Under the pieces are notes generated by a model. It ran no database searches, was not told where the DNA came from, and worked only from the letters and a program-made list of their open reading frames with translations. From Roseomonas marmotae (lineage in GTDB: Bacteria > Pseudomonadota > Alphaproteobacteria > Acetobacterales > Acetobacteraceae), in assembly GCF_017654485.1 (NCBI RefSeq), contig NZ_CP061091.1, positions 62,001 through 126,000 on the forward strand: a DNA stretch of 64,000 nt, given 5' to 3'. Below, one piece after another: positions 1-64,000 of the stretch. Positions within the stretch are counted from its first letter, which is position 1, and every line of letters begins with the position of its first letter. The translations under genes and the position numbers were made by a program.

Positions 1-736
1 GGCGAATGAAGGCTCGGGTGCGCTCATGCTCAGGCGCGCCGAAGATCCGCTCCGGCGGCCCTTCCTCCAGCTTCTCGCCATCCGCCATGAAGACCACGGT
101 ATCGGCGGCGGCGCGGGCGAAGGCCATCTCGTGGCTGACCACCACCATGGTCATCCCGCTCTCCCGCAATTCCCGCATCACGCTCAGCACGCCGCCCACC
201 AGCTCCGGGTCCAGCGCGCTGGTCGGCTCGTCGAAGAGCATGACGCGCGGCTCCAGCGCGATGGCGCGGGCGATGGCCACGCGCTGCTGCTGCCCGCCCG
301 AGAGCTGCGCGGGGAAATGGTCCATCCGCTCGCCCAGCCCCACGCGGTCCAGCGCGTGGCGCGCCGCTTCCTCCGCCGCCTCGCGCGGGCGGCCCAGCAC
401 CTTGCGCAGCGCGAGCGTCACGTTCTGCCGCGCCGTCATATGCGGGTAGAGGTTGAAGGACTGGAAGACCATGCCGATGCGCTGCCGCGCCTTGTTGATG
501 TCGGTCCTCGGGCTCAGCAGGTCGATGCCATCGACGGTGATGGCGCCGTCATCCGGCGTCTCCAGCCGGTTCAGGCAGCGCAGCAGTGTGGATTTGCCGG
601 AGCCGGAAGGGCCGATGATGAAGACCAGCTCCCGCTCCGCCACGGAGAGGTCGACGCCCTTCAGCACCGTCAGCGGGCCGAAGCGCTTCCACAGGGCACG
701 CGCCTGGACAATCGGTGGGGCATCGGAATTACGCAT
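1..736 (-). CDS. Amino-acid-type ABC transporter ATP-binding protein (partial)
   Basis: This gene reads leftward off the window edge, so about 245 residues are visible and the C-terminus is missing. It is the cytoplasmic ATPase of an importer in the GlnQ/HisP/AapP class of polar amino acid transporters. Visible motifs in order are Walker A (GPSGSGKST), the Q-loop region ([12 protein letters not shown]), the ABC signature ([14 protein letters not shown]), Walker B with D-loop ([14 protein letters not shown]) and the H-loop (VVVSHEM). The order and spacing match the family, and the visible end (HERTRAFIR) resembles the last ten to fifteen residues of GlnQ-like proteins, so little is missing. 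The ATG at 736 gives the natural start MRNSDAPP. The permease and binding-protein genes are presumably outside the window. It is unlikely to serve the polyamine-type permeases at 9.4-11.4 kb, because its sequence is of the amino acid class and it lies on the other strand. Confidence 0.93.
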
Positions 737-884
737 GCAAGCGGCGTCCTGACTGATGGGAGAGCAGAATGCCCGGTCTCGGGCGGGCGGCGGGATAGTT
801 TACGGCCAGCAGGTGAACCTCTGGCCGCGATCCTGTCTCACCACGCAAGATCCGTGCCGGTGCGGCGGGATGTTTCGCCCGCGG

Positions 885-1313
885 TCAGGCGAAGCGCTTC
901 ACGTAGAAGATGCGGTCATGGCCGGGCGGATAGTCGGTGATCCGCCCGCATTCCACGAAGCCCAGCTTGCGGTAGAAATCCGGCGCCTGGAAGGTCCAGG
1001 TATCCAGCCACATGCCCTGCAGGCCCCGGCGCCGCGCCTCCTCCTCGGCCAGGCGCATCGCCTCGCGCCCCAGCCCCTGGCCCCGGGCGGGGCCGAGCGC
1101 CAGCAGTTCCACGAAGAGGAAGCCGTAGATCACGCGCCCCCAGAGGCCGCCGACCACCTCCCCCGCCGCGTCCCTCACCGTCACGGCCAGAGGGCGCCAG
1201 TCGCCGGGCCCGGCCGCCTGCTCGTTATGGGCCGAGAGCGGCGCCACGATCCTGGCGCGCATCTCGGCATCCGGCTCCGCCTCCAGGGCGAGTATCCACC
1301 GGTCGCTGCTCAT
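885..1313 (-). CDS. GNAT-family N-acetyltransferase
   Basis: A 142-residue protein of the GCN5-related acetyltransferase superfamily, which transfers an acetyl group from acetyl-CoA to an amine. The acetyl-CoA-binding motif A is visible around residues 70-90 (LLALGPARGQGLGREAMRLAEEEARRRG), and the typical motif B ending FYRKLGFVECG follows near residue 115. The length is that of a minimal single-domain GNAT. The substrate cannot be inferred. It lies tail-to-tail with nothing and stands between the ABC ATPase gene and the divergent pepN. Confidence 0.85.
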   Translation of the reverse strand: MSSDRWILALEAEPDAEMRARIVAPLSAHNEQAAGPGDWRPLAVTVRDAAGEVVGGLWGRVIYGFLFVELLALGPARGQGLGREAMRLAEEEARRRGLQGMWLDTWTFQAPDFYRKLGFVECGRITDYPPGHDRIFYVKRFA

Positions 1314-1464
1314 CGGGACGTTTCCTTATCAAGCCCGGTCGCGGCCATTCTAAGCAGCCCCGCCGCGCCGGGCGAAGCCCCCCCCCGCATCCCGTGCTGG
1401 GCCTGGGGGCCGCATCGGCTCATAGTGGCGCCTTCCGCGCCCCCTGATTCAGGCAGGACCCGTC

Positions 1465-4113
1465 ATGAGCACCAACGCGACCCCCGCCACCATCCACCGC
1501 CAGGACTACCGCCCGCCCGCCTTCCTGGTGGACAGCGTGGAGCTGCATGTCGCGCTGCACCCCACCGCCACCCGCGTGCGCGCCCGCCTGGCCATGCGCC
1601 GCAACGGCGATGCCCGTGACCTGGAGCTGGACGGAGAAGCGCTGACGCTGATCGAGGCCAGCCTGGACGGCGCCCCCCTCGCCGCCCCGCGGATGGAGCA
1701 TCTGCCCGGCGGCGGCCTCCGCATCGCCGATGCGCCCGATGCCTTCGTGCTGGAGACGCTGGTCGAGATCTCGCCGGAGGCGAATACCGAGCTCTCCGGC
1801 CTCTACCTCTCCGGCGGCAACTACTTCACGCAATGCGAGGCCGAGGGTTTCCGCCGCATCACCTTCTTCCCGGACCGGCCGGATGTGATGGCGCGCTACA
1901 CCGTGACCATCGAGGCGGACAAGGCGACCTGCCCCGTGCTGCTCTCCAACGGCAATCCCGCGGGCGCCGGCGACCTGCCGGGCGACCGCCACTGGGCGCG
2001 CTGGGAGGACCCGCACCCCAAGCCCTCCTACCTCTTCGCCCTGGTGGCCGGCGACCTCGTCGCGGTGCGGGACCACTTCACCACCCGCTCCGGCCGCCAG
2101 GTCGCGCTGGCCATCTATGTCCGCCAGGGCGATGAGGATGGCTGCGGCCATGCGATGGATTCGCTGAAGGCCGCCATGGCCTGGGACGAGACGGAATACG
2201 GCCTGGAATACGACCTCGACGTCTTCAACATCGCCGCCGTCTCCGACTTCAACATGGGCGCGATGGAGAACAAGGGCCTCAATATCTTCAACACCAAATA
2301 CATCCTGGCCCGGCCCGACACCGCCACCGACGGCGACTACGAGGGCATCGAGACCGTCGTCGCGCATGAGTATTTCCACAACTGGACCGGCAACCGCGTC
2401 ACCTGCCGCGACTGGTTCCAGCTCTCCCTGAAGGAGGGCCTGACCGTCTTCCGGGACCAGCACTTCTCCGAGCATATGGGCAGCGCCGCGGTGAAGCGCC
2501 TCGCCAATGTGCGCCGCCTGCGTGCCGCGCAGTTCCCCGAGGATGCGGGGCCGATGGCGCATCCCGTGCGTCCGGATTCCTATGTCGAGATCAACAACTT
2601 CTACACCGCGACGGTCTATCAGAAGGGCTCCGAGGTCGTGCGGATGATGCGGGAGCTGATCGGCCACGAGAATTTCCGCAAGGGCATGGACCTCTACATC
2701 GCCCGGCACGACAACCAGGCCGTCACCATCGAGGATTTCGTCAGCGCGATGCAGGACGCCTCGGGCGTGGACCTCTCGCGCTTCTCCCGCTGGTATGCCC
2801 AGGCCGGCACGCCGGAACTGCGCGTCGAGGATGATTTCGACGCCTCCACCGGCCGCTACACCCTGACCCTCTCCCAGACCACCCCGCCCACGCCGGGGCA
2901 GCCGGAGAAGCAGCCGGTGCCCATCCCCGTCGCCATGGGCCTGCTGGGTCCGGACGGCGTGGCCCTGCCGCTGCGCCTGCAAGGCGAGGACGCGGCCGAG
3001 GCGCCGGAGGAGCGGATGCTGCTGCTGGAGGAGGCGCGGCAGGATTTCGTCTTCGAGGGCCTGGGCAACCGGAGGCCCACCCCCTCCCTGCTGCGCGGCT
3101 TCTCCGCCCCGGTGAAGCTCACCGGGCTGGAGCTGCCCGCCCTCGGCTTCCTGGCCGCGCAGGACAGCGACCCCTTCGTGCGCTGGGATTCCGGCCAGCA
3201 ATATGCCGTGGCGGAAATGCTGCGCCTGATCGGCGCGCATCGCGCCGGCGGCGCGGCCCCGGCCCTGCCGGAAGGCCTGGCCACCATCTTCGCCGCCGTG
3301 CTGGACCGGGCGGAGGCCGACCCCGCCTTCGCCGCCGAGGCCCTGGCCCTGCCATCCGAGGATTTCGTCGCCAACCAGATGCCGGTCGCGGACCCCGAGG
3401 CCATCCACCTCGTCCGCCAGGCACTGCGGCGGGAGATCGGCGCCCGCTTCGCCCCCCGTTTCGCCGGGCTGCATGACGCCCTGCAGGACACCGGTCCCTA
3501 CCGCATCGACGGCGCCTCCATCGGCCGCCGTGCCCTGCGGAACGCGGCGCTGAGCTATCTGGCCCAGGCCCCCGGCAGCGACGGCCTGCCGCGCGCCCGC
3601 GCGCAGTTCGCAGCCGGCGCGAACATGACGGATGTGCTGGCCGCCCTGCGCGTGCTGGCCGATTCCGACGATCCGGCGCGGGAGGATGCGCTCGCCGCCT
3701 TCCATGCCAGCTGGCGGCATGACCCGCTGGTGCTGGACAAGTGGTTCATGCTGCAGGCCACATCCTCCCGCGCCGATACGCTGGCGCAGGTGCAGGCGCT
3801 GGCCCTGCATCCGGACTTCGACATCCGCAACCCCAACCGCGTGCGCGCGCTGGTCGGCGCCTTCGCCGCCAGCAATCCCGTGCATTTCCACGCGGCCTCC
3901 GGCGAGGGCTACCGCTTCCTGGCGGAGATGGTGATCGCGCTGGACCCCGTGAACAGCCAGGTGGCGGCGCGCATGGTCTCCCCGCTGGGGGACTGGAAGC
4001 GGCAGTCGCCGGAACGCGCGGCGATGATGCGGGCGGAGCTGGAGCGCATCCTGGCGCGGCCAAACCTCAGCAAGGGCACTTTCGAGAAGGTGTCGAAATC
4101 CCTGGCGGAGTGA
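1465..4113 (+). CDS. pepN: Aminopeptidase N (M1 family zinc metallopeptidase)
   Basis: An 882-residue cytoplasmic M1 aminopeptidase, full length for the bacterial PepN group (about 870-890 residues). It removes N-terminal residues from peptides during protein turnover. The exopeptidase motif GAMEN is present (MGAMENKGL), as is the zinc site HEYFHNWTGNRVTCRDW with the distal Glu in LKEGLTVFRDQ. The C-terminal DUF3458-like helical region follows, ending ANLSKGTFEKVSKSLAE style. The ATG at 1465 has an AGGCAGGA element upstream. The gene is followed by a strong hairpin shared with the convergent TRAP operon. Confidence 0.97.
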   Translation: MSTNATPATIHRQDYRPPAFLVDSVELHVALHPTATRVRARLAMRRNGDARDLELDGEALTLIEASLDGAPLAAPRMEHLPGGGLRIADAPDAFVLETLVEISPEANTELSGLYLSGGNYFTQCEAEGFRRITFFPDRPDVMARYTVTIEADKATCPVLLSNGNPAGAGDLPGDRHWARWEDPHPKPSYLFALVAGDLVAVRDHFTTRSGRQVALAIYVRQGDEDGCGHAMDSLKAAMAWDETEYGLEYDLDVFNIAAVSDFNMGAMENKGLNIFNTKYILARPDTATDGDYEGIETVVAHEYFHNWTGNRVTCRDWFQLSLKEGLTVFRDQHFSEHMGSAAVKRLANVRRLRAAQFPEDAGPMAHPVRPDSYVEINNFYTATVYQKGSEVVRMMRELIGHENFRKGMDLYIARHDNQAVTIEDFVSAMQDASGVDLSRFSRWYAQAGTPELRVEDDFDASTGRYTLTLSQTTPPTPGQPEKQPVPIPVAMGLLGPDGVALPLRLQGEDAAEAPEERMLLLEEARQDFVFEGLGNRRPTPSLLRGFSAPVKLTGLELPALGFLAAQDSDPFVRWDSGQQYAVAEMLRLIGAHRAGGAAPALPEGLATIFAAVLDRAEADPAFAAEALALPSEDFVANQMPVADPEAIHLVRQALRREIGARFAPRFAGLHDALQDTGPYRIDGASIGRRALRNAALSYLAQAPGSDGLPRARAQFAAGANMTDVLAALRVLADSDDPAREDALAAFHASWRHDPLVLDKWFMLQATSSRADTLAQVQALALHPDFDIRNPNRVRALVGAFAASNPVHFHAASGEGYRFLAEMVIALDPVNSQVAARMVSPLGDWKRQSPERAAMMRAELERILARPNLSKGTFEKVSKSLAE

Positions 4114-4122
4114 CGCGGGCGC

Positions 4123-4144
4123 GGAGGGGCGCATGCGCCCCTCC
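4123..4144. terminator. Bidirectional hairpin between pepN and dctM
   Basis: A perfect 10-bp inverted repeat (GGAGGGGCGC / GCGCCCCTCC) with a 2-nt centre lies between two convergent genes. It has no clear T-tract on either strand, so it is called on position and stem strength. Confidence 0.6.
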
Positions 4145-4149
4145 CCTCC

Positions 4150-5454
4150 TCACCCCAGTAGCAGCCGCGGCAGGATGCTGACGATCCCGGGCACCAGCAC
4201 CAGCAGCACCACGAAGCCCATCATGATCAGCAGATAGGGCAGCGTGACGCGGGCGATGCGGCTCAGCGGCTCCTTCGTCAGCCCCTGGATGACGAAGAGG
4301 TTGAAGCCGACAGGCGGCGTGATCTGCGCCATCTCCACGGCAATGACGAGGTAGATGCCGAACCACAGCTTGTCGAAGCCGGCCGCGACCACCAGCGGCA
4401 GCACGATGGGCAGCGTCATGACGATCATCGAGAAACCGTCGAGGAAGCAGCCCAGCACCAGGTAGAGCAGCGTCAGCACCAGGATCAGCATGAAGGGCGA
4501 GAGGCCCCAGCCCGTCACCACCTCCGCCACATAGCGCGGCACGCCCAGGAAGGCCGCGACATTGCCGAGGATGGAGGCCCCCAGCACGATCAGCCCGATC
4601 ATGCCGCAGGTCTGCACCGCCCCCAGGCCCACGGCCTTCAGCGTCGGCCAGTTCAGCTCCCCCTGCATGCCGCTGACGATGATGGCGCCCAGCACGCCCA
4701 CCGCCGCCGCCTCGGACGGCGTGGCGATGCCGGCATACATCGAGCCCAGCACACAGAGAATCAGGAACAGCGTCGGCCCCAGCTCCCGCAGCGCGGCGAT
4801 GCGCTGCGCCCAGGTGACGCCCTGCCCCGCCCCGTCATCGGGCGGAAGCAGCTCCGGCCGCAGGGTGGAATGGATCATCACCCAGCCCATGAAGCAGCCC
4901 GCCAGCAGCAGCCCCGGCAGGAAGCCGGCGGTGAAGAGCCGCAGCACGGATTCATCGGCCAGCACGCCGTAGATGATCATGATGCTGGACGGCGGGATCA
5001 GGAATCCCAGCGTGCCCGCCCCCGCCAGGCTGCCGATGGCGATGCGCCTGTCGTAGCCGCGCTGCCGCAGCTCATCCAGGGCGATGCGCCCGACCACCTG
5101 CGTGGTGGCGGCGGAGGAGCCGGAGATGGCGGCGAAGATGGTGCAGCCGATGACATTCACATGCAGCAGCCGCCCCGGCAGCAGCGCGGCCCAGGGCGCC
5201 AGCCCGTTGAACAGCGAGCGGGAGAGGCGGGTGCGGAACAGGAACTCCCCCATCAGGATGAAGAGCGGCAGCGCCACCAATTCCGGCGTGGTGAGGATGT
5301 TGAAGGTGTATTGGGAGAGCAGCCGCTCCACCGGGATGTTGCGGAAGGTCCAGAGCAGCACGAGCGATGTCGCGATCAGCGCGATGCCGACCCATACCCC
5401 CAGCGCCAGCGCGCCGAAGAGGGTGGCGAAGAGGACGCCGACGACCGCCGTCAT
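4150..5454 (-). CDS. TRAP transporter large permease (DctM)
   Basis: A 434-residue, very hydrophobic protein of the DctM/TRAP-T large subunit family, which forms the sodium-coupled transport channel in the inner membrane. About a dozen membrane segments are evident. Typical family stretches are visible, including GEFLFRTRLSRSLFNG near the N-terminus, GSSAATTQVVGRIALDELRQRGY, and TPPVGFNLFVIQGLT near the C-terminus. The start ATG overlaps the dctQ stop by four bases, indicating translational coupling. It is the last gene of the operon dctP-dctP-dctQ-dctM. The substrate is probably an organic acid but is not determined by sequence. Confidence 0.95.
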   Translation of the reverse strand: MTAVVGVLFATLFGALALGVWVGIALIATSLVLLWTFRNIPVERLLSQYTFNILTTPELVALPLFILMGEFLFRTRLSRSLFNGLAPWAALLPGRLLHVNVIGCTIFAAISGSSAATTQVVGRIALDELRQRGYDRRIAIGSLAGAGTLGFLIPPSSIMIIYGVLADESVLRLFTAGFLPGLLLAGCFMGWVMIHSTLRPELLPPDDGAGQGVTWAQRIAALRELGPTLFLILCVLGSMYAGIATPSEAAAVGVLGAIIVSGMQGELNWPTLKAVGLGAVQTCGMIGLIVLGASILGNVAAFLGVPRYVAEVVTGWGLSPFMLILVLTLLYLVLGCFLDGFSMIVMTLPIVLPLVVAAGFDKLWFGIYLVIAVEMAQITPPVGFNLFVIQGLTKEPLSRIARVTLPYLLIMMGFVVLLVLVPGIVSILPRLLLG

Positions 5455-6035
5455 TCCGCCACGCCCCCGGCCTTGAGGGCTTCATTCTCGGTCGGCCGGC
5501 CCAGCCCCAGCCGCAGCAGCCGCGCCAGGAACTGCAGCGCCAGCAGCGCCGCCCCCGTGGCCAGCAGTGCATCGGGAATCCAGAGCGGCGTCAGGCTGCC
5601 GCTGGACATCTGCCCCAGCGTCCAGGCGCGGATGGTGAAGCGCGCCAGCGCCCAGGCCATGAAGCCCGTGACGCCGAGGCCGATCAGCGTCGAGATCACC
5701 TCCAGCGCCAGCAGCCCGCCGCCGCGCGCCTGGGAGAGCAGCAGCGTCACCCGCACATGCGACCCCGCCCGCAGCCCCGCCGCGGCACCGAACAGGAACA
5801 CCCCGCCCATCAGATAGGCGCTGTATTCCCAGGCGAAGTTGAGCCCGCCAGCCATGGAGGGCGCCAGCTTGCCGAGGATGCCCAGGGCCACCTCCAGCAG
5901 GATCAGCCCCAGCAACGTCACGAGGCAGAGCACCGCGATGATGCCGGCCAGCGCGCCGAGTGCGTCGAAGGCGCGCAGCACCGCCAGGGCGGGCGACATG
6001 CCCTGCGGCGGCGCGGCTGCGGTTCTCGTGGTCAT
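5451..6035 (-). CDS. TRAP transporter small permease (DctQ)
   Basis: A 194-residue membrane protein with four predicted transmembrane helices, matching the DctQ small subunit that holds the binding protein against the large permease. A GTG at 6041 overlaps the upstream stop, but GGAAGG sits 8 nt before the ATG at 6035, so that start was chosen. The N-terminal segment to about residue 25 is cytosolic and Ala/Pro-rich, followed by the first helix around LGALAGIIAVLCLVTLLGLILLEV. Confidence 0.9.
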   Translation of the reverse strand: MTTRTAAAPPQGMSPALAVLRAFDALGALAGIIAVLCLVTLLGLILLEVALGILGKLAPSMAGGLNFAWEYSAYLMGGVFLFGAAAGLRAGSHVRVTLLLSQARGGGLLALEVISTLIGLGVTGFMAWALARFTIRAWTLGQMSSGSLTPLWIPDALLATGAALLALQFLARLLRLGLGRPTENEALKAGGVAE

Positions 6036-6037
6036 GA

Positions 6038-7039
6038 TCACGGCCTTCCGACCTCGGCGAGATAGGCCTGGATGACCGGGCGGCTCGCCGGTACGCGCTT
6101 CATGAAGTCCTCCTTCAGGGGCGCGGTGCGGCGGCGCATCTCGGCCAGCATCTCTGCCGGCGGGTCCACCAATTGCATGCCGTTCTCCACCAGCTTCCGG
6201 GCGCTGGCGATGTCGTCCTGGGCCGAGACGGTCCAGAACTCGGATTGCATCCGCGCCGCGACCTCCTCCAGCGCCGCGCGGCTGGCGGCGGGAAGAGCGT
6301 TCCAGGCATCGAGGTTGATGCTGACGATCTCGCTGATGAAGGTGTGGTTGGTGCGGTAGGCAGCCTTCAGGAATTCCCAGAACCGCCCGTCAACGCCGGA
6401 GGAGGCGGAGGTCGCCACACCCTCGATCCGGCCGGAGGCCAGTGCCGGCACCACCTCGCCCCAGGGCATCATCGTGCCCGCGCCGCCGAGCAGGTTGCAC
6501 ATGTCGGCGGCCGTCTTGTCGGTGGCGCGGATGCGGACACCGCGCAGGCCATCCAGGGAGGCGAGCGGCGTCCGCAGGTGGATGTACTGGGTCGGCCATG
6601 GCACCCGGTAGAGGAACTTCACGTTGTTCCTGGCCGCGACCTTCTCGTATTCCGGCCGAAGATGCTTGTGCAGCAGCTTCAGCTCGTCGAAGGAACTGAC
6701 GAGGAAGGGGATGGTCTCCACCCCGAGCATCGGCTCCTCGCCGATCTGCTGGTTGCCCGGCACGTCGGCCATCGGCACCAGCCCGTCGCGCAGCGCGGCG
6801 AGGAGCTCCGGTCCCTTGAAGCCGAGCGCGCCGCCGGAATGCACATTGATCGTCACTGCGTTGCCGGTGGCCTGCGCGACCCCGGCCGCGAAGCGCCGGG
6901 CATTCTGGGTGTGGAAGTTTCCTTCCGGCCAGACCGTCGCGAAGTCGAGGGCGGTGCCGGCGGCGGCCAGCCGGCGGGGCAGCCATGGCGTGGCCAGAAG
7001 GCCGGCGGCGGCGGGGAGAAGGCTACGGCGGGTTGCCAT
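6038..7039 (-). CDS. TRAP transporter substrate-binding protein, copy 1
   Basis: A 333-residue periplasmic binding protein of the DctP family. The N-terminus MATRRSLLPAAAGLLATP is a twin-arginine-style leader. Conserved DctP features include GGALGFKGPELL, the Arg of RGVRIRAT that in the family salt-bridges the ligand carboxylate, and the segment PWGEVVPALASGRIEGV. It aligns without gaps to its upstream neighbour at roughly 70% identity by eye and has the same length, so the pair is a tandem duplication. It presumably delivers an organic acid to DctQM. Confidence 0.93.
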   Translation of the reverse strand: MATRRSLLPAAAGLLATPWLPRRLAAAGTALDFATVWPEGNFHTQNARRFAAGVAQATGNAVTINVHSGGALGFKGPELLAALRDGLVPMADVPGNQQIGEEPMLGVETIPFLVSSFDELKLLHKHLRPEYEKVAARNNVKFLYRVPWPTQYIHLRTPLASLDGLRGVRIRATDKTAADMCNLLGGAGTMMPWGEVVPALASGRIEGVATSASSGVDGRFWEFLKAAYRTNHTFISEIVSINLDAWNALPAASRAALEEVAARMQSEFWTVSAQDDIASARKLVENGMQLVDPPAEMLAEMRRRTAPLKEDFMKRVPASRPVIQAYLAEVGRP

Positions 7040-7064
7040 GCGGCGGCGCTCCTGCTTCAGGCCG

Positions 7065-8066
7065 TCAGGAGCGTCCGAGTTCGGCGAGATAGGCCGCGAT
7101 CACCGGCTTCGCGGCCGGCGCGCGCTTCAGGAAATCCTCCTTGATGGGCACGGTGCGCCGGCGCATCTCCGCCATCATCTCCGGCGAGGGGTCGATCACC
7201 TGCATCCCGCCCGCAGTCAGCTTCTTCACACTGCTGGTGTCGTCATCGGCCGCCACCTGCCAGAATTCCGGCTGCAGGCGCTTCGCGACTTCCTCGATCC
7301 TCGCACGGTTCGCCGGGGAAATCTGGCCCCAGCTGTCGAGGTTGATGCTGACGAGCTGGCTGGAGAAGGTGTGGTTGGTGCGGTAGGTCGCCTTCAGGAA
7401 TTCCCAGAACCGCCCATCGACGCCGGAGGTGGCGGAGGTCGCCACGCCTTCGATGCGGCCGGAGGCCAGGGCCGGCACCACCTCGCCCCAGGGCATCATG
7501 GTGCCCGCGCCGCCGAGCAGGTTGCACATATCCGCGGTCGTCTTGTCGGAGCTGCGGATCCGCACGCCGCGCAGCTGGTCCACCGAGGAGATCGGCGTCT
7601 TCAGGTGGATGTACTGCGTCGGCCAGGGGACGATGTAGAGGAACTTCTGGTTGTTCCTGGCGGCGACCTTCTCGTATTCGGGCATGAGGTGCTTGTGCAG
7701 CGTCCTCAGCTCGTCGAAGGAGCCGACGAGGAAGGAGATGCTCTCCACCGCCATCATCGGCTCCTCGCCGATCTGCTGGTTGTTCAGGATATCCGCCATC
7801 GGCACCAGCCCGTCCCGCACGGCGGAGAGCTGCTCCGGCCCCTTGAAGCCCAGCGCGCCGCCGGACTGCACATTGATGGTGACGGCATCCTCCGTGGCCT
7901 TCGCCACCTCGGCGGCGAAGCGCCTGGCATTGGCGGTGTGGAAATTTCCGTCCGGCCAGACGGTGGCGAGGTCGAGGCTCAGGCCGGCCGCCCGCGCGGG
8001 GCGGATCAGCCCCGGCGCGGCCAGCAGGGCCGTGGCGGCGGGAAGCAGGCTGCGGCGCGTGATCAT
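7065..8066 (-). CDS. TRAP transporter substrate-binding protein, copy 2
   Basis: First gene of the TRAP operon, 333 residues, paralogous to the next gene over its full length. It has the same twin-arginine-like leader (MITRRSLLPAATALLAAP), the GGALGFKGPE segment and the RGVRIRSSDKT motif. A good AAGGAG lies ahead of the ATG. The differences cluster in surface positions and in a few lining segments, for example SQLVSINLDSW versus SEIVSINLDAW, so the two copies may bind related but distinct ligands. That is inference. Confidence 0.92.
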   Translation of the reverse strand: MITRRSLLPAATALLAAPGLIRPARAAGLSLDLATVWPDGNFHTANARRFAAEVAKATEDAVTINVQSGGALGFKGPEQLSAVRDGLVPMADILNNQQIGEEPMMAVESISFLVGSFDELRTLHKHLMPEYEKVAARNNQKFLYIVPWPTQYIHLKTPISSVDQLRGVRIRSSDKTTADMCNLLGGAGTMMPWGEVVPALASGRIEGVATSATSGVDGRFWEFLKATYRTNHTFSSQLVSINLDSWGQISPANRARIEEVAKRLQPEFWQVAADDDTSSVKKLTAGGMQVIDPSPEMMAEMRRRTVPIKEDFLKRAPAAKPVIAAYLAELGRS

Positions 8067-8406
8067 TCGGTGGGGCTCCTTGGGATCGGGCTTCGAAAGT
8101 CAGCGATGGGGTCGCCATCCGGCATGACGGACCGGAGCGCCGCCGCCGCGATGGCGAGGGCCCTCCGGGAACATCCGTGCGGCGACTGTCCCAAGAGGCG
8201 GCGGTCATGGACAAGGTCAGAAATGCCCGGCGGCCTGACGGAATCGCGAGGGCGGGCGATGAAGTGCAAGCGCGGCGGGCGCCGTTGCCGCCGATATGGG
8301 CAATGCCGCCGCGCCTGGTGGCGGATGGCACCGCCCGCCCCCTCTCCCCTCTTCTCCGCCGCCGCGGAACTGCCTAGGCTTCTCTCCACAAGAGGGAGAG
8401 TTCGTG
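8067..8406. other. Divergent intergenic region, no gene seen
   Basis: About 340 bases separate the leftward TRAP operon from the rightward ABC uptake genes. The region must hold both promoters, but I see no convincing hexamers, no inverted repeat that stands out, and no open frame with a ribosome binding site. An AGAGGGAGAG just before 8407 serves the next gene. Confidence 0.5.
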
Positions 8407-9453
8407 ATGTCGCGGAGAAATCTGGGGGCTATCCTGTTGCTCGGCACGGCCCTGCTGGCCGGCCCCGCCCTGGCGCAGAACCGGGACCTGACCATCGTAT
8501 CCTGGGGCGGTGCCTACCAGGACGCGCAGCGCGGGGTCTTCTTCCGCCCCTTCCAGCAGCAGAGCGGCACGCGTCTGCTGGAGGAGACCTGGGACGGCGG
8601 CGTGGGCGTGCTGCGCGCCAAGATCCAGTCCGGCGCGAATAACTGGGACCTCGTGCAGGTGGAGAGCGAGGAACTCCTGCTCGGCTGCGAGGAAGGGCTG
8701 TTCGAGAAGATGGACTATGAGGCCATCGGCGGGCAGGACAAGTTCATCGAGCCCGCCGTCAGCGAATGCGGCGTCGGCAACATCCTCTATTCCTTCGTGC
8801 TGGCCTATGACAAAGGCCGCACGGCGAATGCCCCCGCCAGCTGGGCGGACTTCTTCGACACCACGAAATTCCCAGGCAAGCGCGGCCTGCGGCGCGGCCC
8901 CAAGACGACGCTGGAAACCGCCCTGCTGGCCGATGGCGTGGCCCCCGCCGATGTCTATCAGGTGCTCGGCACGCCGGAGGGCGTGGACCGCGCCTTCCGC
9001 AAGCTCGACACCATCAAGAATGACATCGTCTGGTGGGAGCGCGGCAGCCAGCCGCCGCAATGGCTGGCCAGCGGCGAGGTGGCGATGACCAATGCCTATA
9101 ACGGCCGCATCAGCGCCGCCAATTCCGGCGACGGCCGCAACTTCGGCATCGCCTGGAAGAACAACCTCTTCACCCTGGATTCCTGGGTGATCATGAAGGG
9201 CAGCCCGAACAAGGAGCAGGCCCAGGCCTATCTGAAGTTCTGGTCGCAGCCGCAGGTCGCCGCCACCCTGCCGCCGCATATCCCCTATGGCACCACCATC
9301 AAGGGCGCCGACGCGCTGCTGCCGGCCAGTGTCCTGACCGACCTGCCCAGCGCGCCGCAGAATGCCGAGGGCGCGCTGGAGATCAACGACCAGTTCTGGC
9401 TCGATAACCTCGACACGCTGAACCAACGCTTCAACAACTGGGTGTCCCGCTGA
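8407..9453 (+). CDS. ABC transporter substrate-binding protein, polyamine/iron type
   Basis: A 348-residue periplasmic binding protein resembling the PotD/PotF group (extracellular solute-binding protein family 1/8). A Sec signal peptide is clear (LLLGTALLAGPALAQ, cleavage near residue 23) and the mature protein begins with RDLTIVSWGGAYQDAQR, a hallmark of the group. The ATG at 8407 follows AGAGGGAGAG; an in-frame ATG 37 codons upstream has no signal peptide logic and was rejected. It begins a three-gene operon with two permeases. The expected ATPase gene is not adjacent. Confidence 0.92.
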   Translation: MSRRNLGAILLLGTALLAGPALAQNRDLTIVSWGGAYQDAQRGVFFRPFQQQSGTRLLEETWDGGVGVLRAKIQSGANNWDLVQVESEELLLGCEEGLFEKMDYEAIGGQDKFIEPAVSECGVGNILYSFVLAYDKGRTANAPASWADFFDTTKFPGKRGLRRGPKTTLETALLADGVAPADVYQVLGTPEGVDRAFRKLDTIKNDIVWWERGSQPPQWLASGEVAMTNAYNGRISAANSGDGRNFGIAWKNNLFTLDSWVIMKGSPNKEQAQAYLKFWSQPQVAATLPPHIPYGTTIKGADALLPASVLTDLPSAPQNAEGALEINDQFWLDNLDTLNQRFNNWVSR

Positions 9454-9479
9454 AAGCACGACTGGGCGCGGCGGCGCTG

Positions 9480-10640
9480 GTGGCGCCGCTGCTGATCTTC
9501 CTGCTGGCGGTCTTCGTGCTGCCGATCGGCACCTTCCTGCTGCGCGCAGTGCAGGAAGCGGATGTGCCGCCGGTGCTGCCGCGCACCATCGCCGCCCTTT
9601 CGGGCTGGGATGGCGGCGGCATGCCCGATGATGCCGCCTTCGCCGCCCTGGTGCAGGACCTGCGCGAGGCGCGGGCGCGCGACCAGGAGAGCGGCGGCGG
9701 CGCCATCGGCCGCGCCAGCGCGCGGCTGAACAATGACTGGCCCGGCTTCCGCAGCCTGCTGCCCGCCACCGCCCGCCGCGTCGCGACCGCGCAGGGCGAT
9801 GCGCGGCAGGCCCTGCTGGCTGCCTCGCCCGAATGGGGCACGCCCGCGCCCTGGGCCGCCATCCGCCGCGCGGGCGGGCCGGTCTCCGATTTCCACCTGC
9901 TGGCCGTGCTGGACCTGAAGCGCGACGCCGCCGGCGACATCGCCGCCGCGCCGCCCGACCAGGCGATCTTCCGCGCCGTGCTCTGGCGCACGCTCTGGAT
10001 CTCCCTCAGCGCCACCGTCATCGCGCTGCTGATCGGCTATCCGCTGGCCTGGCTGATCGCCACCGCGCCGCCGCGCTGGGCACCCTGGCTGCTGGGCGGC
10101 GTCCTGCTGCCCTTCTGGACCAGCCTGATCGTCCGCACCGCCGCCTGGATGGTGCTGCTGCAACGGGAGGGCGTGGTGAATGCCGCGCTGCAGTCCCTGC
10201 ACCTGACGGAAGGCCCGCTGCCGCTGCTCTTCAACCGTGGCGCCGTGCTGCTGGCCATGGTGCATATCCTGCTGCCCTTCATGGTGCTGCCGATCTATGC
10301 CTCGCTGAAGGCGCTGGACTGGCGGCTGCCGCGCGCGGCGCTCTCCCTCGGCGCCTCTCCCGCGCGGACCTTCTTCCGCATCTCCCTGCCCCTCTCGCTG
10401 CCGGGGGTCGGGGCCGGCTGCCTGCTGGTCTTCATCCAGGCGCTGGGCTTCTACGTCACGCCGGCGCTGCTGGGCGGCGCCAATGACCAGATGCTCTCCT
10501 ATTTCGTCGGCTTCTACGCCACCCGCACGGTCAACTGGTCCATGGCCGCCGCGCTTTCCTGCCTGCTGCTGGCCGCCGTCGCCATCGTCGTCGGCCTCTA
10601 TGCGCGGCTGGTGGGCTTCGAGAAAACGAGGGCGGCATGA
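9480..10640 (+). CDS. ABC transporter permease, PotB-like
   Basis: A 386-residue inner membrane permease of the spermidine/putrescine type. A first helix (APLLIFLLAVFVLPIGTFLL) is followed by an unusually long periplasmic stretch of about 150 residues, then five more helices and the EAA-type loop around RAALSLGASPARTFFRISLPLSLPGV. The GTG at 9480 is the first conventional start. The frame is open further upstream to a CTG at 9450 that overlaps the preceding TGA as CTGA and would give MKARLGAAALVAPLL, a more natural N-terminus, so the true start may be there. The gene ends in an ATGA overlap with the next permease. Confidence 0.88.
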   Translation: MAPLLIFLLAVFVLPIGTFLLRAVQEADVPPVLPRTIAALSGWDGGGMPDDAAFAALVQDLREARARDQESGGGAIGRASARLNNDWPGFRSLLPATARRVATAQGDARQALLAASPEWGTPAPWAAIRRAGGPVSDFHLLAVLDLKRDAAGDIAAAPPDQAIFRAVLWRTLWISLSATVIALLIGYPLAWLIATAPPRWAPWLLGGVLLPFWTSLIVRTAAWMVLLQREGVVNAALQSLHLTEGPLPLLFNRGAVLLAMVHILLPFMVLPIYASLKALDWRLPRAALSLGASPARTFFRISLPLSLPGVGAGCLLVFIQALGFYVTPALLGGANDQMLSYFVGFYATRTVNWSMAAALSCLLLAAVAIVVGLYARLVGFEKTRAA

Positions 10641-11416
10641 GCACCTCCCGCATCGCCCTCTGGGCCATCGGCCTCCTGGTGCTGGCTTTCCTGCTGGCGC
10701 CGGTGGCGGTCATCCTGCCGCTCTCCTTCTCCTCCGGCTCCTTCCTCTCCTATCCCCTGCCGGGGCTGTCGCTGCGCTGGTACCAGGATTTCCTCACCTC
10801 GGATTTCTGGCTGCCGGCGCTCTGGAACAGCCTGAAGCTGGGAGCGGCCACCGCCGTCCTGGCCAGCATCCTCGGCACGCTGGCCGCCTTCGGCCTCTGG
10901 CGCGCGCGCTTCCCCGGGCGGCAGGCGGTGATGGCGGTGCTGATGGCGCCGATGGTGGTGCCGGCCATCGTCGTCGCCGTGCCGCTGCTGCTGGCCTTCG
11001 GGCCGCTGGGGCTGACCAACAGCTTCCTGGGGCTGGTGCTGGCGCATACGGTGCTGGGCGCGCCCTTCGTCGTCACCACCGTGCTGGCGGCGCTGGCGCA
11101 GTTCGACCCGGTGCAGCTGCGCGCGGCGGCGGCCTGCGGCGCCTCCCCGGCGCGGGGCTTCTGGCGCGTCTGCCTGCCGCAGATCACGCCGGGCGTCGCG
11201 GCGGGCGCGGTCTTCGCCTTCGCCATCAGCCTGGACGAGGTGGTGGTGGTGCTGTTCCTCGCCGGCCCCGCGCAGCGCACACTGCCGCGCCAGATGTTCT
11301 CCGGCCTCAATGACTCCATCAGCCTGACCGTGATGGCGGCGGCCATGGTCATGGTGCTGCTCTCCTGCCTGCTGCTGCTCGCGGTCACGCTGCTACGGCG
11401 AGGCCCAAGGCGCTGA
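10637..11416 (+). CDS. ABC transporter permease, PotC-like
   Basis: A 259-residue second permease of the same transporter, translationally coupled to the first by an ATGA overlap. Six membrane helices are evident, with the EAA loop at about residues 170-190 (RAAAACGASPARGFWRVCLPQITPG) and a typical downstream SLDEVVVVLFL segment. Together with the upstream binding protein and permease it forms the membrane part of a polyamine-like importer. The ATPase is absent from the cluster. Confidence 0.92.
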   Translation: MSTSRIALWAIGLLVLAFLLAPVAVILPLSFSSGSFLSYPLPGLSLRWYQDFLTSDFWLPALWNSLKLGAATAVLASILGTLAAFGLWRARFPGRQAVMAVLMAPMVVPAIVVAVPLLLAFGPLGLTNSFLGLVLAHTVLGAPFVVTTVLAALAQFDPVQLRAAAACGASPARGFWRVCLPQITPGVAAGAVFAFAISLDEVVVVLFLAGPAQRTLPRQMFSGLNDSISLTVMAAAMVMVLLSCLLLLAVTLLRRGPRR

Positions 11417-11485
11417 GAACCCCAGGGCAGTTCCGGCGTTGACCCTCCGAAGCCCTTCCACGACGGCATAAGGAACAACACGGCC

Positions 11486-12247
11486 ATGGCTCCTCCTCCG
11501 ACCTTCTCCCCCGGCCGGCGCACGGCGCTCGCGGGCAGCGCACTGCTGCTGGCGGGCGGGCTGTTCGGCGCGCCGCGCCGCGCCGCCGCCCAGGCCCAGC
11601 CAGCCGCCCCGGCGGCGGATGGCCCACACCTGCTGCCGCCCCTCCCCTACGCGGTCAATGCCAACGAACCCTCGATCGATGCCACCACCATGGAACTGCA
11701 CCATGGCAAGCATCACGCGGCCTATGTCAGCAACCTCAACGCGGCGCTGAAGGAGCATGGCCGGCTGGCCGCCCTGCCGCTGGAGGAGCTGCTGGTCAAT
11801 CTCTCGGAGGCGCCGGAGAGCATCCGCACCACGCTCCGCAACAATGCCGGCGGCCATGCTAACCACGCCATGTTCTGGCTGATCATGGGCGGCAAGGGCG
11901 GCGCGCCGCAGGGCGATCTGGCCGAGGCCATCAACCGCGACCTCGGCGGCCTCGACAAGATGAAGGCTGATTTCAATACCGCCGGCGCGCGCGTCTTCGG
12001 CTCCGGCTGGGTCTTCGTGACGGTGGACCGGGACGGCAAGCTGGCGCTCACCAGCCGCCCCAACCAGGACACGCCGCTGATGCAGGGGCAGAAGGTGCTC
12101 CTGGGCAACGATGTCTGGGAACACGCCTATTACCTGAAATACCAGAACCGCCGCCCCGAATACCTGGCGGCTTGGTGGAATGTCCTGGACTGGCCCCGGA
12201 TCTCCGACCGCTACGCCGCCGCCAAGGCGGGCACGCTGAAGATCTGA
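11486..12247 (+). CDS. Exported Mn/Fe superoxide dismutase
   Basis: A 253-residue superoxide dismutase that disproportionates superoxide. The metal ligands are in the expected motifs: His in ELHHGKHHAAYV, His in GGHANHAMFW, and Asp and His in NDVWEHAYYLKYQNRR. The segments NNAGGHANH and NQDTPLM favour manganese-type or cambialistic enzymes over strictly iron ones, which is inference. The first 37 residues form a leader with a twin-arginine-like start (SPGRRTALAGSALLLAGG) and an AAAQAQ cleavage region, so the enzyme is probably periplasmic, possibly exported folded through Tat. Cytosolic family members lack this leader. Confidence 0.93.
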   Translation: MAPPPTFSPGRRTALAGSALLLAGGLFGAPRRAAAQAQPAAPAADGPHLLPPLPYAVNANEPSIDATTMELHHGKHHAAYVSNLNAALKEHGRLAALPLEELLVNLSEAPESIRTTLRNNAGGHANHAMFWLIMGGKGGAPQGDLAEAINRDLGGLDKMKADFNTAGARVFGSGWVFVTVDRDGKLALTSRPNQDTPLMQGQKVLLGNDVWEHAYYLKYQNRRPEYLAAWWNVLDWPRISDRYAAAKAGTLKI

Positions 12248-12254
12248 CACGAAA

Positions 12255-12276
12255 GGCGGCGCCCCCGGGCGCCGCC
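12255..12276. terminator. Hairpin between sod and cbpA-like gene
   Basis: A 10-bp perfect stem (GGCGGCGCCC / GGGCGCCGCC) with a 2-nt centre sits between two convergent stops. It probably ends both transcripts, although no T-run follows. Confidence 0.6.
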
Positions 12277-12295
12277 GCTCCCCGGCCGCCCGACC

Positions 12296-13198
12296 TCAGC
12301 TCTCGACCGTCGCCGCCCGGGCATCGAAGCTGGCATGGCGCTCCGCCCATTCGCGCAGCGCCTGCTCCAGCTCCGGGTCCACCGGCCCGGCTACCAGCCG
12401 CAGCGTGACATATTCATTGCCCGCGGCGTGGCTGCCATGCGCCGCGACGCCCTTGCCGCGCAGCCGCAGCCGGGTGCCGCTGTCCGAATGCTTCGGCACG
12501 GTCACAGTCACCGGGCCGGTCGGCGTCGGCACCTCGATCTTGCCGCCCAGCACAGCCTCCGCCAGGGTCACGGGCGCCTCGACATGGATGTCGTTGCCCT
12601 CCCGCCGGAACTGCGGATGCGGCGCCACGACAATCTCGATCAGCGCATCCCCGTCCGGGCCGCCGCCGATGCCCTGGCCGCCCTGGCCCTTCAGGCGCAT
12701 GGTCTGGCCGTCCTCGATGCCCGCAGGCACCTTCACCTCCAAGCTGCGGCCATCGGGCAGGGTCAGGCGCCGGGTGGCGCCCAGGATGGAATCGAGGAAA
12801 GCGATACCGAGGCGGTAATGCTGGTCCTGCCCGCGCATCCGCCGCGCCTCGCCTCCCATGCCGCGGCCGAAAAGCTCGGAGAAGATATCGGAAAAATCCT
12901 CCGCCCCCGCGAAGCCGGGGCCCGCGCCGGAAGATCGGTGCGTGCCGCCGCCGAAGCCGAAGGGCGCCTGCTCCTGCCCTTCCGCATCGATTTCGCCACG
13001 GTCGAAGCGGGCGCGTTTCTCAGGGTCGGAGAGCAGCGCATAGGCGGCCGAGGCTTCCTTGAAGCGCTCCTCAGCCTGCTTATTCCCGGGATTCACGTCC
13101 GGGTGGTGCTTCTTGGCCAGCTTGCGATAGGCGCTGCGAATCTCGGCCTCGGTCGCGCCACGGGCCACGCCCAATGCCTGATAGGGATCCTTCGCCAT
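12296..13198 (-). CDS. DnaJ-class chaperone, CbpA-like
   Basis: A 300-residue type II J-domain protein, a co-chaperone that stimulates DnaK ATPase. The J domain occupies residues 1-70 with the essential HPD (KKHHPDVNPG) and the preceding helix II. A Gly/Phe-rich linker follows (FGFGGGTHRSSGAG). Two C-terminal peptide-binding beta domains run from about 125 to 290 (GRSLEVKVPAGIEDGQTMRLKGQG and later GPVTVTVPKHSDSGTRLRLRGKG). There is no cysteine-rich zinc finger, which separates it from DnaJ and matches CbpA. It stands alone between convergent sod and divergent glycan genes. Confidence 0.92.
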   Translation of the reverse strand: MAKDPYQALGVARGATEAEIRSAYRKLAKKHHPDVNPGNKQAEERFKEASAAYALLSDPEKRARFDRGEIDAEGQEQAPFGFGGGTHRSSGAGPGFAGAEDFSDIFSELFGRGMGGEARRMRGQDQHYRLGIAFLDSILGATRRLTLPDGRSLEVKVPAGIEDGQTMRLKGQGGQGIGGGPDGDALIEIVVAPHPQFRREGNDIHVEAPVTLAEAVLGGKIEVPTPTGPVTVTVPKHSDSGTRLRLRGKGVAAHGSHAAGNEYVTLRLVAGPVDPELEQALREWAERHASFDARAATVES

Positions 13199-13449
13199 CT
13201 GTCCTGCTGCTCCTCGGTGGCAGTCACGTCGCTGCGTTCTTCCGCCAGCCGGGTATCAGGTGGGTCCGGTACGCGCGATGTTTCAAGACGGTCACGACAT
13301 GACAGGCCGGAAGTTTACGCATCCCGCAACTATCACCAGATCATCATCGGCGGGACCGCGGATGCGCCCGTCCGGCCGGGGCCGCCGCCTTCACAGCCCG
13401 CGCCGGCCCATGTTAAGCGGGGGGCGGGCTGAACGATCAGAGAGGCACG

Positions 13450-14976
13450 ATGCCGTCCCAGGTTTCCAATGTGATCGTCCAGGCCGGCGGTAAGGGCACG
13501 CGCCTCGAACAGTATAGCTGGAACAAGCCGAAATGCCTGGTTCCGGTGGATGGCAAGCCGCTCATCTACCATACCTTCGATGCCTTCCCCGGCGCCCGCT
13601 TCCTGATCATCTCCGATTACAAGAAGGACATCGTCACCCGCTTCCTGGAGGTCTTCCGCCCGGAGGTGGATTTCGAGATCGTCCAGGTCGAGGGCACCAC
13701 CGGCAATGTCGCCGGCATCCCCGAGGCGGTCTCCCGCATCCCGCCGGAGGAGCCCGTGACGGTCGTCTGGTGCGACCTGAAATTCGACGAGCCGCCCGCC
13801 ATCGCCGCCACCGAAAGCGTGGTGGTGGGCACCACCCAGTCCTTCACCTGCCGCTGGTCCGTGCAGCCCGATGGCCGGCTGGCCGAGAAACGCTCGGACA
13901 CCACCGGCATCATCGGCCTCTTCGCCTTTCCGCGCGCGGGGATGCTGCTGGACATGCCGCGCGCCGGTGAATTCGTGGACTGGCTCTCCCGCTCCGGCCT
14001 GCCCACCGCCACGGCCGAATTCAACGCGGTGAAGGAGATCGGCACGGTGGACGCGCTGCGCGACCAGTGGTCCGCCGCCGGCCATGCCCGCTTCTTCAAC
14101 AGCGTCGAGATCCTGGAAGACCGCGTCATCAAGCGCGCCAAGCTGCCGGAATTCCAGTCCCTGCTGGATGGCGAGGCCGCCTGGTACCGCCATGCCCGGG
14201 AACTCGGCTTCGCCAACATGCCGCGCCTGCTGGCCGAGAATCCCCTGACCATCAGCCGCATCCACGGCCGCCATCCCTTCGAATTTGCCGAGAGCATGCG
14301 CGGGCGCGAGGCCGCGCTGCACCGGATCATGGAGCGGCTGGCGGGCCTGCACGCGCTGGAATCCGGCCCCACCAGCGATGCCGTCTGCCAGGAGGTCTAT
14401 GCCGCCAAGACGCTGCAACGGCTGGAGAATATCCGCCGCCTGCTGCCGGAGCTGGAGACAATCGAGAGCTTCCGCGTCAACGGCACGACGGTGCGGAACA
14501 TCCTGCACCCCGCGCATGACGACTGGTTCCGCGACACCGTGCGCGCGGTGATGCCCAACCGCTTCAACTTCATCCATGGCGACCCGACCTTCAGCAACAT
14601 GCTGCTGGACGAGGCGGGCGAGCCCTGGTTCATCGACCCGCGCGGCAAGTTCGGCTCCAGCTGGTTCCTGGGCGATGCCAACTATGACTGGGCGAAGCTG
14701 TATTATTCCGTCGCTGGCGAATACGACAATTTCAACCGCCGCCAGTTCGTGCTGGAGATGCAGGAGCGCAACATCACCATCCAGATCCGCCCCGGCGGCT
14801 GGGCGCATCTGAAGGGCGCCTTCAAGGAGTTCCGCCCCAACGACATCCGCAAGATCCGTGGCATCCACGGGCTCATCTGGCTCTCCCTCAGCGGCTATGT
14901 CTCGGACGACTACGACAGTATCCTCGCCTCCTTCTTCATGGGCCTGCTGACCCTGGAAGAAGCCCTGGGGGCATGA
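13450..14976 (+). CDS. Nucleotidyltransferase-kinase fusion protein
   Basis: A 508-residue two-domain cytoplasmic enzyme. Residues 1-225 are a sugar-phosphate/cholinephosphate-type nucleotidyltransferase with the glycine loop VIVQAGGKGTRL and the downstream KPKCLVPVDGKPLIYH. Residues 235-490 are an aminoglycoside-phosphotransferase/choline-kinase fold with the catalytic loop FIHGDPTFSNML and the metal-binding IDPRGKFG. The pairing resembles LicC and LicA activities fused into one chain, so it may phosphorylate a small alcohol or sugar and then activate it with CTP or another NTP. The substrate is not known. The stop overlaps the next start (ATGA), tying it to a glycosyltransferase-like protein and suggesting surface glycan decoration. 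Confidence 0.85.
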   Translation: MPSQVSNVIVQAGGKGTRLEQYSWNKPKCLVPVDGKPLIYHTFDAFPGARFLIISDYKKDIVTRFLEVFRPEVDFEIVQVEGTTGNVAGIPEAVSRIPPEEPVTVVWCDLKFDEPPAIAATESVVVGTTQSFTCRWSVQPDGRLAEKRSDTTGIIGLFAFPRAGMLLDMPRAGEFVDWLSRSGLPTATAEFNAVKEIGTVDALRDQWSAAGHARFFNSVEILEDRVIKRAKLPEFQSLLDGEAAWYRHARELGFANMPRLLAENPLTISRIHGRHPFEFAESMRGREAALHRIMERLAGLHALESGPTSDAVCQEVYAAKTLQRLENIRRLLPELETIESFRVNGTTVRNILHPAHDDWFRDTVRAVMPNRFNFIHGDPTFSNMLLDEAGEPWFIDPRGKFGSSWFLGDANYDWAKLYYSVAGEYDNFNRRQFVLEMQERNITIQIRPGGWAHLKGAFKEFRPNDIRKIRGIHGLIWLSLSGYVSDDYDSILASFFMGLLTLEEALGA

Positions 14977-17429
14977 GCCTGGGAAGTCTGGAAACCGAAC
15001 TGCTGCGGCAGGCCGCCGAGCTGGCGGCGGAGCGCGGGGACTGGACCGCTGCCACCCGGCATTACCAGGAGCTGACGGAAACCGAGCCAGAGGATATCGA
15101 CGGCCTGCTCGCGCTGGCCCAGGCCCTGCGCCGGACCGGCCGCGCCGCCGAGGCCGAGCGGACCGAGCGCCGGGCCGAACTCCTGGTTTCCGCCGCAGCC
15201 GCCACGGCCAAGGCCCCGCCGCCCGAACCGGTGCCGGAAGCGCCGCCCCCGGAGCCGCCCCAGGACCAGGACGAGCTGGCCACGCTGCTGCTGGCCGAGG
15301 CCGCCGCCTGGACCGCCACGCCGGATGCCGAAGGGATACCCCGGCAGCCCGCCGGCCTGCGCCAGCCCGGCCCGCTGGCCAGCCTGCCGCCGCTGCTGAC
15401 GGGCTACCTGCAGCCGGACTGCCGCGCCGCCATCGTCGCCCTGCCGCCCGGCCTGCCCTGGCGCGCCGAGGCCGAGGGCCGGCTGCAGCGGGAGGCCGCG
15501 CTGCGCGGCCTCGCCCGCGGGGAGGAGGCGCGGGAGGATGCCGCGCGGGCCCTGCTGCCGGACCTCACCGATCCCGCGCCCGACCTGCCCGCCGCCGCCG
15601 CCCGCGCCACCGCGCGCGGCTATTTCAGCCCCGAGGCCGCCTGGCTGCGCTACCGGCTGCGCCGCGCCCTCGGCACCGGCCAGGCATTGCCCGCCCCGGC
15701 CAGCCTGCCCCTGCCCCTGCTGCGGCTGGAGCCGGACCTGATCCGCGCCCTGGCCGGCGCCGACGACATCGCCACCCTGCTCACCCTGCCGCTGGTGCTG
15801 GAAGACGGCGCGCTGTTCTACCGCCTGACCGATACCTGCCTGCGGCAGAGCCTGGCCCAACCTGGCATCGCCCTGGCCCGGATGGGCGAGGCCTATTTCC
15901 AGCGCCGCGGCCAGACCTTCAAAAGCCTGGAATTCGCCCTTAAGGGCGGCGCGCTGCATGAGCAGGTCAATGACCACCCGGGGGCGCTGGCCTGCTACCA
16001 CCGCGCCATCGCCGGGGCCGATAACGACCGGATGCTGCTGGCCGGTCTGCGCGGCGCCATGTCCGTCATCCCGCCGCGGCAGCAGGCAGACGGGGCGGAA
16101 GTGGTGGCGCTGCGGCACCTGCTGGTGGCGCGGGGCGAGGCCGCCCTTACCGCTGCGCTGACCCGCCTGCTCGGCCAGACCGGCGGCAGCGGCGACCCGC
16201 TGCAGCAGCGCGCCACCCAGGCCCTGACCACGGCGCTGGCGGAGGCCGGCACCGGCGCCATCCTCATCCCGCCGGTGGCGCTGGGCTCGCCGACCCTCTT
16301 CGGGCACATGCTGCGGCACGGCGCCGCCACGCATCCGGGCCGCGCGTCGCTGGCCCCGGCGGTGCGGCAGATCTCCGCCTTCGGCTCCGGCTTCACCGAT
16401 CTCGTGGCCTCGGGCCAGCATCTGGCGGATCTGCTGCGCGCGGGGGACCATGAGGGCATCGCCGCCATCGGCGCCTATATCACCCGGCGCTACGGCGCGG
16501 CGCTGATGCGGCCCGACCGGCCCGGCGTCACCACCGTGCTCGGCAGCGGCAATGTCGGCGATACGCTGCTCTACATGGCCGGCTTCGCGGCCTTCACCCG
16601 CGCCTCCGGCCAGCCCGTGCATGTGCTGCACCGCGCCAGCCGCACCGCGCTGACCGAATTCTTCGGCGCCATCCCCGGCCTCAGCTTCGAGGCCATCCCG
16701 AACGACCTGGAACTGCCGACGCCGCTGAAGCTGAACCGGCTCTCCCCCGGCAGTGTCTCGCTTTTCTACGAGACGCCCTGGTACCGGCAGCAGGAGCTGC
16801 GCCGCCTGGACCGCCCAGGCCGGGCCGATGGCTTCCTCTGGGACAAGCTGGTCTCGGTCATGCTCTCCGGCGCCACGATGCTGCCGGAGCAGATCGTGGT
16901 GGAACGTCCACCGGTCGCCCCGCCCGAGCAGTGGAACCAGGAGGCCCGCGCGCGCTTCGCCGCGCTGAGGCTGCGGCGCGGGCGGACGGTTTTCCTCTCG
17001 CCGCTGGCCAATACGCTCTTCTCGCTGACGGCCAGCCGCTTCAATCATTTCCGCGCCTTCTGGCGGGAGGCCATCGGCCTCTTCCGGGCAGCCGGCTTCA
17101 CCGTCGCCATCAACGGCACCAACAACAACAAGGCCGAGGCGCTCTTCGCCGATCTCGGTGTGCCGGAGCTGGAGCTGGACCTGCGGGAATTGCCGGGCTT
17201 CGTGCGGGAATGTGGCTATTTCGCCGGGGTCCGCTCCGGCCTCTGTGACCTGCTGGCGCTCTGCGGGCCGGAGGGGGTGGAGAGCCGCACGGTCTATATG
17301 CGCGATGCCGAGCACTGCATCGGCCTGATGGAATTCGGCATGGCGGAGGCGGTGGCCGATTTCCAGGCGCATGCCCCGCGCGCCCTGGCCGAGAGCCTCT
17401 TCGCCGACTGGCTGGCCACGCGCCCCTGA
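14973..17429 (+). CDS. TPR protein with C-terminal glycosyltransferase-like domain
   Basis: An 818-residue protein translationally coupled to the nucleotidyltransferase-kinase gene. Residues 1-60 look like TPR helices (DWTAATRHYQELTETEPEDIDGLLALAQAL). A Pro/Ala-rich linker follows, then a long helical region to about 500. From about 515 to 810 there is an alpha/beta region that reads like one half of a GT-B transferase: VLGSGNVGDTLLYMAGF, FLSPLANTLF, TVAINGTNNNKAEALFADL and YFAGVRSGLCDLLALCG. The last motif resembles the donor-site loop in heptosyltransferase-like and related proteins. No signal peptide or membrane segment is seen. The function is inferred as glycan assembly; the exact family is uncertain. 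Confidence 0.65.
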   Translation: MSLGSLETELLRQAAELAAERGDWTAATRHYQELTETEPEDIDGLLALAQALRRTGRAAEAERTERRAELLVSAAAATAKAPPPEPVPEAPPPEPPQDQDELATLLLAEAAAWTATPDAEGIPRQPAGLRQPGPLASLPPLLTGYLQPDCRAAIVALPPGLPWRAEAEGRLQREAALRGLARGEEAREDAARALLPDLTDPAPDLPAAAARATARGYFSPEAAWLRYRLRRALGTGQALPAPASLPLPLLRLEPDLIRALAGADDIATLLTLPLVLEDGALFYRLTDTCLRQSLAQPGIALARMGEAYFQRRGQTFKSLEFALKGGALHEQVNDHPGALACYHRAIAGADNDRMLLAGLRGAMSVIPPRQQADGAEVVALRHLLVARGEAALTAALTRLLGQTGGSGDPLQQRATQALTTALAEAGTGAILIPPVALGSPTLFGHMLRHGAATHPGRASLAPAVRQISAFGSGFTDLVASGQHLADLLRAGDHEGIAAIGAYITRRYGAALMRPDRPGVTTVLGSGNVGDTLLYMAGFAAFTRASGQPVHVLHRASRTALTEFFGAIPGLSFEAIPNDLELPTPLKLNRLSPGSVSLFYETPWYRQQELRRLDRPGRADGFLWDKLVSVMLSGATMLPEQIVVERPPVAPPEQWNQEARARFAALRLRRGRTVFLSPLANTLFSLTASRFNHFRAFWREAIGLFRAAGFTVAINGTNNNKAEALFADLGVPELELDLRELPGFVRECGYFAGVRSGLCDLLALCGPEGVESRTVYMRDAEHCIGLMEFGMAEAVADFQAHAPRALAESLFADWLATRP

Positions 17430-17452
17430 GGCGCGCGGCCGCCCGCCAGCCG

Positions 17453-17500
17453 GTCAGACGACCGTCAGCACGCTGCGGTCGGCGTCAGACGACCGTCAGC
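17453..17500. repeat. 17-bp direct repeat at the 3' end of ohr
   Basis: GTCAGACGACCGTCAGC occurs at 17453-17469 and again at 17484-17500, offset by 31 bases. The second copy encodes the last codons and stop of the leftward ohr gene, so the first is a duplicated gene end lying just downstream. Confidence 0.85.
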
Positions 17501-17913
17501 TGCACATCCACATTGTTGCGGGTGGCATTGGAATAGGGGCAGACGGTGTGGGCCTTCTGCACCAGCGCCTCGGCCTGCGCCTTGTCCACGCCGGGCAGCG
17601 AGATCTCCAGCGCGGCGGTGATGCCGAAACCACCCTCCGAACGCGGACCGATGCCCACCGTCGCCGTCACCTTGGCGTCATTCGGAACGCGCGGCAGGCT
17701 CTTGTCCTGCCCGGCCACGGCCTTCATGGCGCCCAGGAAGCAGGCGGAATAGCCGGCGGCGAAAAGCTGCTCGGGATTGTTGCCATCCCCGTTGCCGCCC
17801 ATTTCCTTCGGCACGGCCAGCTTCACGTCCAGGCTGCCGTCCTTGGTGGTGGCGCGGCCGTCGCGGCCCCCGGTGGCGGTGGCGGAAGTCGTGTATTTCA
17901 CGTCGACGGGCAT
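17485..17913 (-). CDS. Organic hydroperoxide resistance protein (Ohr/OsmC family)
   Basis: A 142-residue thiol peroxidase that reduces organic hydroperoxides in the cytoplasm. The two reactive cysteines are present, the peroxidatic one in [10 protein letters not shown] and the resolving one in [11 protein letters not shown]. The length and the central [12 protein letters not shown] segment are typical of Ohr rather than the longer OsmC/YhfA types. Two in-frame ATGs occur two codons apart; AGGAGG lies 8 nt before the second, giving [11 protein letters not shown], so that start was chosen. The ribosome binding site can fold into a hairpin with upstream sequence. Confidence 0.93.
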
Positions 17914-17920
17914 AATCATC

Positions 17921-17958
17921 TCCTCCTGGACTGCGGCGATCTACCGCGTACAGGAGGA
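17921..17958 (-). promoter_or_regulatory. Possible SD-sequestering hairpin in the ohr leader
   Basis: On the ohr mRNA the leader carries TCCTCCTG and, 22 nt later, CAGGAGGA, an exact 8-bp complement that contains the Shine-Dalgarno AGGAGG. A smaller GCGG/CCGC pair lies within the loop. Folding would hide the ribosome binding site. Regulation by this structure is inference. Confidence 0.45.
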
Positions 17959-18061
17959 TCTTGGTCCCCGCCCCCGCCACACAAGCCCCGCGCCACCGCC
18001 GAGGCGAAGCTTCTTCCATCACCTCGGCGTCAGACGCGCCGGGGAGGAGGGGCTGCCGCGC

Positions 18062-19309
18062 TCATCCGGGCAGGCTGCCGGCCTCCTGCGGCGCCGGCAG
18101 GGCGGGCTCCTCCAGTTCCACCGATTCGATGCGCCCGCCGCGGCGGATGATCTTGTCCGTGCTGATCTCGATCTGCCGGACATCGTCCTGCGCCTGCTCG
18201 AAATGCCGCTTCAGCCCGCCAACACGGGCGTTCAGCCGCGTCACATCCTCGATCAGCCGGCCCACCTCCTCCTGGATGCGCCCGGCCTGGGCGCGCATCC
18301 GCACATCCTGCATCAGCGCGCGCATCGCGCTCAGCATGGCCCAGAGCGTTGTGGGCGAGGCGACATAGACGCGCCGCCGCTGCGCCTCGTCCACCACGCC
18401 GGAAAAGCTGGTGTGCAGATCGGCGAAAATCGCCTCGGAGGGCACGAAGAGGATGGCGGCCTCCGCCGTCTCGCCGGCGATCAGGTATTTCTTCGCGATA
18501 TCCTCCACATGCCGGCGCATATCGGCGGCGAAGAGGCGGGAGGCGGCGGTACGGGCCGCCACGTCATCACCCGCCTCGCGCAGCGCCTGCCAGGCCTCCA
18601 ACGGAAATTTGCTGTCCACCACCACCGGCCCCGGCGGATGCGGCAGGCGGATCAGGCAGTCGCAGCGCATGCCGTTGGAGAGCACATGCTGCCAGGCGAA
18701 GCCCTCGGCCGGCAGCCGGTCCTCGATCAGCTGGCGCAGCTGCATCTCGCCGAAGGCACCGCGCGCCTGCTTGTTGCCGAGGATGGCCGCCAGGCTGCCC
18801 ACCTGGCTGCCCAGCGCCTCCATGTTCTGCCGGGCGGCGTCGATCACCGCCAGCCGCTCATGGATCTGCCCCGCCGTCTCCTGCGTCCGCTGCGCCTGCT
18901 CGGAAAGGCTGCGCGCCAGCTTCTCGTTCTGCGCCGCCAGGGCGGCATCCAGCCGCTCGTTCTGCGCGGCGATGGCGCGGTTCAGCGACTCGGCCATCTG
19001 CGCCATGCGCCCGGCGGCCTCCAGCCGGTCCTCGGCCATGCGGCGCTCCTGCGCGGCCAGGGCCTCGTCCAGCCGCCGCGCGCCGCCCTCCAGCCGCTCG
19101 GCCAGGGCGCGGTCCTGCTGCGCCATCCGGTCGATAGTGGCGCCGGCCAGCCGCTCCTGCGTCGCCGCCACGGCCTCCAGCTTGCCGGCGAGCATGGCGA
19201 AGGCGCCGGTGGCATCGGCCCCCGACGGGCGGCGCAGCGCCGCCAGGGCCAGCAGCAGCACCAGAACCCCCAAGGCCGCCACTGCGACCAACAGCATGGT
19301 CTCAGACAT
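18062..19309 (-). CDS. rmuC: DNA recombination protein RmuC
   Basis: A 415-residue protein of the RmuC family, a predicted nuclease-fold protein that limits inversions and rearrangements at repeats. Residues 5-25 form one N-terminal membrane segment (MLLVAVAALGVLVLLLALAAL). A long coiled coil follows to about residue 170 with many Gln/Glu/Arg-rich heptads. The conserved core then begins at GAFGEMQLRQLIEDRLP and includes VVDSKFPLEAWQAL and FVPSEAIFADLH. The order and length fit the family. It is followed by a leftward spacing of 140 nt before ohr and is upstream-bounded by the purH terminator. Confidence 0.93.
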   Translation of the reverse strand: MSETMLLVAVAALGVLVLLLALAALRRPSGADATGAFAMLAGKLEAVAATQERLAGATIDRMAQQDRALAERLEGGARRLDEALAAQERRMAEDRLEAAGRMAQMAESLNRAIAAQNERLDAALAAQNEKLARSLSEQAQRTQETAGQIHERLAVIDAARQNMEALGSQVGSLAAILGNKQARGAFGEMQLRQLIEDRLPAEGFAWQHVLSNGMRCDCLIRLPHPPGPVVVDSKFPLEAWQALREAGDDVAARTAASRLFAADMRRHVEDIAKKYLIAGETAEAAILFVPSEAIFADLHTSFSGVVDEAQRRRVYVASPTTLWAMLSAMRALMQDVRMRAQAGRIQEEVGRLIEDVTRLNARVGGLKRHFEQAQDDVRQIEISTDKIIRRGGRIESVELEEPALPAPQEAGSLPG

Positions 19310-19398
19310 CGTTCACCCTGCGTTCCATGGGGCAGCATTCCTGCGGGGGATGGCCGACGCAAGAGGTCCATGACCTCCGGCGCGCGACATCCGCGCAT

Positions 19399-19430
19399 AA
19401 AAAAACGGGTGCCGCCGCAGGCGCACCCGT
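19399..19430 (-). terminator. Intrinsic terminator of purH
   Basis: On the minus strand, an 8-bp perfect stem (ACGGGTGC / GCACCCGT, 10-nt loop) is followed immediately by seven T residues. It lies 60 bp after the purH stop and is one of the few textbook terminators in the window. Confidence 0.9.
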
Positions 19431-19489
19431 GAACCCGAAGAAGGAGGAAGGGGCCTGGGGGAATTCATTCCCCCAGACTTTCCCCGGCC

Positions 19490-21067
19490 TCAGTGCCGGA
19501 AGTGGCGCATCCCCGTCAGTACCATGGCGAGGCCGGCCTCATCCGCCGCCGCGATCACCTCGTTGTCGCGGATCGAGCCACCCGGCTGGATCACCGCCGT
19601 GGCACCCGCCGCCGCCGCCGCCTGCAACCCGTCGGCGAAGGGGAAGAAGGCGTCGGAGGCCACCACCGAGCCATGCGCCAGCGGCGCCGCGAGGCCGGCG
19701 GCCTTGGCGGCCTCGGCGCTCTTCCAGGCGGCGATGCGGGCGGAATCCACCCGGCTCATCTGCCCGGCGCCGATGCCCACCGTGGCGCCACCCTTGGCAT
19801 AGACGATGGCATTGGACTTCACGTGCTTGCAGACGCGGAAGGCGAAGAGCAGGTCCGCCATCTCCTGCTCCGTCGGCGCGCGCTTCGTCACCACCTTCAG
19901 GCTGTCCTGGCTGACGCGCCCGGCATCGCGGGACTGCGCCAGGAAGCCGCCGGAGACGCTGCGGAAGATCCGCCCCGGTGCCGCCGCGTCCGGCAGCCCG
20001 CCGGTCAGCAGCAGGCGCAGGTTCTTCTTGCGGGCGAAGATGGCGCGCGCCGCCTCATCCGCATCCGGGGCGACGACGACCTCGGTGAAGATGGCGGAGA
20101 TCCTCTCGGCGGCGGCGGCGTCCAGCACCCGGTTGGCGGCGATGATGCCGCCGAAGGCCGAGACGGGGTCGCAGCGCAGCGCAAGATCCCAGGCCTCCGC
20201 CAGGCTCCCGGCCGTCGCCACGCCGCAGGGATTGGCGTGCTTGACGATGACGATGGAGGGCGCGTCGAACTCGGCGACACATTCGAAGGCGGCGTCGGTG
20301 TCGTTCAGGTTGTTGTAAGACAGTTCCTTGCCCTGCACCTGCGTCGCGGTGGCGATGCCCGGGCGGTTGCTGCCATCGGTGTAGAAGGCCGCCTGCTGGT
20401 GCGGGTTCTCGCCATAGCGCAGGGTCTGCTTCAGCACGCCGGGCACGGAGAGGCGCGGCGGGAATTCCTGGCCCAGCCGCTCGGCGAACCAGGCGGCGAT
20501 GGCGGCGTCATAGGCCGCCGTGCGGGCGAAAGCCGCCGCCGCCAGCCGCTTGCGGGTGGCGAGGCTGGTGCCGCCGGTGGCCTCGATCTCGGCCTGCAGC
20601 TCGGCCAGCTGCGCGGGTTCGGTCACCACCGCCACGTCGGCGTGGTTCTTGGCCGCCGCGCGCGTCAGCGCCGGGCCGCCGATATCGATCTCCTCGACCG
20701 TCTCCTCATAGGAGGCGCCCTTCGCCACCGTCGCCTCGAAGGGGTAGAGGTTGGAGATCAGCAGGTCGATCGGCGCGATCCGGTGCTCCGCCATCTGCGC
20801 GACATGCTTCGGGTCGTCGCGCCGGCCGAGCAGCCCGCCATGGATCTGCGGCACCAGCGTCTTGACGCGGCCGTCCAGGATCTCGGGGAAGCCGGTGTGG
20901 TCGGAGACCTCGACCACGGGAATGCCCGATTCGCGCAGCAGCCGCGCCGTGCCGCCGGTGGAGAGGATCTCCACGCCCTTCGCCGCCAGGAAGCGGGCGA
21001 AATCGACCAGCCCGGTCTTGTCGTGCACGGAGATCAGTGCACGGCGGATGGTCACGAGATCGGTCAT
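19490..21067 (-). CDS. purH: Bifunctional AICAR transformylase / IMP cyclohydrolase
   Basis: A 525-residue enzyme for the last two steps of IMP synthesis in the cytoplasm. The N-terminal cyclohydrolase (MGS-like) domain covers residues 1-200 with [19 protein letters not shown], and [16 protein letters not shown]. The transformylase domain follows, with [14 protein letters not shown], the KHANPCG motif containing the catalytic Lys and His, and [19 protein letters not shown]. Length is normal. It is separate from the other pur genes at 55-64 kb and is ended by an intrinsic terminator. Confidence 0.98.
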
Positions 21068-21185
21068 GGCGGCATACCTTCCGGGGCGGAGGGGCGAGTG
21101 GAGGCGGATTCGGCGCCGGGATAGACCCTCACGGCCTTCCGCTCAACCGGAGGGGCCGCAAGGCTGCCCCGACAGCCCCCGCCGC

Positions 21186-22037
21186 TCACCCCGTGAAGGC
21201 GAAGGGCACGGCCCGGCCAGCGGCGGCGGCGCGCACGCTGCCATGGTTCTCGTCCTGGAATTCCTGCACCGACAGCGCCGCGAAACGCCCCCGCAGCGCC
21301 TCCAGCCGCGCCGCCATCCGCCGCACATTCTCCCCCATCACCCGCCCCGGCCTGGCGCGCATGCGCCCTTCCAGGGAACCGAAGGTCATCAACAGGCGCG
21401 GCACCGGTCCGGGCGGCGGGGGATGGGCGGCGAAACCCTCGCTCTCCCGCAGCAGCAGCCCCTCGCCCCACCAGATGGAGGGGCTGGCGGCCAGCCAGGT
21501 GGAGAAGCCCGCGGGCCGGGTGAACAGCGCGTGCAGCGTGAAGAGCCCGCCATAGGAATGGCCGAACAGCGCCTGCCGCGCCCGGTCGATGCGGAAGGCA
21601 GCCTCCACGGCAGGCTTCACCTCCCGCTCCATGATGGCCAGCAGCGCATCGGCGCCACCATTGCGGCCCGGCGCATCGGGCGCGGGGGGCGTATACTCGA
21701 AATCGCGCCGCTCCGGCTCGGCATCATCCAGCGGGAAGTCGATGGCGACGATCACCCCCTGCGCCGTGTCCGGCAGCAGCCGGCAGGCGCCGGTCAGCAG
21801 CGGGAACATGGCATTGCCATCCAGCGCGTAGAGCACCGGCCAACCCTGCGCCGGCGCCTCCCCCGGCGGCCAGGAGAGCAGGATGCGGTAGCGCCGGCCG
21901 CTGCGGGCCGTGAAGTCCCAGACCTCCGTCCGCTCGGGCTGGTAGTGCGCCTGGGCGGCCGGCCCCGCCACCGCCCCCCGCCCCGCCAGCAGCCCGCCGG
22001 CCAGACCGGCCCCTAGCATCCTCCGCCGCAGCCGCAT
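21186..22037 (-). CDS. Putative exported esterase (IroE/Fes-like alpha/beta hydrolase)
   Basis: A 283-residue alpha/beta hydrolase of the putative esterase family that includes trilactone siderophore hydrolases. The nucleophile elbow is GHSYGG, the catalytic His lies in QDENHGS near the C-terminus, and IVAIDFPLDD and ASPSIWWGEG are typical of the IroE-like group. The N-terminus MRLRRRMLGAGLAGGLLAG is a leader of twin-arginine character. A GTG at 22061 overlaps the upstream stop, but GAAGGGA lies before the ATG at 22037, which was chosen. It forms a two-gene unit with the upstream lipoprotein hydrolase. No siderophore genes are nearby, so the substrate is open. Confidence 0.8.
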   Translation of the reverse strand: MRLRRRMLGAGLAGGLLAGRGAVAGPAAQAHYQPERTEVWDFTARSGRRYRILLSWPPGEAPAQGWPVLYALDGNAMFPLLTGACRLLPDTAQGVIVAIDFPLDDAEPERRDFEYTPPAPDAPGRNGGADALLAIMEREVKPAVEAAFRIDRARQALFGHSYGGLFTLHALFTRPAGFSTWLAASPSIWWGEGLLLRESEGFAAHPPPPGPVPRLLMTFGSLEGRMRARPGRVMGENVRRMAARLEALRGRFAALSVQEFQDENHGSVRAAAAGRAVPFAFTG

Positions 22038-22057
22038 CGGTATGTTCCCTTCGCCCG

Positions 22058-23113
22058 TCACGATCCTGGCCGTGCCAGCCAGGCGGCGCCGGCCCCGTCC
22101 GCCCCTGAGGGCAGCGGCGCGGCGGGGTCCGCCATCCAGGCCAGCAGGTCGGCGGTCACCACCTCACGCACCTTGTCGCGCAGCAGCAGGTGGTAGCCGT
22201 CCTGGTAACGCGCCAGACGGGGGGCCGCAGGCATCCGCCGCAGCGCCGCGCGGGTCACATCGGGCGGCACCACCCCATCCTTCGCTCCCTGCAGGATCAG
22301 CACGGGCATGGCGCAGCAGCGCGGCAGCGCGGCGGAGGCATGGTCCATCGCGTCCAGCAGCCCCCAGGCGGCATCCACCCGCGTCATCTTGATCACCAGC
22401 GGGTCCCGGCTGTTGCGGCGGAGCGCGTCCAGGTTGTCGCTGGCCATGATGCCGCCCGCCGCCGCCGGAAAGCCCAGCGCCGGCACGCTATGCGCCAGCG
22501 CCCAGAACAGCCCCACCCCCACCGGCCCCACCACCTGACGCGACCAGAAGGCCGGGGCCAGCAGCACCAGCCCATCGACCGGCACCGGCTCGGCCTGCGT
22601 CACGGACAGCAGCGCCACGGCGGCGCCCATGCTCTCCCCCATCAGGAAGAGGGGCAGGTCCGGGTGCCGCGCCTTCAGTTGCCGCGCGGCCGTGGCGGCA
22701 TCGCGCACCAGGGCCGCGGCGCCAGGCCAGTAGCCACGTGCCGGTGCCTGGCCGAAGCCGCGCTGGTCATAGGCATGCACCTCCACCCCCGCCGCCGTCA
22801 GCCGGCCGACGCTGTCGAGCAGGAAATTGCCGGAATGCTCATTGAAGCCATGCAGCGCCAGCAGCACGGCCCGGGGCGGCCCGCCTTCGGCCGGCCAGAC
22901 GCGGCGGGGCAGGCTGGCGCCGTCCTCGGCGATGACAGGCTCGGCCAGTGGAGGCGGCGCATCCGGCGCATCCCCTTGCGGCACCGCCTCCACCGCCGTC
23001 CTGTCCAGGCGGTAGCCCAGCGCGGCCGGACCCTGCGCCACCACCTGCGGCGCGCAGCCGACCAGCGGCCCGGCCAGGGCGGCCGCCAGCAGCGGCGGAA
23101 GCATGCGGCTCAT
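22058..23113 (-). CDS. Alpha/beta hydrolase lipoprotein (monoacylglycerol lipase-like)
   Basis: A serine hydrolase of the Hydrolase_4/lysophospholipase group, about 351 residues from the chosen ATG. The start at 23113 gives MSRMLPPLLAAALAGPLVGC, a lipoprotein signal with Cys at position 20; an ATG five codons upstream is also possible. The oxyanion segment is LALHGFNEHSGNF, the nucleophile elbow GESMGAA, the acid in LQGAKDGVVPP, and the His in YQDGYHLLL. It is probably anchored in the outer or inner membrane facing the periplasm. The downstream esterase gene follows with a 4-base overlap or short coupling. Confidence 0.85.
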   Translation of the reverse strand: MSRMLPPLLAAALAGPLVGCAPQVVAQGPAALGYRLDRTAVEAVPQGDAPDAPPPLAEPVIAEDGASLPRRVWPAEGGPPRAVLLALHGFNEHSGNFLLDSVGRLTAAGVEVHAYDQRGFGQAPARGYWPGAAALVRDAATAARQLKARHPDLPLFLMGESMGAAVALLSVTQAEPVPVDGLVLLAPAFWSRQVVGPVGVGLFWALAHSVPALGFPAAAGGIMASDNLDALRRNSRDPLVIKMTRVDAAWGLLDAMDHASAALPRCCAMPVLILQGAKDGVVPPDVTRAALRRMPAAPRLARYQDGYHLLLRDKVREVVTADLLAWMADPAAPLPSGADGAGAAWLARPGS

Positions 23114-23412
23114 GATGCGATGCGCCATGACAGGCTGGCTTAGCGCGCGCCATCCGGGCGGTCCACGGCAAAGCCCGCCACCTCCGCGCGCGGCGGAAAT
23201 AGCGGCGGTTCCACGATTTAACCTTGCCAATTCATGAACAAACCTTCATTTAAGCCTCGATCCGGGCCCCTCTGGCGACCCGGCGGGTCTCTGCCGAGCC
23301 CGCCTTCGTGATGTCGGATCGACTTCTTCGCGCAACCGGGCCCGGCGCGCTCTCCTCCTCATGACAGGCGGATTCCGTGCGGCTGGCCCCCTGAGAGGAG
23401 GAGCCTTTCGGC

Positions 23413-24411
23413 ATGGAAGCCTCACCCGTATTCTGGGTCGCGTTCAACGCGGCCGTGCTTGCTTTGTTGCTGCTCGACCTTGGCGTCTTCGCCAAGAAGG
23501 AGGCGAATGGCGACCCGGCCCCCGTGCCGGTCAAGACCGCGCTTATCAAATCCGCCGCCTATATCGCGCTGGCCGGCCTGTTCTTCGTCTGGCTGCGCAT
23601 GAGCTATGGCGCGACGGAGGAGGAGCGCGCGACCAAGAGCCTTGAATTCGTGACCGGCTATGTCATCGAATGGTCGCTCTCAGTCGACAACATCTTCGTC
23701 TTCGTCCTGCTCTTCGCCAAGTTCGGCGTGCCGGCGGCCTATCAGCACCGCGTGCTGTTCTGGGGCATCCTGGGCGCGCTGGTGATGCGCGGCATCATGA
23801 TCCTGGTCGGCACCGCCCTGCTGCGGGAATTCGACTGGCTGATGGTGCTCTTCGGCCTTTTCCTGGTCTGGTCCGGCTGGAAGATGCTGCGCTCCGCCGA
23901 TGAGGAGGAGGACCCCACCGACAGCTCCATCCTGGCCTGGATGCGCCGCCGCCTGCCGGTCACGGATGGCTACCGGGGCAATGCCTTCACGGTGCGGGAA
24001 GCCGGCAAGCTGATGGTCACGCCGCTGCTGCTGGTGCTGGTGCTGATCGAGCTGACGGACCTGTTCTTCGCGCTGGACAGCATCCCCGCCATCTTCGCGG
24101 TCTCGACCGACCCCTTCATCGTCTACACGGCCAATGTCTTCGCGATCCTGGGCCTGCGCGCCATGTATTTCGCGCTGGCGGGCGTCATCCACCGCTTCCG
24201 CTACCTGAAGCATGGCCTGTCCATCGTGCTGATGGTCGTGGGCGTGAAGATGCTGGCCAACTGGTTCGCCGGCGGCAAGGCGGTCCCCGTGGAATACGCG
24301 CTGATGGTCACGGGCGGCATCATCGCCGGCTCCATCATCCTCTCCCTCTGGAAGACGCGGGGCGAGCCGGTGGTGGACGAACACCCGAAGGTGATCGAGC
24401 AGGGCCGCTGA
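23413..24411 (+). CDS. TerC-family integral membrane protein
   Basis: A 332-residue inner membrane protein of the TerC/Alx family, linked to metal (notably manganese) efflux and tellurite resistance. About eight or nine helices are seen. Two acidic membrane motifs typical of the family are present: EWSLSVDNIFVFVLLF and ELTDLFFALDSIPAIFAVS. AGAGGAGGAG lies ahead of the ATG. The 300-base region upstream was checked for a yybP-ykoY manganese riboswitch and none was recognised. Confidence 0.93.
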   Translation: MEASPVFWVAFNAAVLALLLLDLGVFAKKEANGDPAPVPVKTALIKSAAYIALAGLFFVWLRMSYGATEEERATKSLEFVTGYVIEWSLSVDNIFVFVLLFAKFGVPAAYQHRVLFWGILGALVMRGIMILVGTALLREFDWLMVLFGLFLVWSGWKMLRSADEEEDPTDSSILAWMRRRLPVTDGYRGNAFTVREAGKLMVTPLLLVLVLIELTDLFFALDSIPAIFAVSTDPFIVYTANVFAILGLRAMYFALAGVIHRFRYLKHGLSIVLMVVGVKMLANWFAGGKAVPVEYALMVTGGIIAGSIILSLWKTRGEPVVDEHPKVIEQGR

Positions 24412-24424
24412 GGCCCAGATGGCA

Positions 24425-24451
24425 GAGGGCGGGCCATGCGGGCCCGCCCTC
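24425..24451 (+). terminator. Hairpin after terC
   Basis: An 11-bp perfect stem (GAGGGCGGGCC / GGCCCGCCCTC) with a 5-nt loop lies 14 nt beyond the terC stop, followed by a short GCCCCTTTG. It probably ends terC transcription. Confidence 0.65.
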
Positions 24452-24524
24452 GCCCCTTTGCCCCGGCGCCCCGCTCGCCCTATGGTCCGGCCCGACCCTG
24501 CCGCAGATCCCTGGGATTCAGCCG

Positions 24525-24749
24525 ATGCGCGATGCGAAACTGACGGGCTATACCCCCAAAGCCACCCCCGGCGTGACGCCGGAGGAGATCACCACCGTCC
24601 AGAGCCGCCTGGTCCCTTGCGACAATGGCGGCGGCTGGAAGGGCCATCCCCTGGTTTATCTGCGGATCGAGGACAAGCAGGTCACCTGCCCCTACTGCTC
24701 CCGCACCTATGTGCTGGCCGATGGCGCCGGGGACGATGGCCACCACTAA
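24525..24749 (+). CDS. CHCC-type zinc-finger domain protein
   Basis: A 74-residue protein of the zf-CHCC family, homologous to the zinc-binding part of the complex I accessory subunit NDUFS6/NUMM. The ligands are visible in order: Cys in VPCDNGG, His in KGHPLVY, and the pair CPYC. Alphaproteobacterial genomes carry this protein as a stand-alone gene. It overlaps the start of polA by 14 bases, so the two are probably co-expressed. Confidence 0.88.
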   Translation: MRDAKLTGYTPKATPGVTPEEITTVQSRLVPCDNGGGWKGHPLVYLRIEDKQVTCPYCSRTYVLADGAGDDGHH

Positions 24750-27606
24750 GCCGGCCGCCGGCGCGGCGGACCTCCCGGCCGAGGTGGTGCGGCAGGACAA
24801 GCCTCACCTCATCCTGGTCGATGGCTCGGGCTATATCTTCCGCGCCTTCCATGCCCTGCCGCCGATGACGCGGCCGGATGGCGTGCCGGTCAATGCCGTC
24901 TTCGGCTTCACCAGCATGCTGGGCAATTTCCTGACCAAGCATGCGGGCAGCCATATCGCGGTGGTCTTCGACCGCTCCCGCGTCACCTTCCGCAACCAGA
25001 TCTATGCCGACTACAAGGCCCACCGCCCAGAGCCGCCGCCGGAGCTGGTGCCGCAATTCGCGCTGATCCGGGAGGCCACGGCCGCCTTCGGCGTCGCCTG
25101 CCTGGAGCTGGAGAATTACGAGGCCGACGATCTGATCGCCGCCTATGCCAAGGCCTTCTCGGCCGAGGGCGGGCAGGTGACGGTGGTCTCCTCCGACAAG
25201 GACCTGATGCAGCTGGTCGGGCCCAACGTCCAGTTGCTGGACCCGATCAAGCAGAAGCCGATCCGCGAGCCCGAGGTCTTCGAGAAATTCGGCGTCACCC
25301 CGGACAAGGTGGTGGAAGTCCAGGCCCTGGCCGGCGACAGCACGGACAACGTGCCCGGCGTGCCTGGCATCGGCCTCAAGACCGCCGCCCAGCTCATCCA
25401 GGAATATGGTGACCTGGAGAACCTGCTGGCCTGCGCCGGGCAGATCAAGCAGCCCAAGCGCCGCGAATCGCTGCAGAATTTCGCCGAGCAGGCCCGCATC
25501 AGCCGCCAGCTGGTGCTGCTGGATGCCGACGCCCCCCTGCCCCGGCCCATCGACGAATTGCTGGCCCAACCGCCGGAGCCAGGCAAGCTGGCCGTCTTCC
25601 TGCGCGACCAGGGTTTTCGCTCCCTGCTGCACCGCATGGGGCTGGAGGGCGATGCCGGCACCCCCGCCACCAGCCAGCCGCGCCATGCCCCCGCCATCCT
25701 GGCCCAGGCCGAGCCGGTGGGCGCCCCGCCCGAGGACGCGCCCGGCTTCGGCCCCTACGAGACCGTCACCGACCTCGAGACCCTGAACCGCTGGGTGGAG
25801 GAGGCGCGCGCCGCCGGCACCGTGGCGCTGGATACCGAGACGGACAGCCTGGACGCGCTGAACGCGAAGCTGGTCGGCATCTCGCTCGCCGTGGCGCCGG
25901 GCCGCGCCTGCTACATCCCGCTGGCCCATGGCCCCAAGCCCGGCAATGGCGACATGCTGGAAGCGGCGCCCGAGGCCCCCGTGCAGATCCCGCTGCGCGA
26001 GGCGCTCTCCGCTTTGCAGCCGATGCTGGAGGACCCCGCCACCCTGAAGGTGCTGCACAACGCCAAATACGACCTGGAAGTGCTCGGCCGCCCGCAGGCC
26101 GAGGGCGCCAATAGCGGCATCGAGGTTTCTCCCGTCGATGACACCATGCTGATCTCCTACAGCATGGATGCCGGCCGCCATGGCCATGGGATGGACGAGC
26201 TGTCGCTGCGCCACCTCGGCCACAGCCCCATCCCCTATGACCAGGTCACCGGCACCGGCCGCAACCGCGTCCCCTTCTCCCAGGTCGATCTGGAGAAGGC
26301 GACGGCCTATGCCGCCGAGGATGCCGATGTCACGCTGCGGCTGTGGCAGATGCTCAAGCCCCGGCTGCGCACCGACAAGGCGCTCGCGCTCTACGAGCAG
26401 GTGGAGCGCCGCATGATCGCCGTGCTGAAGCAGATGGAGATGGCGGGCATCCGCGTCGACGGCGTGGAACTGGCCCGCATCGGCGAGGATTTCTCCCAGC
26501 GCATGGTGACGCTGGAGCAGCAGATCCACGAACTCGCCGGCCGCCCCTTCAACGTCGGCTCCCCCAAGCAACTGGGAGAAATCCTGTTCGACGAGATGAA
26601 GCTGCCCGGCGGCAAGCGTGGCAAGGCCGGCGCCTGGGGCACCGATGCCAGCGTGCTGGAGGATCTCGCCGCCCGCGGGCATGAACTGCCCCGGACGGTG
26701 CTGCACTGGCGCCAGCTCTCCAAGCTGAAATCGACCTATGTGGAAGGGCTGGCGGCGCAGCTCGACCCGCGCGACGGCCGCGTCCACACCGATTTCTCCA
26801 TGGCCATCACCTCCACGGGCCGGCTCTCCTCCACCGAGCCGAACCTGCAGAACATTCCCATCCGCACCGAGGAAGGCGTGCGAATCCGCCGCGCCTTCGT
26901 GGCCTCCCCGGGGCATGTGCTGCTGGCGGCCGACTATTCGCAGATCGAGCTGCGGCTGCTGGCCCACCTCGCTGATGTGCCCAGCCTGCGCGAGGCTTTC
27001 GCCCAGGACGAGGACATCCACAGCCGCACGGCCTCCGACATCTTCGGCCTGCCGCCGGACAAGGTGGACCGCGAGGCCCGGCGCCGCGCCAAGACCATCA
27101 ATTTCGGCATCATCTACGGCATGTCGGCCTTCGGCCTGGCCGCGCGCCTGGGCATCGGCCCCGGCGAGGCCAAGGGCATCATCGACGCCTATTTCGCCCA
27201 GTATCCCGGCATCCGCGCCGAGATGGAGCGGCTGAAGGAGGAAGCCCGCATCAACGGCTTCGCGCTCACCCCCTTCGGCCGCAAGCTCTGGATCGACGGC
27301 ATCACCTCCAAGGACATGTCCCGCCGGGGCAATGCCGAGCGCGCGGCCATCAACGCCCCCTTCCAGGGCGGGGCGGCCGAGATCATCAAGCGCGCCATGG
27401 TGCGGATGCCCAAGGCCCTGAAGGATGCCGGGCTGGACGCCAAGATGCTGCTGCAGGTGCATGACGAACTGCTGTTCGAAGTGCCGCAGGGGCAGCTCAC
27501 CGCCACCTCCGCCGTGGTGAAGCAGGTGATGGAAAGCGTGGCGGAACTGCGCGTGCCGCTGCGGGCCGAGATCGGGCACGGGGCGAACTGGGCGGAAGCG
27601 CACTGA
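24736..27606 (+). CDS. polA: DNA polymerase I
   Basis: A 956-residue family A DNA polymerase for Okazaki fragment maturation and repair. The 5'-3' exonuclease domain covers about residues 20-290 (HLILVDGSGYIFRAFHALPP, VSSDKDLMQLV, GLKTAAQLIQEYG). The 3'-5' proofreading domain begins near 345 with the intact acidic motif LDTETDSLDAL. The polymerase domain carries motif A (LLAADYSQIELRLLAHL), motif B (RRRAKTINFGIIYG) and motif C (QVHDELLFEV). Motif B has Phe at the dNTP-discriminating position, as in E. coli. The ATG at 24736 lies inside the end of the zinc-finger gene; frames further upstream carry out-of-context sequence. Confidence 0.98.
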   Translation: MATTKPAAGAADLPAEVVRQDKPHLILVDGSGYIFRAFHALPPMTRPDGVPVNAVFGFTSMLGNFLTKHAGSHIAVVFDRSRVTFRNQIYADYKAHRPEPPPELVPQFALIREATAAFGVACLELENYEADDLIAAYAKAFSAEGGQVTVVSSDKDLMQLVGPNVQLLDPIKQKPIREPEVFEKFGVTPDKVVEVQALAGDSTDNVPGVPGIGLKTAAQLIQEYGDLENLLACAGQIKQPKRRESLQNFAEQARISRQLVLLDADAPLPRPIDELLAQPPEPGKLAVFLRDQGFRSLLHRMGLEGDAGTPATSQPRHAPAILAQAEPVGAPPEDAPGFGPYETVTDLETLNRWVEEARAAGTVALDTETDSLDALNAKLVGISLAVAPGRACYIPLAHGPKPGNGDMLEAAPEAPVQIPLREALSALQPMLEDPATLKVLHNAKYDLEVLGRPQAEGANSGIEVSPVDDTMLISYSMDAGRHGHGMDELSLRHLGHSPIPYDQVTGTGRNRVPFSQVDLEKATAYAAEDADVTLRLWQMLKPRLRTDKALALYEQVERRMIAVLKQMEMAGIRVDGVELARIGEDFSQRMVTLEQQIHELAGRPFNVGSPKQLGEILFDEMKLPGGKRGKAGAWGTDASVLEDLAARGHELPRTVLHWRQLSKLKSTYVEGLAAQLDPRDGRVHTDFSMAITSTGRLSSTEPNLQNIPIRTEEGVRIRRAFVASPGHVLLAADYSQIELRLLAHLADVPSLREAFAQDEDIHSRTASDIFGLPPDKVDREARRRAKTINFGIIYGMSAFGLAARLGIGPGEAKGIIDAYFAQYPGIRAEMERLKEEARINGFALTPFGRKLWIDGITSKDMSRRGNAERAAINAPFQGGAAEIIKRAMVRMPKALKDAGLDAKMLLQVHDELLFEVPQGQLTATSAVVKQVMESVAELRVPLRAEIGHGANWAEAH

Positions 27607-27614
27607 GGCCGTGA

Positions 27615-27677
27615 CTGGAGGGGCGCCGCCCCTCCAGGCCGCCCCGCCGGGGTGACAGTGTCACCCCGGACCCCGCC
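27615..27677 (+). repeat. Two-hairpin intergenic repeat, copy A
   Basis: First hairpin: CTGGAGGGGC / GCCCCTCCAG, 3-nt loop, 27615-27637. Second hairpin: CCGGGGTGACA / TGTCACCCCGG around one base, 27647-27669. The order of a GGGGC..GCCCC hairpin, a CCCGCCGG-like joint and a second CCGG-type hairpin followed by ACCCC recurs elsewhere in the window. The first copy may also terminate polA. Confidence 0.6.
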
Positions 27678-27786
27678 ATTAATCCGCCCCTCGCGGCGCG
27701 GTGGGGCACGCCGGAGGTCACGGGCCTCCGGCGACCGACATCTCAGCCTGCCCGGTTGAAGCTTCATCCTGAGGAAGACCCGAGGC

Positions 27787-27843
27787 GGGGCCTGGGTGGA
27801 GTTTCCACCCCGGTGGGGGGTCCAGGGGGCGGCGCCTCCTGGC
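27787..27843 (-). repeat. Two-hairpin intergenic repeat, copy B (inverted)
   Basis: Read on the minus strand this segment follows the plan of copy A: a CCAGG-flanked hairpin around GGCGCCGCC, a run of C residues, then GGGTGGA / TCCACCC with a 3-nt loop and GGCCCCGCC. It lies 110 bases from copy A in opposite orientation. Confidence 0.5.
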
Positions 27844-27957
27844 CACGTCCATCCATTCCGCACCCGCTACCCTTCATTTCCCCTGCCGCCCGTGTCACCT
27901 TAGCGGGCGCAGGCGCGCGTCTTGGCGTGCCGATCCGTATATCTCAAGGAGCGAGTC

Positions 27958-28827
27958 ATGGCTGGCGTCTTCTGGCACGAGGGCAAGTGGTCCACTGAGG
28001 AGCCGAAGCTGCTGGGCCCGATGGACCATGCCTTCTGGCTGGGTTCCATCGTGTTCGACGGCGCGCGCGCCATTCGTGGCCTGGTGCCGGATCTGGACCT
28101 GCATTGCTTCCGCGCCGTCCAGAGCGCGCTGAACATGGGCATGAAGCCCGGCCTGGACGCCCACACCATCGAGGCCCTGTGCCGCGAGGGCGTGGCGAAG
28201 ATGCCGGCCGATGCCGAGCTCTACATCCGCCCGCAGTTCTTCATCCGCCGCGGCATCGGCGCCGCCTTCCCGGACCCGGACAGCACGGAGTTCGTGCTCT
28301 CCATCTATGACGCGCCGATGCCGGATGCCTCCGTGGGCTTCTCCGCCTGCCTGGTGCCGGAGCGCCGCCCGGCGCCGGACATGGCGCCCACCAATGCCAA
28401 GGCCTCGGCGCTGTACCCGAATTCCTCCCGCGCCGCCGCCTCGGCCCGCGACAAGGGCTTCCAGAACGCCGTGCTCTGCGACTTCGAGGGCAATGTGGCG
28501 GAATTCGCCACCTCCAACCTGATGCTGGTGAAGGACGGCGTGGTGATGACGCCGGCGGCCAACAACACCTTCCTGGCCGGCATCACCCGCACCCGCGTGC
28601 TGACCCTGCTGCGCGAGGCCGGCATCGAGGCGCGCGAATGCAAGGTGACGCCGGACATGCTGCGCGAGGCGGATGAGATCTTCGCCACCGGCAATTTCGG
28701 CAAGGTGCAGTTCTGCACCAACTTCGAGGGCCGCGCGCTGCCGATCGGCCCGATCGGCACCAAGGCACGGGAGCTGTATTTCGCCTGGGCGGAATCCACC
28801 TCCCGCCTGCTGCCCAAGGCGGCCTGA
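27958..28827 (+). CDS. ilvE: Branched-chain amino acid aminotransferase
   Basis: A 289-residue class IV PLP aminotransferase catalysing the last step of Ile, Leu and Val synthesis or the first of their breakdown. The fold-type IV features are FDGARAIRG near residue 30, the PLP lysine in PTNAKASALYPN, and EGNVAEFATSNLML with the conserved Glu. The C-terminal FATGNFGKVQFCTNFEGR contacts phosphate and substrate in the family. AAGGAG is well placed before the ATG at 27958. A D-amino acid transaminase or related activity cannot be excluded, but length and motifs fit the BCAT group. Confidence 0.9.
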   Translation: MAGVFWHEGKWSTEEPKLLGPMDHAFWLGSIVFDGARAIRGLVPDLDLHCFRAVQSALNMGMKPGLDAHTIEALCREGVAKMPADAELYIRPQFFIRRGIGAAFPDPDSTEFVLSIYDAPMPDASVGFSACLVPERRPAPDMAPTNAKASALYPNSSRAAASARDKGFQNAVLCDFEGNVAEFATSNLMLVKDGVVMTPAANNTFLAGITRTRVLTLLREAGIEARECKVTPDMLREADEIFATGNFGKVQFCTNFEGRALPIGPIGTKARELYFAWAESTSRLLPKAA

Positions 28828-28835
28828 GCCCGCCC

Positions 28836-29579
28836 ATGAAACCGTCGCGCGGCCGGGCGCAGCCCGCCGCGCGGCGCCCGCCTCCCCCGCCCCGCCTGCC
28901 GGCCGAGCCGCCGCCCGAAATCGCCGCCCGCATCCTGCTGCGCACGGAAGCCGTGTTGGTGCTGGACAAGCCCGCCGGCCTGCCCGTCCATGCCGGCCCG
29001 CGCGGCGGCGCGAGCCTGGAGGACTGGCTGCCGCAGCTGGCCTTCGGCAAGAAGCGCGTCCCGCAGCCCGCACACCGCCTGGATACCGATACCGCCGGCT
29101 GCCTCGTGCTGGGCCGTACCCAGCCTGCCCTGGCGGAACTCGGCGCCCTCTTCGCCGCCGGCCGGGCGGAGAAGACCTACTGGGCCGTGGTGAAGGGCGC
29201 CGGCCCCACTGATGCCCAAGGCCGGATCGACCTGCCGCTCCGCAAGACCAGCAGTGCCGCCCGCGGCTGGCGAATCGAGCCGCATCCGGAAGGCCAGCCC
29301 GCCACCACCCTCTGGCGCGTGCTGGGCCGTGGCCCCGGCCTCTGCTGGCTGGAGCTGCGCCCCCGCACCGGCCGCACGCATCAGCTGCGCGTCCATTGCG
29401 CGGCGCTGGGCTTCCCCATCCTCGGCGACCCCTTCTACGGCACTGCCGCGCCGGGCGGGCTGCACCTGCTGGCCCGCGCCATCCGCCTGCCGCTCACGCC
29501 CCCTGTCATGGCCGAGGCTCCGGTGCCCGCCGCCATGCGCCCGGCCTTCGCCGCCTGCGGCTGGCCGCTGGAAGGCTGA
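28836..29579 (+). CDS. RluA-family pseudouridine synthase
   Basis: A 247-residue RNA-modifying enzyme that isomerises uridine to pseudouridine. The catalytic Asp is in the family motif HRLDTDTAGCLVLG, preceded by VLVLDKPAGLPVHAG. The downstream ELRPRTGRTHQLRVHCAALGFPILGDPFYG is typical of RluA enzymes. The first 30 residues are a basic Pro/Arg-rich extension. No S4 domain is present, which suggests the short RluA/TruC type. The rRNA or tRNA site is not determined. It begins 8 bases after the aminotransferase gene and is probably cotranscribed with it. Confidence 0.92.
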   Translation: MKPSRGRAQPAARRPPPPPRLPAEPPPEIAARILLRTEAVLVLDKPAGLPVHAGPRGGASLEDWLPQLAFGKKRVPQPAHRLDTDTAGCLVLGRTQPALAELGALFAAGRAEKTYWAVVKGAGPTDAQGRIDLPLRKTSSAARGWRIEPHPEGQPATTLWRVLGRGPGLCWLELRPRTGRTHQLRVHCAALGFPILGDPFYGTAAPGGLHLLARAIRLPLTPPVMAEAPVPAAMRPAFAACGWPLEG

Positions 29580-30005
29580 TGGCGCCGCCACTTGTGTTCC
29601 CGTGGCGGCAATCCGGCGCGACTGCGAAATCATTCAGCAAGCCCTTGAAACCGACCGACTAAATACGCAACTCTCATCCAGCACCAGCCGTAGGGACAGC
29701 CAGGGAGCGGCCGCGCGCCGCCAAAGGCCCGGCGATTCTGCTTGACGGGGCGCCCGTAGCTGTCTTAGGCGGTTTTCCAAACCTTGCCGCCGGCCTGGCT
29801 GCAAGGTTGTCCGGTTTTATAGGCCAGTCGTTTCGGCGGCGAGCCAAGCCGGTCCGGCAAGGGGGGGCCGATATTCCTCCTGTCATCACAGGGTCAGGGA
29901 CAGCCGCGACGTCGGCACCCGACCAAGCCGTGCCCGCCAGCCAGCGGGGGCGCAGGAACCGGCCCGGGTGCGTTGCCTGGGCCAGAAGCAGGATATTCCC
30001 GCTAT
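29580..30005. other. rpsA upstream region
   Basis: This 426-base gap is less GC-rich at 29620-29680 and must contain the rpsA promoter, though no hexamer pair is convincing. A perfect 8-bp hairpin (AACCTTGC / GCAAGGTT, 13-nt loop) lies at 29780-29808, followed by GTCCGGTTTTAT. No open frame with a ribosome binding site was accepted here. The usual neighbours of rpsA, aroA and cmk, are absent. Confidence 0.5.
29780..29808 (+). promoter_or_regulatory. Hairpin in the rpsA leader region
   Basis: The stem AACCTTGC / GCAAGGTT is perfect and followed by a short T-containing stretch. It could be an attenuator, a terminator of the upstream unit, or part of the autoregulated S1 leader. Its role is inference. 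Confidence 0.35.
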
Positions 30006-31691
30006 ATGACCGAAGACTTTGCTGCCCTGCTCGACGAGACGCTGGGTGCCGACACCGGCTTCGCCGGCTCTGTCGTCACCGGCCGCGTCATCCGCGTCGA
30101 TGACGACTATGCCGTCGTCGATGTCGGCCTCAAGAGCGAGGGCCGCGTTCCCCTGAAGGAATTCGCTCCTCAGGGTCAGAAGGCCGAAGTTCAGCCCGGC
30201 GACGTGATCGAGCTGTTCGTCGAGCGTTACGAGGACCGGGACGGCTCCATCGTCCTGTCCCGTGAGAAGGCTCGCCGCGAGGAAGCCTGGACCAACCTGG
30301 AGAAGGCGTTCAACGCGCAGCAGCGCGTCAACGGCGTCATCTTCGGCCGCGTGAAGGGTGGCTTCACCGTCGACCTCGGCGGCGCCGTGGCCTTCCTGCC
30401 CGGCTCCCAGGTCGATATTCGCCCGGTGCGCGATGTCGGTCCGCTGATGGGCTCCCCGCAGCCGTTCCAGATCCTGAAGATGGACCGCGCCCGCGGCAAC
30501 ATCGTGGTCTCGCGCCGCGCTGTGCTGGAAGAGACGCGCGCCGAGCAGCGCTCCGAGCTGATCCAGGGCCTCAAGGAAGGCATGATCCTGGACGGCGTGG
30601 TCAAGAACATCACCGACTACGGTGCGTTCGTCGACCTCGGCGGCGTGGACGGCCTGCTGCATGTCACCGACATCGCCTGGCGCCGCATCAACCACCCGTC
30701 CGAGGCCCTGACCATCGGTCAGCAGGTCCGCGTGCAGGTGATCCGCTTCAACCCGGAGACGCAGCGCATCTCCCTGGGCATGAAGCAGCTGATGTCCGAT
30801 CCGTGGGAAGGCGTGGCGATCAAATACCCGGTGGGTGCGAAGTTCTCCGGCCGCGTGACCAACATCACCGACTACGGCGCCTTCGTGGAGCTGGAGCCGG
30901 GCGTCGAGGGTCTGGTCCACGTCTCCGAGATGAGCTGGACCAAGAAGAACGTCCATCCGGGCAAGATCGTCGCCACTTCGCAGGAAGTCGACGTGCTGAT
31001 CCTGGACGTGGACGAGCCGAAGCGCCGCATCAGCCTCGGCCTGAAGCAGGCCCAGGGCAACCCCTGGGAGCTGTTCCTGGAGGCCCATGGCCCCGGCTCG
31101 ATCGTCGAGGGCGAGATCCGCAACATCACCGAGTTCGGTCTGTTCGTGGGTCTGGCTCCCGAGATCGACGGCATGGTGCACATGTCCGACCTCTCCTGGG
31201 ATCTCCCGGGCGAGCAGGCGATGGCCGAGTACCAGAAGGGCCAGATCGTCAAGGCCAAGGTGCTGGACGTGGACGTCGAGAAGGAGCGTATCTCCCTCGG
31301 CATCAAGCAGCTTGAGGCCGATCCGGCCGCCGAGGTGCTGGACCGCGTCCGCAAGAACGACATCGTCACCTGCATCGTGACGAAGGTCGAGCAGAACGGC
31401 ATCGAGGTGAAGGTCGACGAGGTCCTGACGGGCTTCATCCGCCGCGCCGAACTGGCCCGCGACCGTGGCGACCAGCGCCCCGACAAGTTCGCCATTGGCG
31501 AGAAGGTCGATGCGAAGGTGACCGCCGTGGACCGCGCCGCCCGCCGCCTGGCCCTGACCATCAAGGGCAAGGAAGTCGAGGAGGAGCGTGAGGCGATGAA
31601 GGAGTACGGCACCACCGACTCCGGCGCCTCGCTGGGCGACATCCTGGGCGCGGCTATCCGCCGCCGCAACCAGATGGTCTCCGAAGACTGA
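30006..31691 (+). CDS. rpsA: 30S ribosomal protein S1
   Basis: A 561-residue ribosomal protein that helps load mRNA on the 30S subunit. Six S1 (OB-fold) repeats can be read in order, starting at VVTGRVIRVDDDYAVVDVG, VIFGRVKGGFTVDLGG, GVVKNITDYGAFVDLGG, GRVTNITDYGAFVELEPG, GEIRNITEFGLFVGLAPE and IVTKVEQNGIEVKVDE. The ATG at 30006 gives MTEDFAALLDET, the natural N-terminus in Alphaproteobacteria; an in-frame start 11 codons upstream is not needed. A textbook terminator follows. High expression fits its strongly host-like codon use. Confidence 0.98.
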   Translation: MTEDFAALLDETLGADTGFAGSVVTGRVIRVDDDYAVVDVGLKSEGRVPLKEFAPQGQKAEVQPGDVIELFVERYEDRDGSIVLSREKARREEAWTNLEKAFNAQQRVNGVIFGRVKGGFTVDLGGAVAFLPGSQVDIRPVRDVGPLMGSPQPFQILKMDRARGNIVVSRRAVLEETRAEQRSELIQGLKEGMILDGVVKNITDYGAFVDLGGVDGLLHVTDIAWRRINHPSEALTIGQQVRVQVIRFNPETQRISLGMKQLMSDPWEGVAIKYPVGAKFSGRVTNITDYGAFVELEPGVEGLVHVSEMSWTKKNVHPGKIVATSQEVDVLILDVDEPKRRISLGLKQAQGNPWELFLEAHGPGSIVEGEIRNITEFGLFVGLAPEIDGMVHMSDLSWDLPGEQAMAEYQKGQIVKAKVLDVDVEKERISLGIKQLEADPAAEVLDRVRKNDIVTCIVTKVEQNGIEVKVDEVLTGFIRRAELARDRGDQRPDKFAIGEKVDAKVTAVDRAARRLALTIKGKEVEEEREAMKEYGTTDSGASLGDILGAAIRRRNQMVSED

Positions 31692-31723
31692 TCCAGCCCC
31701 GCAAGGGACTGGAACTGACGATG

Positions 31724-31755
31724 CGCCCGGGGTGGTTATCCACCCCGGGCGTTTT
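31724..31755 (+). terminator. Intrinsic terminator of rpsA
   Basis: A perfect 12-bp stem (CGCCCGGGGTGG / CCACCCCGGGCG) with a TTAT loop is followed directly by TTTT. It starts 33 nt after the rpsA stop. Confidence 0.92.
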
Positions 31756-31832
31756 CGTTTGCGGGGTGCCCGGCCCGGGCCCGCAGCCTGCACTTGACCC
31801 TGGCTACCCCAACCGGCCATGGATGCCCCTGC

Positions 31833-32741
31833 ATGAGCGCTTCCCTGCAACCTGACCTTCTGGTCGACCGCCGGCGCCTGAAGCGGCAGCTTCTCGTCTG
31901 GCGCGTCCTGGCCGTGCTGCTGGCGGCTCTGGCGGCCTTCGTCGCCTTCCGGGGCGCCACCAGCCTCGCCGGCCGCGGGCACCTGGTGCGGCTGAAGGTC
32001 GAGGGCGCCATCACCGACGACTACCGCGTCTCCGACACGCTGGAGGCCGCCGCGCGCAACAGCGCCGTGAAGGGCCTGATCCTCTCCATCGACAGCCCCG
32101 GCGGCACCGTCTCGGGCGGGGAGGCGCTGCATGCGGCCGTCGCCCGCTTCCAGCAGCGCAAGCCGGTCGTGGCGGTGATGCGCGGCACCGCCGCCTCCGC
32201 CGCCTATATGGCCGCCCTGCCGGCCGAGCGGATCTTCGCGCGGGAGAGCACGATCACCGGCTCCATCGGCGTGCTGATGCAATCCTTCGACGTGTCGGAG
32301 CTGCTGGAGGCCATCGGCGTGCAGCCGGAAACGCTGACCTCCGGCCCGCTGAAGGCGCAGCCCAGCCCCTTCCAGCCCCTGACGCCGGAGGGCCGCGCGG
32401 CCATGCAGTCCGTCATCAACGACCTGCAAAGCCAGTTCGTGGGCATGGTGGCCGAGGGCCGGCACATGACGGTCGAGGAAGTGCGTCCGCTGGCGGACGG
32501 CCGAGTCTATACCGGGCGCCAGGCGCTCTCGCTGAAGCTGGTGGATGCCATCGGCGGAGAGCCTCAGGCCCGCGCCTGGCTGGCCGAGGCCAGGCAGATT
32601 CCGGCCAATATCCCTGTGCGCGACCTCGATCCTCGCGATTTTTCCGAGCGGACCTTTGGCTTCGCCTTGCGTGGCATCGCGAAAAGCGTGATTTCAGAAT
32701 GGCTTGCGATTGACGGCGTGCGGGCCGTTTGGCAGCCTTGA
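31833..32741 (+). CDS. sppA: Signal peptide peptidase SppA (36-kDa type)
   Basis: A 302-residue S49 serine protease anchored by one N-terminal membrane helix ([18 protein letters not shown]), with the catalytic part in the periplasm. It degrades cleaved signal peptides. The nucleophile Ser lies in [13 protein letters not shown] and the general-base Lys in [10 protein letters not shown], the Ser-Lys dyad of the family. [10 protein letters not shown] is also characteristic. The half-length single-domain form is the short type, unlike the 67-kDa E. coli enzyme. The ATG at 31833 leaves a short basic N-terminus before the helix. It sits in the rpsA-sppA-ihfB order common in Alphaproteobacteria. 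Confidence 0.93.
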
Positions 32742-32785
32742 GCCCCGACCCAGCGACCCCTGCCCACCGAGGAGACCGGCGCGAC

Positions 32786-33121
32786 ATGACGAAATCCGAA
32801 TTGATCGCGCAGCTGGCGGCGGCCAATCCGCATCTGCGGCAGCCGGATGTCGAGCTGATCGTGGGCACCATCTTCGACGAGATCAGCGCCGCCCTGGCGC
32901 GCGGGGACCGGGTGGAGCTGCGCGGCTTCGGCGCCTTCTCCGCCAAGCAGCGCGACCCCCGCACCGGCCGCAACCCCCGCACGGGTGAGGCGGTGGAAGT
33001 GGCCAGCAAGGCCGTGCCCTATTTCAAGCCGGGCAAGGAACTGCGGGAGCGCGTGAATGGCGGCCCGCTGCAGGCGCCCCGCCGCGGCGCCGGCGGCCGC
33101 AGCGCCGCGCCGGCGGAGTAA
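32786..33121 (+). CDS. ihfB: Integration host factor subunit beta
   Basis: A 111-residue HU/IHF-family DNA-bending protein, the beta partner of the IHF heterodimer. The N-terminus [17 protein letters not shown] is canonical for IhfB, and the DNA-binding arm contains the conserved [12 protein letters not shown] with the intercalating Pro. A Gly/Arg/Ala-rich tail of about 17 residues follows the usual end. GAGGAGA precedes the ATG. Position downstream of rpsA and sppA matches its usual neighbourhood. Confidence 0.95.
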
Positions 33122-33127
33122 GACAGG

Positions 33128-33478
33128 ATGCTCGCCCTGCTGCTGGCCGCGCCGCTGCTGCTTCTGCTGGTCCTCTTCGCCATTTCCAATACCGCCCCGG
33201 TGGAGCTGCAGCTCTGGCCCTTCGACTTCGTCTGGCAACTGCCGCTGGCCGGCGCGGTGCTGGGCGCCGCCTTCCTGGCCTTCCTGCTGGGCGCCGTGCT
33301 GGCCTGGGGCAGCGGCCTGCATTACCGCGCCCGCGCCCACCAGCTGCAGAACGCCGCCCGCCTCCTGGAGGCCGAGGTGTCCGAGCTGCGCGCCCAGCAG
33401 GCGACGCAGGTGCCCAATACCCAGGCCACCCCGGTGTCGGCCGGCACCGCTCTGGCCCCGGCCGGCCGCACCGCGTAA
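33128..33478 (+). CDS. LapA-domain (DUF1049) membrane protein
   Basis: A 116-residue protein with two membrane helices ([20 protein letters not shown] and [23 protein letters not shown]) separated by the short [14 protein letters not shown] loop typical of LapA/YciS. The family supports lipopolysaccharide assembly and inner membrane homeostasis. The cytoplasmic C-terminus includes a short coiled-coil helix ([21 protein letters not shown]). It lies 6 bases after ihfB, as in many Proteobacteria. Confidence 0.87.
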
Positions 33479-33488
33479 AAGGGGCGGC

Positions 33489-34223
33489 ATGAACGCCGCT
33501 CCCGATCTCTCCCGCACCTCCTGGGCCAAGCCGAACCGCTGCGGCATCATCGCCGCCCTGGATACGCCGGACCCCGCGAAGGCGCTGGGCTGGGCGGCGG
33601 CGGTGGCGCCCCATGTCGGGCTGGTGAAGGTGGGGCTGGAGCTGTTCTGCGCCGCCGGCCCCGCGGTGGTGCGGGACATCGCCCGCCACCGCCCGGTCTT
33701 CCTGGACCTGAAGTTCCACGACATCCCGAATACCGTAGCCGGCGCCGTCCGCTCCGTCTGCGCCGAGCCGCCAGCGATGCTGACGCTGCATGGCGGCGGC
33801 GGCGCGCCGATGATCGAGGCCGCCCGCCGCGCCGCCGAGGAGACGGCGGGCGCCCGCCGCCCCGCCATCCTGGCCGTGACGGTGCTGACCAGCTTCACCG
33901 CCGCCCAGCTGGCCGAGACCGGCGTCTCCGGCGGCCCGGCGCAGCAGGTGCTGCGGCTGGCGCGGCTCGCGCTCTCCGCCGGGGCCGACGGGCTGGTCTG
34001 CAGCCCGCATGAGGTCTCGCGCCTGCGCGATGCCTTCGGTGATGCGCCGCTGCTGGTGGTGCCGGGCGTGCGCCCCGCCGGCAGCGACGCAGGCGACCAG
34101 GCCCGCGTCGCGACGCCTGAGGAAACGGCCGCCGCCGGGGCCGACTGGCTGGTCATCGGCCGCCCCATCACCGCCAGCGGCAGCCCGGGCGAGGCCGCCG
34201 CGCGCATCGCCGCCACCTTATGA
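33489..34223 (+). CDS. pyrF: Orotidine 5'-phosphate decarboxylase
   Basis: A 244-residue cytoplasmic enzyme for the last step of UMP synthesis. The active-site Lys-Asp array is in [13 protein letters not shown]. The N-terminal IIAALDTPD and C-terminal [23 protein letters not shown] and [10 protein letters not shown] contact phosphate in the family. The ATG at 33489 follows GGGGCGG; upstream sequence in this frame overlaps lapA and was excluded. It ends in an ATGA overlap with trpF. Confidence 0.96.
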
Positions 34224-34864
34224 GCATCGAGGTCAAGATCTGCGGCATCTGCGATGCCGAGGGACTGGACAGCGCCGCGCGCAGCGGCGCGCATCTTGTG
34301 GGCTTCGTCTTCTACCCCCCCTCCCCCCGCGCGGTGGTGCCGGAGCAGGCGGCACGGCTGGCCCAGCGCCTCTCCCCCGGCATCACCCCCGTCGGCCTTT
34401 TCGTGGACGCGACGGACGAGGCCATCCAGGAGGTGTTGGAGGAGGTGCCGCTGCGGCTGTTGCAGTTGCACGGGCAGGAAAGCCCGGAACGCTGCGCCGA
34501 GATCCGCGCCCGCTTCGGCCTGCCGGTGATGAAGGCGCTGGGCATCGCCACCGAGGCGGATCTCGCCCGGCTCGACGCCTATGCCCCGGCGGTGGACCGC
34601 TTCCTGCTGGATGCCAAGCCGCCGCCGGGCGCGAGCCTGCCCGGGGGCAATGCCACCAGCTTCGACTGGACCCTGCTGGCCGGGCGCTCCATCCCCCGCC
34701 CCTGGATGCTGGCGGGCGGGCTGACACCGGTGAACGTGGCCGGCGCCCTCCGCGCCAGCGGGGCGCGGGCGGTCGATGTCTCCTCGGGCGTCGAGCGCAT
34801 GCGGGGGGTGAAGGACCCCGTGCTGATCCGGGCCTTCGTCTCGGCCGCGCATTCGGCCGGCTGA
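34220..34864 (+). CDS. trpF: Phosphoribosylanthranilate isomerase
   Basis: A 214-residue TIM-barrel enzyme for the third step of tryptophan synthesis. The catalytic Cys is in [13 protein letters not shown] and the general acid Asp in FVDATDEAI. The phosphate-binding end has [12 protein letters not shown] and [15 protein letters not shown]. It is translationally coupled to pyrF by ATGA. About 115 bases separate it from trpB. Confidence 0.95.
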
Positions 34865-34980
34865 GGCCGGGCATCAGGCATCAGACGCGGCGGCGCGCTT
34901 CTGCCGCCCCGCGCGAAGAGATGCCTACCCGCCGCCTCCCCCGCGCGCTACACACATCCCCCCGTACGGAGGGATGGATC

Positions 34981-36198
34981 TTGAACCAGCCGTTGACCAA
35001 TTCGCTCCGTCAGGGTCCCGATGCGCGTGGGCGCTTCGGCCAGTTCGGTGGCCGCTATGTCGCCGAGACCCTGATGCCCCTGCTGCTCGAACTGGAGCAG
35101 GCCTATGACGCCGCCAAGAAGGACGCGGCGTTCATGGCGGAGTGGCGATGGCTGCTGAAGGATTATGTCGGCCGCCCCAGCCCGCTCTGGTTCGCCCGCC
35201 GGCTGACGGAACACCTCGGCGGCGCCAAGGTCTATCTGAAGCGCGAGGAGCTGAACCACACCGGCGCGCATAAGATCAACGCCGTCCTCGGCCAGATCCT
35301 GCTGGCGCGGCGCATGGGCCGCCACCGCATCCTGGCCGAGACCGGGGCGGGGCAGCATGGCGTCGCCACCGCCACGGCCTGCGCCCTCTTCGGCATGAAA
35401 TGCGTCGTCTATATGGGCGCAACCGATGTCGAGCGGCAGGCGCCGAACGTCTTCCGCATGAAGCTGCTGGGCGCGGAGGTGGTGCCCGTCACCGCCGGCG
35501 CCGGCACGCTGAAGGACGCGATGAACGAGGCGCTGCGGGACTGGGTCGCGAATATCCACGACACCTATTACTGCATCGGCACCGTCGCCGGCCCGCATCC
35601 CTATCCGCAGATGGTGCGGGACTTCCAATGCGTGGTGGGCGAGGAGACGCGCGAGCAGATCCTGGAACTGGAAGGCCGCCTGCCGGATGCACTGGTCTGC
35701 GCCGTCGGCGGCGGCTCCTCGGCCATGGGGCTCTTCCACCCCTTCCTGGACGACAAGGAGGTGGCGCTCTGGGGCGTCGAGGCCGCCGGGCGCGGCATGG
35801 ACACCAAGGAGCACGCGGCCTCCCTCAACCGGGGTCGCCCTGGCGTGCTGCATGGCAACATGACCTACCTGCTGCAGGACCGGCACGGGCAGATCCAGGA
35901 GGCGCATTCCATCTCGGCCGGGCTGGACTATCCCGGCATCGGCCCGGAGCATTCCTGGCTGCACGAGACCGGCCGCGCCACCTATGTCGGCATCACCGAT
36001 GACGAGGCGCTGGAGGCCTTCCAGCTCTGCTCGAAGCTGGAGGGCATCATCCCCGCGCTGGAATCCTCGCACGGCCTGGCGCAGGTGATGAAGCTCGCCC
36101 CCACCATGGGTAAGGACAAGATCATCGTGCTGAACCTCTCCGGGCGCGGGGACAAGGACATCTTCACCGTCGCCAAGCATCTGGGAGAGCAGCTGTGA
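34981..36198 (+). CDS. trpB: Tryptophan synthase beta chain
   Basis: A 405-residue PLP enzyme joining indole and serine. The PLP lysine is in [15 protein letters not shown], followed by [17 protein letters not shown] and the phosphate-binding VGGGSSAMG. The frame is open far upstream, but the homologous region starts at [30 protein letters not shown] at 34981 with GGAGGG 8 nt ahead gives exactly this N-terminus, so a TTG start was assigned. The stop overlaps the trpA GTG by four bases. Confidence 0.96.
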
Positions 36199-37037
36199 GC
36201 GAAGTGGCGCAACAGGCGCGCGGCCGGATCGCCGCGCGCTTCGCGCGGCTGAAGCAGGAAGGGCGCGGCGCGCTGATGCCCTTCCTGGAAGCCTATGATC
36301 CCGACCCCGCCACCAGCATGGCCATCCTGCGCGGCATGCCCGGCGCGGGGGCGGACCTGATCGAGCTCGGCGTGCCGTTCAGCGACCCGATGGCGGATGG
36401 CCCGACCATCCAGCTCGCCGGGCAGCGCGCGCTGAAGGCGGGCGGGACGCTCGCCGGGGCGCTGGCCATGGTGCGGGACTTCCGCCGCGACGATGACGAG
36501 ACGCCCATCATCCTGATGGGCTACCTCAACCCCATCCTCTCCTACGGCACCGACCGCTTCTGCACCGATGCCGCCTCCTCCGGCGTGGATGGGCTGATCG
36601 TGGTGGACCTGCCGCCCGAGGAAGCCGATATCCTGGCCCCCTGCACCACGGCGCAGGGGCTGGACCTCATCCGGCTGGTGGCCCCCACCACCGATGATGC
36701 GCGGCTGCCCAAGGTGCTGAACGGCACCAGCGGCTTCATCTACTATGTCGCCATCGCCGGCATCACCGGCACCCGCAGCGCCGAGGCCGGCACGCTGGAA
36801 CAGGCCATCCCGCGCCTGCGGAAATTCACCGACCTGCCCATCGCCATCGGCTTCGGCGTCCGCACGCCGCAGCAGGCGGCGGAGGCGGCGAGGATCGCCG
36901 ATGGCGCCGTGGTGGCCTCCGCGCTGATCGAGACCCTGGCCAAGAGCCTGGACGAGCAGGGCCGCGCGGCGCCGGATACGGTGCGGCGCGTGCTGGACCA
37001 GGTGCGCGACCTGGCCAGCGCCGTGCGCGGCAACTGA
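36195..37037 (+). CDS. trpA: Tryptophan synthase alpha chain
   Basis: A 280-residue TIM-barrel subunit that cleaves indole-3-glycerol phosphate. The catalytic Glu is in [15 protein letters not shown] and the catalytic Asp in [11 protein letters not shown]. The phosphate-binding motif [10 protein letters not shown] is intact. It begins with GTG in a GTGA overlap with trpB. The usual alphaproteobacterial followers accD and folC are not present here; an unrelated dehydrogenase follows. Confidence 0.96.
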
Positions 37038-37044
37038 AACCGGC

Positions 37045-37071
37045 GCCGGAGGGGGCACCGCCTCCTCCGGC
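37045..37071 (+). terminator. Hairpin after trpA
   Basis: An 8-bp perfect stem (GCCGGAGG / CCTCCGGC) with an 11-nt loop begins 8 nt after the trpA stop. No T-tract follows. It resembles one half of the two-hairpin repeats seen at 27.6 kb. Confidence 0.45.
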
Positions 37072-37227
37072 CACCCCTGGCGGCCCGCCACATCTCCTGA
37101 AAGCCTGAGCTGGGCACTGGAATGAACCGCGCCCCGCAATCCCGCGCCTCCCCGCCGCCGAAACCACCCGCGAACCTCTGCGCTCCCGCTGCGTTTAGTG
37201 ACCAGCCACACGGGAAGGATCACGGGC

Positions 37228-38397
37228 ATGAAGGCGCTGGCCTGGCATGGCAAAGGCGATATCCGCTGCGACAACGTCTCCGATCCCAGGATCGAGGACG
37301 GCCGCGACGCCATCATCAAGGTGACGTCCTGCGCCATCTGCGGCTCGGACCTGCATCTCTTCGACGGCGTCATCCCCAGCATGAAGCATGGCGACGTGCT
37401 GGGCCACGAGACCATGGGCGAAGTCGTCGAGGTCGGGCGCGACAACAGGAAGCTGAAGGTCGGCGACCGCGTGGTGGTGCCCTTCACCATCTCCTGCGGC
37501 GAATGCTTCTTCTGCAGGAACGGCTATTTCTCCGGCTGCGAGCGCAGCAACCCGAACCGCGAGATGGCCACCAAGCTCTGGGGCAATTCCCCCGCCGGGC
37601 TCTTCGGCTATTCGCATCTGCTGGGCGGCTTCGCCGGCGGGCAGGCCGAGTATCTGCGCGTGCCCTATGCCGATGTGGGGCCCATCAAGGTGCCGGACGG
37701 CATGCCGGATGAGCAGGCGCTCTTCCTCTCCGACATCTTCCCCACCGGCTACATGGCCGCCGAATTCTGCAACCTGAAGGGCGGCGAGACGGTGGCCATC
37801 TGGGGCTGCGGCCCTGTGGGCCAGTTCGCCATCCGCAGCGCCTTCCTGCTCGGCGCCGAGCGCGTCATCGCCATCGACACGGTGCCGGAGCGGCTGGAGA
37901 TGGCGCGCCAGGCCGGCGCCATGACGCTCGATTTCATGGCCGAGGATATCTACGAGCGCATCATGGAGCTGACCCATGGGCGCGGCGCCGATGCCTGCAT
38001 CGATGCCGTGGGCACGGAGGCCGAATCCAAGGCCAGCCTGGATTCCATGCTGGACCGCGTGAAGGTCGCGACCTTCATGGGCACGGACCGGCCACATGTG
38101 CTGCGCCAGGCCATCCATTGCTGCCGCAACTTCGGCACCGTCTCCATCGTCGGCGTCTATGGCGGGTTCCTCGACAAGATCCCGATGGGCTCCGCCATCA
38201 ACCGCGGCCTGACCTTCCGCATGGCCCAGACCCCGGTGCAGCACTACATGCCGAAGCTGCTGGAACTGATCGAGACGGGGAAGATCGACCCTTCCTTCGT
38301 CATCACCCATACCGCCTCGCTGGCGGAAGGGCCCGAACTCTACAAGACCTTCCGGGACAAGAAGGACGGCTGCATCAAGGTCGTCCTGAAGCCCTGA
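37228..38397 (+). CDS. Zinc-dependent alcohol/formaldehyde dehydrogenase-like protein
   Basis: A 389-residue medium-chain dehydrogenase of the glutathione-independent formaldehyde dehydrogenase group. Catalytic zinc ligands are Cys in [13 protein letters not shown] and His/Glu in GHETMGEV. Structural zinc cysteines are in [20 protein letters not shown]. The Rossmann motif is [11 protein letters not shown] with the acidic end of strand beta-2 in [10 protein letters not shown], which favours NAD. Insertions around [22 protein letters not shown] fit the FDH-type subgroup. GGAAGG lies before the ATG at 37228. The physiological substrate is not proven. Confidence 0.87.
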
Positions 38398-38445
38398 GGC
38401 CGTCCCGCGCGCCCCCATTCCCCCCCCTGTGACGCAGGAGCCATC

Positions 38446-39231
38446 ATGGATAACCAGACGCGTCGCCTCGCCATCGTCACCGGCGCCTCCACGGGCATCG
38501 GCCTCGAACTCGCCAGATGTTGCGCCCAGGACGGCTTCGACCTGCTGATCGCGGCCGATGAGCCGCGGATCGAGGCCGCCGCGACCGAGTTGCGCCAGAT
38601 GGGCGCCTCGGTGGAGGCGGTACAGGCCGATCTCTCCACCACCGAGGGCGTGGACAGGCTGCTGGCCGCCGCCCATGGCCGCCCCATCGACGCGCTGCTG
38701 GCCAATGCCGGGCGCGGCCTGGGCCATGCCTTCCTGGACCAGGATTTCGGCGACATCCGCCGGGTGGTGGAGACCAATATCACCGGCACCCTCTATCTGG
38801 TGCTGCAGGTCGGCCGGCAGATGCGGGCCCGCAACAGCGGCCGCATCCTCTTCACCGGCTCCATCGCCGGCTTCATGCCCGGCAGCTTCCAAGCCGTCTA
38901 CAATGGCAGCAAGGCCTTCATCGATTCCTTCTCCTTCGCCCTGCGGGACGAGCTGAAGGAAACCGAGGTCACCGTCACCTGCCTGATGCCCGGCCCCACG
39001 GATACCGAGTTCTTCGAGCGCGCGGGGATGCTCGATACCCCCGTCGGCCAGCAGAAGAAGGACGACCCCGCCATGGTCGCCCGCGTCGGCTACGACACCA
39101 TGATGAAGGGCCAGGGCGATGTGGTCAGCGGCTTGAAGAACAAGCTGCAATCCGCCGTGGCCAATGTGCTGCCGGCCGGCGTGACCGCGGCCATGCATCG
39201 CGGCATGGCCAAGCCGGAAGGCCAGGACTGA
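38446..39231 (+). CDS. SDR-family oxidoreductase
   Basis: A 261-residue classical-type short-chain dehydrogenase. It has the cofactor loop TGASTGIGLE, the ANAGRG motif, the catalytic Ser in TGSIAGF and the YNGSK form of YxxxK. After the common core it carries a C-terminal extension (KNKLQSAVANVLPAGVTAAMHRGMAKPEGQ) with an amphipathic look. It follows the zinc dehydrogenase by 48 bases and may share its transcript. The substrate is unknown. Confidence 0.85.
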   Translation: MDNQTRRLAIVTGASTGIGLELARCCAQDGFDLLIAADEPRIEAAATELRQMGASVEAVQADLSTTEGVDRLLAAAHGRPIDALLANAGRGLGHAFLDQDFGDIRRVVETNITGTLYLVLQVGRQMRARNSGRILFTGSIAGFMPGSFQAVYNGSKAFIDSFSFALRDELKETEVTVTCLMPGPTDTEFFERAGMLDTPVGQQKKDDPAMVARVGYDTMMKGQGDVVSGLKNKLQSAVANVLPAGVTAAMHRGMAKPEGQD

Positions 39232-39299
39232 GCCGGGAGGAGGTCCTGGCGCTGGCGGACCCCAGGCCCGGACATCCCGGCAGCTTAGAGGAGAACAGC

Positions 39300-39842
39300 A
39301 TGCAGATCGCGAAAGCCGCACTGGTCCTGGGTCTTGGCCTCGGGCTCGCCGCCCCTCCGGCCGGCGAAGCCCTGGCCCAGGCCGGCTCGGGCAGCCAGCC
39401 CGGCATCGGCCAGAACCAGGCCCCGCCCCCGCAGCAGAACCGGCCGCAATCCGACTCCCGCACGGGGATGACGCCGCAACCGGCGACCGCCAACCTGCGG
39501 GAATACGCGGCGCTGCTGACCTCGGCGCAGCAGCAGTTGCAGACCGCCGTGGAGCGCAGCGGCCATGAGCCCGCCGCCAATGACCAGGGCGCCGTGACAC
39601 CGGCCTGGATGGACCTGAAGGCGGCGGCCCAGGCGGCCTATGAGGCCGTGCGCCGCGTGCCCGCCGACTTCCGCAACGACCCGCTGTATGAGAATGCGGA
39701 GAGGCAGATCCGCCAGGACCTCGGCGTCATCACCCAGTCCATGCGGCCGGAGAACGGGCGGGAGGCCGCGCGCAAGGTCCTGGCGGACATGCAGGCCTAT
39801 ACGCAGGAGGTCTCCCGGCGCGCCCAGGCCTCGCCGGGCTGA
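39300..39842 (+). CDS. Hypothetical secreted protein
   Basis: A 180-residue protein of unknown family. A Sec signal peptide (LVLGLGLGLAAPPAGEALAQ) is clear, followed by a Gln/Pro-rich low-complexity stretch to about residue 60. The rest is helical with a Gln-rich segment (YAALLTSAQQQLQTAVERSG) and no cysteines. AGAGGAGA precedes the ATG. It appears to be a periplasmic protein that stands alone. No function is proposed. Confidence 0.75.
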   Translation: MQIAKAALVLGLGLGLAAPPAGEALAQAGSGSQPGIGQNQAPPPQQNRPQSDSRTGMTPQPATANLREYAALLTSAQQQLQTAVERSGHEPAANDQGAVTPAWMDLKAAAQAAYEAVRRVPADFRNDPLYENAERQIRQDLGVITQSMRPENGREAARKVLADMQAYTQEVSRRAQASPG

Positions 39843-39850
39843 CGCGGCAC

Positions 39851-39866
39851 GGGGGCCTCAGCCCCC
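39851..39866. terminator. Small hairpin between convergent genes
   Basis: GGGGGC / GCCCCC with a CTCA loop lies between the stops of the secreted protein and the lactonase-like gene, overlapping the latter's stop. Confidence 0.4.
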
Positions 39867-40820
39867 CGCCACCCCCTGGGCATTGACATAGACGGCGTAG
39901 AGCGAGCGCGAGGCCGCCATGAACAGGCGGTTCCGGTGCCGCCCACCGAAGGCGAGGTTCGCGCAGCGCTCCGGCAGGTCGATATGCCCGAGCGGCGTGC
40001 CCCCGGCGTCGAAGACGCGCACGCCGTCCCGCCCCTCTCCGCCCATGCCCCAGCCGCACCACAGGTTGCCCTCGGTATCCACCCGGAAGCCGTCCGGGGA
40101 ATTGCCGGGCTCGCACTGGATCAAGACGCGGCCATTCGCCAGCCGCCCGTCCGTGACGTCATAGGCCAGGATCTGCCGCGGCTCCGCCCGGCTGGCGACC
40201 ACATAGAGGATGCTCTCGTCCGGCGAGAAGGCCAGGCCGTTCGGCCCGAGGATATCATCGGCCATCTTCGCGACCGTGCCGGTCTGGCCGTCGATCCGGT
40301 AGACCGCCGAGGGTAGTTCCGGCTCGGCCTTCTCCCCCTCCACATAGCCACCGATGCCGAAGGGCGGGTCGGTGAACCAGATGGCGCCGTCGCTGGCCAC
40401 CACCAAGTCATTGGGGGAATTCAGCCGCTTGCCCTCGAAGCGGTCGGCCAGCACGGTGATGCTGCCGTCATATTCCGTGCGGGTGACGCGGCGCGTCAGG
40501 TGCTCGCAGGTCACCAGCCGGCCCTGGCGGTCGCGCGTATTGCCATTGGCGTTGTTGGAGGGCTTGCGGAAGGCGGTGACGGCCCGCGTCTCCTCATCCC
40601 AGCGCAGGATGCGGTTGTTCGGGATATCCGACCAGAGCAATGCCCGCTGGTCCCCGAACCAGACCGGGCCTTCCGACCACATGCAGCCGCCCGCCAGCTT
40701 CTCGACCGCGCTGTTCATCACCTGGAAGCGCCTGAAGCCTGGCTCGAAGGCCCTGAACCGCGCGTCGGGGTAGCAGGGGCTGGGCTGCCAGGGCGTTTCG
40801 TTCTGGATCTCGTGCTGCAT
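39858..40820 (-). CDS. SMP-30/gluconolactonase-family protein
   Basis: A 320-residue six-bladed beta-propeller lactonase family member. Family features include SEGPVWFGDQRALLWSDIPNNRILRW near the N-terminus with the metal-binding Glu, the segment FEGKRLNSPNDLVVASDGAIWFTDPPFG with the conserved Asn and Asp, and GPNGLAFSPDESILYV. It should bind a divalent metal and hydrolyse a sugar lactone. No signal peptide is seen, so it is cytoplasmic. Adjacent sugar genes are lacking, so the exact lactone is unknown. Confidence 0.9.
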   Translation of the reverse strand: MQHEIQNETPWQPSPCYPDARFRAFEPGFRRFQVMNSAVEKLAGGCMWSEGPVWFGDQRALLWSDIPNNRILRWDEETRAVTAFRKPSNNANGNTRDRQGRLVTCEHLTRRVTRTEYDGSITVLADRFEGKRLNSPNDLVVASDGAIWFTDPPFGIGGYVEGEKAEPELPSAVYRIDGQTGTVAKMADDILGPNGLAFSPDESILYVVASRAEPRQILAYDVTDGRLANGRVLIQCEPGNSPDGFRVDTEGNLWCGWGMGGEGRDGVRVFDAGGTPLGHIDLPERCANLAFGGRHRNRLFMAASRSLYAVYVNAQGVAGG

Positions 40821-41018
40821 TTCCGCCCTCTCCTTCAGGCGCGGAAACTTGGCACGCCGCGGTGGCGGGGACCAGCCACGGCCCTGTCATGAAGAGCCAT
40901 GCGGTAAGACATCTCGCATGTGCGAAATGCGCAGATCAAGTCAGGACAACGACATACCATATACCTTCTCGCGGATGCAGCATCTGCTTCCGCTTCCGCA
41001 AGAAAAGGGGGTTAACCC

Positions 41019-41138
41019 ATGTCCGGCTTTCTCTTTGTCACTGGCCTTGCCGCTCTCGTCCTGAGCGGCGTCTATACCCGCTCCCTGATGGAGCGCCGTT
41101 GGCCCGCCAGCCTTCCGCGCTTCAACGGCAGCCTGTAA
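41019..41138 (+). CDS. Small membrane protein, 39 residues
   Basis: A short gene with a strong ribosome binding site (AAGGGGG, 7 nt before ATG). The product MSGFLFVTGLAALVLSGVYT is one hydrophobic helix followed by a basic cytosolic tail (RSLMERRWPASLPRFNGSL) ending in TAA. Composition of the upstream 100 bases is AT-richer than average and fits a promoter region. No family is recognised. Confidence 0.6.
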   Translation: MSGFLFVTGLAALVLSGVYTRSLMERRWPASLPRFNGSL

Positions 41139-41292
41139 GCCATGGCCCGGCTGGTGCCGCCTTTGGGCGGCGCCGGCAGCCGCCTGTTGCCAGGCTTTAC
41201 ACCTTTACACGATCCATCTTCAGCTGATCGAGTCGCGTCGCCCCACTGCCCGTACGGGCGCTGGCGCACCCGCGTGTCGCGCATGGATTGCC

Positions 41293-41553
41293 ATGCTCGA
41301 CCATATCTTTGGGGTTTCGGATCACGCCCGAGTGGCGCCCGGCCCTTGGGGGGGTGACCGGGCGCCGTCGGGGGAGACATTCCTGTTCGGAATGGTCGGG
41401 CGAGCCGGTCTGGGGAAAAACCTGCCGCCTTGTGTCAAAGAATACGACATTCCCGCGAATCAGGAAGCCATCTTCCGTGCAACTCAAAAACGTTTGATCG
41501 AACGGTATTACCGTGAATGTGGCTATTCCGCCGCAACCGCGGTTAAGGAATGA
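41293..41553 (+). CDS. Hypothetical small protein, doubtful
   Basis: An 86-residue open frame in an otherwise empty gap. The last 40 residues (from about KNLPPCVKEYDIPANQEAI onward) look protein-like and less GC-driven than random frames, while the first half is low-complexity Gly/Pro/Ala. The start is uncertain and no good ribosome binding site was found. It overlaps the end of the convergent amidotransferase gene by 31 bases. It may be a real short gene, a remnant, or noise. Confidence 0.3.
   Translation: MLDHIFGVSDHARVAPGPWGGDRAPSGETFLFGMVGRAGLGKNLPPCVKEYDIPANQEAIFRATQKRLIERYYRECGYSAATAVKE
41334..41366. repeat. Inverted repeat in the 41.1-41.5 kb gap
   Basis: A perfect 9-bp inverted repeat (GGCGCCCGG / CCGGGCGCC) spaced by 15 bases. 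The surrounding gap from 41139 to 41522 holds no confidently supported gene. Confidence 0.5.
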
Positions 41554-42338
41554 CCGTTTTGCGCGCTGGCAGCCCGCCGCGCCGCCCGATTCCCGGCAGC
41601 CGCGCCGAAGACCTCGAAGAGTCGGCGGGACAGCGCATCGCTCTGCCAGTCATATTCCGGGTGCCATTGCACGCCGAGGGCGAAGTCCCTGGCGCCCCGC
41701 ACCCGCGCCGCCTCCACCGTGCCATCCGGCGCCCAGCCCTCGGGCAGCAGCCGGGGCGCGGGCTTGGCCACGCCCTGGTTGTGCAGGGAATTCACCGGCA
41801 CCGCGGCCGCATCCCAGTCGAGCCCGGACCAGAGGCGGGCCAGCGCGCCATCCTCCGTCACGCGCACCGCATGGGCCTTGCCGGTACGCACACGCGGCAG
41901 CACCTGGTCAATGGGGGTGGAATGGTCCATCCGCCCCGGCAGGTCCTGGATGCGCTGGTCCAGCGTGCCGCCCAGCGCCACGTTCAACTCCTGGAAGCCC
42001 CGGCAGATCGCCAGCAGCGGCACGCCTTCCTCCAGCGCCGCGCGGATCAACGGCAGCGTCGTGGAATCCCGCTGGGCATCCTCGGGCGTGCCCTCCAGAT
42101 GCGGCGGCCCCTGGTAGAGCGAAGGCTGCACGTTGGAGCGGCTGCCGGTCAGCAGGATGCCATCTAGCCTCGGCAGCAGCTCCCGCGCCAGATCCTCCCC
42201 GGCGGCGGGGATCAGCACCGGCATGCCGCCGACGGGCCCGAGCACCACGCGGATGTAGTGGTCGGAGGCGGCGTGGTTCGGCATGGCATTCGCACCGAAC
42301 GCCTTGACGCAGCAGGAGATACCAATCAGGGGGCGCAT
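41523..42338 (-). CDS. Class I glutamine amidotransferase-like hydrolase (peptidase C26)
   Basis: A 271-residue protein of the gamma-glutamyl-GABA hydrolase (PuuD) group, which frees GABA or similar amines from gamma-glutamyl conjugates in polyamine use. The nucleophile Cys is in LLAICRGFQELNVALGG and the catalytic His/Glu pair in GVQWHPEYD. The N-terminal MRPLIGISCCVKAFG and LDGILLTGSRSNVQPSLY are typical. The polyamine-type transporter lies 30 kb away, so a link is only suggestive. Confidence 0.9.
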   Translation of the reverse strand: MRPLIGISCCVKAFGANAMPNHAASDHYIRVVLGPVGGMPVLIPAAGEDLARELLPRLDGILLTGSRSNVQPSLYQGPPHLEGTPEDAQRDSTTLPLIRAALEEGVPLLAICRGFQELNVALGGTLDQRIQDLPGRMDHSTPIDQVLPRVRTGKAHAVRVTEDGALARLWSGLDWDAAAVPVNSLHNQGVAKPAPRLLPEGWAPDGTVEAARVRGARDFALGVQWHPEYDWQSDALSRRLFEVFGAAAGNRAARRAASAQNGHSLTAVAAE

Positions 42339-42444
42339 GGCTGGATGGTCGCGCCCGCGCGTGGCGCAATCAAGGCAAAATCACGCCCTCGTGCGACGCC
42401 TCAAGCCGAATCCATCCCATGGGCCTGCCCAGCCTTCCCGGATG

Positions 42445-43071
42445 TCAGCGCACCTGCTGTTCGAAGAAGCGGGGGTCGTTGAAGGCGAAGACCAGCGGGT
42501 CAAACCGCACGCCGGTCTGGATCTGCGTCAGCGTCACCCGCGTCTGCTGGCCCTGGGCATCCACCACCACCCATTGCCGCAGCTCCATCGGGTCCTCGGC
42601 GAAGACCAGGGTCAGGCTGCCTTCGCCTGGGGCTTCCCGCCGCCGCATGGTCACGCGCAGCAGCCCGCCGCCGCGTTCCAGCGCCGTCACCTCCAGGTCG
42701 CCGGTGAAGCGGATCTGCGGCCGCAACAGGAAGCCGAGCGGCGTGGAGCTGACCGGCACGATGCTGGGCTGGTGCAGTTCCTTGTCGTAGTGCAGGAACT
42801 GCCCGTCCGAGGCCACCAGCAGCAGCGGCTCCGGCGGGTCGTATTCGAAGCGCATGCGCCCGGGGCGCCAGATCATCGCCGTCCCCTCCGCGCTGCCGCC
42901 GTTGGAGGCGATCTGCAGGAAGCGGGCGCGCAGCGTCGTCAGGCCGTTCAGATAGGCCTCGATCCGCGCCAGGGTGGCGGCACGGTCTCCCCCCGCCTGG
43001 GCCATGGCCAGGGAGGGCAGCAGCGGAAGCAGGGCGGAAGCCAGCAGCGAGCGTCGGAACATGGCCCTCAT
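42445..43071 (-). CDS. lolA: Outer membrane lipoprotein carrier protein LolA-like
   Basis: A 208-residue periplasmic chaperone that ferries lipoproteins from the LolCDE exporter to the outer membrane. A Sec signal peptide ends at LPSLAMAQA. The mature part has the family features LTTLRARFLQIASNGG, GRMRFEYDPPEPLLLVASDGQFLHYDKEL and the C-terminal VRFDPLVFAFNDPRFF. Length matches LolA. Its alphaproteobacterial partner ftsK is not adjacent here. Confidence 0.9.
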   Translation of the reverse strand: MRAMFRRSLLASALLPLLPSLAMAQAGGDRAATLARIEAYLNGLTTLRARFLQIASNGGSAEGTAMIWRPGRMRFEYDPPEPLLLVASDGQFLHYDKELHQPSIVPVSSTPLGFLLRPQIRFTGDLEVTALERGGGLLRVTMRRREAPGEGSLTLVFAEDPMELRQWVVVDAQGQQTRVTLTQIQTGVRFDPLVFAFNDPRFFEQQVR

Positions 43072-43108
43072 TTGGCGTGCCGGCGGCGGCGCGGAAAGGG
43101 GGGCGCGA

Positions 43109-43690
43109 TCACATCGGCCCGTCCGGGACCGCGCTGGCCGACAGCACGGGAAAGCGCCGGGGTTGCGGCAGCTGGTAGTGCCACCATTCCAGCAGATAGG
43201 GCTCGAAGCCCGCCGCCACCATCAGCCCCAGCAGCAGCGCCCGGTTGCGCTGGTCGGCCACCGGCACCGCCAGGCTGCCATGCGCCGAGGCCGGGTCCAC
43301 CGCGTCGAAGCCCGTGCCCATCGGCAGTTCCGCCCCCGTGGCCGCATCGCAGAGCGTCAGGTCCACGGCGGCGCCGCGCGGATGCACGCCGCCCCGCCGG
43401 GGGTCGGAGACGAAGCGCTTGTCCTCCACCGCGTGCCAGAGCGCCCATTGCGCCTCGATCGGCCGGAAGGCGTCGAAGATCTTGATCCGCAGCCCCAGCG
43501 CGGCGGCCTGGTCGCGCGCCGCCAGCAGCCGCGCCCGGCCCTCCGGCAACAGCAGCGCCACGGGGCGGCTGTAGATGGGCCGGCCGGCCAGGTTGTCCGG
43601 CGTGGCGTAACGGATATCGAGGATGAGGCCATCGGCCTCGGTCAGCGGCTGCAGCATGGCGGCATTCTGCCACGCCGGCGCATCCGCCAC
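43109..43690 (-). CDS. D-alanyl-D-alanine dipeptidase (VanX/DdpX-like)
   Basis: A 193-residue zinc dipeptidase of family M15D. The zinc ligands His and Asp are in GGVHPRGAAVDLTL, and the catalytic Glu with the third ligand His is in LLEWWHYQL. The substrate-binding Arg is in FDAFRPIEAQ. Enzymes of this type cleave D-Ala-D-Ala for peptidoglycan recycling or nutrient use; no van regulatory genes are present, so resistance is not implied. No signal peptide is seen from either the ATG at 43690 or that at 43657, so it is probably cytoplasmic. Confidence 0.92.
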   Translation of the reverse strand: MADAPAWQNAAMLQPLTEADGLILDIRYATPDNLAGRPIYSRPVALLLPEGRARLLAARDQAAALGLRIKIFDAFRPIEAQWALWHAVEDKRFVSDPRRGGVHPRGAAVDLTLCDAATGAELPMGTGFDAVDPASAHGSLAVPVADQRNRALLLGLMVAAGFEPYLLEWWHYQLPQPRRFPVLSASAVPDGPM

Positions 43691-43821
43691 AGCCCCGCTT
43701 CAGTCATGACGTGACGCATCGATATTTTGTTTCAGCAATTGCGCCAGCCTCCAGAAAATATCAGGAATAACGGACAGACGATCTGACTGCCCTCACAATA
43801 ACGACACAGGAAAGCTCAGGC

Positions 43822-45507
43822 ATGGCAGTAGAGTTCAGGAATCAGGACACCTACCCATACAACGCAGTCGTCTACATTACTGTTCATTGGAGCGATGGCA
43901 GCGCCACGCGCGGCTCGGGCGCCCTTGTCGGCCGGAATGACATCCTGACCGCCGCCCATCTGGTCTACGCGCCCCACAAGACGGCGACGGATATCAACAT
44001 CTATCCCGCCTTCGACGGCGCCGATGGCCCCTGGGGCAGCTTCACCTCCGGCGCCTGGACGACCGACTACTACCCGGTCGGCAATGCCGACGGCACCATC
44101 TCCCGCACCGCCTCCGCCTCCGACCTCGCGCTGATCGGCATCGACGATGCGCTGGGGGACCGCGCGGGCTGGCTGGGCATGACCTCCTACGCCCCGTCCA
44201 GCACCTATGAGCTTGTCGGCTACCCCTCCGAGCAGGGCACGCGGCTGACCGCCGATACCGGGCCGGTGGCACTCAGCGGCAATCCCGCCACCTTCGACGT
44301 CTCCGGCCTCTACCATTCCGGCGGCAGCAGCGGCGGCCCGCTGCTGGATGACCGGCAGCATGTCGTCGGCATCGTCTCCAGCACCATCTGGGCCAATCGC
44401 ATCGACACCGAATGGGACGACCTGATGGGGTGGATGGCGGCGAATGATTCGCTGCTGGCCCCGAGCCCCACGGCCATCACCGGCAGCGAGGGGAACGACC
44501 TGCTGCGCGGCACGCCGGGCGATGACGTGATCCGCGCGCTGGGGGGCGACGACCTCATCATGGCCAGCGGCGGCAATGACAGCATCGACGGCGGCGCCGG
44601 CACCGACACCCTCTCCTTCGAGATCGGCTTCCGCGGCAGCCGCTGGAGCATGCTGTCGGAGAACACGCTGCGGATCACCACCAGCCCGGGTCAGGACACG
44701 GTCACGGATGTCGAGATCCTCTCCTTCGCCGATGGCCGGCTGGTGACGGATACCGGCTCCGCCGCCGCCGCCGTCTTCCGCCTCTACCAGGCCGGCCTGG
44801 GGCGGACCCCGGATCAGACCGGCCTGCCCTTCTGGACCGATGCGCTGGAGCATGGCACGGGGTTGAAGGTCCTGGCGCAGGGCTTCCTCGGCTCGGCCGA
44901 ATTCACCGCCCGCTTCGGCGCCGGCCAGGATGACGGCAGCTTCGTCGAGCAGATGTATCTCAACGTGCTGCATCGCGGCTCCGATCCCACGGGCCATGCC
45001 ACATGGGTCGGCGAGCTCTCCAGCGGCGCCAGGGACCGCACCGATGTGCTGATGGGCTTCTCCGAAAGCCAGGAGAACCGCGAGGCCACCGCCGGCGCCA
45101 TCCATGCCGGCATCTGGGTGCTGGACCCGCAGGCCGCGCAGGTCGCCCGCCTCTATCACGGCGTGCTGGGCCGCCAGCCCGACCTGCCGGGACTGACGGC
45201 CCAGCGGGCGGCGCTGGAGGGTGGCACCCCGCTGGCCCAGCTGGCCGACAACTTCGTCAGCAGCCCGGAATTCCAGGCCACCTACGGGCCACTGGATAAC
45301 CAGGGCTTCGTCACCGCCCTCTACGCCAATACGCTCAACCGCGGCCCCGACGCCGCCGGGCTACAGAACTGGATGGACCACCTGAACCAGGGCATGAGCC
45401 GCAGCGACGTCGTGCTGAATTTCTCCGAGAGCGGCGAGCATGTGGCGCTGACGAACCCCGCCATTGCCTCGGCCGATCCGGCGCAATACGGCATCGCCTT
45501 CGCCTGA
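43822..45507 (+). CDS. Trypsin-like protease with calcium-binding and DUF4214 modules
   Basis: A 561-residue modular protein. Residues 1-215 are a chymotrypsin-fold serine protease with His in LTAAHLVY, Asp in SASDLALIGI and Ser in HSGGSSGGPLL. Residues about 225-275 carry RTX-type nonapeptides (GSEGNDLLRGTPGDDVIRA and GGDDLIMASGGNDSIDGGAG). Residues about 310-550 contain DUF4214 repeats (FRLYQAGLGRTPDQTGLPFW, MYLNVLHRGSDPTGHATW, RLYHGVLGRQPDLPGL, LYANTLNRGPDAAGLQNW). There is no N-terminal signal peptide, which with RTX repeats points to type I secretion. An AGGAAAG precedes the ATG. No T1SS genes are adjacent. The partner or target is unknown. Confidence 0.88.
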   Translation: MAVEFRNQDTYPYNAVVYITVHWSDGSATRGSGALVGRNDILTAAHLVYAPHKTATDINIYPAFDGADGPWGSFTSGAWTTDYYPVGNADGTISRTASASDLALIGIDDALGDRAGWLGMTSYAPSSTYELVGYPSEQGTRLTADTGPVALSGNPATFDVSGLYHSGGSSGGPLLDDRQHVVGIVSSTIWANRIDTEWDDLMGWMAANDSLLAPSPTAITGSEGNDLLRGTPGDDVIRALGGDDLIMASGGNDSIDGGAGTDTLSFEIGFRGSRWSMLSENTLRITTSPGQDTVTDVEILSFADGRLVTDTGSAAAAVFRLYQAGLGRTPDQTGLPFWTDALEHGTGLKVLAQGFLGSAEFTARFGAGQDDGSFVEQMYLNVLHRGSDPTGHATWVGELSSGARDRTDVLMGFSESQENREATAGAIHAGIWVLDPQAAQVARLYHGVLGRQPDLPGLTAQRAALEGGTPLAQLADNFVSSPEFQATYGPLDNQGFVTALYANTLNRGPDAAGLQNWMDHLNQGMSRSDVVLNFSESGEHVALTNPAIASADPAQYGIAFA

Positions 45508-45529
45508 GGGCCCGGAGAGGAGAAGCGGC

Positions 45530-45958
45530 ATGCGGCAGCACCTGCACCGCCTGGAGATCGATACCCCCGGCCGGGGCCTGCTGGAGATCACCGCGCCCAT
45601 GTGCCGCTGGGTCTCCGGCACCGGTATCGGCGACGGGCTGCTGACGCTCTGGTGCCGGCATACCTCGGCCTCCCTGCTGGTGCAGGAGAACGCCTCGCCC
45701 GAGGTGCGGCGGGATTTCGAGGATTTCTTCCAGCGCCTCGCCCCCGATGGCGCCTCCTACCGGCATGACGAGGAAGGGCCGGACGACATGCCCGCGCATC
45801 TGCGCGCGGCGCTGACGCAGACGCAGCTCTCCATCCCCGTGCAGGATGGCCGGCCCGTGCTCGGCACCTGGCAGGGCGTCTTCCTCTGCGAGCACCGCAC
45901 CGCCCCGCATCGCCGGCAGGTTGTCCTGCATCTGCTGGGTGAGCCGGCGGACGGCTGA
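45530..45958 (+). CDS. YjbQ/UPF0047 family protein
   Basis: A 142-residue protein of the YjbQ family, some members of which show weak thiamine-phosphate synthase activity in vitro. The conserved His-rich region is present (LWCRHTSASLLVQENASPEVRRD), as is the C-terminal GTWQGVFLCEHRTAPHRRQV. GGAGAGGAGAA lies before the ATG at 45530, which replaces an upstream start overlapping the protease gene. The physiological role is unsettled. Confidence 0.9.
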   Translation: MRQHLHRLEIDTPGRGLLEITAPMCRWVSGTGIGDGLLTLWCRHTSASLLVQENASPEVRRDFEDFFQRLAPDGASYRHDEEGPDDMPAHLRAALTQTQLSIPVQDGRPVLGTWQGVFLCEHRTAPHRRQVVLHLLGEPADG

Positions 45959-46172
45959 ACAGCACCTTCCGCCAGCCCCAAAGGCAGAGCCTCCGCTTGA
46001 GAAAAGCCGTCTCCTCAGCAGGAATGTCATCAAACCGCGCGGGCTCCGGGCAGATATCGCGGAGATCACGATTTTCCGTCTTTCGGGGCTGCGGGAAGAC
46101 TCGCCCTGCCTGCTCAGTTCCGGCAGGATAGCAGGCGCGTGATGGGGATGCTCTACGGGGAAGGGGGCAATA

Positions 46173-46373
46173 ATGGTCAAGACTAGCGTCTGGGCTCTGA
46201 CTGCGCTGTTACTTTGCCAATTGACCGCCTGCGCCAGTTCTCAGCCACAACTTGGCCGCGGGGAGAATGGTTTCAGCTCGGCGGCCTCAGCCCATGCCGA
46301 TGCCATCATGGCCGGCATGGCCCGTGCCCGCGCGATGCGCGAATTGCGGATGCAGTCCTCGATCATGCCCTGA
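46173..46373 (+). CDS. Small putative lipoprotein
   Basis: A 66-residue protein with a lipoprotein signal ending LTAC at Cys20 and a mature part of about 46 residues rich in Ala, Met and Arg (HADAIMAGMARARAMRE). AAGGGGG is 6 nt upstream of the ATG. The upstream region 45959-46172 is AT-richer than the genome average and probably holds its promoter. No family is recognised. Confidence 0.65.
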   Translation: MVKTSVWALTALLLCQLTACASSQPQLGRGENGFSSAASAHADAIMAGMARARAMRELRMQSSIMP

Positions 46374-46399
46374 AACCGGCCGCTACGGCGGGAGAGGAT

Positions 46400-46419
46400 G
46401 AGGCCGCCCTCCGGGCCTC
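46400..46419. terminator. Weak hairpin between convergent genes
   Basis: GAGGCC / GGCCTC with an 8-nt loop lies between the lipoprotein stop and the leftward dioxygenase stop, followed by TTCGTC on the plus strand. Confidence 0.35.
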
Positions 46420-46463
46420 TTCGTCATCCGTGCCATGGCGGCTGCAGGAGCATCCTCCGCCGG

Positions 46464-47600
46464 TCAGGACGAGGCCGGCATGGAAACGGGGGCCCGCCCG
46501 GCCTCCGCGCCCGCCCCGGCCCCATGCGGCGGAAAGACCGGCACCTTCCCCACCGGCCGCCAGACCGGCCGCAGCAGCCCCAGCGCCGCCAGCCGGTCCT
46601 GCACCCAGTACTGCGCGGGCACCCGCCAGGGCTCCAGCGCCGGCACCCGGTCCAGCAGCGGCCGCAGCAGCGGGGAGAAGGGGTTGGGCCGGCTGGAGGC
46701 ATAGATCTCCACGCGGATGCTCTCCCGTGCCGAGGCGCCACGGGCATGGAAGCCGCAGGTATCCGCCACCACCAGCGTATTGCCCGGCACGGCGAAATGC
46801 CGTGGCCGCTCCAGCCCGAAGCGCGTGAGATCGGCCGCCGTGACCCGAAAGGCCCCGCCCGCCTCCCGGCGGCGTGCGGCCTCGGTGCTGCGCCGCCGCT
46901 GCCAGGCCTGCCGCCGCCGCCCCTGGATGTGGGAGCGCGCCACATAGGTCAGCGGCCCCTCCTCCATCTCCACCGCGTGCAGGAAGAACCAGGCCTTCAT
47001 GGTGGGATGGAAGGTATCCATGTGCAGCCGGGTCTGCGGGTCCTCCTCCCCGCTGGCGCCGGAGAGGATGACCTGGATGAAGGTCAGCGGCGCGGCATCG
47101 AAGGAGGAGACGTAGCGCGTCAGCCCCCGCCAGCGCGGATGCGCCAGGAAGGCGCGCAGTTCCGGCGCCTGCCGCAGCAGCTCCGTGGTGATGGGGATAC
47201 GGCGGGTGACGGCCTTGCCCTCCCGCATCTCATGCGCCTCGGTGCTCAGCGCGGAGAGGCGTGCCACCAGCGCCTGGAAGTCCCGCTCCTCCAGGAAATC
47301 CGGCACCTGCACGAAGCCGTCCCGCGCGAAATCCTCCCGGTCCCGCGGACTGACCAGATGCTCCATCCGCCGCCGCCGCCACCCGGCCATGCGCTGCGCC
47401 AGCCGCACCCGCCAGATATGCAGCCCCCGCCGGTTCAGCAGCTCGCTGCCCAGCAGGGGATTGGCGCGGAAGGATTTCTCCCCGCTCAGGACCCGGGCGG
47501 CATGCCAGGGCAGCAGCAGCCAGCGCAGTCCCGCACCCGGGCCGCGCCGCTCCGTCTCCAACCGGGTGATCCGCTCCATCCGCCGCACTCCCGCCAGCAC
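46464..47600 (-). CDS. Phytanoyl-CoA dioxygenase (PhyH) family protein
   Basis: A 378-residue Fe(II)/2-oxoglutarate dioxygenase-like protein. The double-stranded beta-helix core carries the HxD motif in LHMDTFHPTMKAWFFLHAV and the distal His in DTCGFHARG, followed by an Arg in RESIRVEIY that should bind 2-oxoglutarate. The first 90 residues are a basic extension not typical of the core family. No signal peptide is present. The substrate is unknown, and no biosynthetic cluster is adjacent. Confidence 0.82.
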   Translation of the reverse strand: MLAGVRRMERITRLETERRGPGAGLRWLLLPWHAARVLSGEKSFRANPLLGSELLNRRGLHIWRVRLAQRMAGWRRRRMEHLVSPRDREDFARDGFVQVPDFLEERDFQALVARLSALSTEAHEMREGKAVTRRIPITTELLRQAPELRAFLAHPRWRGLTRYVSSFDAAPLTFIQVILSGASGEEDPQTRLHMDTFHPTMKAWFFLHAVEMEEGPLTYVARSHIQGRRRQAWQRRRSTEAARRREAGGAFRVTAADLTRFGLERPRHFAVPGNTLVVADTCGFHARGASARESIRVEIYASSRPNPFSPLLRPLLDRVPALEPWRVPAQYWVQDRLAALGLLRPVWRPVGKVPVFPPHGAGAGAEAGRAPVSMPASS

Positions 47601-47692
47601 CGGGATCTTTTCCGGGCTGGCGAAAGGCTAAGCTCTGCCTGCGGAATCGGCAGAACACGTTTCGGGGAAGGACCGGTTTGCGGCGCCGGCCC

Positions 47693-48907
47693 TTATTCCG
47701 CCACGCGCGGCTCCGGCGCCGGGATCTCGCGCGGCGCCACCCGCAGCACGGCCCAGCCCGCCAGTCCGGAGAGGATCGAGCCGCAGAGGATGCCGATCTT
47801 CACCTCATCCTGCAGCAAGGGATCGTTGGAGAAGGCCAGCATGCCGATGAAGAGGCTCATGGTGAAGCCGATGCCGCAGAGCAGGGAGACGCCGAAGATC
47901 TGCGTCCGCGTCGCCCCCATCGGCACATCCGCGAGGCCGAGGCGGATCATCAGCGCCGCGCTGCCGAAGACGCCGATCACCTTGCCCGCCAGCAGGCCCA
48001 GCGCCACGCCCAGAGTCAGGTGGTCCACCAGCGCCGCCGGCGTCAGCCCGGCGAAGGAAACCCCCGCATTGGCGAAGCCGAAGATGGGGATGATCAGGAA
48101 GGACACCCAGCCATGCAGCCCGTGTTCGAGGCGGTGCAGCGGCGAGCCCAGCATGTCGTCCGGCCGCGCCGGCCGGGGATGCAGCGGAATGGTGAAGGCC
48201 AGCAGGACGCCGGCGATGGTGGCATGCACGCCCGAGCGCAGCACGCAGTACCACAGCGCCACCCCCAGCAGCAGATAGGGCAGCAGCCGCACCACGCCCA
48301 TCCGGTTCATCGCCACCAGCGCCACCACCACCGCGGCAGCGAGGCCCAGATGCAGCAGCGAGAGGTCGCCCGAGTAGAACAGGGCGATGATCACGACGGC
48401 GCCGAGATCGTCGATGATGGCCAGCGCCGTCAGGAAGATCTTGAGCGAGGTCGGCACGCGGGAGCCGAGCAGCGCCAGCACGCCGAGCGCGAAGGCGATA
48501 TCCGTCGCCGCCGGGATCGCCCAGCCCCGCAGGGTCTGCGGATCGTTCCAGTTGAAGGCCGAGAAGATCAGCGCCGGCACCAGCATGCCGCCCGCCGCCG
48601 CCACCCCCGGCAGGATGCGGCGGCTCCAGCTCGCCAGCTGCCCGTCCAGCACCTCGCGCTTGATCTCCAGCCCCACCAGCAGGAAGAAGACCGCCATCAG
48701 CGCGTCATTGATCCAGTGCTGCACGCTGAGCGGCCCGAGATAGGCATGCAGCGCGGCGAAGTAGCTGGGCGCCAGCGGCGAATTGGCGATGATCAGCGCC
48801 AGCGCGGCGGCGGCCATGAGCACCAGCCCACCGGACGCTGAATTGTCGAGAAACGCACGCAGCATCGAAAACGGGCGCCTGCTCTCCTCCCTGCCGGGAA
48901 CCGTCAT
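47693..48907 (-). CDS. nhaA: Na+/H+ antiporter NhaA
   Basis: A 404-residue inner membrane antiporter, full length for NhaA, that expels sodium or lithium in exchange for protons. The ion-binding aspartates are in the motifs [11 protein letters not shown] and [18 protein letters not shown]. The N-terminal [25 protein letters not shown] and the segment [16 protein letters not shown] are family hallmarks. About twelve helices are evident. A structured leader may precede it. Confidence 0.96.
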
Positions 48908-49013
48908 ATCGGGAATAATCCTTATCTGCTTGCCCCGCGCGGGGGCTGTCCGTGATGCCTTGCGTCAGGGCCGCCACATCCCAAGCGGCGCAGCTTACGG
49001 TTCAGGGGGCCTT
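48908..49013 (-). promoter_or_regulatory. Possible structured leader of nhaA
   Basis: On the nhaA mRNA, two hairpins can be drawn just upstream of the start: GCCGC / GCGGC (48970-48989) and GCCCC / GGGGC (48932-48946), followed by an unpaired stretch AAGCAGATAAGGATTATTCC. nhaA genes of Proteobacteria can carry ion-sensing leader RNAs (nhaA-I and nhaA-II types). I did not match the consensus, so this is only a candidate. Confidence 0.3.
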
Positions 49014-49119
49014 TCAGGAACCACCGATCCCGCCCTGGTTGAAGGCAATAATCCGGGAGCATCTCTGCTGCTACTGCCCCGGCGGCCACCCCTGGGACGA
49101 CGACTTCCGGGGCCTGGAT

Positions 49120-49518
49120 TCACCCTCTCCGGTATTCGGCCTCCGTCACCTGTTCCAGCCAGTCGACGGCCTTGCCCTCCAGCTTCTCCTGGATGGCGAT
49201 ATGCGTCATGCCCGTGCTGGCGGTGGCGCCATGCCAGTGCCGTTCCCCCGGCGGGAACCAGACCACGTCGCCCGGCCGGATCTCCTCCACCGGCCCGCCC
49301 TGCCGCTGCGCCCAGCCGCAGCCGGCGGTGACGACCAGCGTCTGGCCCAGCGGATGCGTGTGCCAGGCCGTCCGGGCGCCGGGCTCGAAGGTAACCATGG
49401 CGCCCGCCACCCGCGCCGGATCGGGCGCCTCGAACAGCGGATCGATCCGCACGGCACCGGTGAAATACTCCGCCGGCCCCCAGCCGGAAGGCCGGGAGCC
49501 TACGCGCTTGATCTCCAT
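49120..49518 (-). CDS. Cupin, (R)-hydroxynitrile lyase-like
   Basis: A 132-residue single-domain cupin. It aligns, from memory of the family, along its whole length with the manganese-dependent bacterial hydroxynitrile lyases described from Granulicella. The metal ligands fall at identical positions: His53 and His55 ([10 protein letters not shown]), Gln59 and His94 (GERHWHG). The substrate-pocket positions Ala40, Val42 and Gln110 also match. The natural function of this group is not known; the lyase activity is a property measured on relatives. A short-chain dehydrogenase gene is divergent to it. Confidence 0.85.
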
Positions 49519-49633
49519 CCTCGTCTCTCCTGTGCTTCGGGAAGGCCGCCCCCGCCGGCTGGTGCATTAACGGCCGCGCCGGCATGGCGGATGCGGCATG
49601 ATGCGCGCGTCGTCAAAGGGAGAGACAGCAGGA

Positions 49634-50404
49634 ATGAAGCGAATTCTGGAAGGCCGCACGGCCCTGGTCAGCGGCGCCAGCCGTGGCATCGGCCTCGCCA
49701 TCGCGCGGCGGCTTGCGGCCGATGGCGCGCGGGTGATGCTGGTGGCGCGCTCCGCCCCGGTGCTGGAGGCCGAGGCGGCGGCCCTGCCCGGCGCCGCCAC
49801 CTTCGCCGCCGACCTGGCGCGGCCCGAGGCCGCCGGCCAGGCCGTGGAAGCCGCCGTCGCCGCCTTCGGCCGGCTGGACCTGCTCGTGCACAGCGCCGGC
49901 GCCACCCGGCGCGGCGACTTCCTGACCCTGCCGGATGAGGCCTGGGAGGATGGCTATGCGCTGAAGCTTCTGGGGGGCATGCGGCTGTGCCGCGCCGCCT
50001 GGCCGCATCTGGTCGCGGCGGGCGGCGCGGCCGTGCTGATCGCCGGCATCGGCGGGCGGCTGGCCAGCGCCGATTTCGCCATCGGCGGCTCGGTCAACGC
50101 GGCGCTGATCAACCTGACCAAGGCCCTGGCCGACCGCGGGGTCCGTGACGGCGTCCGGGTCAATGCCATCAACCCCGGCAGCATCCGCACGGACCGGCTG
50201 ACCGGCCGCATCGATACCCTGGCGCGGGAGCGGGGCATCGGGACCGAGGCGGCGGCGGCGGCGCTGGCGGCCGAATCCGGCATCGCCCGCTTCGGGGAGC
50301 CGGAGGAGATCGCCGCCGCCGTGGCCTTCCTGGCCGGGCCGGATGCCAGCTACGTGCAGGGCAGCATCCTGGATGTCGACGGCGGCTGGCTGCGGGCGGT
50401 CTAG
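49634..50404 (+). CDS. Atypical SDR-family protein lacking YxxxK
   Basis: A 256-residue SDR fold protein. The cofactor loop is intact (VSGASRGIGLAIARRL) and the C-terminal end YVQGSILDVDGGWLRAV is standard for fatty-acid-type SDRs. The active-site region reads IAGIGGRLASADFAIGGSVNAAL, where the usual Tyr and Lys of YxxxK are replaced (Gly and Asn by alignment). Such atypical members exist as a separate SDR subgroup. The ATG at 49634 follows CAGGA. The substrate is unknown. Confidence 0.82.
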   Translation: MKRILEGRTALVSGASRGIGLAIARRLAADGARVMLVARSAPVLEAEAAALPGAATFAADLARPEAAGQAVEAAVAAFGRLDLLVHSAGATRRGDFLTLPDEAWEDGYALKLLGGMRLCRAAWPHLVAAGGAAVLIAGIGGRLASADFAIGGSVNAALINLTKALADRGVRDGVRVNAINPGSIRTDRLTGRIDTLARERGIGTEAAAAALAAESGIARFGEPEEIAAAVAFLAGPDASYVQGSILDVDGGWLRAV

Positions 50405-50419
50405 CGGTGGGCGGAGGCG

Positions 50420-51442
50420 TCAGCGCCAGCCCAGCGCCGGCGCCACATGCTTCAGGATGCCCTCGATGACATGGGCGCAGTAATCGACGCCCAGCTGGTT
50501 CGGGATGGTCAGCAGCAGGGTATCCGCCTCCGCGATGGCCTCATCGGCGCGGAGCTGCGCGACCAGCGCCTCGGGCCCGGCGGCATAGCCACGGCCGAAG
50601 ATGGCGCGGGTCTTCTCGTCGATGAAGCCGACCTGGTCCTCCTCCTTGCCGCCCTGGCCGAAATAGGCGCGGTCGCGGTCATCGAGCAGCGGGAAGATGC
50701 TGCGGCTGACCGAGACGCGGGGGCTGCGGGCATGGCCCGCCTCCTTCCAGGCCTCCCGGTAGGCACGGATCTGCCGGGCCTGCTGGACGTGGAAAGGCTC
50801 GCCGGTTTCGTCATCCTTCAGGGTGGAGCTTTGCAGGTTCATCCCCTGCCGCGCGGCCCAGACCGCCGTGGCATTGGAGCCGGAGCCCCACCAGATGCGC
50901 TCGCGCAGCCCCTCGGAATGGGGCTCCAGGCGCAGCAGGCCGGGCGGGTTGGGGAACATCGGGCGCGGGTTCGGCTGGGCGAAGCCCTGACCGCGCAGCG
51001 CCTCCAGGAAGACCTGGGCATGGCGGCGGCCCATATCGGCATCGGTCTCGCCCTCGGCGGGTGCGTAGCCGAAATGGCGCCAGCCATCGATCACCTGCTC
51101 GGGCGAGCCACGGCTGAGGCCGAGCTGGAGCCGCCCGTCGCTGATGAGGTCGGCGGCGCCGGCATCCTCGGCCATGTAGAGCGGGTTCTCGTAGCGCATG
51201 TCGATGACGGCGGTGCCGAGCTCGATGCGGCGCGTCTTCGCGCCCATGGCGGCGAGCAGGGGAAATGGCGAGGCGAGCTGGCGGGCGAAGTGGTGGACGC
51301 GGACATAGGCGCCATCCGCGCCCAGCTCCTCCGCCGCGACGGCGAGGTCGATGGATTGCAGCAGCGCATCGGCGGCGGAGCGGGTGCCGGAATGCGGCGA
51401 GGACGCCCAGTGGCCGAAGGAAAGGAAACCGATCTTCTTCAT
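50420..51442 (-). CDS. Luciferase-like (LLM class) flavin-dependent oxidoreductase
   Basis: A 340-residue TIM-barrel flavoprotein of the bacterial luciferase-like monooxygenase superfamily. It begins MKKIGFLSFGHWASSP, with the LGADGAYVRVHHFARQLASPFPLLAAMGAKT segment and LQLGLSRGSPEQ that are characteristic. The ATG at 51442 was chosen because the homologous sequence starts there; thirty upstream codons are not conserved-looking. It should use reduced flavin or F420-like cofactor, with FMNH2 most likely in this lineage. Substrate unknown. Confidence 0.88.
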   Translation of the reverse strand: MKKIGFLSFGHWASSPHSGTRSAADALLQSIDLAVAAEELGADGAYVRVHHFARQLASPFPLLAAMGAKTRRIELGTAVIDMRYENPLYMAEDAGAADLISDGRLQLGLSRGSPEQVIDGWRHFGYAPAEGETDADMGRRHAQVFLEALRGQGFAQPNPRPMFPNPPGLLRLEPHSEGLRERIWWGSGSNATAVWAARQGMNLQSSTLKDDETGEPFHVQQARQIRAYREAWKEAGHARSPRVSVSRSIFPLLDDRDRAYFGQGGKEEDQVGFIDEKTRAIFGRGYAAGPEALVAQLRADEAIAEADTLLLTIPNQLGVDYCAHVIEGILKHVAPALGWR

Positions 51443-51626
51443 GATGGAGCTTGGTCCGGATGGGGGCGGCCCCGCCGTTGCGCGGGGCCCTCTGTCGCCG
51501 GGGATATGGGGCCTCCGCCACCGCCACCCCAATTTCCTGGATCAATGATGGTCATGCCCCAGCCCTGCCCGGCTGCGTCCGGCGGCGGGGCTGGTGGCGG
51601 GTTCCCGAATCGATAGACTGGCAGCC

Positions 51627-52283
51627 ATGCTGAACACCACGCAGTTCGCCCTGTTCCTCGCCGCCGCCCTCCTGCTCGCGGTGACGCCGGGACCGGGCAT
51701 TTTCTACGTCGCGGCGCGCACGCTCTCGGGCGGCCGCGCGGAAGGCATCGCCTCCAGCCTCGGCACGGGCCTGGGCGGGATGGTCCATGTCCTCGCGGGC
51801 AGCCTGGGCGTATCCGCCATCGTGCTGGCCAGCGCGGAGCTGTTCACGGCCCTGAAGCTGCTCGGCGCCGCCTATCTCGTCTGGATCGGCCTGCGCACCA
51901 TCATCGCCGCGCGGCGGAATGCTTCGGCCGCCCTGGGCCATGGCGCGACGGTGCCCGCCCTCGGGGCAGGCCGCGCCTTCCGGGAAGGGATCACGGTGGA
52001 GGCGCTGAACCCGAAGACGGCAGCCTTCTTCCTCGCCTTCGTGCCGCAGTTCGTGGACCCGGCGGCAGGCCATGTGGCCCTGCAATTCGCGCTGCTCGGC
52101 CTCGTCTCGGTCCTCCTCAATACCCTGGCCGATGTTGTGGTGGCCTTCGTGGCGGCCGGCATCCGTGCCGGCGCGGCGGCGCGCCCCGGCCTCATCCGCC
52201 GCCTGCGGGAAGCCTCGGGCGGCGCCATGATCGCGCTGGGCCTCGGCCTCGCCCTGGCCCGGCGCCCCACCGCCATCGGCTAG
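51627..52283 (+). CDS. LysE-family amino acid exporter
   Basis: A 218-residue inner membrane protein of the LysE/RhtB translocator family with six predicted helices. The N-terminus FALFLAAALLLAVTPGPGIFYVAARTLSGGRAEG contains the family's TPGP motif and GLGxG-type turn (SLGTGLGGMVH). FREGITVEALNPKTAAFFLAFVPQFV is also diagnostic. It probably exports amino acids or derivatives such as homoserine lactones; the cargo is undetermined. Confidence 0.92.
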   Translation: MLNTTQFALFLAAALLLAVTPGPGIFYVAARTLSGGRAEGIASSLGTGLGGMVHVLAGSLGVSAIVLASAELFTALKLLGAAYLVWIGLRTIIAARRNASAALGHGATVPALGAGRAFREGITVEALNPKTAAFFLAFVPQFVDPAAGHVALQFALLGLVSVLLNTLADVVVAFVAAGIRAGAAARPGLIRRLREASGGAMIALGLGLALARRPTAIG

Positions 52284-52459
52284 GCCAGCATGGCCGGCCG
52301 CAGGACCGCTCCGGGTGCCACCGCATCGTCAGGCAGGCCCGCAGCGCCACAGGCCCGCCGTGCCGAGCGCTTCCCCGAAGGCCTCGCGGCCGGTTCCGGC
52401 AAGCCAGGCACGACAGGATACCGGGCATGGAAACATGCCAAGCGGGGCGTTGCAGCCGC

Positions 52460-53347
52460 CTATCCCTCCTTCTCCAGCTTCGCCCGCTCCCGCAGCAGCA
52501 GGGCACGCGCCTTGGGGTCGGGCTCGGGGTAGCGCGGATCGGCCTCGGTCAGCGCCGCCACCAGAGCCTCCGCCACAATCAGCCGCGCCAGCCACTTCCG
52601 GTCCGCCGGCACCACGAACCAGGGCGCGTGCGGCGTGGCGGTGCCGGCGACGGCCTCCTCATAGACGCGCTGATAGGCATCCCAGTGCGCGCGTTCCGCC
52701 ACGTCATGGGCATCGAACTTCCAGTTCTTCTCGGGCTCGTCGATCCGCGCCAGGAAGCGCTGCCGCTGTTCCTCCTTGCCCAGATGCAGGAAGAACTTCA
52801 GCACCACCACGCCCTGGCGGGCCAGATACCGCTCGAAGCCGGCGATATCCTCCAGCCGCTCCCGCCAGATATCCGCGCTGACGCAGCGCGCCGGCAGCTT
52901 GCGCCGCGCCAGCACATCCGCATGCACCCGCGCCACCAGCACCTCCTCGTACCAGGAGCGGTTATGGACGGCGATGCGCCCGCGCGCCGGCAGCGCCTGC
53001 ATGTGGCGCCAGAGGAAGTCATGCGCCAGCTCCTCCGGCCCCGGGGCCTTGAAGGACATCACCTGGCAGCCCTGCGGATTGATGCCGGAGAAGACGGCGC
53101 GGATGGTGCTGTCCTTGCCGCCCCCATCGATGGCCTGGAAGATCACCAGCAGGGATTGCCGGTCCTCGGCATAGAGGCGCTGCTGCAGCCCATCCATCCG
53201 CCGCACCGCATCCGCGAGCGCCGCCTCGGCGCCCTGCTTGTCGATGCCGGGGACGTCGATACGCGTCGGCCGCTCCGCCAGGCGGAAGCCCTCGCCGGAG
53301 ATCACCCGGCAGGCGGAGATCAGCGCGGCGGTGTCGTACTGGGGCAT
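52460..53347 (-). CDS. Polyphosphate kinase 2 family protein
   Basis: A 295-residue PPK2-family enzyme that transfers phosphate between polyphosphate and nucleotides. Walker A lies in FQAIDGGGKDSTIRAVFSG, Walker B around HNRSWYEEVLVARVH, and the lid in FFLHLGKEEQRQRFLARID. The single-domain length and the GGGKDS variant suggest the group that phosphorylates AMP or ADP (class II/III) rather than the ADP/GDP-specific class I; that is inference. The ATG at 53347 was preferred to an upstream frame overlapping the divergent gene. Confidence 0.9.
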   Translation of the reverse strand: MPQYDTAALISACRVISGEGFRLAERPTRIDVPGIDKQGAEAALADAVRRMDGLQQRLYAEDRQSLLVIFQAIDGGGKDSTIRAVFSGINPQGCQVMSFKAPGPEELAHDFLWRHMQALPARGRIAVHNRSWYEEVLVARVHADVLARRKLPARCVSADIWRERLEDIAGFERYLARQGVVVLKFFLHLGKEEQRQRFLARIDEPEKNWKFDAHDVAERAHWDAYQRVYEEAVAGTATPHAPWFVVPADRKWLARLIVAEALVAALTEADPRYPEPDPKARALLLRERAKLEKEG

Positions 53348-53445
53348 GCAATCCTCCCTGCTGGCCCGGGCGGGTGCGCCGCCCCTTTTCAACAACGCCC
53401 ATGCCATGGTTCCGTGGCGGCGCACAGCCGAGGGAAGAATCCTCC

Positions 53446-54291
53446 ATGACCGATACCGGAACCGATGCCGTCCGCTGGGAACGCCGCACCGCGCCCGAGC
53501 TCCGCGCCCTGGCGGAGCGGGATGCGCTGGTGGTGCTGCCCGTCGCCTCGCTGGAGCAGCACGGGCCGCATCTGCCGGTCTGGACCGACAGCATGATCGG
53601 CCATGCCTGCGCCCTGCGCGCGGCGGCGGAGGCCACGGATGTGCCGGCCATCGTGCTGCCGCCGATGTGGACGGGCATGTCCGAGCACCACCTGCCCTTC
53701 GGCGGCACCATCAGCCTGGACTACGCCACCTTCCACGGCGTGCTGCGCTGCGTCTGCCGCTCCATCAGGGCGGGCGGCTTCAAGCGGCTGCTGCTGCTGA
53801 ACAGCCATGGCGGCAATATCGACCCGCTGGCCGTCTCGGCGCGGGAGCTCTGCGTCGAATTCGCGATGCCCGTCGCCACCACCACCGTCTTCCATGTGGC
53901 GAGGGAGGAGATCGGCGCCCTGCTCGACACCCAGCCCGGCGTGCAGCATGCCTGCGAGGCCGAGACCAGCTTCTGGCTGCACCTGGACGCCGCCCAGGTG
54001 CGGCGGGACCAGATCGCCCACGCCCTCTCCCCCGGGGACAGCTCCGTGGCCGGTCCCGTCAGCCGCTTCTGGTCCTTCACCGAGCGCGCGCCGCTGACCG
54101 GCGTGATCGGCGATCCCCGCGCCGCCACGGCGGAGAAGGGGGAGAAGCTGCTGGCCGCCGTGGCCAAGGCCCTGGCGGCGGTGATGCGCAACCAGCGGCT
54201 CTGGAGCACCCCGGACGCGGTCTGGACGCCCGGCCGGGTCTGGCAGGGCCATGACGGCCGCCCCATCTCCGACCGGCAGGTCCGCACCTGA
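53446..54291 (+). CDS. Creatininase-family amidohydrolase
   Basis: A 281-residue metal-dependent amidohydrolase. Metal ligands are in LEQHGPHLPVWTDS (Glu, His, Asp), in LLNSHGGNIDPL and in a later Glu (ACEAETSFWLH). Family members hydrolyse creatinine or modify formamides in cofactor synthesis. No creatine or mycofactocin genes are nearby, so the substrate is open. The start at 53446 gives MTDTGTDAVRWERRTAPEL. It begins an operon with the FMN reductase gene 22 bases downstream. Confidence 0.9.
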   Translation: MTDTGTDAVRWERRTAPELRALAERDALVVLPVASLEQHGPHLPVWTDSMIGHACALRAAAEATDVPAIVLPPMWTGMSEHHLPFGGTISLDYATFHGVLRCVCRSIRAGGFKRLLLLNSHGGNIDPLAVSARELCVEFAMPVATTTVFHVAREEIGALLDTQPGVQHACEAETSFWLHLDAAQVRRDQIAHALSPGDSSVAGPVSRFWSFTERAPLTGVIGDPRAATAEKGEKLLAAVAKALAAVMRNQRLWSTPDAVWTPGRVWQGHDGRPISDRQVRT

Positions 54292-54313
54292 CACCCCAGA
54301 AGGAAGCAAGCTG

Positions 54314-54871
54314 ATGACCGTCCGCACCGTCGCCGTCCTGGTCGGCAGCCTCCATGCCGATTCGATCAACCGGAAGCTGGCCCAGGCCCTGGCCAAGCTG
54401 GCCGCCCCGGAGATGGAGTTCCGCTTCGTGGACTATGGCGACCTGCCGCTCTACCGGCAGGATATCGAGACCAGTTCCCCGGAGGCCGACCGCATGCGGG
54501 CGCAGGTGAAGGCGGCGGATGCGGTGCTCTTCATCAGCCCGGAATACAACCGCTCCATCCCCGGCGCGCTGAAGAACGCCATCGACTGGGGCTCCCGCCC
54601 CTATGGCAGGAGTGTCTGGGCCGGCAAGCCCGTGGCCATCGGCGGCACCTCCCCGAGCGCGGTGGGCACGGCGGCCATGCAGCAGCACCTGCGCGCCGTC
54701 CTGACCCATATGGACATGGCGCTGATGAGCCAGCCCGAACTGTTCCTGCAGTTCAAGGAGGGGCTGATCGACGCCGAGGGCAATGTGACGAATGAGGGCA
54801 CCCGGGCCTTCCTGGCCAGCTACCTGAAGGCTTTCGCCACCTGGATCGACCGGCTGGCGCCGAGGGCCTGA
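54314..54871 (+). CDS. NADPH-dependent FMN reductase
   Basis: A 185-residue flavodoxin-fold reductase. The FMN phosphate loop is GSLHADSINRKL, and the isoalloxazine-binding segment is SPEYNRSIPGALKNAIDWGSRPYG, both diagnostic. It reduces FMN or quinones with NAD(P)H in the cytoplasm and may supply reduced flavin to enzymes such as the luciferase-like oxidoreductase 3 kb away, which is a suggestion only. AGAAGGAAG precedes the ATG. Confidence 0.93.
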   Translation: MTVRTVAVLVGSLHADSINRKLAQALAKLAAPEMEFRFVDYGDLPLYRQDIETSSPEADRMRAQVKAADAVLFISPEYNRSIPGALKNAIDWGSRPYGRSVWAGKPVAIGGTSPSAVGTAAMQQHLRAVLTHMDMALMSQPELFLQFKEGLIDAEGNVTNEGTRAFLASYLKAFATWIDRLAPRA

Positions 54872-54917
54872 ACTCAACCTCCTGTTTCATTGCATGGCTG
54901 GGGGGCCACGCTGCCGG

Positions 54918-54947
54918 TTGGCGCATGCCGCCCCGTTTTGCTATAGG
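54918..54947 (+). promoter_or_regulatory. Sigma-70-type promoter of purC
   Basis: TTGGCG and TATAGG are separated by 18 bases, and the purC start lies 54 bases beyond the -10. This is one of the few recognisable hexamer pairs in the window. Confidence 0.55.
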
Positions 54948-55000
54948 GCACACCGAGCCCGCCGGCCCCTCGTTCCGGCGGCGAGAAGGATTCCCAGAAC

Positions 55001-55765
55001 ATGGCGCGTCGCCGGCAGCTCTACGAAGGTAAGGCCAAGGTCCTGTTTGAAGGGCCGGAGCCCGGCACGCTGGTCCAGTATTTCAAGGACGACGCCACCG
55101 CCGGCAATGGCGCCAAGAAGGGCGTCATCACCGGCAAGGGCGTGCTGAACAACCGCATCAGCGAATACCTGATGCTGCGCCTGGCCGAGATCGGCGTGCC
55201 CACCCACTTCATCCGCCGCCTGAACATGCGCGAGCAGCTGATCCGCGAGGTGGAGATCATCCCGCTGGAGGTGGTGGTCCGCAACGTCGCCGCCGGCAGC
55301 CTGGCCACGCGCCTGGGCATCCAGGAAGGCACCCGCCTGCCCCGCAGCATCGTCGAATACTACTACAAGAATGACGCCCTGCAGGACCCCATGGTGTCCG
55401 AGGAGCACATCACCTGCTTCGGCTGGGCCTCCACGCAGGACCTGGACGACATGGTCGCCCTGACGCTGCGCATCAACGACTTCCTCTGCGGCCTCTTCCT
55501 CGGCGTCGGCATCGTGCTGGTCGACTTCAAGCTCGAATTCGGCCGCCTGTATGAGAACGATGAGATGCGCATTGTCCTGGCCGATGAGATCAGCCCGGAC
55601 AACTGCCGCCTCTGGGACGTCAAGACCGGCGAGAAGATGGACAAGGACCGCTTCCGCCGCGACCTCGGCAAGGTCGAGGAAGCCTATCAGGAAGTCGCCT
55701 CCCGCCTCGGCATCACGCCTGAGGCCGGCGCGCGCGACATGAAGGGCCCGGAGGTCATGCAGTGA
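55001..55765 (+). CDS. purC: Phosphoribosylaminoimidazole-succinocarboxamide synthase
   Basis: A 254-residue ATP-dependent ligase that joins aspartate to CAIR in purine synthesis. Family motifs are [14 protein letters not shown] at the N-terminus, [28 protein letters not shown], and [11 protein letters not shown] followed by [14 protein letters not shown]. Length is typical of the PurC short form. It opens the purC-purS cluster. The last five codons are duplicated just downstream. Confidence 0.97.
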
Positions 55766-55800
55766 CCGCCCGCTTCGAAAACGCCGAGGTGATGCAGTGA
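55751..55800 (+). repeat. Duplicated purC 3' end ahead of purS
   Basis: GAGGTCATGCAGTGA (55751-55765) is the end of purC, and GAGGTGATGCAGTGA (55786-55800) repeats it with one mismatch, 35 bases later. The second copy abuts and supplies part of the purS start. Confidence 0.8.
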
Positions 55801-56039
55801 TGAAGGCTTACGTGACGGTCATGCCGAAGAACGGCGTGCTGGACCCCCAGGGCAAGGCCATCGGCCATGCCCTCGGCACCCTCGGCTTCCAGGGCGTGGG
55901 CGAGGTCCGGGCCGGCAAGGTGATCGAGCTGGAACTGGCCGAGACCGACCCCGCCAGGGCGAAGGCCGCCGCCGAGGAGATGGCCCGCCGCCTCCTGGCC
56001 AACACCGTCATCGAATCCTTCAAGGTCGAACTCGCCTGA
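55800..56039 (+). CDS. purS: Phosphoribosylformylglycinamidine synthase subunit PurS
   Basis: A 79-residue small subunit of the three-part FGAM synthase (PurSQL). It begins MKAYVTVMPKNGVLDPQGKA, the standard PurS N-terminus, and ends LLANTVIESFKVE. The ATG at 55800 follows a GTG that could also be read. PurQ lies 680 bases on and PurL 7 kb on, so the complex's three genes are unusually dispersed. Confidence 0.95.
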   Translation: MKAYVTVMPKNGVLDPQGKAIGHALGTLGFQGVGEVRAGKVIELELAETDPARAKAAAEEMARRLLANTVIESFKVELA

Positions 56040-56066
56040 GCTGGCCAGGTCCGGAGGCGTGACCCC

Positions 56067-56321
56067 ATGGTGAAAGCCTCCCTCCTGCTCATGCTGCTGC
56101 TGACCGTGCTGATCGGCATGGGCCTGCGCTGGCGGGAAGCCCGCATGGGCAACCCCGCCATCACGGCACAGAAGCAGCGCCCCGGGGCCCGCAACCGCCC
56201 CGGCCTCATGGCCCGCGGCAAGGCCAGCCTCGACCGCTGGGTCACCGCCGCCGCGATCGCCGCCGTCGCCACCATCGCCCTGATGGGCGGACTGCACTGG
56301 ATTCGCGTATGGATCGGATGA
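56067..56321 (+). CDS. Small membrane protein in the purS-purQ interval
   Basis: An 84-residue protein with an N-terminal helix ([16 protein letters not shown]), a basic cytosolic loop ([21 protein letters not shown]) and a second helix near the end ([19 protein letters not shown]). No family is recognised with confidence. It starts 27 bases after purS and overlaps the next gene by 13 bases, so it is part of the pur transcript. Confidence 0.7.
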
Positions 56322-56722
56322 AGCGCAACGTCCTGCCCTTCCTGGGCCTCGCCGGCGTCGCCATCCTCGTCATCTCCATGCTGCCGGGGCGGGAGCCGGG
56401 GCTGTCCCGCACCATGGCCGGCTTCAACCAGCCCGCCGCCACTATCTCCGGCCCCCTCTCCAACCTCTGCAGCGGCTGGGGCCATGCGCGGCGGGACTGC
56501 GCCGCCTTCGTCCGCCACTTCATGAACGGCCTCGCCGAAAGCCGCCCCGAACTCGGCCTCTGCGTGCCGCCCCCCGCCGCCCTGGCGGAATGGACCGTCG
56601 CCGCCCTGCACGGTGTCCCCGCCGACGAACCCTGGGCCGCCCCGCTGGAAGCCGCCCTCACCCAGGCCCGCCCGGCCCCGCCCCTGCCTCCCTGCGCCCC
56701 CGAGAAGGCCCGCCCGACATGA
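56309..56722 (+). CDS. Exported small protein, Rap1a/Tai-like
   Basis: A 137-residue protein with an N-terminal hydrophobic segment ([19 protein letters not shown]) acting as signal or anchor. The rest has four cysteines, including [22 protein letters not shown] and GLCVPP, a pattern similar to Rap1a/Tai-type immunity-like proteins. The similarity is weak and from memory. It overlaps the preceding membrane protein gene and ends in an ATGA overlap with purQ, so it is translated with the pur genes. A role in purine synthesis is not implied. Confidence 0.6.
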
Positions 56723-57417
56723 ACGCCGCCATCATCATCTTCCCCGGCACGAACCGGGAGCGTGACATGGCCATCGCCCTGCAGAAGGCGACCGGCCGCA
56801 AGCCCGCCATGCTCTTCCACCAGGAAACGGCACTCCCCGCCGGCACCGACCTCGTCGTCCTGCCCGGCGGCTTCTCCCACGGCGACTACCTCCGCTGCGG
56901 CGCCATGGCCGCCCGCTCCCCCATCATGGACGCGGTGCGCGACTTCGCGGCCAAGGGCGGCCACATCCTCGGCGTCTGCAACGGCTTCCAGATCCTGACG
57001 GAAGCGGGCCTGCTGCCCGGCGCCCTGCTCCGCAACGCCTCGCTCCGCTTCCTCTCCATGGACTGCCACCTGCGGGTGGAGCGCACGGACACCCCCTTCA
57101 CCAGCCAGTGGCGCAAGGGCGACATCTTCCGCGCCCCCATGGCGCATGGCGACGGCAACTACTTCGCCGATGACGCGACCCTGGAACGCCTCGAAGGCCA
57201 GGGCCAGGTCGCCTTCCGCTACGTCACCCCGGAAGGGGAGGCGACGGAAGCCGCCAACCGCAACGGCGCCCGCAACAACATCGCCGGCATCCTCTCCGAC
57301 AACCGCCGCATCCTCGGCATGATGCCGCACCCCGAGGATCTGGTGGACCCGCTGATGGGCGGGGAGGACGGCCTGCCGCTCTTCCGCTCCATCGCCGGAA
57401 CCTTCGCCACCGCCTGA
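56719..57417 (+). CDS. purQ: Phosphoribosylformylglycinamidine synthase subunit PurQ
   Basis: A 232-residue class I glutamine amidotransferase subunit that supplies ammonia to PurL. The nucleophile Cys is in [19 protein letters not shown] and the catalytic His/Glu in [29 protein letters not shown] is a PurQ hallmark. It is coupled to the upstream gene by ATGA. A strong hairpin follows immediately, so transcription probably stops before the inserted island that separates it from purL. Confidence 0.96.
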
Positions 57418-57428
57418 ACCACCCCGCT

Positions 57429-57451
57429 CCCGGCGCGCCCCGCGCGCCGGG
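57429..57451 (+). terminator. Strong hairpin after purQ
   Basis: A 10-bp perfect stem (CCCGGCGCGC / GCGCGCCGGG) with a 3-nt loop starts 12 nt after the purQ stop. It lacks a T-tract but is the likely end of the purC-purQ transcript. Confidence 0.6.
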
Positions 57452-57549
57452 ACGGACCGATGGCATGAAACATTCGCCATCCTTCGATGGTTATGCCCAC
57501 GCTGCCTGAACCACAGGCCGCCTGCAGAACCCTCGACAGGAGACCACCC

Positions 57550-57630
57550 ATGCCCATCCTTCTCTGGTTCCTCGGCGTCCCCGGCATCATCGTGCTGCTG
57601 CTCTGGGTCACCGGCATCATCGGCTTCTGA
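57550..57630 (+). CDS. Very small membrane protein, 26 residues
   Basis: A short gene with an AGGAGA ribosome binding site 6-7 nt before its ATG. The product is one hydrophobic helix: MPILLWFLGVPGIIVLLLWV then TGIIGF and stop. It lies between two hairpins. No family is recognised with confidence, but the clean start, composition and terminator suggest a real gene. Confidence 0.5.
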   Translation: MPILLWFLGVPGIIVLLLWVTGIIGF

Positions 57631-57640
57631 CGCCAGCCCC

Positions 57641-57668
57641 GCCGCGCCGGCCCCGCCGCCGGCGCGGC
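57641..57668 (+). terminator. Hairpin after the 26-residue gene
   Basis: An 11-bp perfect stem (GCCGCGCCGGC / GCCGGCGCGGC) with a 6-nt loop begins 10 nt after the stop codon. No T-run follows. Confidence 0.5.
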
Positions 57669-57940
57669 GCCCCAAATGCCGCAACACGCCACAAAGTTAC
57701 GTCACACCACCGTTTTTCTTGTGAAAAAGAACAACGGCGACAGCCCAATTGCAACAGCCCCTCCCCCGCCGGTTTCTTCCGGTAACATGGGCCCCACCTG
57801 TCCATGGCGGCATCCGCCCGGCGCCGTAACATGGCGCCATGAAGGCAGGCTTAAACCGCCCTGCCTGCGGGACAGATCTCTCTCGACCAAACGCCCAGGC
57901 CCGATCCCGGACCCGCCGCGAACCCGAGGAGACGCCCACC
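57669..57940. other. Intergenic region, no gene seen
   Basis: This stretch is AT-richer at 57690-57760 and probably contains the promoter of the following secreted protein gene. GTAACATGG occurs twice (near 57781 and 57827). No further structure was recognised. Confidence 0.4.
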
Positions 57941-58294
57941 ATGCGCCAACACCTTCCCCCCTTCCGCACCGCGCTCGCGCTCCTGGCCATGGCCATGGCC
58001 GGCACCACCGCCGCCTCGGCCCAGGGCATCGGCCAGATGGGCCTGCTGAACCAGGGCGAACACCTGAACGTCCCCGAGGCCCGCACCCAGCCCGGCAACA
58101 TCGTCGGCGGCGGGCACGTCACGGTGCTCCAGGCCGGCACCGAGCATACCGTCCTGCTGCACAGCAGCCCCGGCTACGCCTTCGCCGCCGCCGGCATCCC
58201 GGTCGATACCGGCGGCAGCAACGGCGACCTGCTCTACCTCATCCCCGCCGGGCAAAGCGGCGCCGTACTGGCCGCCACACCCGCCATCCGCTGA
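57941..58294 (+). CDS. Hypothetical secreted protein
   Basis: A 117-residue protein with a Sec signal peptide ending TTAASAQ near residue 27. The mature part (GIGQMGLLNQGEHLNVPEAR onward) is a small beta-rich, Gly-rich domain without cysteines. CGAGGAGA precedes the ATG at 57941. No family is recognised. It lies in the segment separating purQ from purL. Confidence 0.65.
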   Translation: MRQHLPPFRTALALLAMAMAGTTAASAQGIGQMGLLNQGEHLNVPEARTQPGNIVGGGHVTVLQAGTEHTVLLHSSPGYAFAAAGIPVDTGGSNGDLLYLIPAGQSGAVLAATPAIR

Positions 58295-58306
58295 CAGCAG
58301 CCGCCA

Positions 58307-58330
58307 CCGCCGCGCTCCCCCGCGCGGCGG
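58307..58330. terminator. Hairpin between convergent genes
   Basis: A 9-bp perfect stem (CCGCCGCGC / GCGCGGCGG) with a 6-nt loop separates the secreted-protein stop from the leftward SDR stop. Confidence 0.55.
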
Positions 58331-58335
58331 CCCGG

Positions 58336-59439
58336 CTACCCGTGCGCACCCAGCCGCACGGCCTCTACCGCACCCCCCCGGGCCGCATCCTCCCGCTCCA
58401 TCCGCGCCCGGGTGGTGCCGCCCACCCCCACCCCCTCCGCCATCGGCTCATGCAGGCTGCCCGGCCTATCCCCCGCCGGCGGCGCATCCTCCATCTGCGC
58501 GCGATGCGCGATATTCGCCGCCACCCGCTCCGCCAGCCCCGGCCAGATCTGGTGGCTCAACAGGGCGCCACGCGCCTTCCACCCCACCGGCATCTCCCGC
58601 CCCGGATGGATCGCCGCCCAGACGATGGCATCCACCGTCTGCTCCGGCCCATCCAGCGCCACCATCCGGGGGGAACGCCCGCTGTCATTGCCCGCATGGT
58701 CCCAGAAGGGCGTATCCACCCCCCAGGGCATCACCGTCGTCACATGGATGTCCCGCGCCCCGCTCAGCCGCAGCTCCTGCGCCAGCGCCTTGTCCAGGCC
58801 GAGGATGGCGTGCTTCGTCGCGGCATAGCTGGCGTGATACGGCAGCGGCACCTGGCTCTCCACCGAGCCCAGGTTCACCAGCACCCCATGCCCCTGCCGC
58901 CGGAACTGCCGCAGCGCCACATGGCTGCCATGGATCACGCCCTTCAGGTTCACATCCACGATGCGGGCATGATCCTCCAGCGGCACATCCTCGAACGGCC
59001 CGATGGCGCTGACCCCGGCATTGTTGATCCAGGCATCGATCCGCCCGAACCGCGCCACCGCCGCCTCCGCCAGCCGCTGCATCTCCTCCGGGCTGGCAAC
59101 ATCCGTCGGCACCACCAGCGCCTGCCCGCCCGCCGCCCGCACCTGGGCCGCCACTTCCTCCAGCACCGCCGCCCGCCGCGCCGCCAGCACCACATGCCCG
59201 CCATAACCGCCGAGCTTCAGGGCCACACCGCGCCCGAAGCCGCTGGAGGCCCCGGTGACGACGAACACCCGCCCCGCCACCTTCCGCTGCCCCTCCTGCG
59301 CCGAAAGCGCACCCGCCGCGCAGCCAGAAAGCACGAAAGCCCCCACCGCCAGCATGGCCAGCGGCGCCGCCAGAGGCGCCAGCGGCAGCAACGGCAACAA
59401 GGACAGCAACCCAGGGCCGGAACGGGAATGAGACGTCAT
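58336..59439 (-). CDS. SDR-family oxidoreductase with N-terminal membrane/lipobox segment
   Basis: A 367-residue protein. Residues about 10-45 are hydrophobic and end in FVLSGCAAG, which resembles a lipobox, so the protein is either a lipoprotein or membrane-anchored. The SDR core follows with VFVVTGASSGFGRGVA, INNAGVSAIG, the catalytic Ser in NLGSVES and YAATK. The C-terminal 60 residues extend beyond the core with GMPVGWKARGALLSHQIW style features of a known long SDR subgroup. A cofactor-dependent enzyme behind a lipobox is odd, because NAD(P) is cytosolic; a single-pass anchor with a cytosolic domain is an alternative. Confidence 0.8.
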   Translation of the reverse strand: MTSHSRSGPGLLSLLPLLPLAPLAAPLAMLAVGAFVLSGCAAGALSAQEGQRKVAGRVFVVTGASSGFGRGVALKLGGYGGHVVLAARRAAVLEEVAAQVRAAGGQALVVPTDVASPEEMQRLAEAAVARFGRIDAWINNAGVSAIGPFEDVPLEDHARIVDVNLKGVIHGSHVALRQFRRQGHGVLVNLGSVESQVPLPYHASYAATKHAILGLDKALAQELRLSGARDIHVTTVMPWGVDTPFWDHAGNDSGRSPRMVALDGPEQTVDAIVWAAIHPGREMPVGWKARGALLSHQIWPGLAERVAANIAHRAQMEDAPPAGDRPGSLHEPMAEGVGVGGTTRARMEREDAARGGAVEAVRLGAHG

Positions 59440-59517
59440 GGGCGCGCGATCCTTCCTCGATCAGCCCCCGCGAGAGCAGGGGCACCGGATCACAGCTAGG
59501 CCCACCCGCCCGTTGCG

Positions 59518-60618
59518 CTAGTGTCCTGATTCTGTAGTTCCTCCGATCTTCTGGGTGCGCTGGCAGAAGCGCTGTATGGCACCGAGGATGTCGTCGGCGG
59601 ACTTGGTCCAGCGGAACGGTCTGGGATCGACGTTATGGGCTTCGATGAAGGCACGGATGTCGCGCTCGAGCGCCTGGGTGGAACGATGGATGCCGCGCCG
59701 GATCTGCTTGTCGGTGATGAGGGCGAAGAAGCGTTCGACCTGGTTGATCCAGGAGGCGCCGGTGGGCGTGAAATGGACATGCCAGCGCGGGCGCTTGAGC
59801 AGCCAGTCGCGGATCGGCTTGGTCTTGTGGGTGGCGTAGTTGTCCATCACGAGATGGACGTCGAGATCCTGGGGCACGGCTTTCTCCACCTGATCCAGGA
59901 ACTTCCGGAACTCGGTGGAGCGGTGCTTAGGGTAGCAGTGGCCGATCACTGTCCCGGTCGCGATGTCGAGCGCTGCGAACAGCGAGGTAGTGCCGTGGCG
60001 GGTATAGTCGTGCGTGCGCCGCTCCGCCTGGCCGGGACGCATCGGCAGCAGGGGCTGGGTGCGGTCGAGCGCCTGGATCTGGGACTTCTCATCCACGCAC
60101 AGCACCAGCGCGCGGTCCGGCGGTGCCAGGTAGAGCCCGACGATGTCGCGCACCTTCTCGACAAAGAGCGGGTCATTGGAGAGCTTGAAGGTCTCGCTCC
60201 GGTGCGGCTGCAGCCCGAAGGCCCGCCAGATGCGGTGGATGGTCGATGGCGCATACCCGACGGTCCGGGCCATGGAGCGCAGCGACCAATGCGTCGCACC
60301 TGGCGGCGTTGTTTCCAGCGTCAGCCGGATGGTATCGGCGATCGCGTCATCGCCGATCGTGCGCGGCGTGCCTGGTCTGGGCTCATCGAGCAACCCGTCC
60401 AGGCGATGCACGGCGAAGCGCCGACGCCACTTTGAAACCGTGTTGGCGTCCGCGCCGACCTCAGCGCTGATCGCCTTGTTCTCCAGACCCGCGGCGGCGG
60501 CCAACACAATGCGGGCCCGGCGCGCCATCGCCTGTCCGGTCTTGTGAGCCCGAGCCAGGAATTCCAGTTCCCGACGTTCGGCCTCACTCAGCCTAATCGT
60601 CACCGCCGGTTTGCCCAT
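59518..60618 (-). CDS. IS630-family transposase
   Basis: A 366-residue DDE transposase. An N-terminal helix-turn-helix region (about residues 10-75) includes [20 protein letters not shown]. The catalytic triad is intact: Asp in [11 protein letters not shown], Asp in [10 protein letters not shown] and Glu in [15 protein letters not shown] lies before the ATG at 60618; an ATG at 60645 within the right repeat is less likely. The TAG stop is completed by the TA target and the adjacent host base, so the reading frame runs exactly to the end of the element. The copy appears functional. Confidence 0.93.
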
Positions 60619-60673
60619 CGCGGCTCTCCCTACGATTACCTGCATGATCGTAGGAATTTCGCGATCAGGATAC
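59521..60673 (-). mobile_element. IS630-family insertion sequence, complete
   Basis: The element is 1153 bp, flanked on both sides by TA (59519-59520 and 60674-60675), the target duplicated by this family. The terminal inverted repeats match at 21 of the first 28 positions: GTGTCCTGAT on the left and GTATCCTGAT on the right, read inward. The original target was CTAG. One intact transposase gene fills it. Confidence 0.93.
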
Positions 60674-60736
60674 TAGGCGCGCCGCCGGTCACAGGGCGCG
60701 GCGCGGGCGGGGATGGAAGGTGGCGCGGGTGGCCTT

Positions 60737-60790
60737 GCAGGGGCTCTGCCCCTGCACCCCGGCAGGAACCTGAGGTTCCTGCACCTCCCA
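60737..60790 (+). repeat. Two-hairpin intergenic repeat, copy C
   Basis: First hairpin: GCAGGGGC / GCCCCTGC, 3-nt loop (60737-60755). Second hairpin: CAGGAACCT / AGGTTCCTG around one base (60763-60781). The joint is ACCCCGG and the element ends with ACCTCCC. The plan matches copies A and B at 27.6-27.8 kb. It abuts the end of the reverse transcriptase gene. Confidence 0.55.
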
Positions 60791-62528
60791 CTAATCTTGC
60801 TGTAGCTTTTTGATGAAATAATCGTTCGTTTGAATCTTCATATTTTTCATTAATGGCCGCTTCTCTTCGTCAGTCATTTTTTTGTAATTTAAAATTGCAT
60901 AGTATATGCTTCTTTGAATAGAAATTGTCGCGGACGGAAATACATCCACAGCAAGCTTTTTAATTCTTTGCCTGTCGAGCTGCTGGTAACCTAAGCATAT
61001 TGCCTCCCTAAAGAAAGCTATACTGTCTGTGGTCCTATGCTCATCTACAACTTGATAGATTAGTTTTGGATTTTGATACTCAATATGAGATGCTAGTCGG
61101 AGCAGAGGTATCTTGAATGAGTAGCTCAGATGTTTGAAACCAATCACATCGGCAAGTCCATCCCGTAGTTTAATCTTTTTCTCAGGCTCTATCCTATCTG
61201 CGTCTTTCATCAAGGCATCCACTATATAAAATATAGAAGTCAACCTTGACCTCAATATAGAGTAGAGAATTTCCACATCTTGATTTACATATATGAAATA
61301 CTTCACTAAATTACGAATGATCAATTCTTTATCGGCGCCGCTTATATTATCAAGTTCCTTGATATGTTCTTCTAAGTTAATTTTAGCTAAAGATTTAATG
61401 GCTTCTTTCCCTGGCTCTCTATAAAACCGCGAGATACTAGATCTACCGCTAACCACAACCCGTCTTGTAAACTCAGTTTTTGCGTTTAGGTCGATGGAGA
61501 CATGTGTGGGGTGCAGCTGATCTTGGATTTGATCTGAAATCTCTTTACCTTCTAGAATTTGGACGATATTCGTTTTTCGAGGGTTAATAGATAAACCTTC
61601 TTCGATAAGCAGTTCACTTAAAACGCGCATAATTTCATGGCCTTGGGCCTTACTTTCAGCAAACAGCCTGAAATCATCCACATACCTGACAAAGCAAATA
61701 CCTTGCTCAGTAAGTTTATTATCGACCCCTATAAGGGCCGCTTCGCACAGTATTCTGCTTGCGTCCGATCCCACAGGAACCCCGAAGCTTCTACGATCTC
61801 CAGCCCACTGAAGCAAAACTTCGCGCACAAGCTTAATGTATCTTTCCTCACAGCCAGCATCATTAAGATGATTTTCTAAAGGATGGTTCCCAATTCTCTC
61901 AAAAAAGTTTGATATATCAGTCGAAATCTTCCACTTACCGATGTAGTTGTTGGAAATTTCTCCAGATTTTTGACGGAACGAGTTATATCCATAATCGCTG
62001 TCGAAAAGCTTTCCTGGCACAGATGCCATTCTATGCGAGTGGATCACGCCATCAATTTTAGGAATTCTACAAGCTTCGATTTTTTCGAAAAGCATTATAC
62101 ACAAAGATAAATACTTAACCGCATCAAATGGGTCTATCCATGCAACTCGACGGTAAGAAAATTCATCCTTGGGCAGCATATAGTAATGAATTCGTCCAAT
62201 GCGCTCTATGTCGAGATTGGCTACACTTAAGAATTTCAGCGCAATTTTATTCGCTTCCCTTCGGAAATCCTCCGGATTCTTGATGATTTCGCCGCATTCT
62301 AGAGGCTGTTATGAACCACTCATAACATGCTGGATCTGCTCGGCCTTCCGCAGGTAGGTCCGCTGGGGAAGGCCAGCAAAATCAGTTCTCTAGCACCAGG
62401 TTCATAACAGCCTCTAAGGGGTCCAAAAATGTTGGGGCTTTGAATATATCATCAAAACCTTTTTCAATTACATGACTTATCGCAAGGTTTACTGCAGCTT
62501 CTCTCCGCTGAAATTCTTGCTGAATCAC
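60791..62528 (-). pseudogene. Reverse transcriptase gene (defence-type) split by a MITE
   Basis: The uninterrupted part (60791-62179 from the first ATG) encodes 462 residues of a reverse transcriptase: motif A Asp in ISTDISNFFERI, motif B in FGVPVGSDASRILCEAAL, catalytic YVDD in FVRYVDDFRLFA and the following NPRKTNIV. The frame stays open upstream to 62309 without an ATG, where it meets a 113-bp MITE. Skipping the MITE plus one TA, the same frame continues (DIFKAPTFLDP joined to LECGEIIKNPEDF style sequence) to a GTG at 62528 preceded by GGAG. The restored protein has 540 residues, with the catalytic Asp at about 166, 246 and 247. GC content is far below the host's. No intron RNA domains or maturase region are seen, so it fits unknown-group/defence-associated RTs rather than a group II intron. 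Family assignment is inference. Confidence 0.82.
62302..62414. mobile_element. 113-bp MITE inserted in the RT gene
   Basis: The element has perfect 16-bp terminal inverted repeats, GAGGCTGTTATGAACC at 62302-62317 and its complement at 62399-62414. It is flanked by TA on both sides (62300-62301 and 62415-62416). It encodes no protein. The interior contains an 8-bp hairpin (GGCCTTCC / GGAAGGCC). TA targeting fits IS630/Tc1 or some IS5 groups; its termini differ from those of the IS630 copy 1.6 kb away, so another transposase must have moved it. Confidence 0.9.
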
Positions 62529-62565
62529 GGTCACTCCAATAACAAGGTCTCGCTACGATGCCACC

Positions 62566-62594
62566 ATTACGAATTGGCATCTTAACTGGATCAA
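62566..62594 (-). promoter_or_regulatory. Candidate promoter of the reverse transcriptase gene
   Basis: On the minus strand TTGATC and CGTAAT are separated by 17 bases, upstream of the GTG start at 62528. Each hexamer matches four of six consensus positions. Confidence 0.45.
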
Positions 62595-62624
62595 ACCAGC
62601 AATGTCACGGGGCGAACTCCAACC

Positions 62625-62653
62625 TTGCCTTTTAAGGAATTTTGTCCTATAAT
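62625..62653 (+). promoter_or_regulatory. Consensus promoter for the transposase-domain gene and purL
   Basis: TTGCCT and a perfect TATAAT are 17 bases apart, followed within 20 bases by AGGAGG and the gene start. It faces away from the RT promoter, so the two units are divergent. Confidence 0.75.
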
Positions 62654-62670
62654 TTCAAGCAGGAGGTGAG

Positions 62671-63252
62671 GTGTCTACCATGACCATGCCCAGCTTGATC
62701 ACTAACCTCCAATGGTCCGCCCTCCTCCCCTACCTCCTCCCCCGCGCGCCCCAAGGCCGCCGCCTGGAGGAACACCGGGAGCGGATGGAAGCCATCTTCT
62801 TCATCGCCACCTCCTCCCTCCCGTGGTGCGCCCTCCCCGCGCGCTACGGCCGCGCGGATACCGTCTCCCGCTACTTCCGCCGCCTCACCCATGCCGGGCT
62901 CTGGCAGAAGCTGCTGCACGCGCTGGCGGAAGCAGCACCCGGCCACCCGCTGCGGCAGCTTGAGGAAAAAATTCTCCGCGCCTGCCGCCGCGCGCACCGC
63001 ATCCTCGGCCTGCCCTTCCTCGTGCTCATCCGCCGCCTCAACCTGCGCCGCGCCCTCCCCGGACCGCCCTGGCTGCTGCCCGACCCGCTTTTGTCCGAAA
63101 CCCTCGCACGGGTAAAAATCACCCCGCCGCCACCGGGCGAATACGGGCACAGGACACGCCATGCCCGCCTTCTCGCCACCCTCCGGCGCCTGCACCGGGA
63201 TGCCGGCGGGCGCCGCCGCATCCCCCGTTCCGTGCGCCTGGCCTGGGCATGA
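62671..63252 (+). CDS. IS5-type transposase N-terminal-domain protein coupled to purL
   Basis: A 193-residue protein whose first 75 residues resemble the N-terminal (DUF4096-like) domain of IS5-family transposases: [19 protein letters not shown], then [20 protein letters not shown] and a tail like [15 protein letters not shown]. The DDE catalytic domain is absent; the rest is a basic, Arg-rich stretch with no recognised domain. AGGAGG lies 4 nt ahead of the GTG at 62671; an ATG at 62680 is an alternative. The stop overlaps the purL start (ATGA). Codon use is host-like. It may be a domesticated DNA-binding protein rather than a decayed IS, because no IS ends were found. Confidence 0.7.
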
Positions 63253-64000
63253 GTGCGGATATGCCAAATCCACCCCTGGACAACGGGCGCGCGGGTGCCG
63301 ACAAGGCAGGCATGTCGACCCCCGTCCTCCTCGCCCCCGACCGCGCGAAGCAGCTCTCGGCCGAATTCGGCCTGAAGCCGGATGAGTATGAGCGCGTTCT
63401 CACCATCCTCGGCCGCGCGCCGTCGCTGACGGAACTCGGCATCTTCTCCGTCATGTGGTCCGAGCACTGCTCGTATAAATCCAGCCGCCACTGGCTGAAG
63501 CAGCTCCCCACCAAGGCCCCCTGGGTCATCCATGGCCCCGGTGAGAATGCCGGCGTCATCGATATCGGTGAGGGCCTGGCCGCCATCTTCAAGATGGAAA
63601 GCCACAACCACCCCAGCTTCATCGAGCCCTACCAGGGCGCCGCCACCGGCGTCGGCGGCATCCTGCGCGATGTCTTCACCATGGGCGCCCGCCCCATCGC
63701 CAACCTCAACGCGCTGCGCTTCGGTGATCCCTCCCTGCCCAAGACCCGGCAGGTGCTGGATGGCGTGGTGCGCGGCATCGGCGGCTACGGCAATTGCGTC
63801 GGCGTCCCCACGGTGGGCGGAGAGGTGAACTTCCACCCCGCCTACAACGGCAACCCCCTGGTCAATGCCATGACCGTCGGCATCGCGCCGAAGGACCGCA
63901 TCTTCCTCAGCGCCGCCGCCGGCATCGGCAACCCCGTGGTCTATGTGGGTTCCAAGACGGGCCGCGACGGCATCCACGGCGCCACCATGTCCTCCGCCGA
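63249..64000 (+). CDS. purL: Phosphoribosylformylglycinamidine synthase subunit PurL (partial)
   Basis: The first 250 residues of the large ATP-binding subunit of FGAM synthase; the gene runs off the right edge. Family motifs are [58 protein letters not shown] and [15 protein letters not shown]. The ATG at 63249 overlaps the upstream stop (ATGA); an alternative ATG at 63312 gives [12 protein letters not shown], closer to the usual N-terminus. It would normally follow purQ directly, but here is 5.8 kb away. Confidence 0.96.

What the first reader, a model, noticed from the sequence alone, without database searches (positions are those of the whole stretch)
60791..62555. Reverse transcriptase gene interrupted by a MITE, with the frame exactly restorable
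Reading the minus strand past the apparent ATG, the frame remains open and protein-like to the MITE edge, and resumes in the same sense on its other side. Removing 115 bases (MITE plus one TA) gives 541 codons including stop, an exact multiple of three, with GTG start, SD and promoter. Seen directly. Inferred: the RT was active until a recent insertion, and precise excision would restore it, so this could be a naturally silenced defence gene.
Basis: partly seen in the sequence, partly recalled or inferred. Interest (0 to 1): 0.88.

Follow-up and report, generated by a model that had tools for sequence, protein, structure and literature searches.

The report
Broken defence gene in swap slot
A probable anti-virus reverse transcriptase gene in this bacterium is split by a small hopping DNA element, and it sits in a chromosome slot where related species carry different, often defence-like, genes next to the same small transposase-derived gene.

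Summary
A 113-bp element (62302-62414) with perfect 18-bp inverted ends (TA included) splits a minus-strand reverse transcriptase (RT) gene. Five identical copies occur in the genome, all flanked by TA. Searched apart, the long piece is DRT8/UG7-like (PADLOC 280 bits; next class 124). The short 5' piece matches the N-terminus of uninterrupted DRT8 homologues in the right order, weakly but above the controls. The genome also holds 860-bp IS5-family elements with near-identical ends, the likely transposase source. So this is probably a young knockout of an acquired defence RT; that it was active, or could revert, is untested.

The surroundings are more interesting. The RT is cargo in a slot between purQ and a stand-alone DUF4096 gene (N-terminal domain of an IS5 transposase) overlapping purL. 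In 11 of 13 readable genomes of the genus the slot holds AT-rich cargo; no two of 41 cargo proteins tested are homologous. Similar DUF4096 slots precede argG, alaS and other genes in the family. Cargo matched defence profiles in 16 of 40 proteins, against 0 of 50 neighbouring ORFs. Slot edges are usually a hairpin on the left and the DUF4096 promoter or first codons on the right. How cargo is exchanged is unknown.

The parts
60791..62299 (-). 3' part of the RT gene (502 residues, YVDD motif), DRT8/UG7-like
62302..62414 (.). 113-bp IS5-type MITE with TA on both sides
62418..62528 (-). 5' part of the RT gene (37 residues from GTG), matches the N-terminus of DRT8 homologues
60791..62179 (-). 462-residue ORF from an internal ATG, a product that might still be made
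60673..60790 (.). conserved left border of the slot, with two tandem hairpins (60736-60782)
59522..60672 (-). IS630-like insertion (label recalled; Pfam DDE_3) between the SDR gene and the slot border; absent at this point in the 3 of 6 relatives where both sides align (L095-L097)
62625..62653 (+). best promoter-like site of the region (TTGCCT-17-TATAAT) with a palindrome (62634-62649) in its spacer, upstream of DUF4096
62680..63252 (+). stand-alone DUF4096 gene (N-terminal domain of an IS5 transposase, no DDE domain found); right border of the slot; overlaps purL by ATGA
63249..63998 (+). purL, 5' part
56722..57417 (+). purQ, conserved gene on the far side of the slot

Best explanation
A horizontally acquired, AT-rich DRT8/UG7-like defence RT gene came in as cargo of an exchange slot between a hairpin border and a stand-alone DUF4096 gene in front of purL. 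Later an IS5-type MITE, probably moved in trans by the genome's 860-bp IS5 elements, inserted at TA after about 37 codons of the RT and stops translation about 11 residues further on, so the full enzyme is no longer made. Shown: the split, the MITE family, the RT class by profile, the slot and its variable cargo. Inferred: loss of function, defence role, transposase source, and that cargo is exchanged by recombination in the conserved flanks (hairpin side and DUF4096/purL side).
For: MITE: 5 identical copies, TA flanks 5 of 5, five 860-bp IS5_3-family elements with 14 of 16 end bases identical; MITE copy L001 and the IS ends L032 and L033 share the same target sequence. RT: Drt8 1.6e-83, RVT_1, uninterrupted homologues with the N-terminus present. 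GC 39.4% against 69.0% for the window. Slot: 11 of 13 readable genus genomes, own included, with AT-rich cargo; 0 homologous pairs among 41 cargo proteins; PADLOC 16 of 40 against 0 of 50; low-GC window upstream of DUF4096 in 25 of 38 loci, downstream in 0; hairpin pattern only twice in the own genome, at the far borders of its two DUF4096 slots.
Against: The 5' piece scores only 8 bits and PADLOC alone gives it nothing. No close intact orthologue was found. The most divergent homologue, L065, which I dropped, matches the Drt8 profile only from position 67. The 462-residue fragment could still be made. 13 of 38 DUF4096 loci lack AT-rich cargo. The hairpin is a common repeat in some relatives: 7 of 56 sites in five other genomes lie within 4.5 kb upstream of a DUF4096 match that I saw.
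Confidence: 0.85

Rival explanations
1. The gene really starts at the internal ATG (62179); the upstream open stretch is chance and the MITE lies harmlessly in the 5' leader.
For: The 462-residue ORF holds the RT core and YVDD.
Against: The 12 homologues used in the profile match Drt8 from position 1-5, while this ORF begins at position 60; the 5' piece fits profile positions 8-31 better than 2000 of 2000 shuffles. Against this: the dropped L065 matches only from 67.
Confidence: 0.05
2. The insertion is a reversible switch: precise excision of the MITE in part of the population turns the RT on and off.
For: Frame phases on both sides agree; IS5_3 transposase genes are present.
Against: No excised form was seen, though one assembled genome could hardly show it; precise excision of IS5-type elements is generally rare (recalled).
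Confidence: 0.06
3. The gene was already useless (for example a missing defence partner), and the MITE merely landed in decaying or AT-rich DNA.
For: No partner gene was seen in the slot; an IS630-like insertion sits next to it; TA is 7.7 times denser in the AT-rich block than in window 1-59500.
Against: The frame is otherwise open through 502 codons; the IS630-like insertion lies outside the conserved left border; by eye 8 of 10 DRT8 regions had no neighbour shared with another.
Confidence: 0.25

Closest known systems
DRT8 (UG7) defence reverse transcriptases
   Same: Best PADLOC class by 156 bits; similar length; N- and C-terminal regions matched in pieces
   Different: In whole-genome searches it scores 286 bits; of the 12 other genomes' homologues ten score 386-537, one 315 and one 139, so it is a divergent member; broken by a MITE. 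How DRT8 works is unresolved in the papers seen (PMC13213688, PMC13314766, passages)
IS5-family MITEs
   Same: Short, inverted ends, TA on both sides, identical copies, element with matching ends in the genome
   Different: Only the ends resemble the resident 860-bp IS; the interior does not
Core defence hotspots (cDHS1/2 of Pseudomonas aeruginosa, PMC10250203, passages)
   Same: Conserved flanking genes, variable cargo with defence genes, often no mobility gene
   Different: Cargo here is one or two main ORFs per locus, and the right flank is a stand-alone IS5 transposase domain with its own promoter, recurring at several loci per genome (I found the slots by that gene, so its constancy is partly by choice)
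Small variable segments (PMC2884548, passages) and minimal mobile elements (recalled)
   Same: Short cargo that differs between conserved flanks without an integrase seen
   Different: A shared border gene, and often a hairpin, recur at different loci, and cargo is enriched in defence matches

Membership tests
DRT8 (UG7) RT | best match to the Drt8 profile among RT classes | tested here: met
   279.7 bits against 123.6 for RT_UG21
DRT8 (UG7) RT | catalytic YxDD motif and RVT_1 domain | tested here: met
   YVDD in P0001; RVT_1 5.7e-17
DRT8 (UG7) RT | N-terminal region before the RT core | tested here: met
   present but on the far side of the MITE; score weak, none from PADLOC alone
DRT8 (UG7) RT | PD-(D/E)XK domain, as one paper states (PMC12596737, passage) | tested here: inconclusive
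   Pfam finds only RVT_1 in the 462-residue ORF; fold prediction too poor to use
DRT8 (UG7) RT | phage defence activity | not testable with these tools
   needs an experiment
IS5-type MITE | terminal inverted repeats and target duplication | tested here: met
   18 of 18 complementary arms, TA included; TA both sides in 5 of 5 copies
IS5-type MITE | several near-identical copies | tested here: met
   5 at 100% in the own genome; full-length relatives at 71-79% in 2 of 16 other genus genomes
IS5-type MITE | autonomous element with matching ends in the same genome | tested here: met
   five 860-bp elements with 14 of 16 end bases; transposase of one of them IS5_3, 1.3e-58
IS5-type MITE | interior derived from that element | tested here: not met
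   blastn finds only the ends beyond 8-base chance matches; derivation by internal deletion from this IS is not claimed
Core defence hotspot | conserved flanks with non-homologous cargo | tested here: met
Core defence hotspot | enriched in defence genes | tested here: met
   16 of 40 cargo proteins against 0 of 50 neighbouring ORFs
Integrase-borne island | integrase or recombinase in the cargo | tested here: inconclusive
   none among the 10 of 40 cargo proteins scanned against Pfam; the other 30 were not scanned for it

The most novel reading that the evidence does not exclude
The stand-alone DUF4096 protein is a domesticated IS5 transposase DNA-binding domain that marks, regulates and perhaps guides a family-wide cassette-exchange system: it binds the palindrome in its own promoter and the AGGA...TCCT hairpin at the far border, so that defence cargo is swapped in front of housekeeping genes (purL, argG, alaS) while their expression is buffered.
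Probability: 0.15. Interest if true: 0.92.

Novelty: new variant of a known kind. Interest (0 to 1): 0.68.

Why it matters
The broken RT is a neat, small case of a mobile element silencing a probable defence gene. The slot matters more: a stand-alone DUF4096 gene, often with a hairpin border, is a sequence marker for finding defence genes in this bacterial family; in 16 of 31 cargo loci no tested protein has a PADLOC match at 1e-5, so new defence genes may be there. It also makes the open question of how single defence genes are swapped without an integrase directly testable.

Tried and rejected
Close orthologues: genome contigs gave one distant locus (27%), viral contigs and phages nothing, plasmids only distant relatives, the best an unannotated Caballeronia gene of 32% identity. 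Rfam at gathering scores found no RNA partner; its only match in the window is terC at 23254. Structure predictions of DUF4096 and of P0001 without an alignment were useless (mean pLDDT 44 and 42), so no fold search was made. No solved relative of DUF4096; the solved relatives of the RT are distant (UG15, AbiK, intron and Cas-linked RTs). A shared DRT8 neighbour was seen in only 2 of 10 regions (by eye). That the MITE arose from the 860-bp IS by internal deletion was dropped. That the hairpin is specific to slots was dropped for other genomes.

Limits of the counts. In one search one row (L174) has no real upstream stretch because of a slicing slip and L170 was dropped as short; the printed 25 of 39 is fairly 25 of 38. 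The 40 cargo proteins were hand-picked as main AT-rich ORFs of 31 loci; about nine smaller or weaker ORFs, and loci with only such ORFs, were left out. The 50 controls were picked mechanically as longest ORFs, and some may not be genes. The 40 regions were taken from the upper rows, not at random and not all.

Papers: passages only of PMC10952713, PMC12596737, PMC13213688, PMC13314766, PMC2884548, PMC10250203 and PMC12375680; everything else is search listings. That these slots are not in print rests alone; DUF4096 occurs in 2 papers of that library, neither read.

Full report
What is there. On the minus strand an RT gene runs from a GTG at 62528 to a stop at 60791, split by a 113-bp element at 62302-62414 with TA on each side. 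Reading from the start, translation would end about 11 residues past the junction, inside the element. An internal ATG at 62179 opens a 462-residue ORF.

The element. The own genome (G000, 4.83 Mb) holds 5 copies, all 100% identical and all between TA dinucleotides; 4 of 5 lie in CTA/TAG contexts and the RT copy in CTA/TAA. Full-length relatives at 71-79% occur in 2 of 16 other genomes of the genus. With up to 2 mismatches the 16-base end occurs at 24 places: 10 are the MITE ends, 10 are the two ends of five 860-bp elements with 14 of 16 bases identical, and 4 are single ends. The transposase of one such element is IS5_3 (1.3e-58). One MITE copy (L001) and two IS ends (L032, L033) share the same target sequence. 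The interior of the MITE does not match that IS. So it is an IS5-type MITE that could be moved in trans; this is inferred.

The RT. The 462-residue ORF matches PADLOC Drt8 (1.6e-83, 280 bits), far above RT_UG21 (124 bits), starting at profile position 60. Searches with the Drt8 profile gave 4 of 398 genomes in a phylum sample at 1e-40 (own included), 7 of 385 in a class sample at 1e-35 (own included) and 4 of 369 in the class of G605 (G605 already seen): 12 other genomes, none of the matches with a stop inside. With a Caballeronia plasmid gene that makes 13 homologues; I dropped the most divergent (L065, which matches the profile only from position 67) and built a profile of the other 12, which match Drt8 from position 1-5. 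The 502-residue piece aligns at positions 48-509 and the 37-residue 5' piece at 8-31, in order. The 5' piece scores only 8.0 bits, but 0 of 2000 shuffles reach it, and of 2629 window segments only 6 do, at consecutive profile positions 65-272, which are the RT itself. PADLOC gives the 37 residues alone nothing. None of the 13 homologues is a short ORF starting at the place of the internal ATG. No close orthologue was found: 9 of 397 family genomes match at 1e-20, own included, the other 8 at 30-37% over the RT core; the 13 other genomes of the genus listed there had none. The RT part has 39.4% GC against 69.0% for the window, so it is probably acquired DNA. How DRT8 works is unresolved in the papers seen (passages of PMC13213688 and PMC13314766).

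The slot. Comparison with relatives shows that the RT occupies a variable slot. In six relatives of the genus compared by blastn, homology on the left runs to 60786-60790 in 4, to 60704 in L095, and has no match at the border in L099; on the right it resumes between 62687 and 62719 in all 6, and between these nothing aligns at 1e-5. The left border folds into two tandem hairpins. The right border is a stand-alone gene whose only Pfam domain is DUF4096/PF13340, matching positions 2-86 of 258 of the IS5_3 transposase model, that is, the N-terminal part of the same transposase family as the 860-bp IS. It overlaps purL by four bases. Of 17 genomes of the genus (own included), 13 could be read next to purL: 11 hold AT-rich cargo; L099 has the slot without AT-rich DNA, and in L102 neither DUF4096 nor purQ was found beside purL; in 3 the contig ends too soon and 1 (G374) was not fetched. 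By eye and PADLOC the cargo includes a SIR2-kinase protein, a DUF262-like protein and ATPases. Across 40 cargo proteins (10 genus loci and 21 others) plus the RT no pair matches at 1e-4.

The same arrangement recurs elsewhere. DUF4096 matches at 1e-12 occur in 60 of 249 family genomes (own included), often several each, many in longer frames that may be full transposases or chance overlaps, and in 2 of 142 genomes of a class sample, the own and one weak match. I read 40 regions around the better matches. By downstream flank they fall into orthologous slots: purL (10 regions plus the window), argG (11), alaS (3) and two pairs; 11 regions were linked to no other and L174 was not compared; argG and alaS are named from one member each. 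A 600-base window below 55% GC lies upstream of DUF4096 in 25 of 38 and downstream in 0 (corrected for two unusable rows). PADLOC at 1e-5 matched 16 of 40 cargo proteins, in 15 of 31 loci, among them a CBASS-type cyclase, AriAB-like, ThsA-like, HEC-04-like and NsnB-like proteins; several are generic ATPase or methyltransferase matches, and four (L101, L152, L175, L179) are no better than 3e-10. The control, 50 neighbouring ORFs, gave 0.

Borders. Pairs with similar flanks but different cargo fix the edges. On the left, homology ends just after the hairpin in the argG-slot sets L155/L161/L169 and L147/L149 and in the purL-slot pair L172/L176; in L158/L166 it ends in the hairpin stretch; in L159/L167 it ends at another hairpin-like sequence. 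On the right it resumes at the DUF4096 promoter, which carries an AGG-N8-CCT-type palindrome (L158/L166, L147/L149, L159/L167), or within the first codons (L155/L161/L169, and the purL slot of this genus). The palindrome TAGGAAAACTTGCCTA with up to 4 mismatches is found in 20 of 52 loci, against 0.5% of shuffles; the window's own copy is a variant (6 mismatches) lying in the best promoter-like site of the region. L172 looks like an empty slot, hairpin and DUF4096 match 127 bases apart. In the own genome the hairpin pattern occurs at two places: the RT slot border, and 3.9 kb upstream of its second DUF4096 gene, where the sequence aligns with the left border of L149, although a GC-rich stretch lies between it and the AT-rich cargo. 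In five other genomes it is commoner; by my reading 7 of their 56 sites lie within 4.5 kb upstream of a DUF4096 match that I saw. The second slot of the own genome also carries a MITE copy (L004), about 2 kb from its DUF4096 gene.

How it most likely works. Shown: a split RT, a young MITE family, a variable slot. Inferred: the RT arrived as cargo and was later knocked out by the MITE, perhaps favoured because TA is 7.7 times denser in the cargo than in window 1-59500. Exchange of cargo is most simply homologous recombination between conserved flanks from related donors, which leaves no scar. The bolder reading, that DUF4096 itself binds both borders, is not tested.

Verdict. The broken RT is a new member of known kinds. 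The DUF4096-marked slot family is, as far as the searches named here show, undescribed, and I rate it a new variant of the defence-hotspot kind. 

Noticed in passing
window 23254-23326: terC RNA, the only Rfam match at gathering score in the window.
   Followed up: no
L142 (G000:C1:335500-344000): Second DUF4096 slot of the own genome (argG-type flank), with a 542-residue protein without PADLOC or Pfam match and a MITE copy just upstream of it.
   Followed up: partly
L071 6963-7682 and L072 4678-5388: Two DRT8 homologues are followed by similar-looking 236-239-residue genes overlapping the RT end, a possible DRT8 partner (by eye).
   Followed up: no
L001, L032-L043: IS5 elements and a MITE often sit at the same target CAGGTAGTGNTA: L001 and L038 on both sides, L032, L033, L034, L036 and L040 on one side seen, L042 on neither.
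   Followed up: partly
L097, L100, L107, L142, L155, L163-L166, L169: Cargo proteins next to DUF4096 without a PADLOC match at 1e-5; of those scanned with Pfam L155 and L165 show HATPase and L164 a weak TIR-like match. Candidates for new defence genes.
   Followed up: partly
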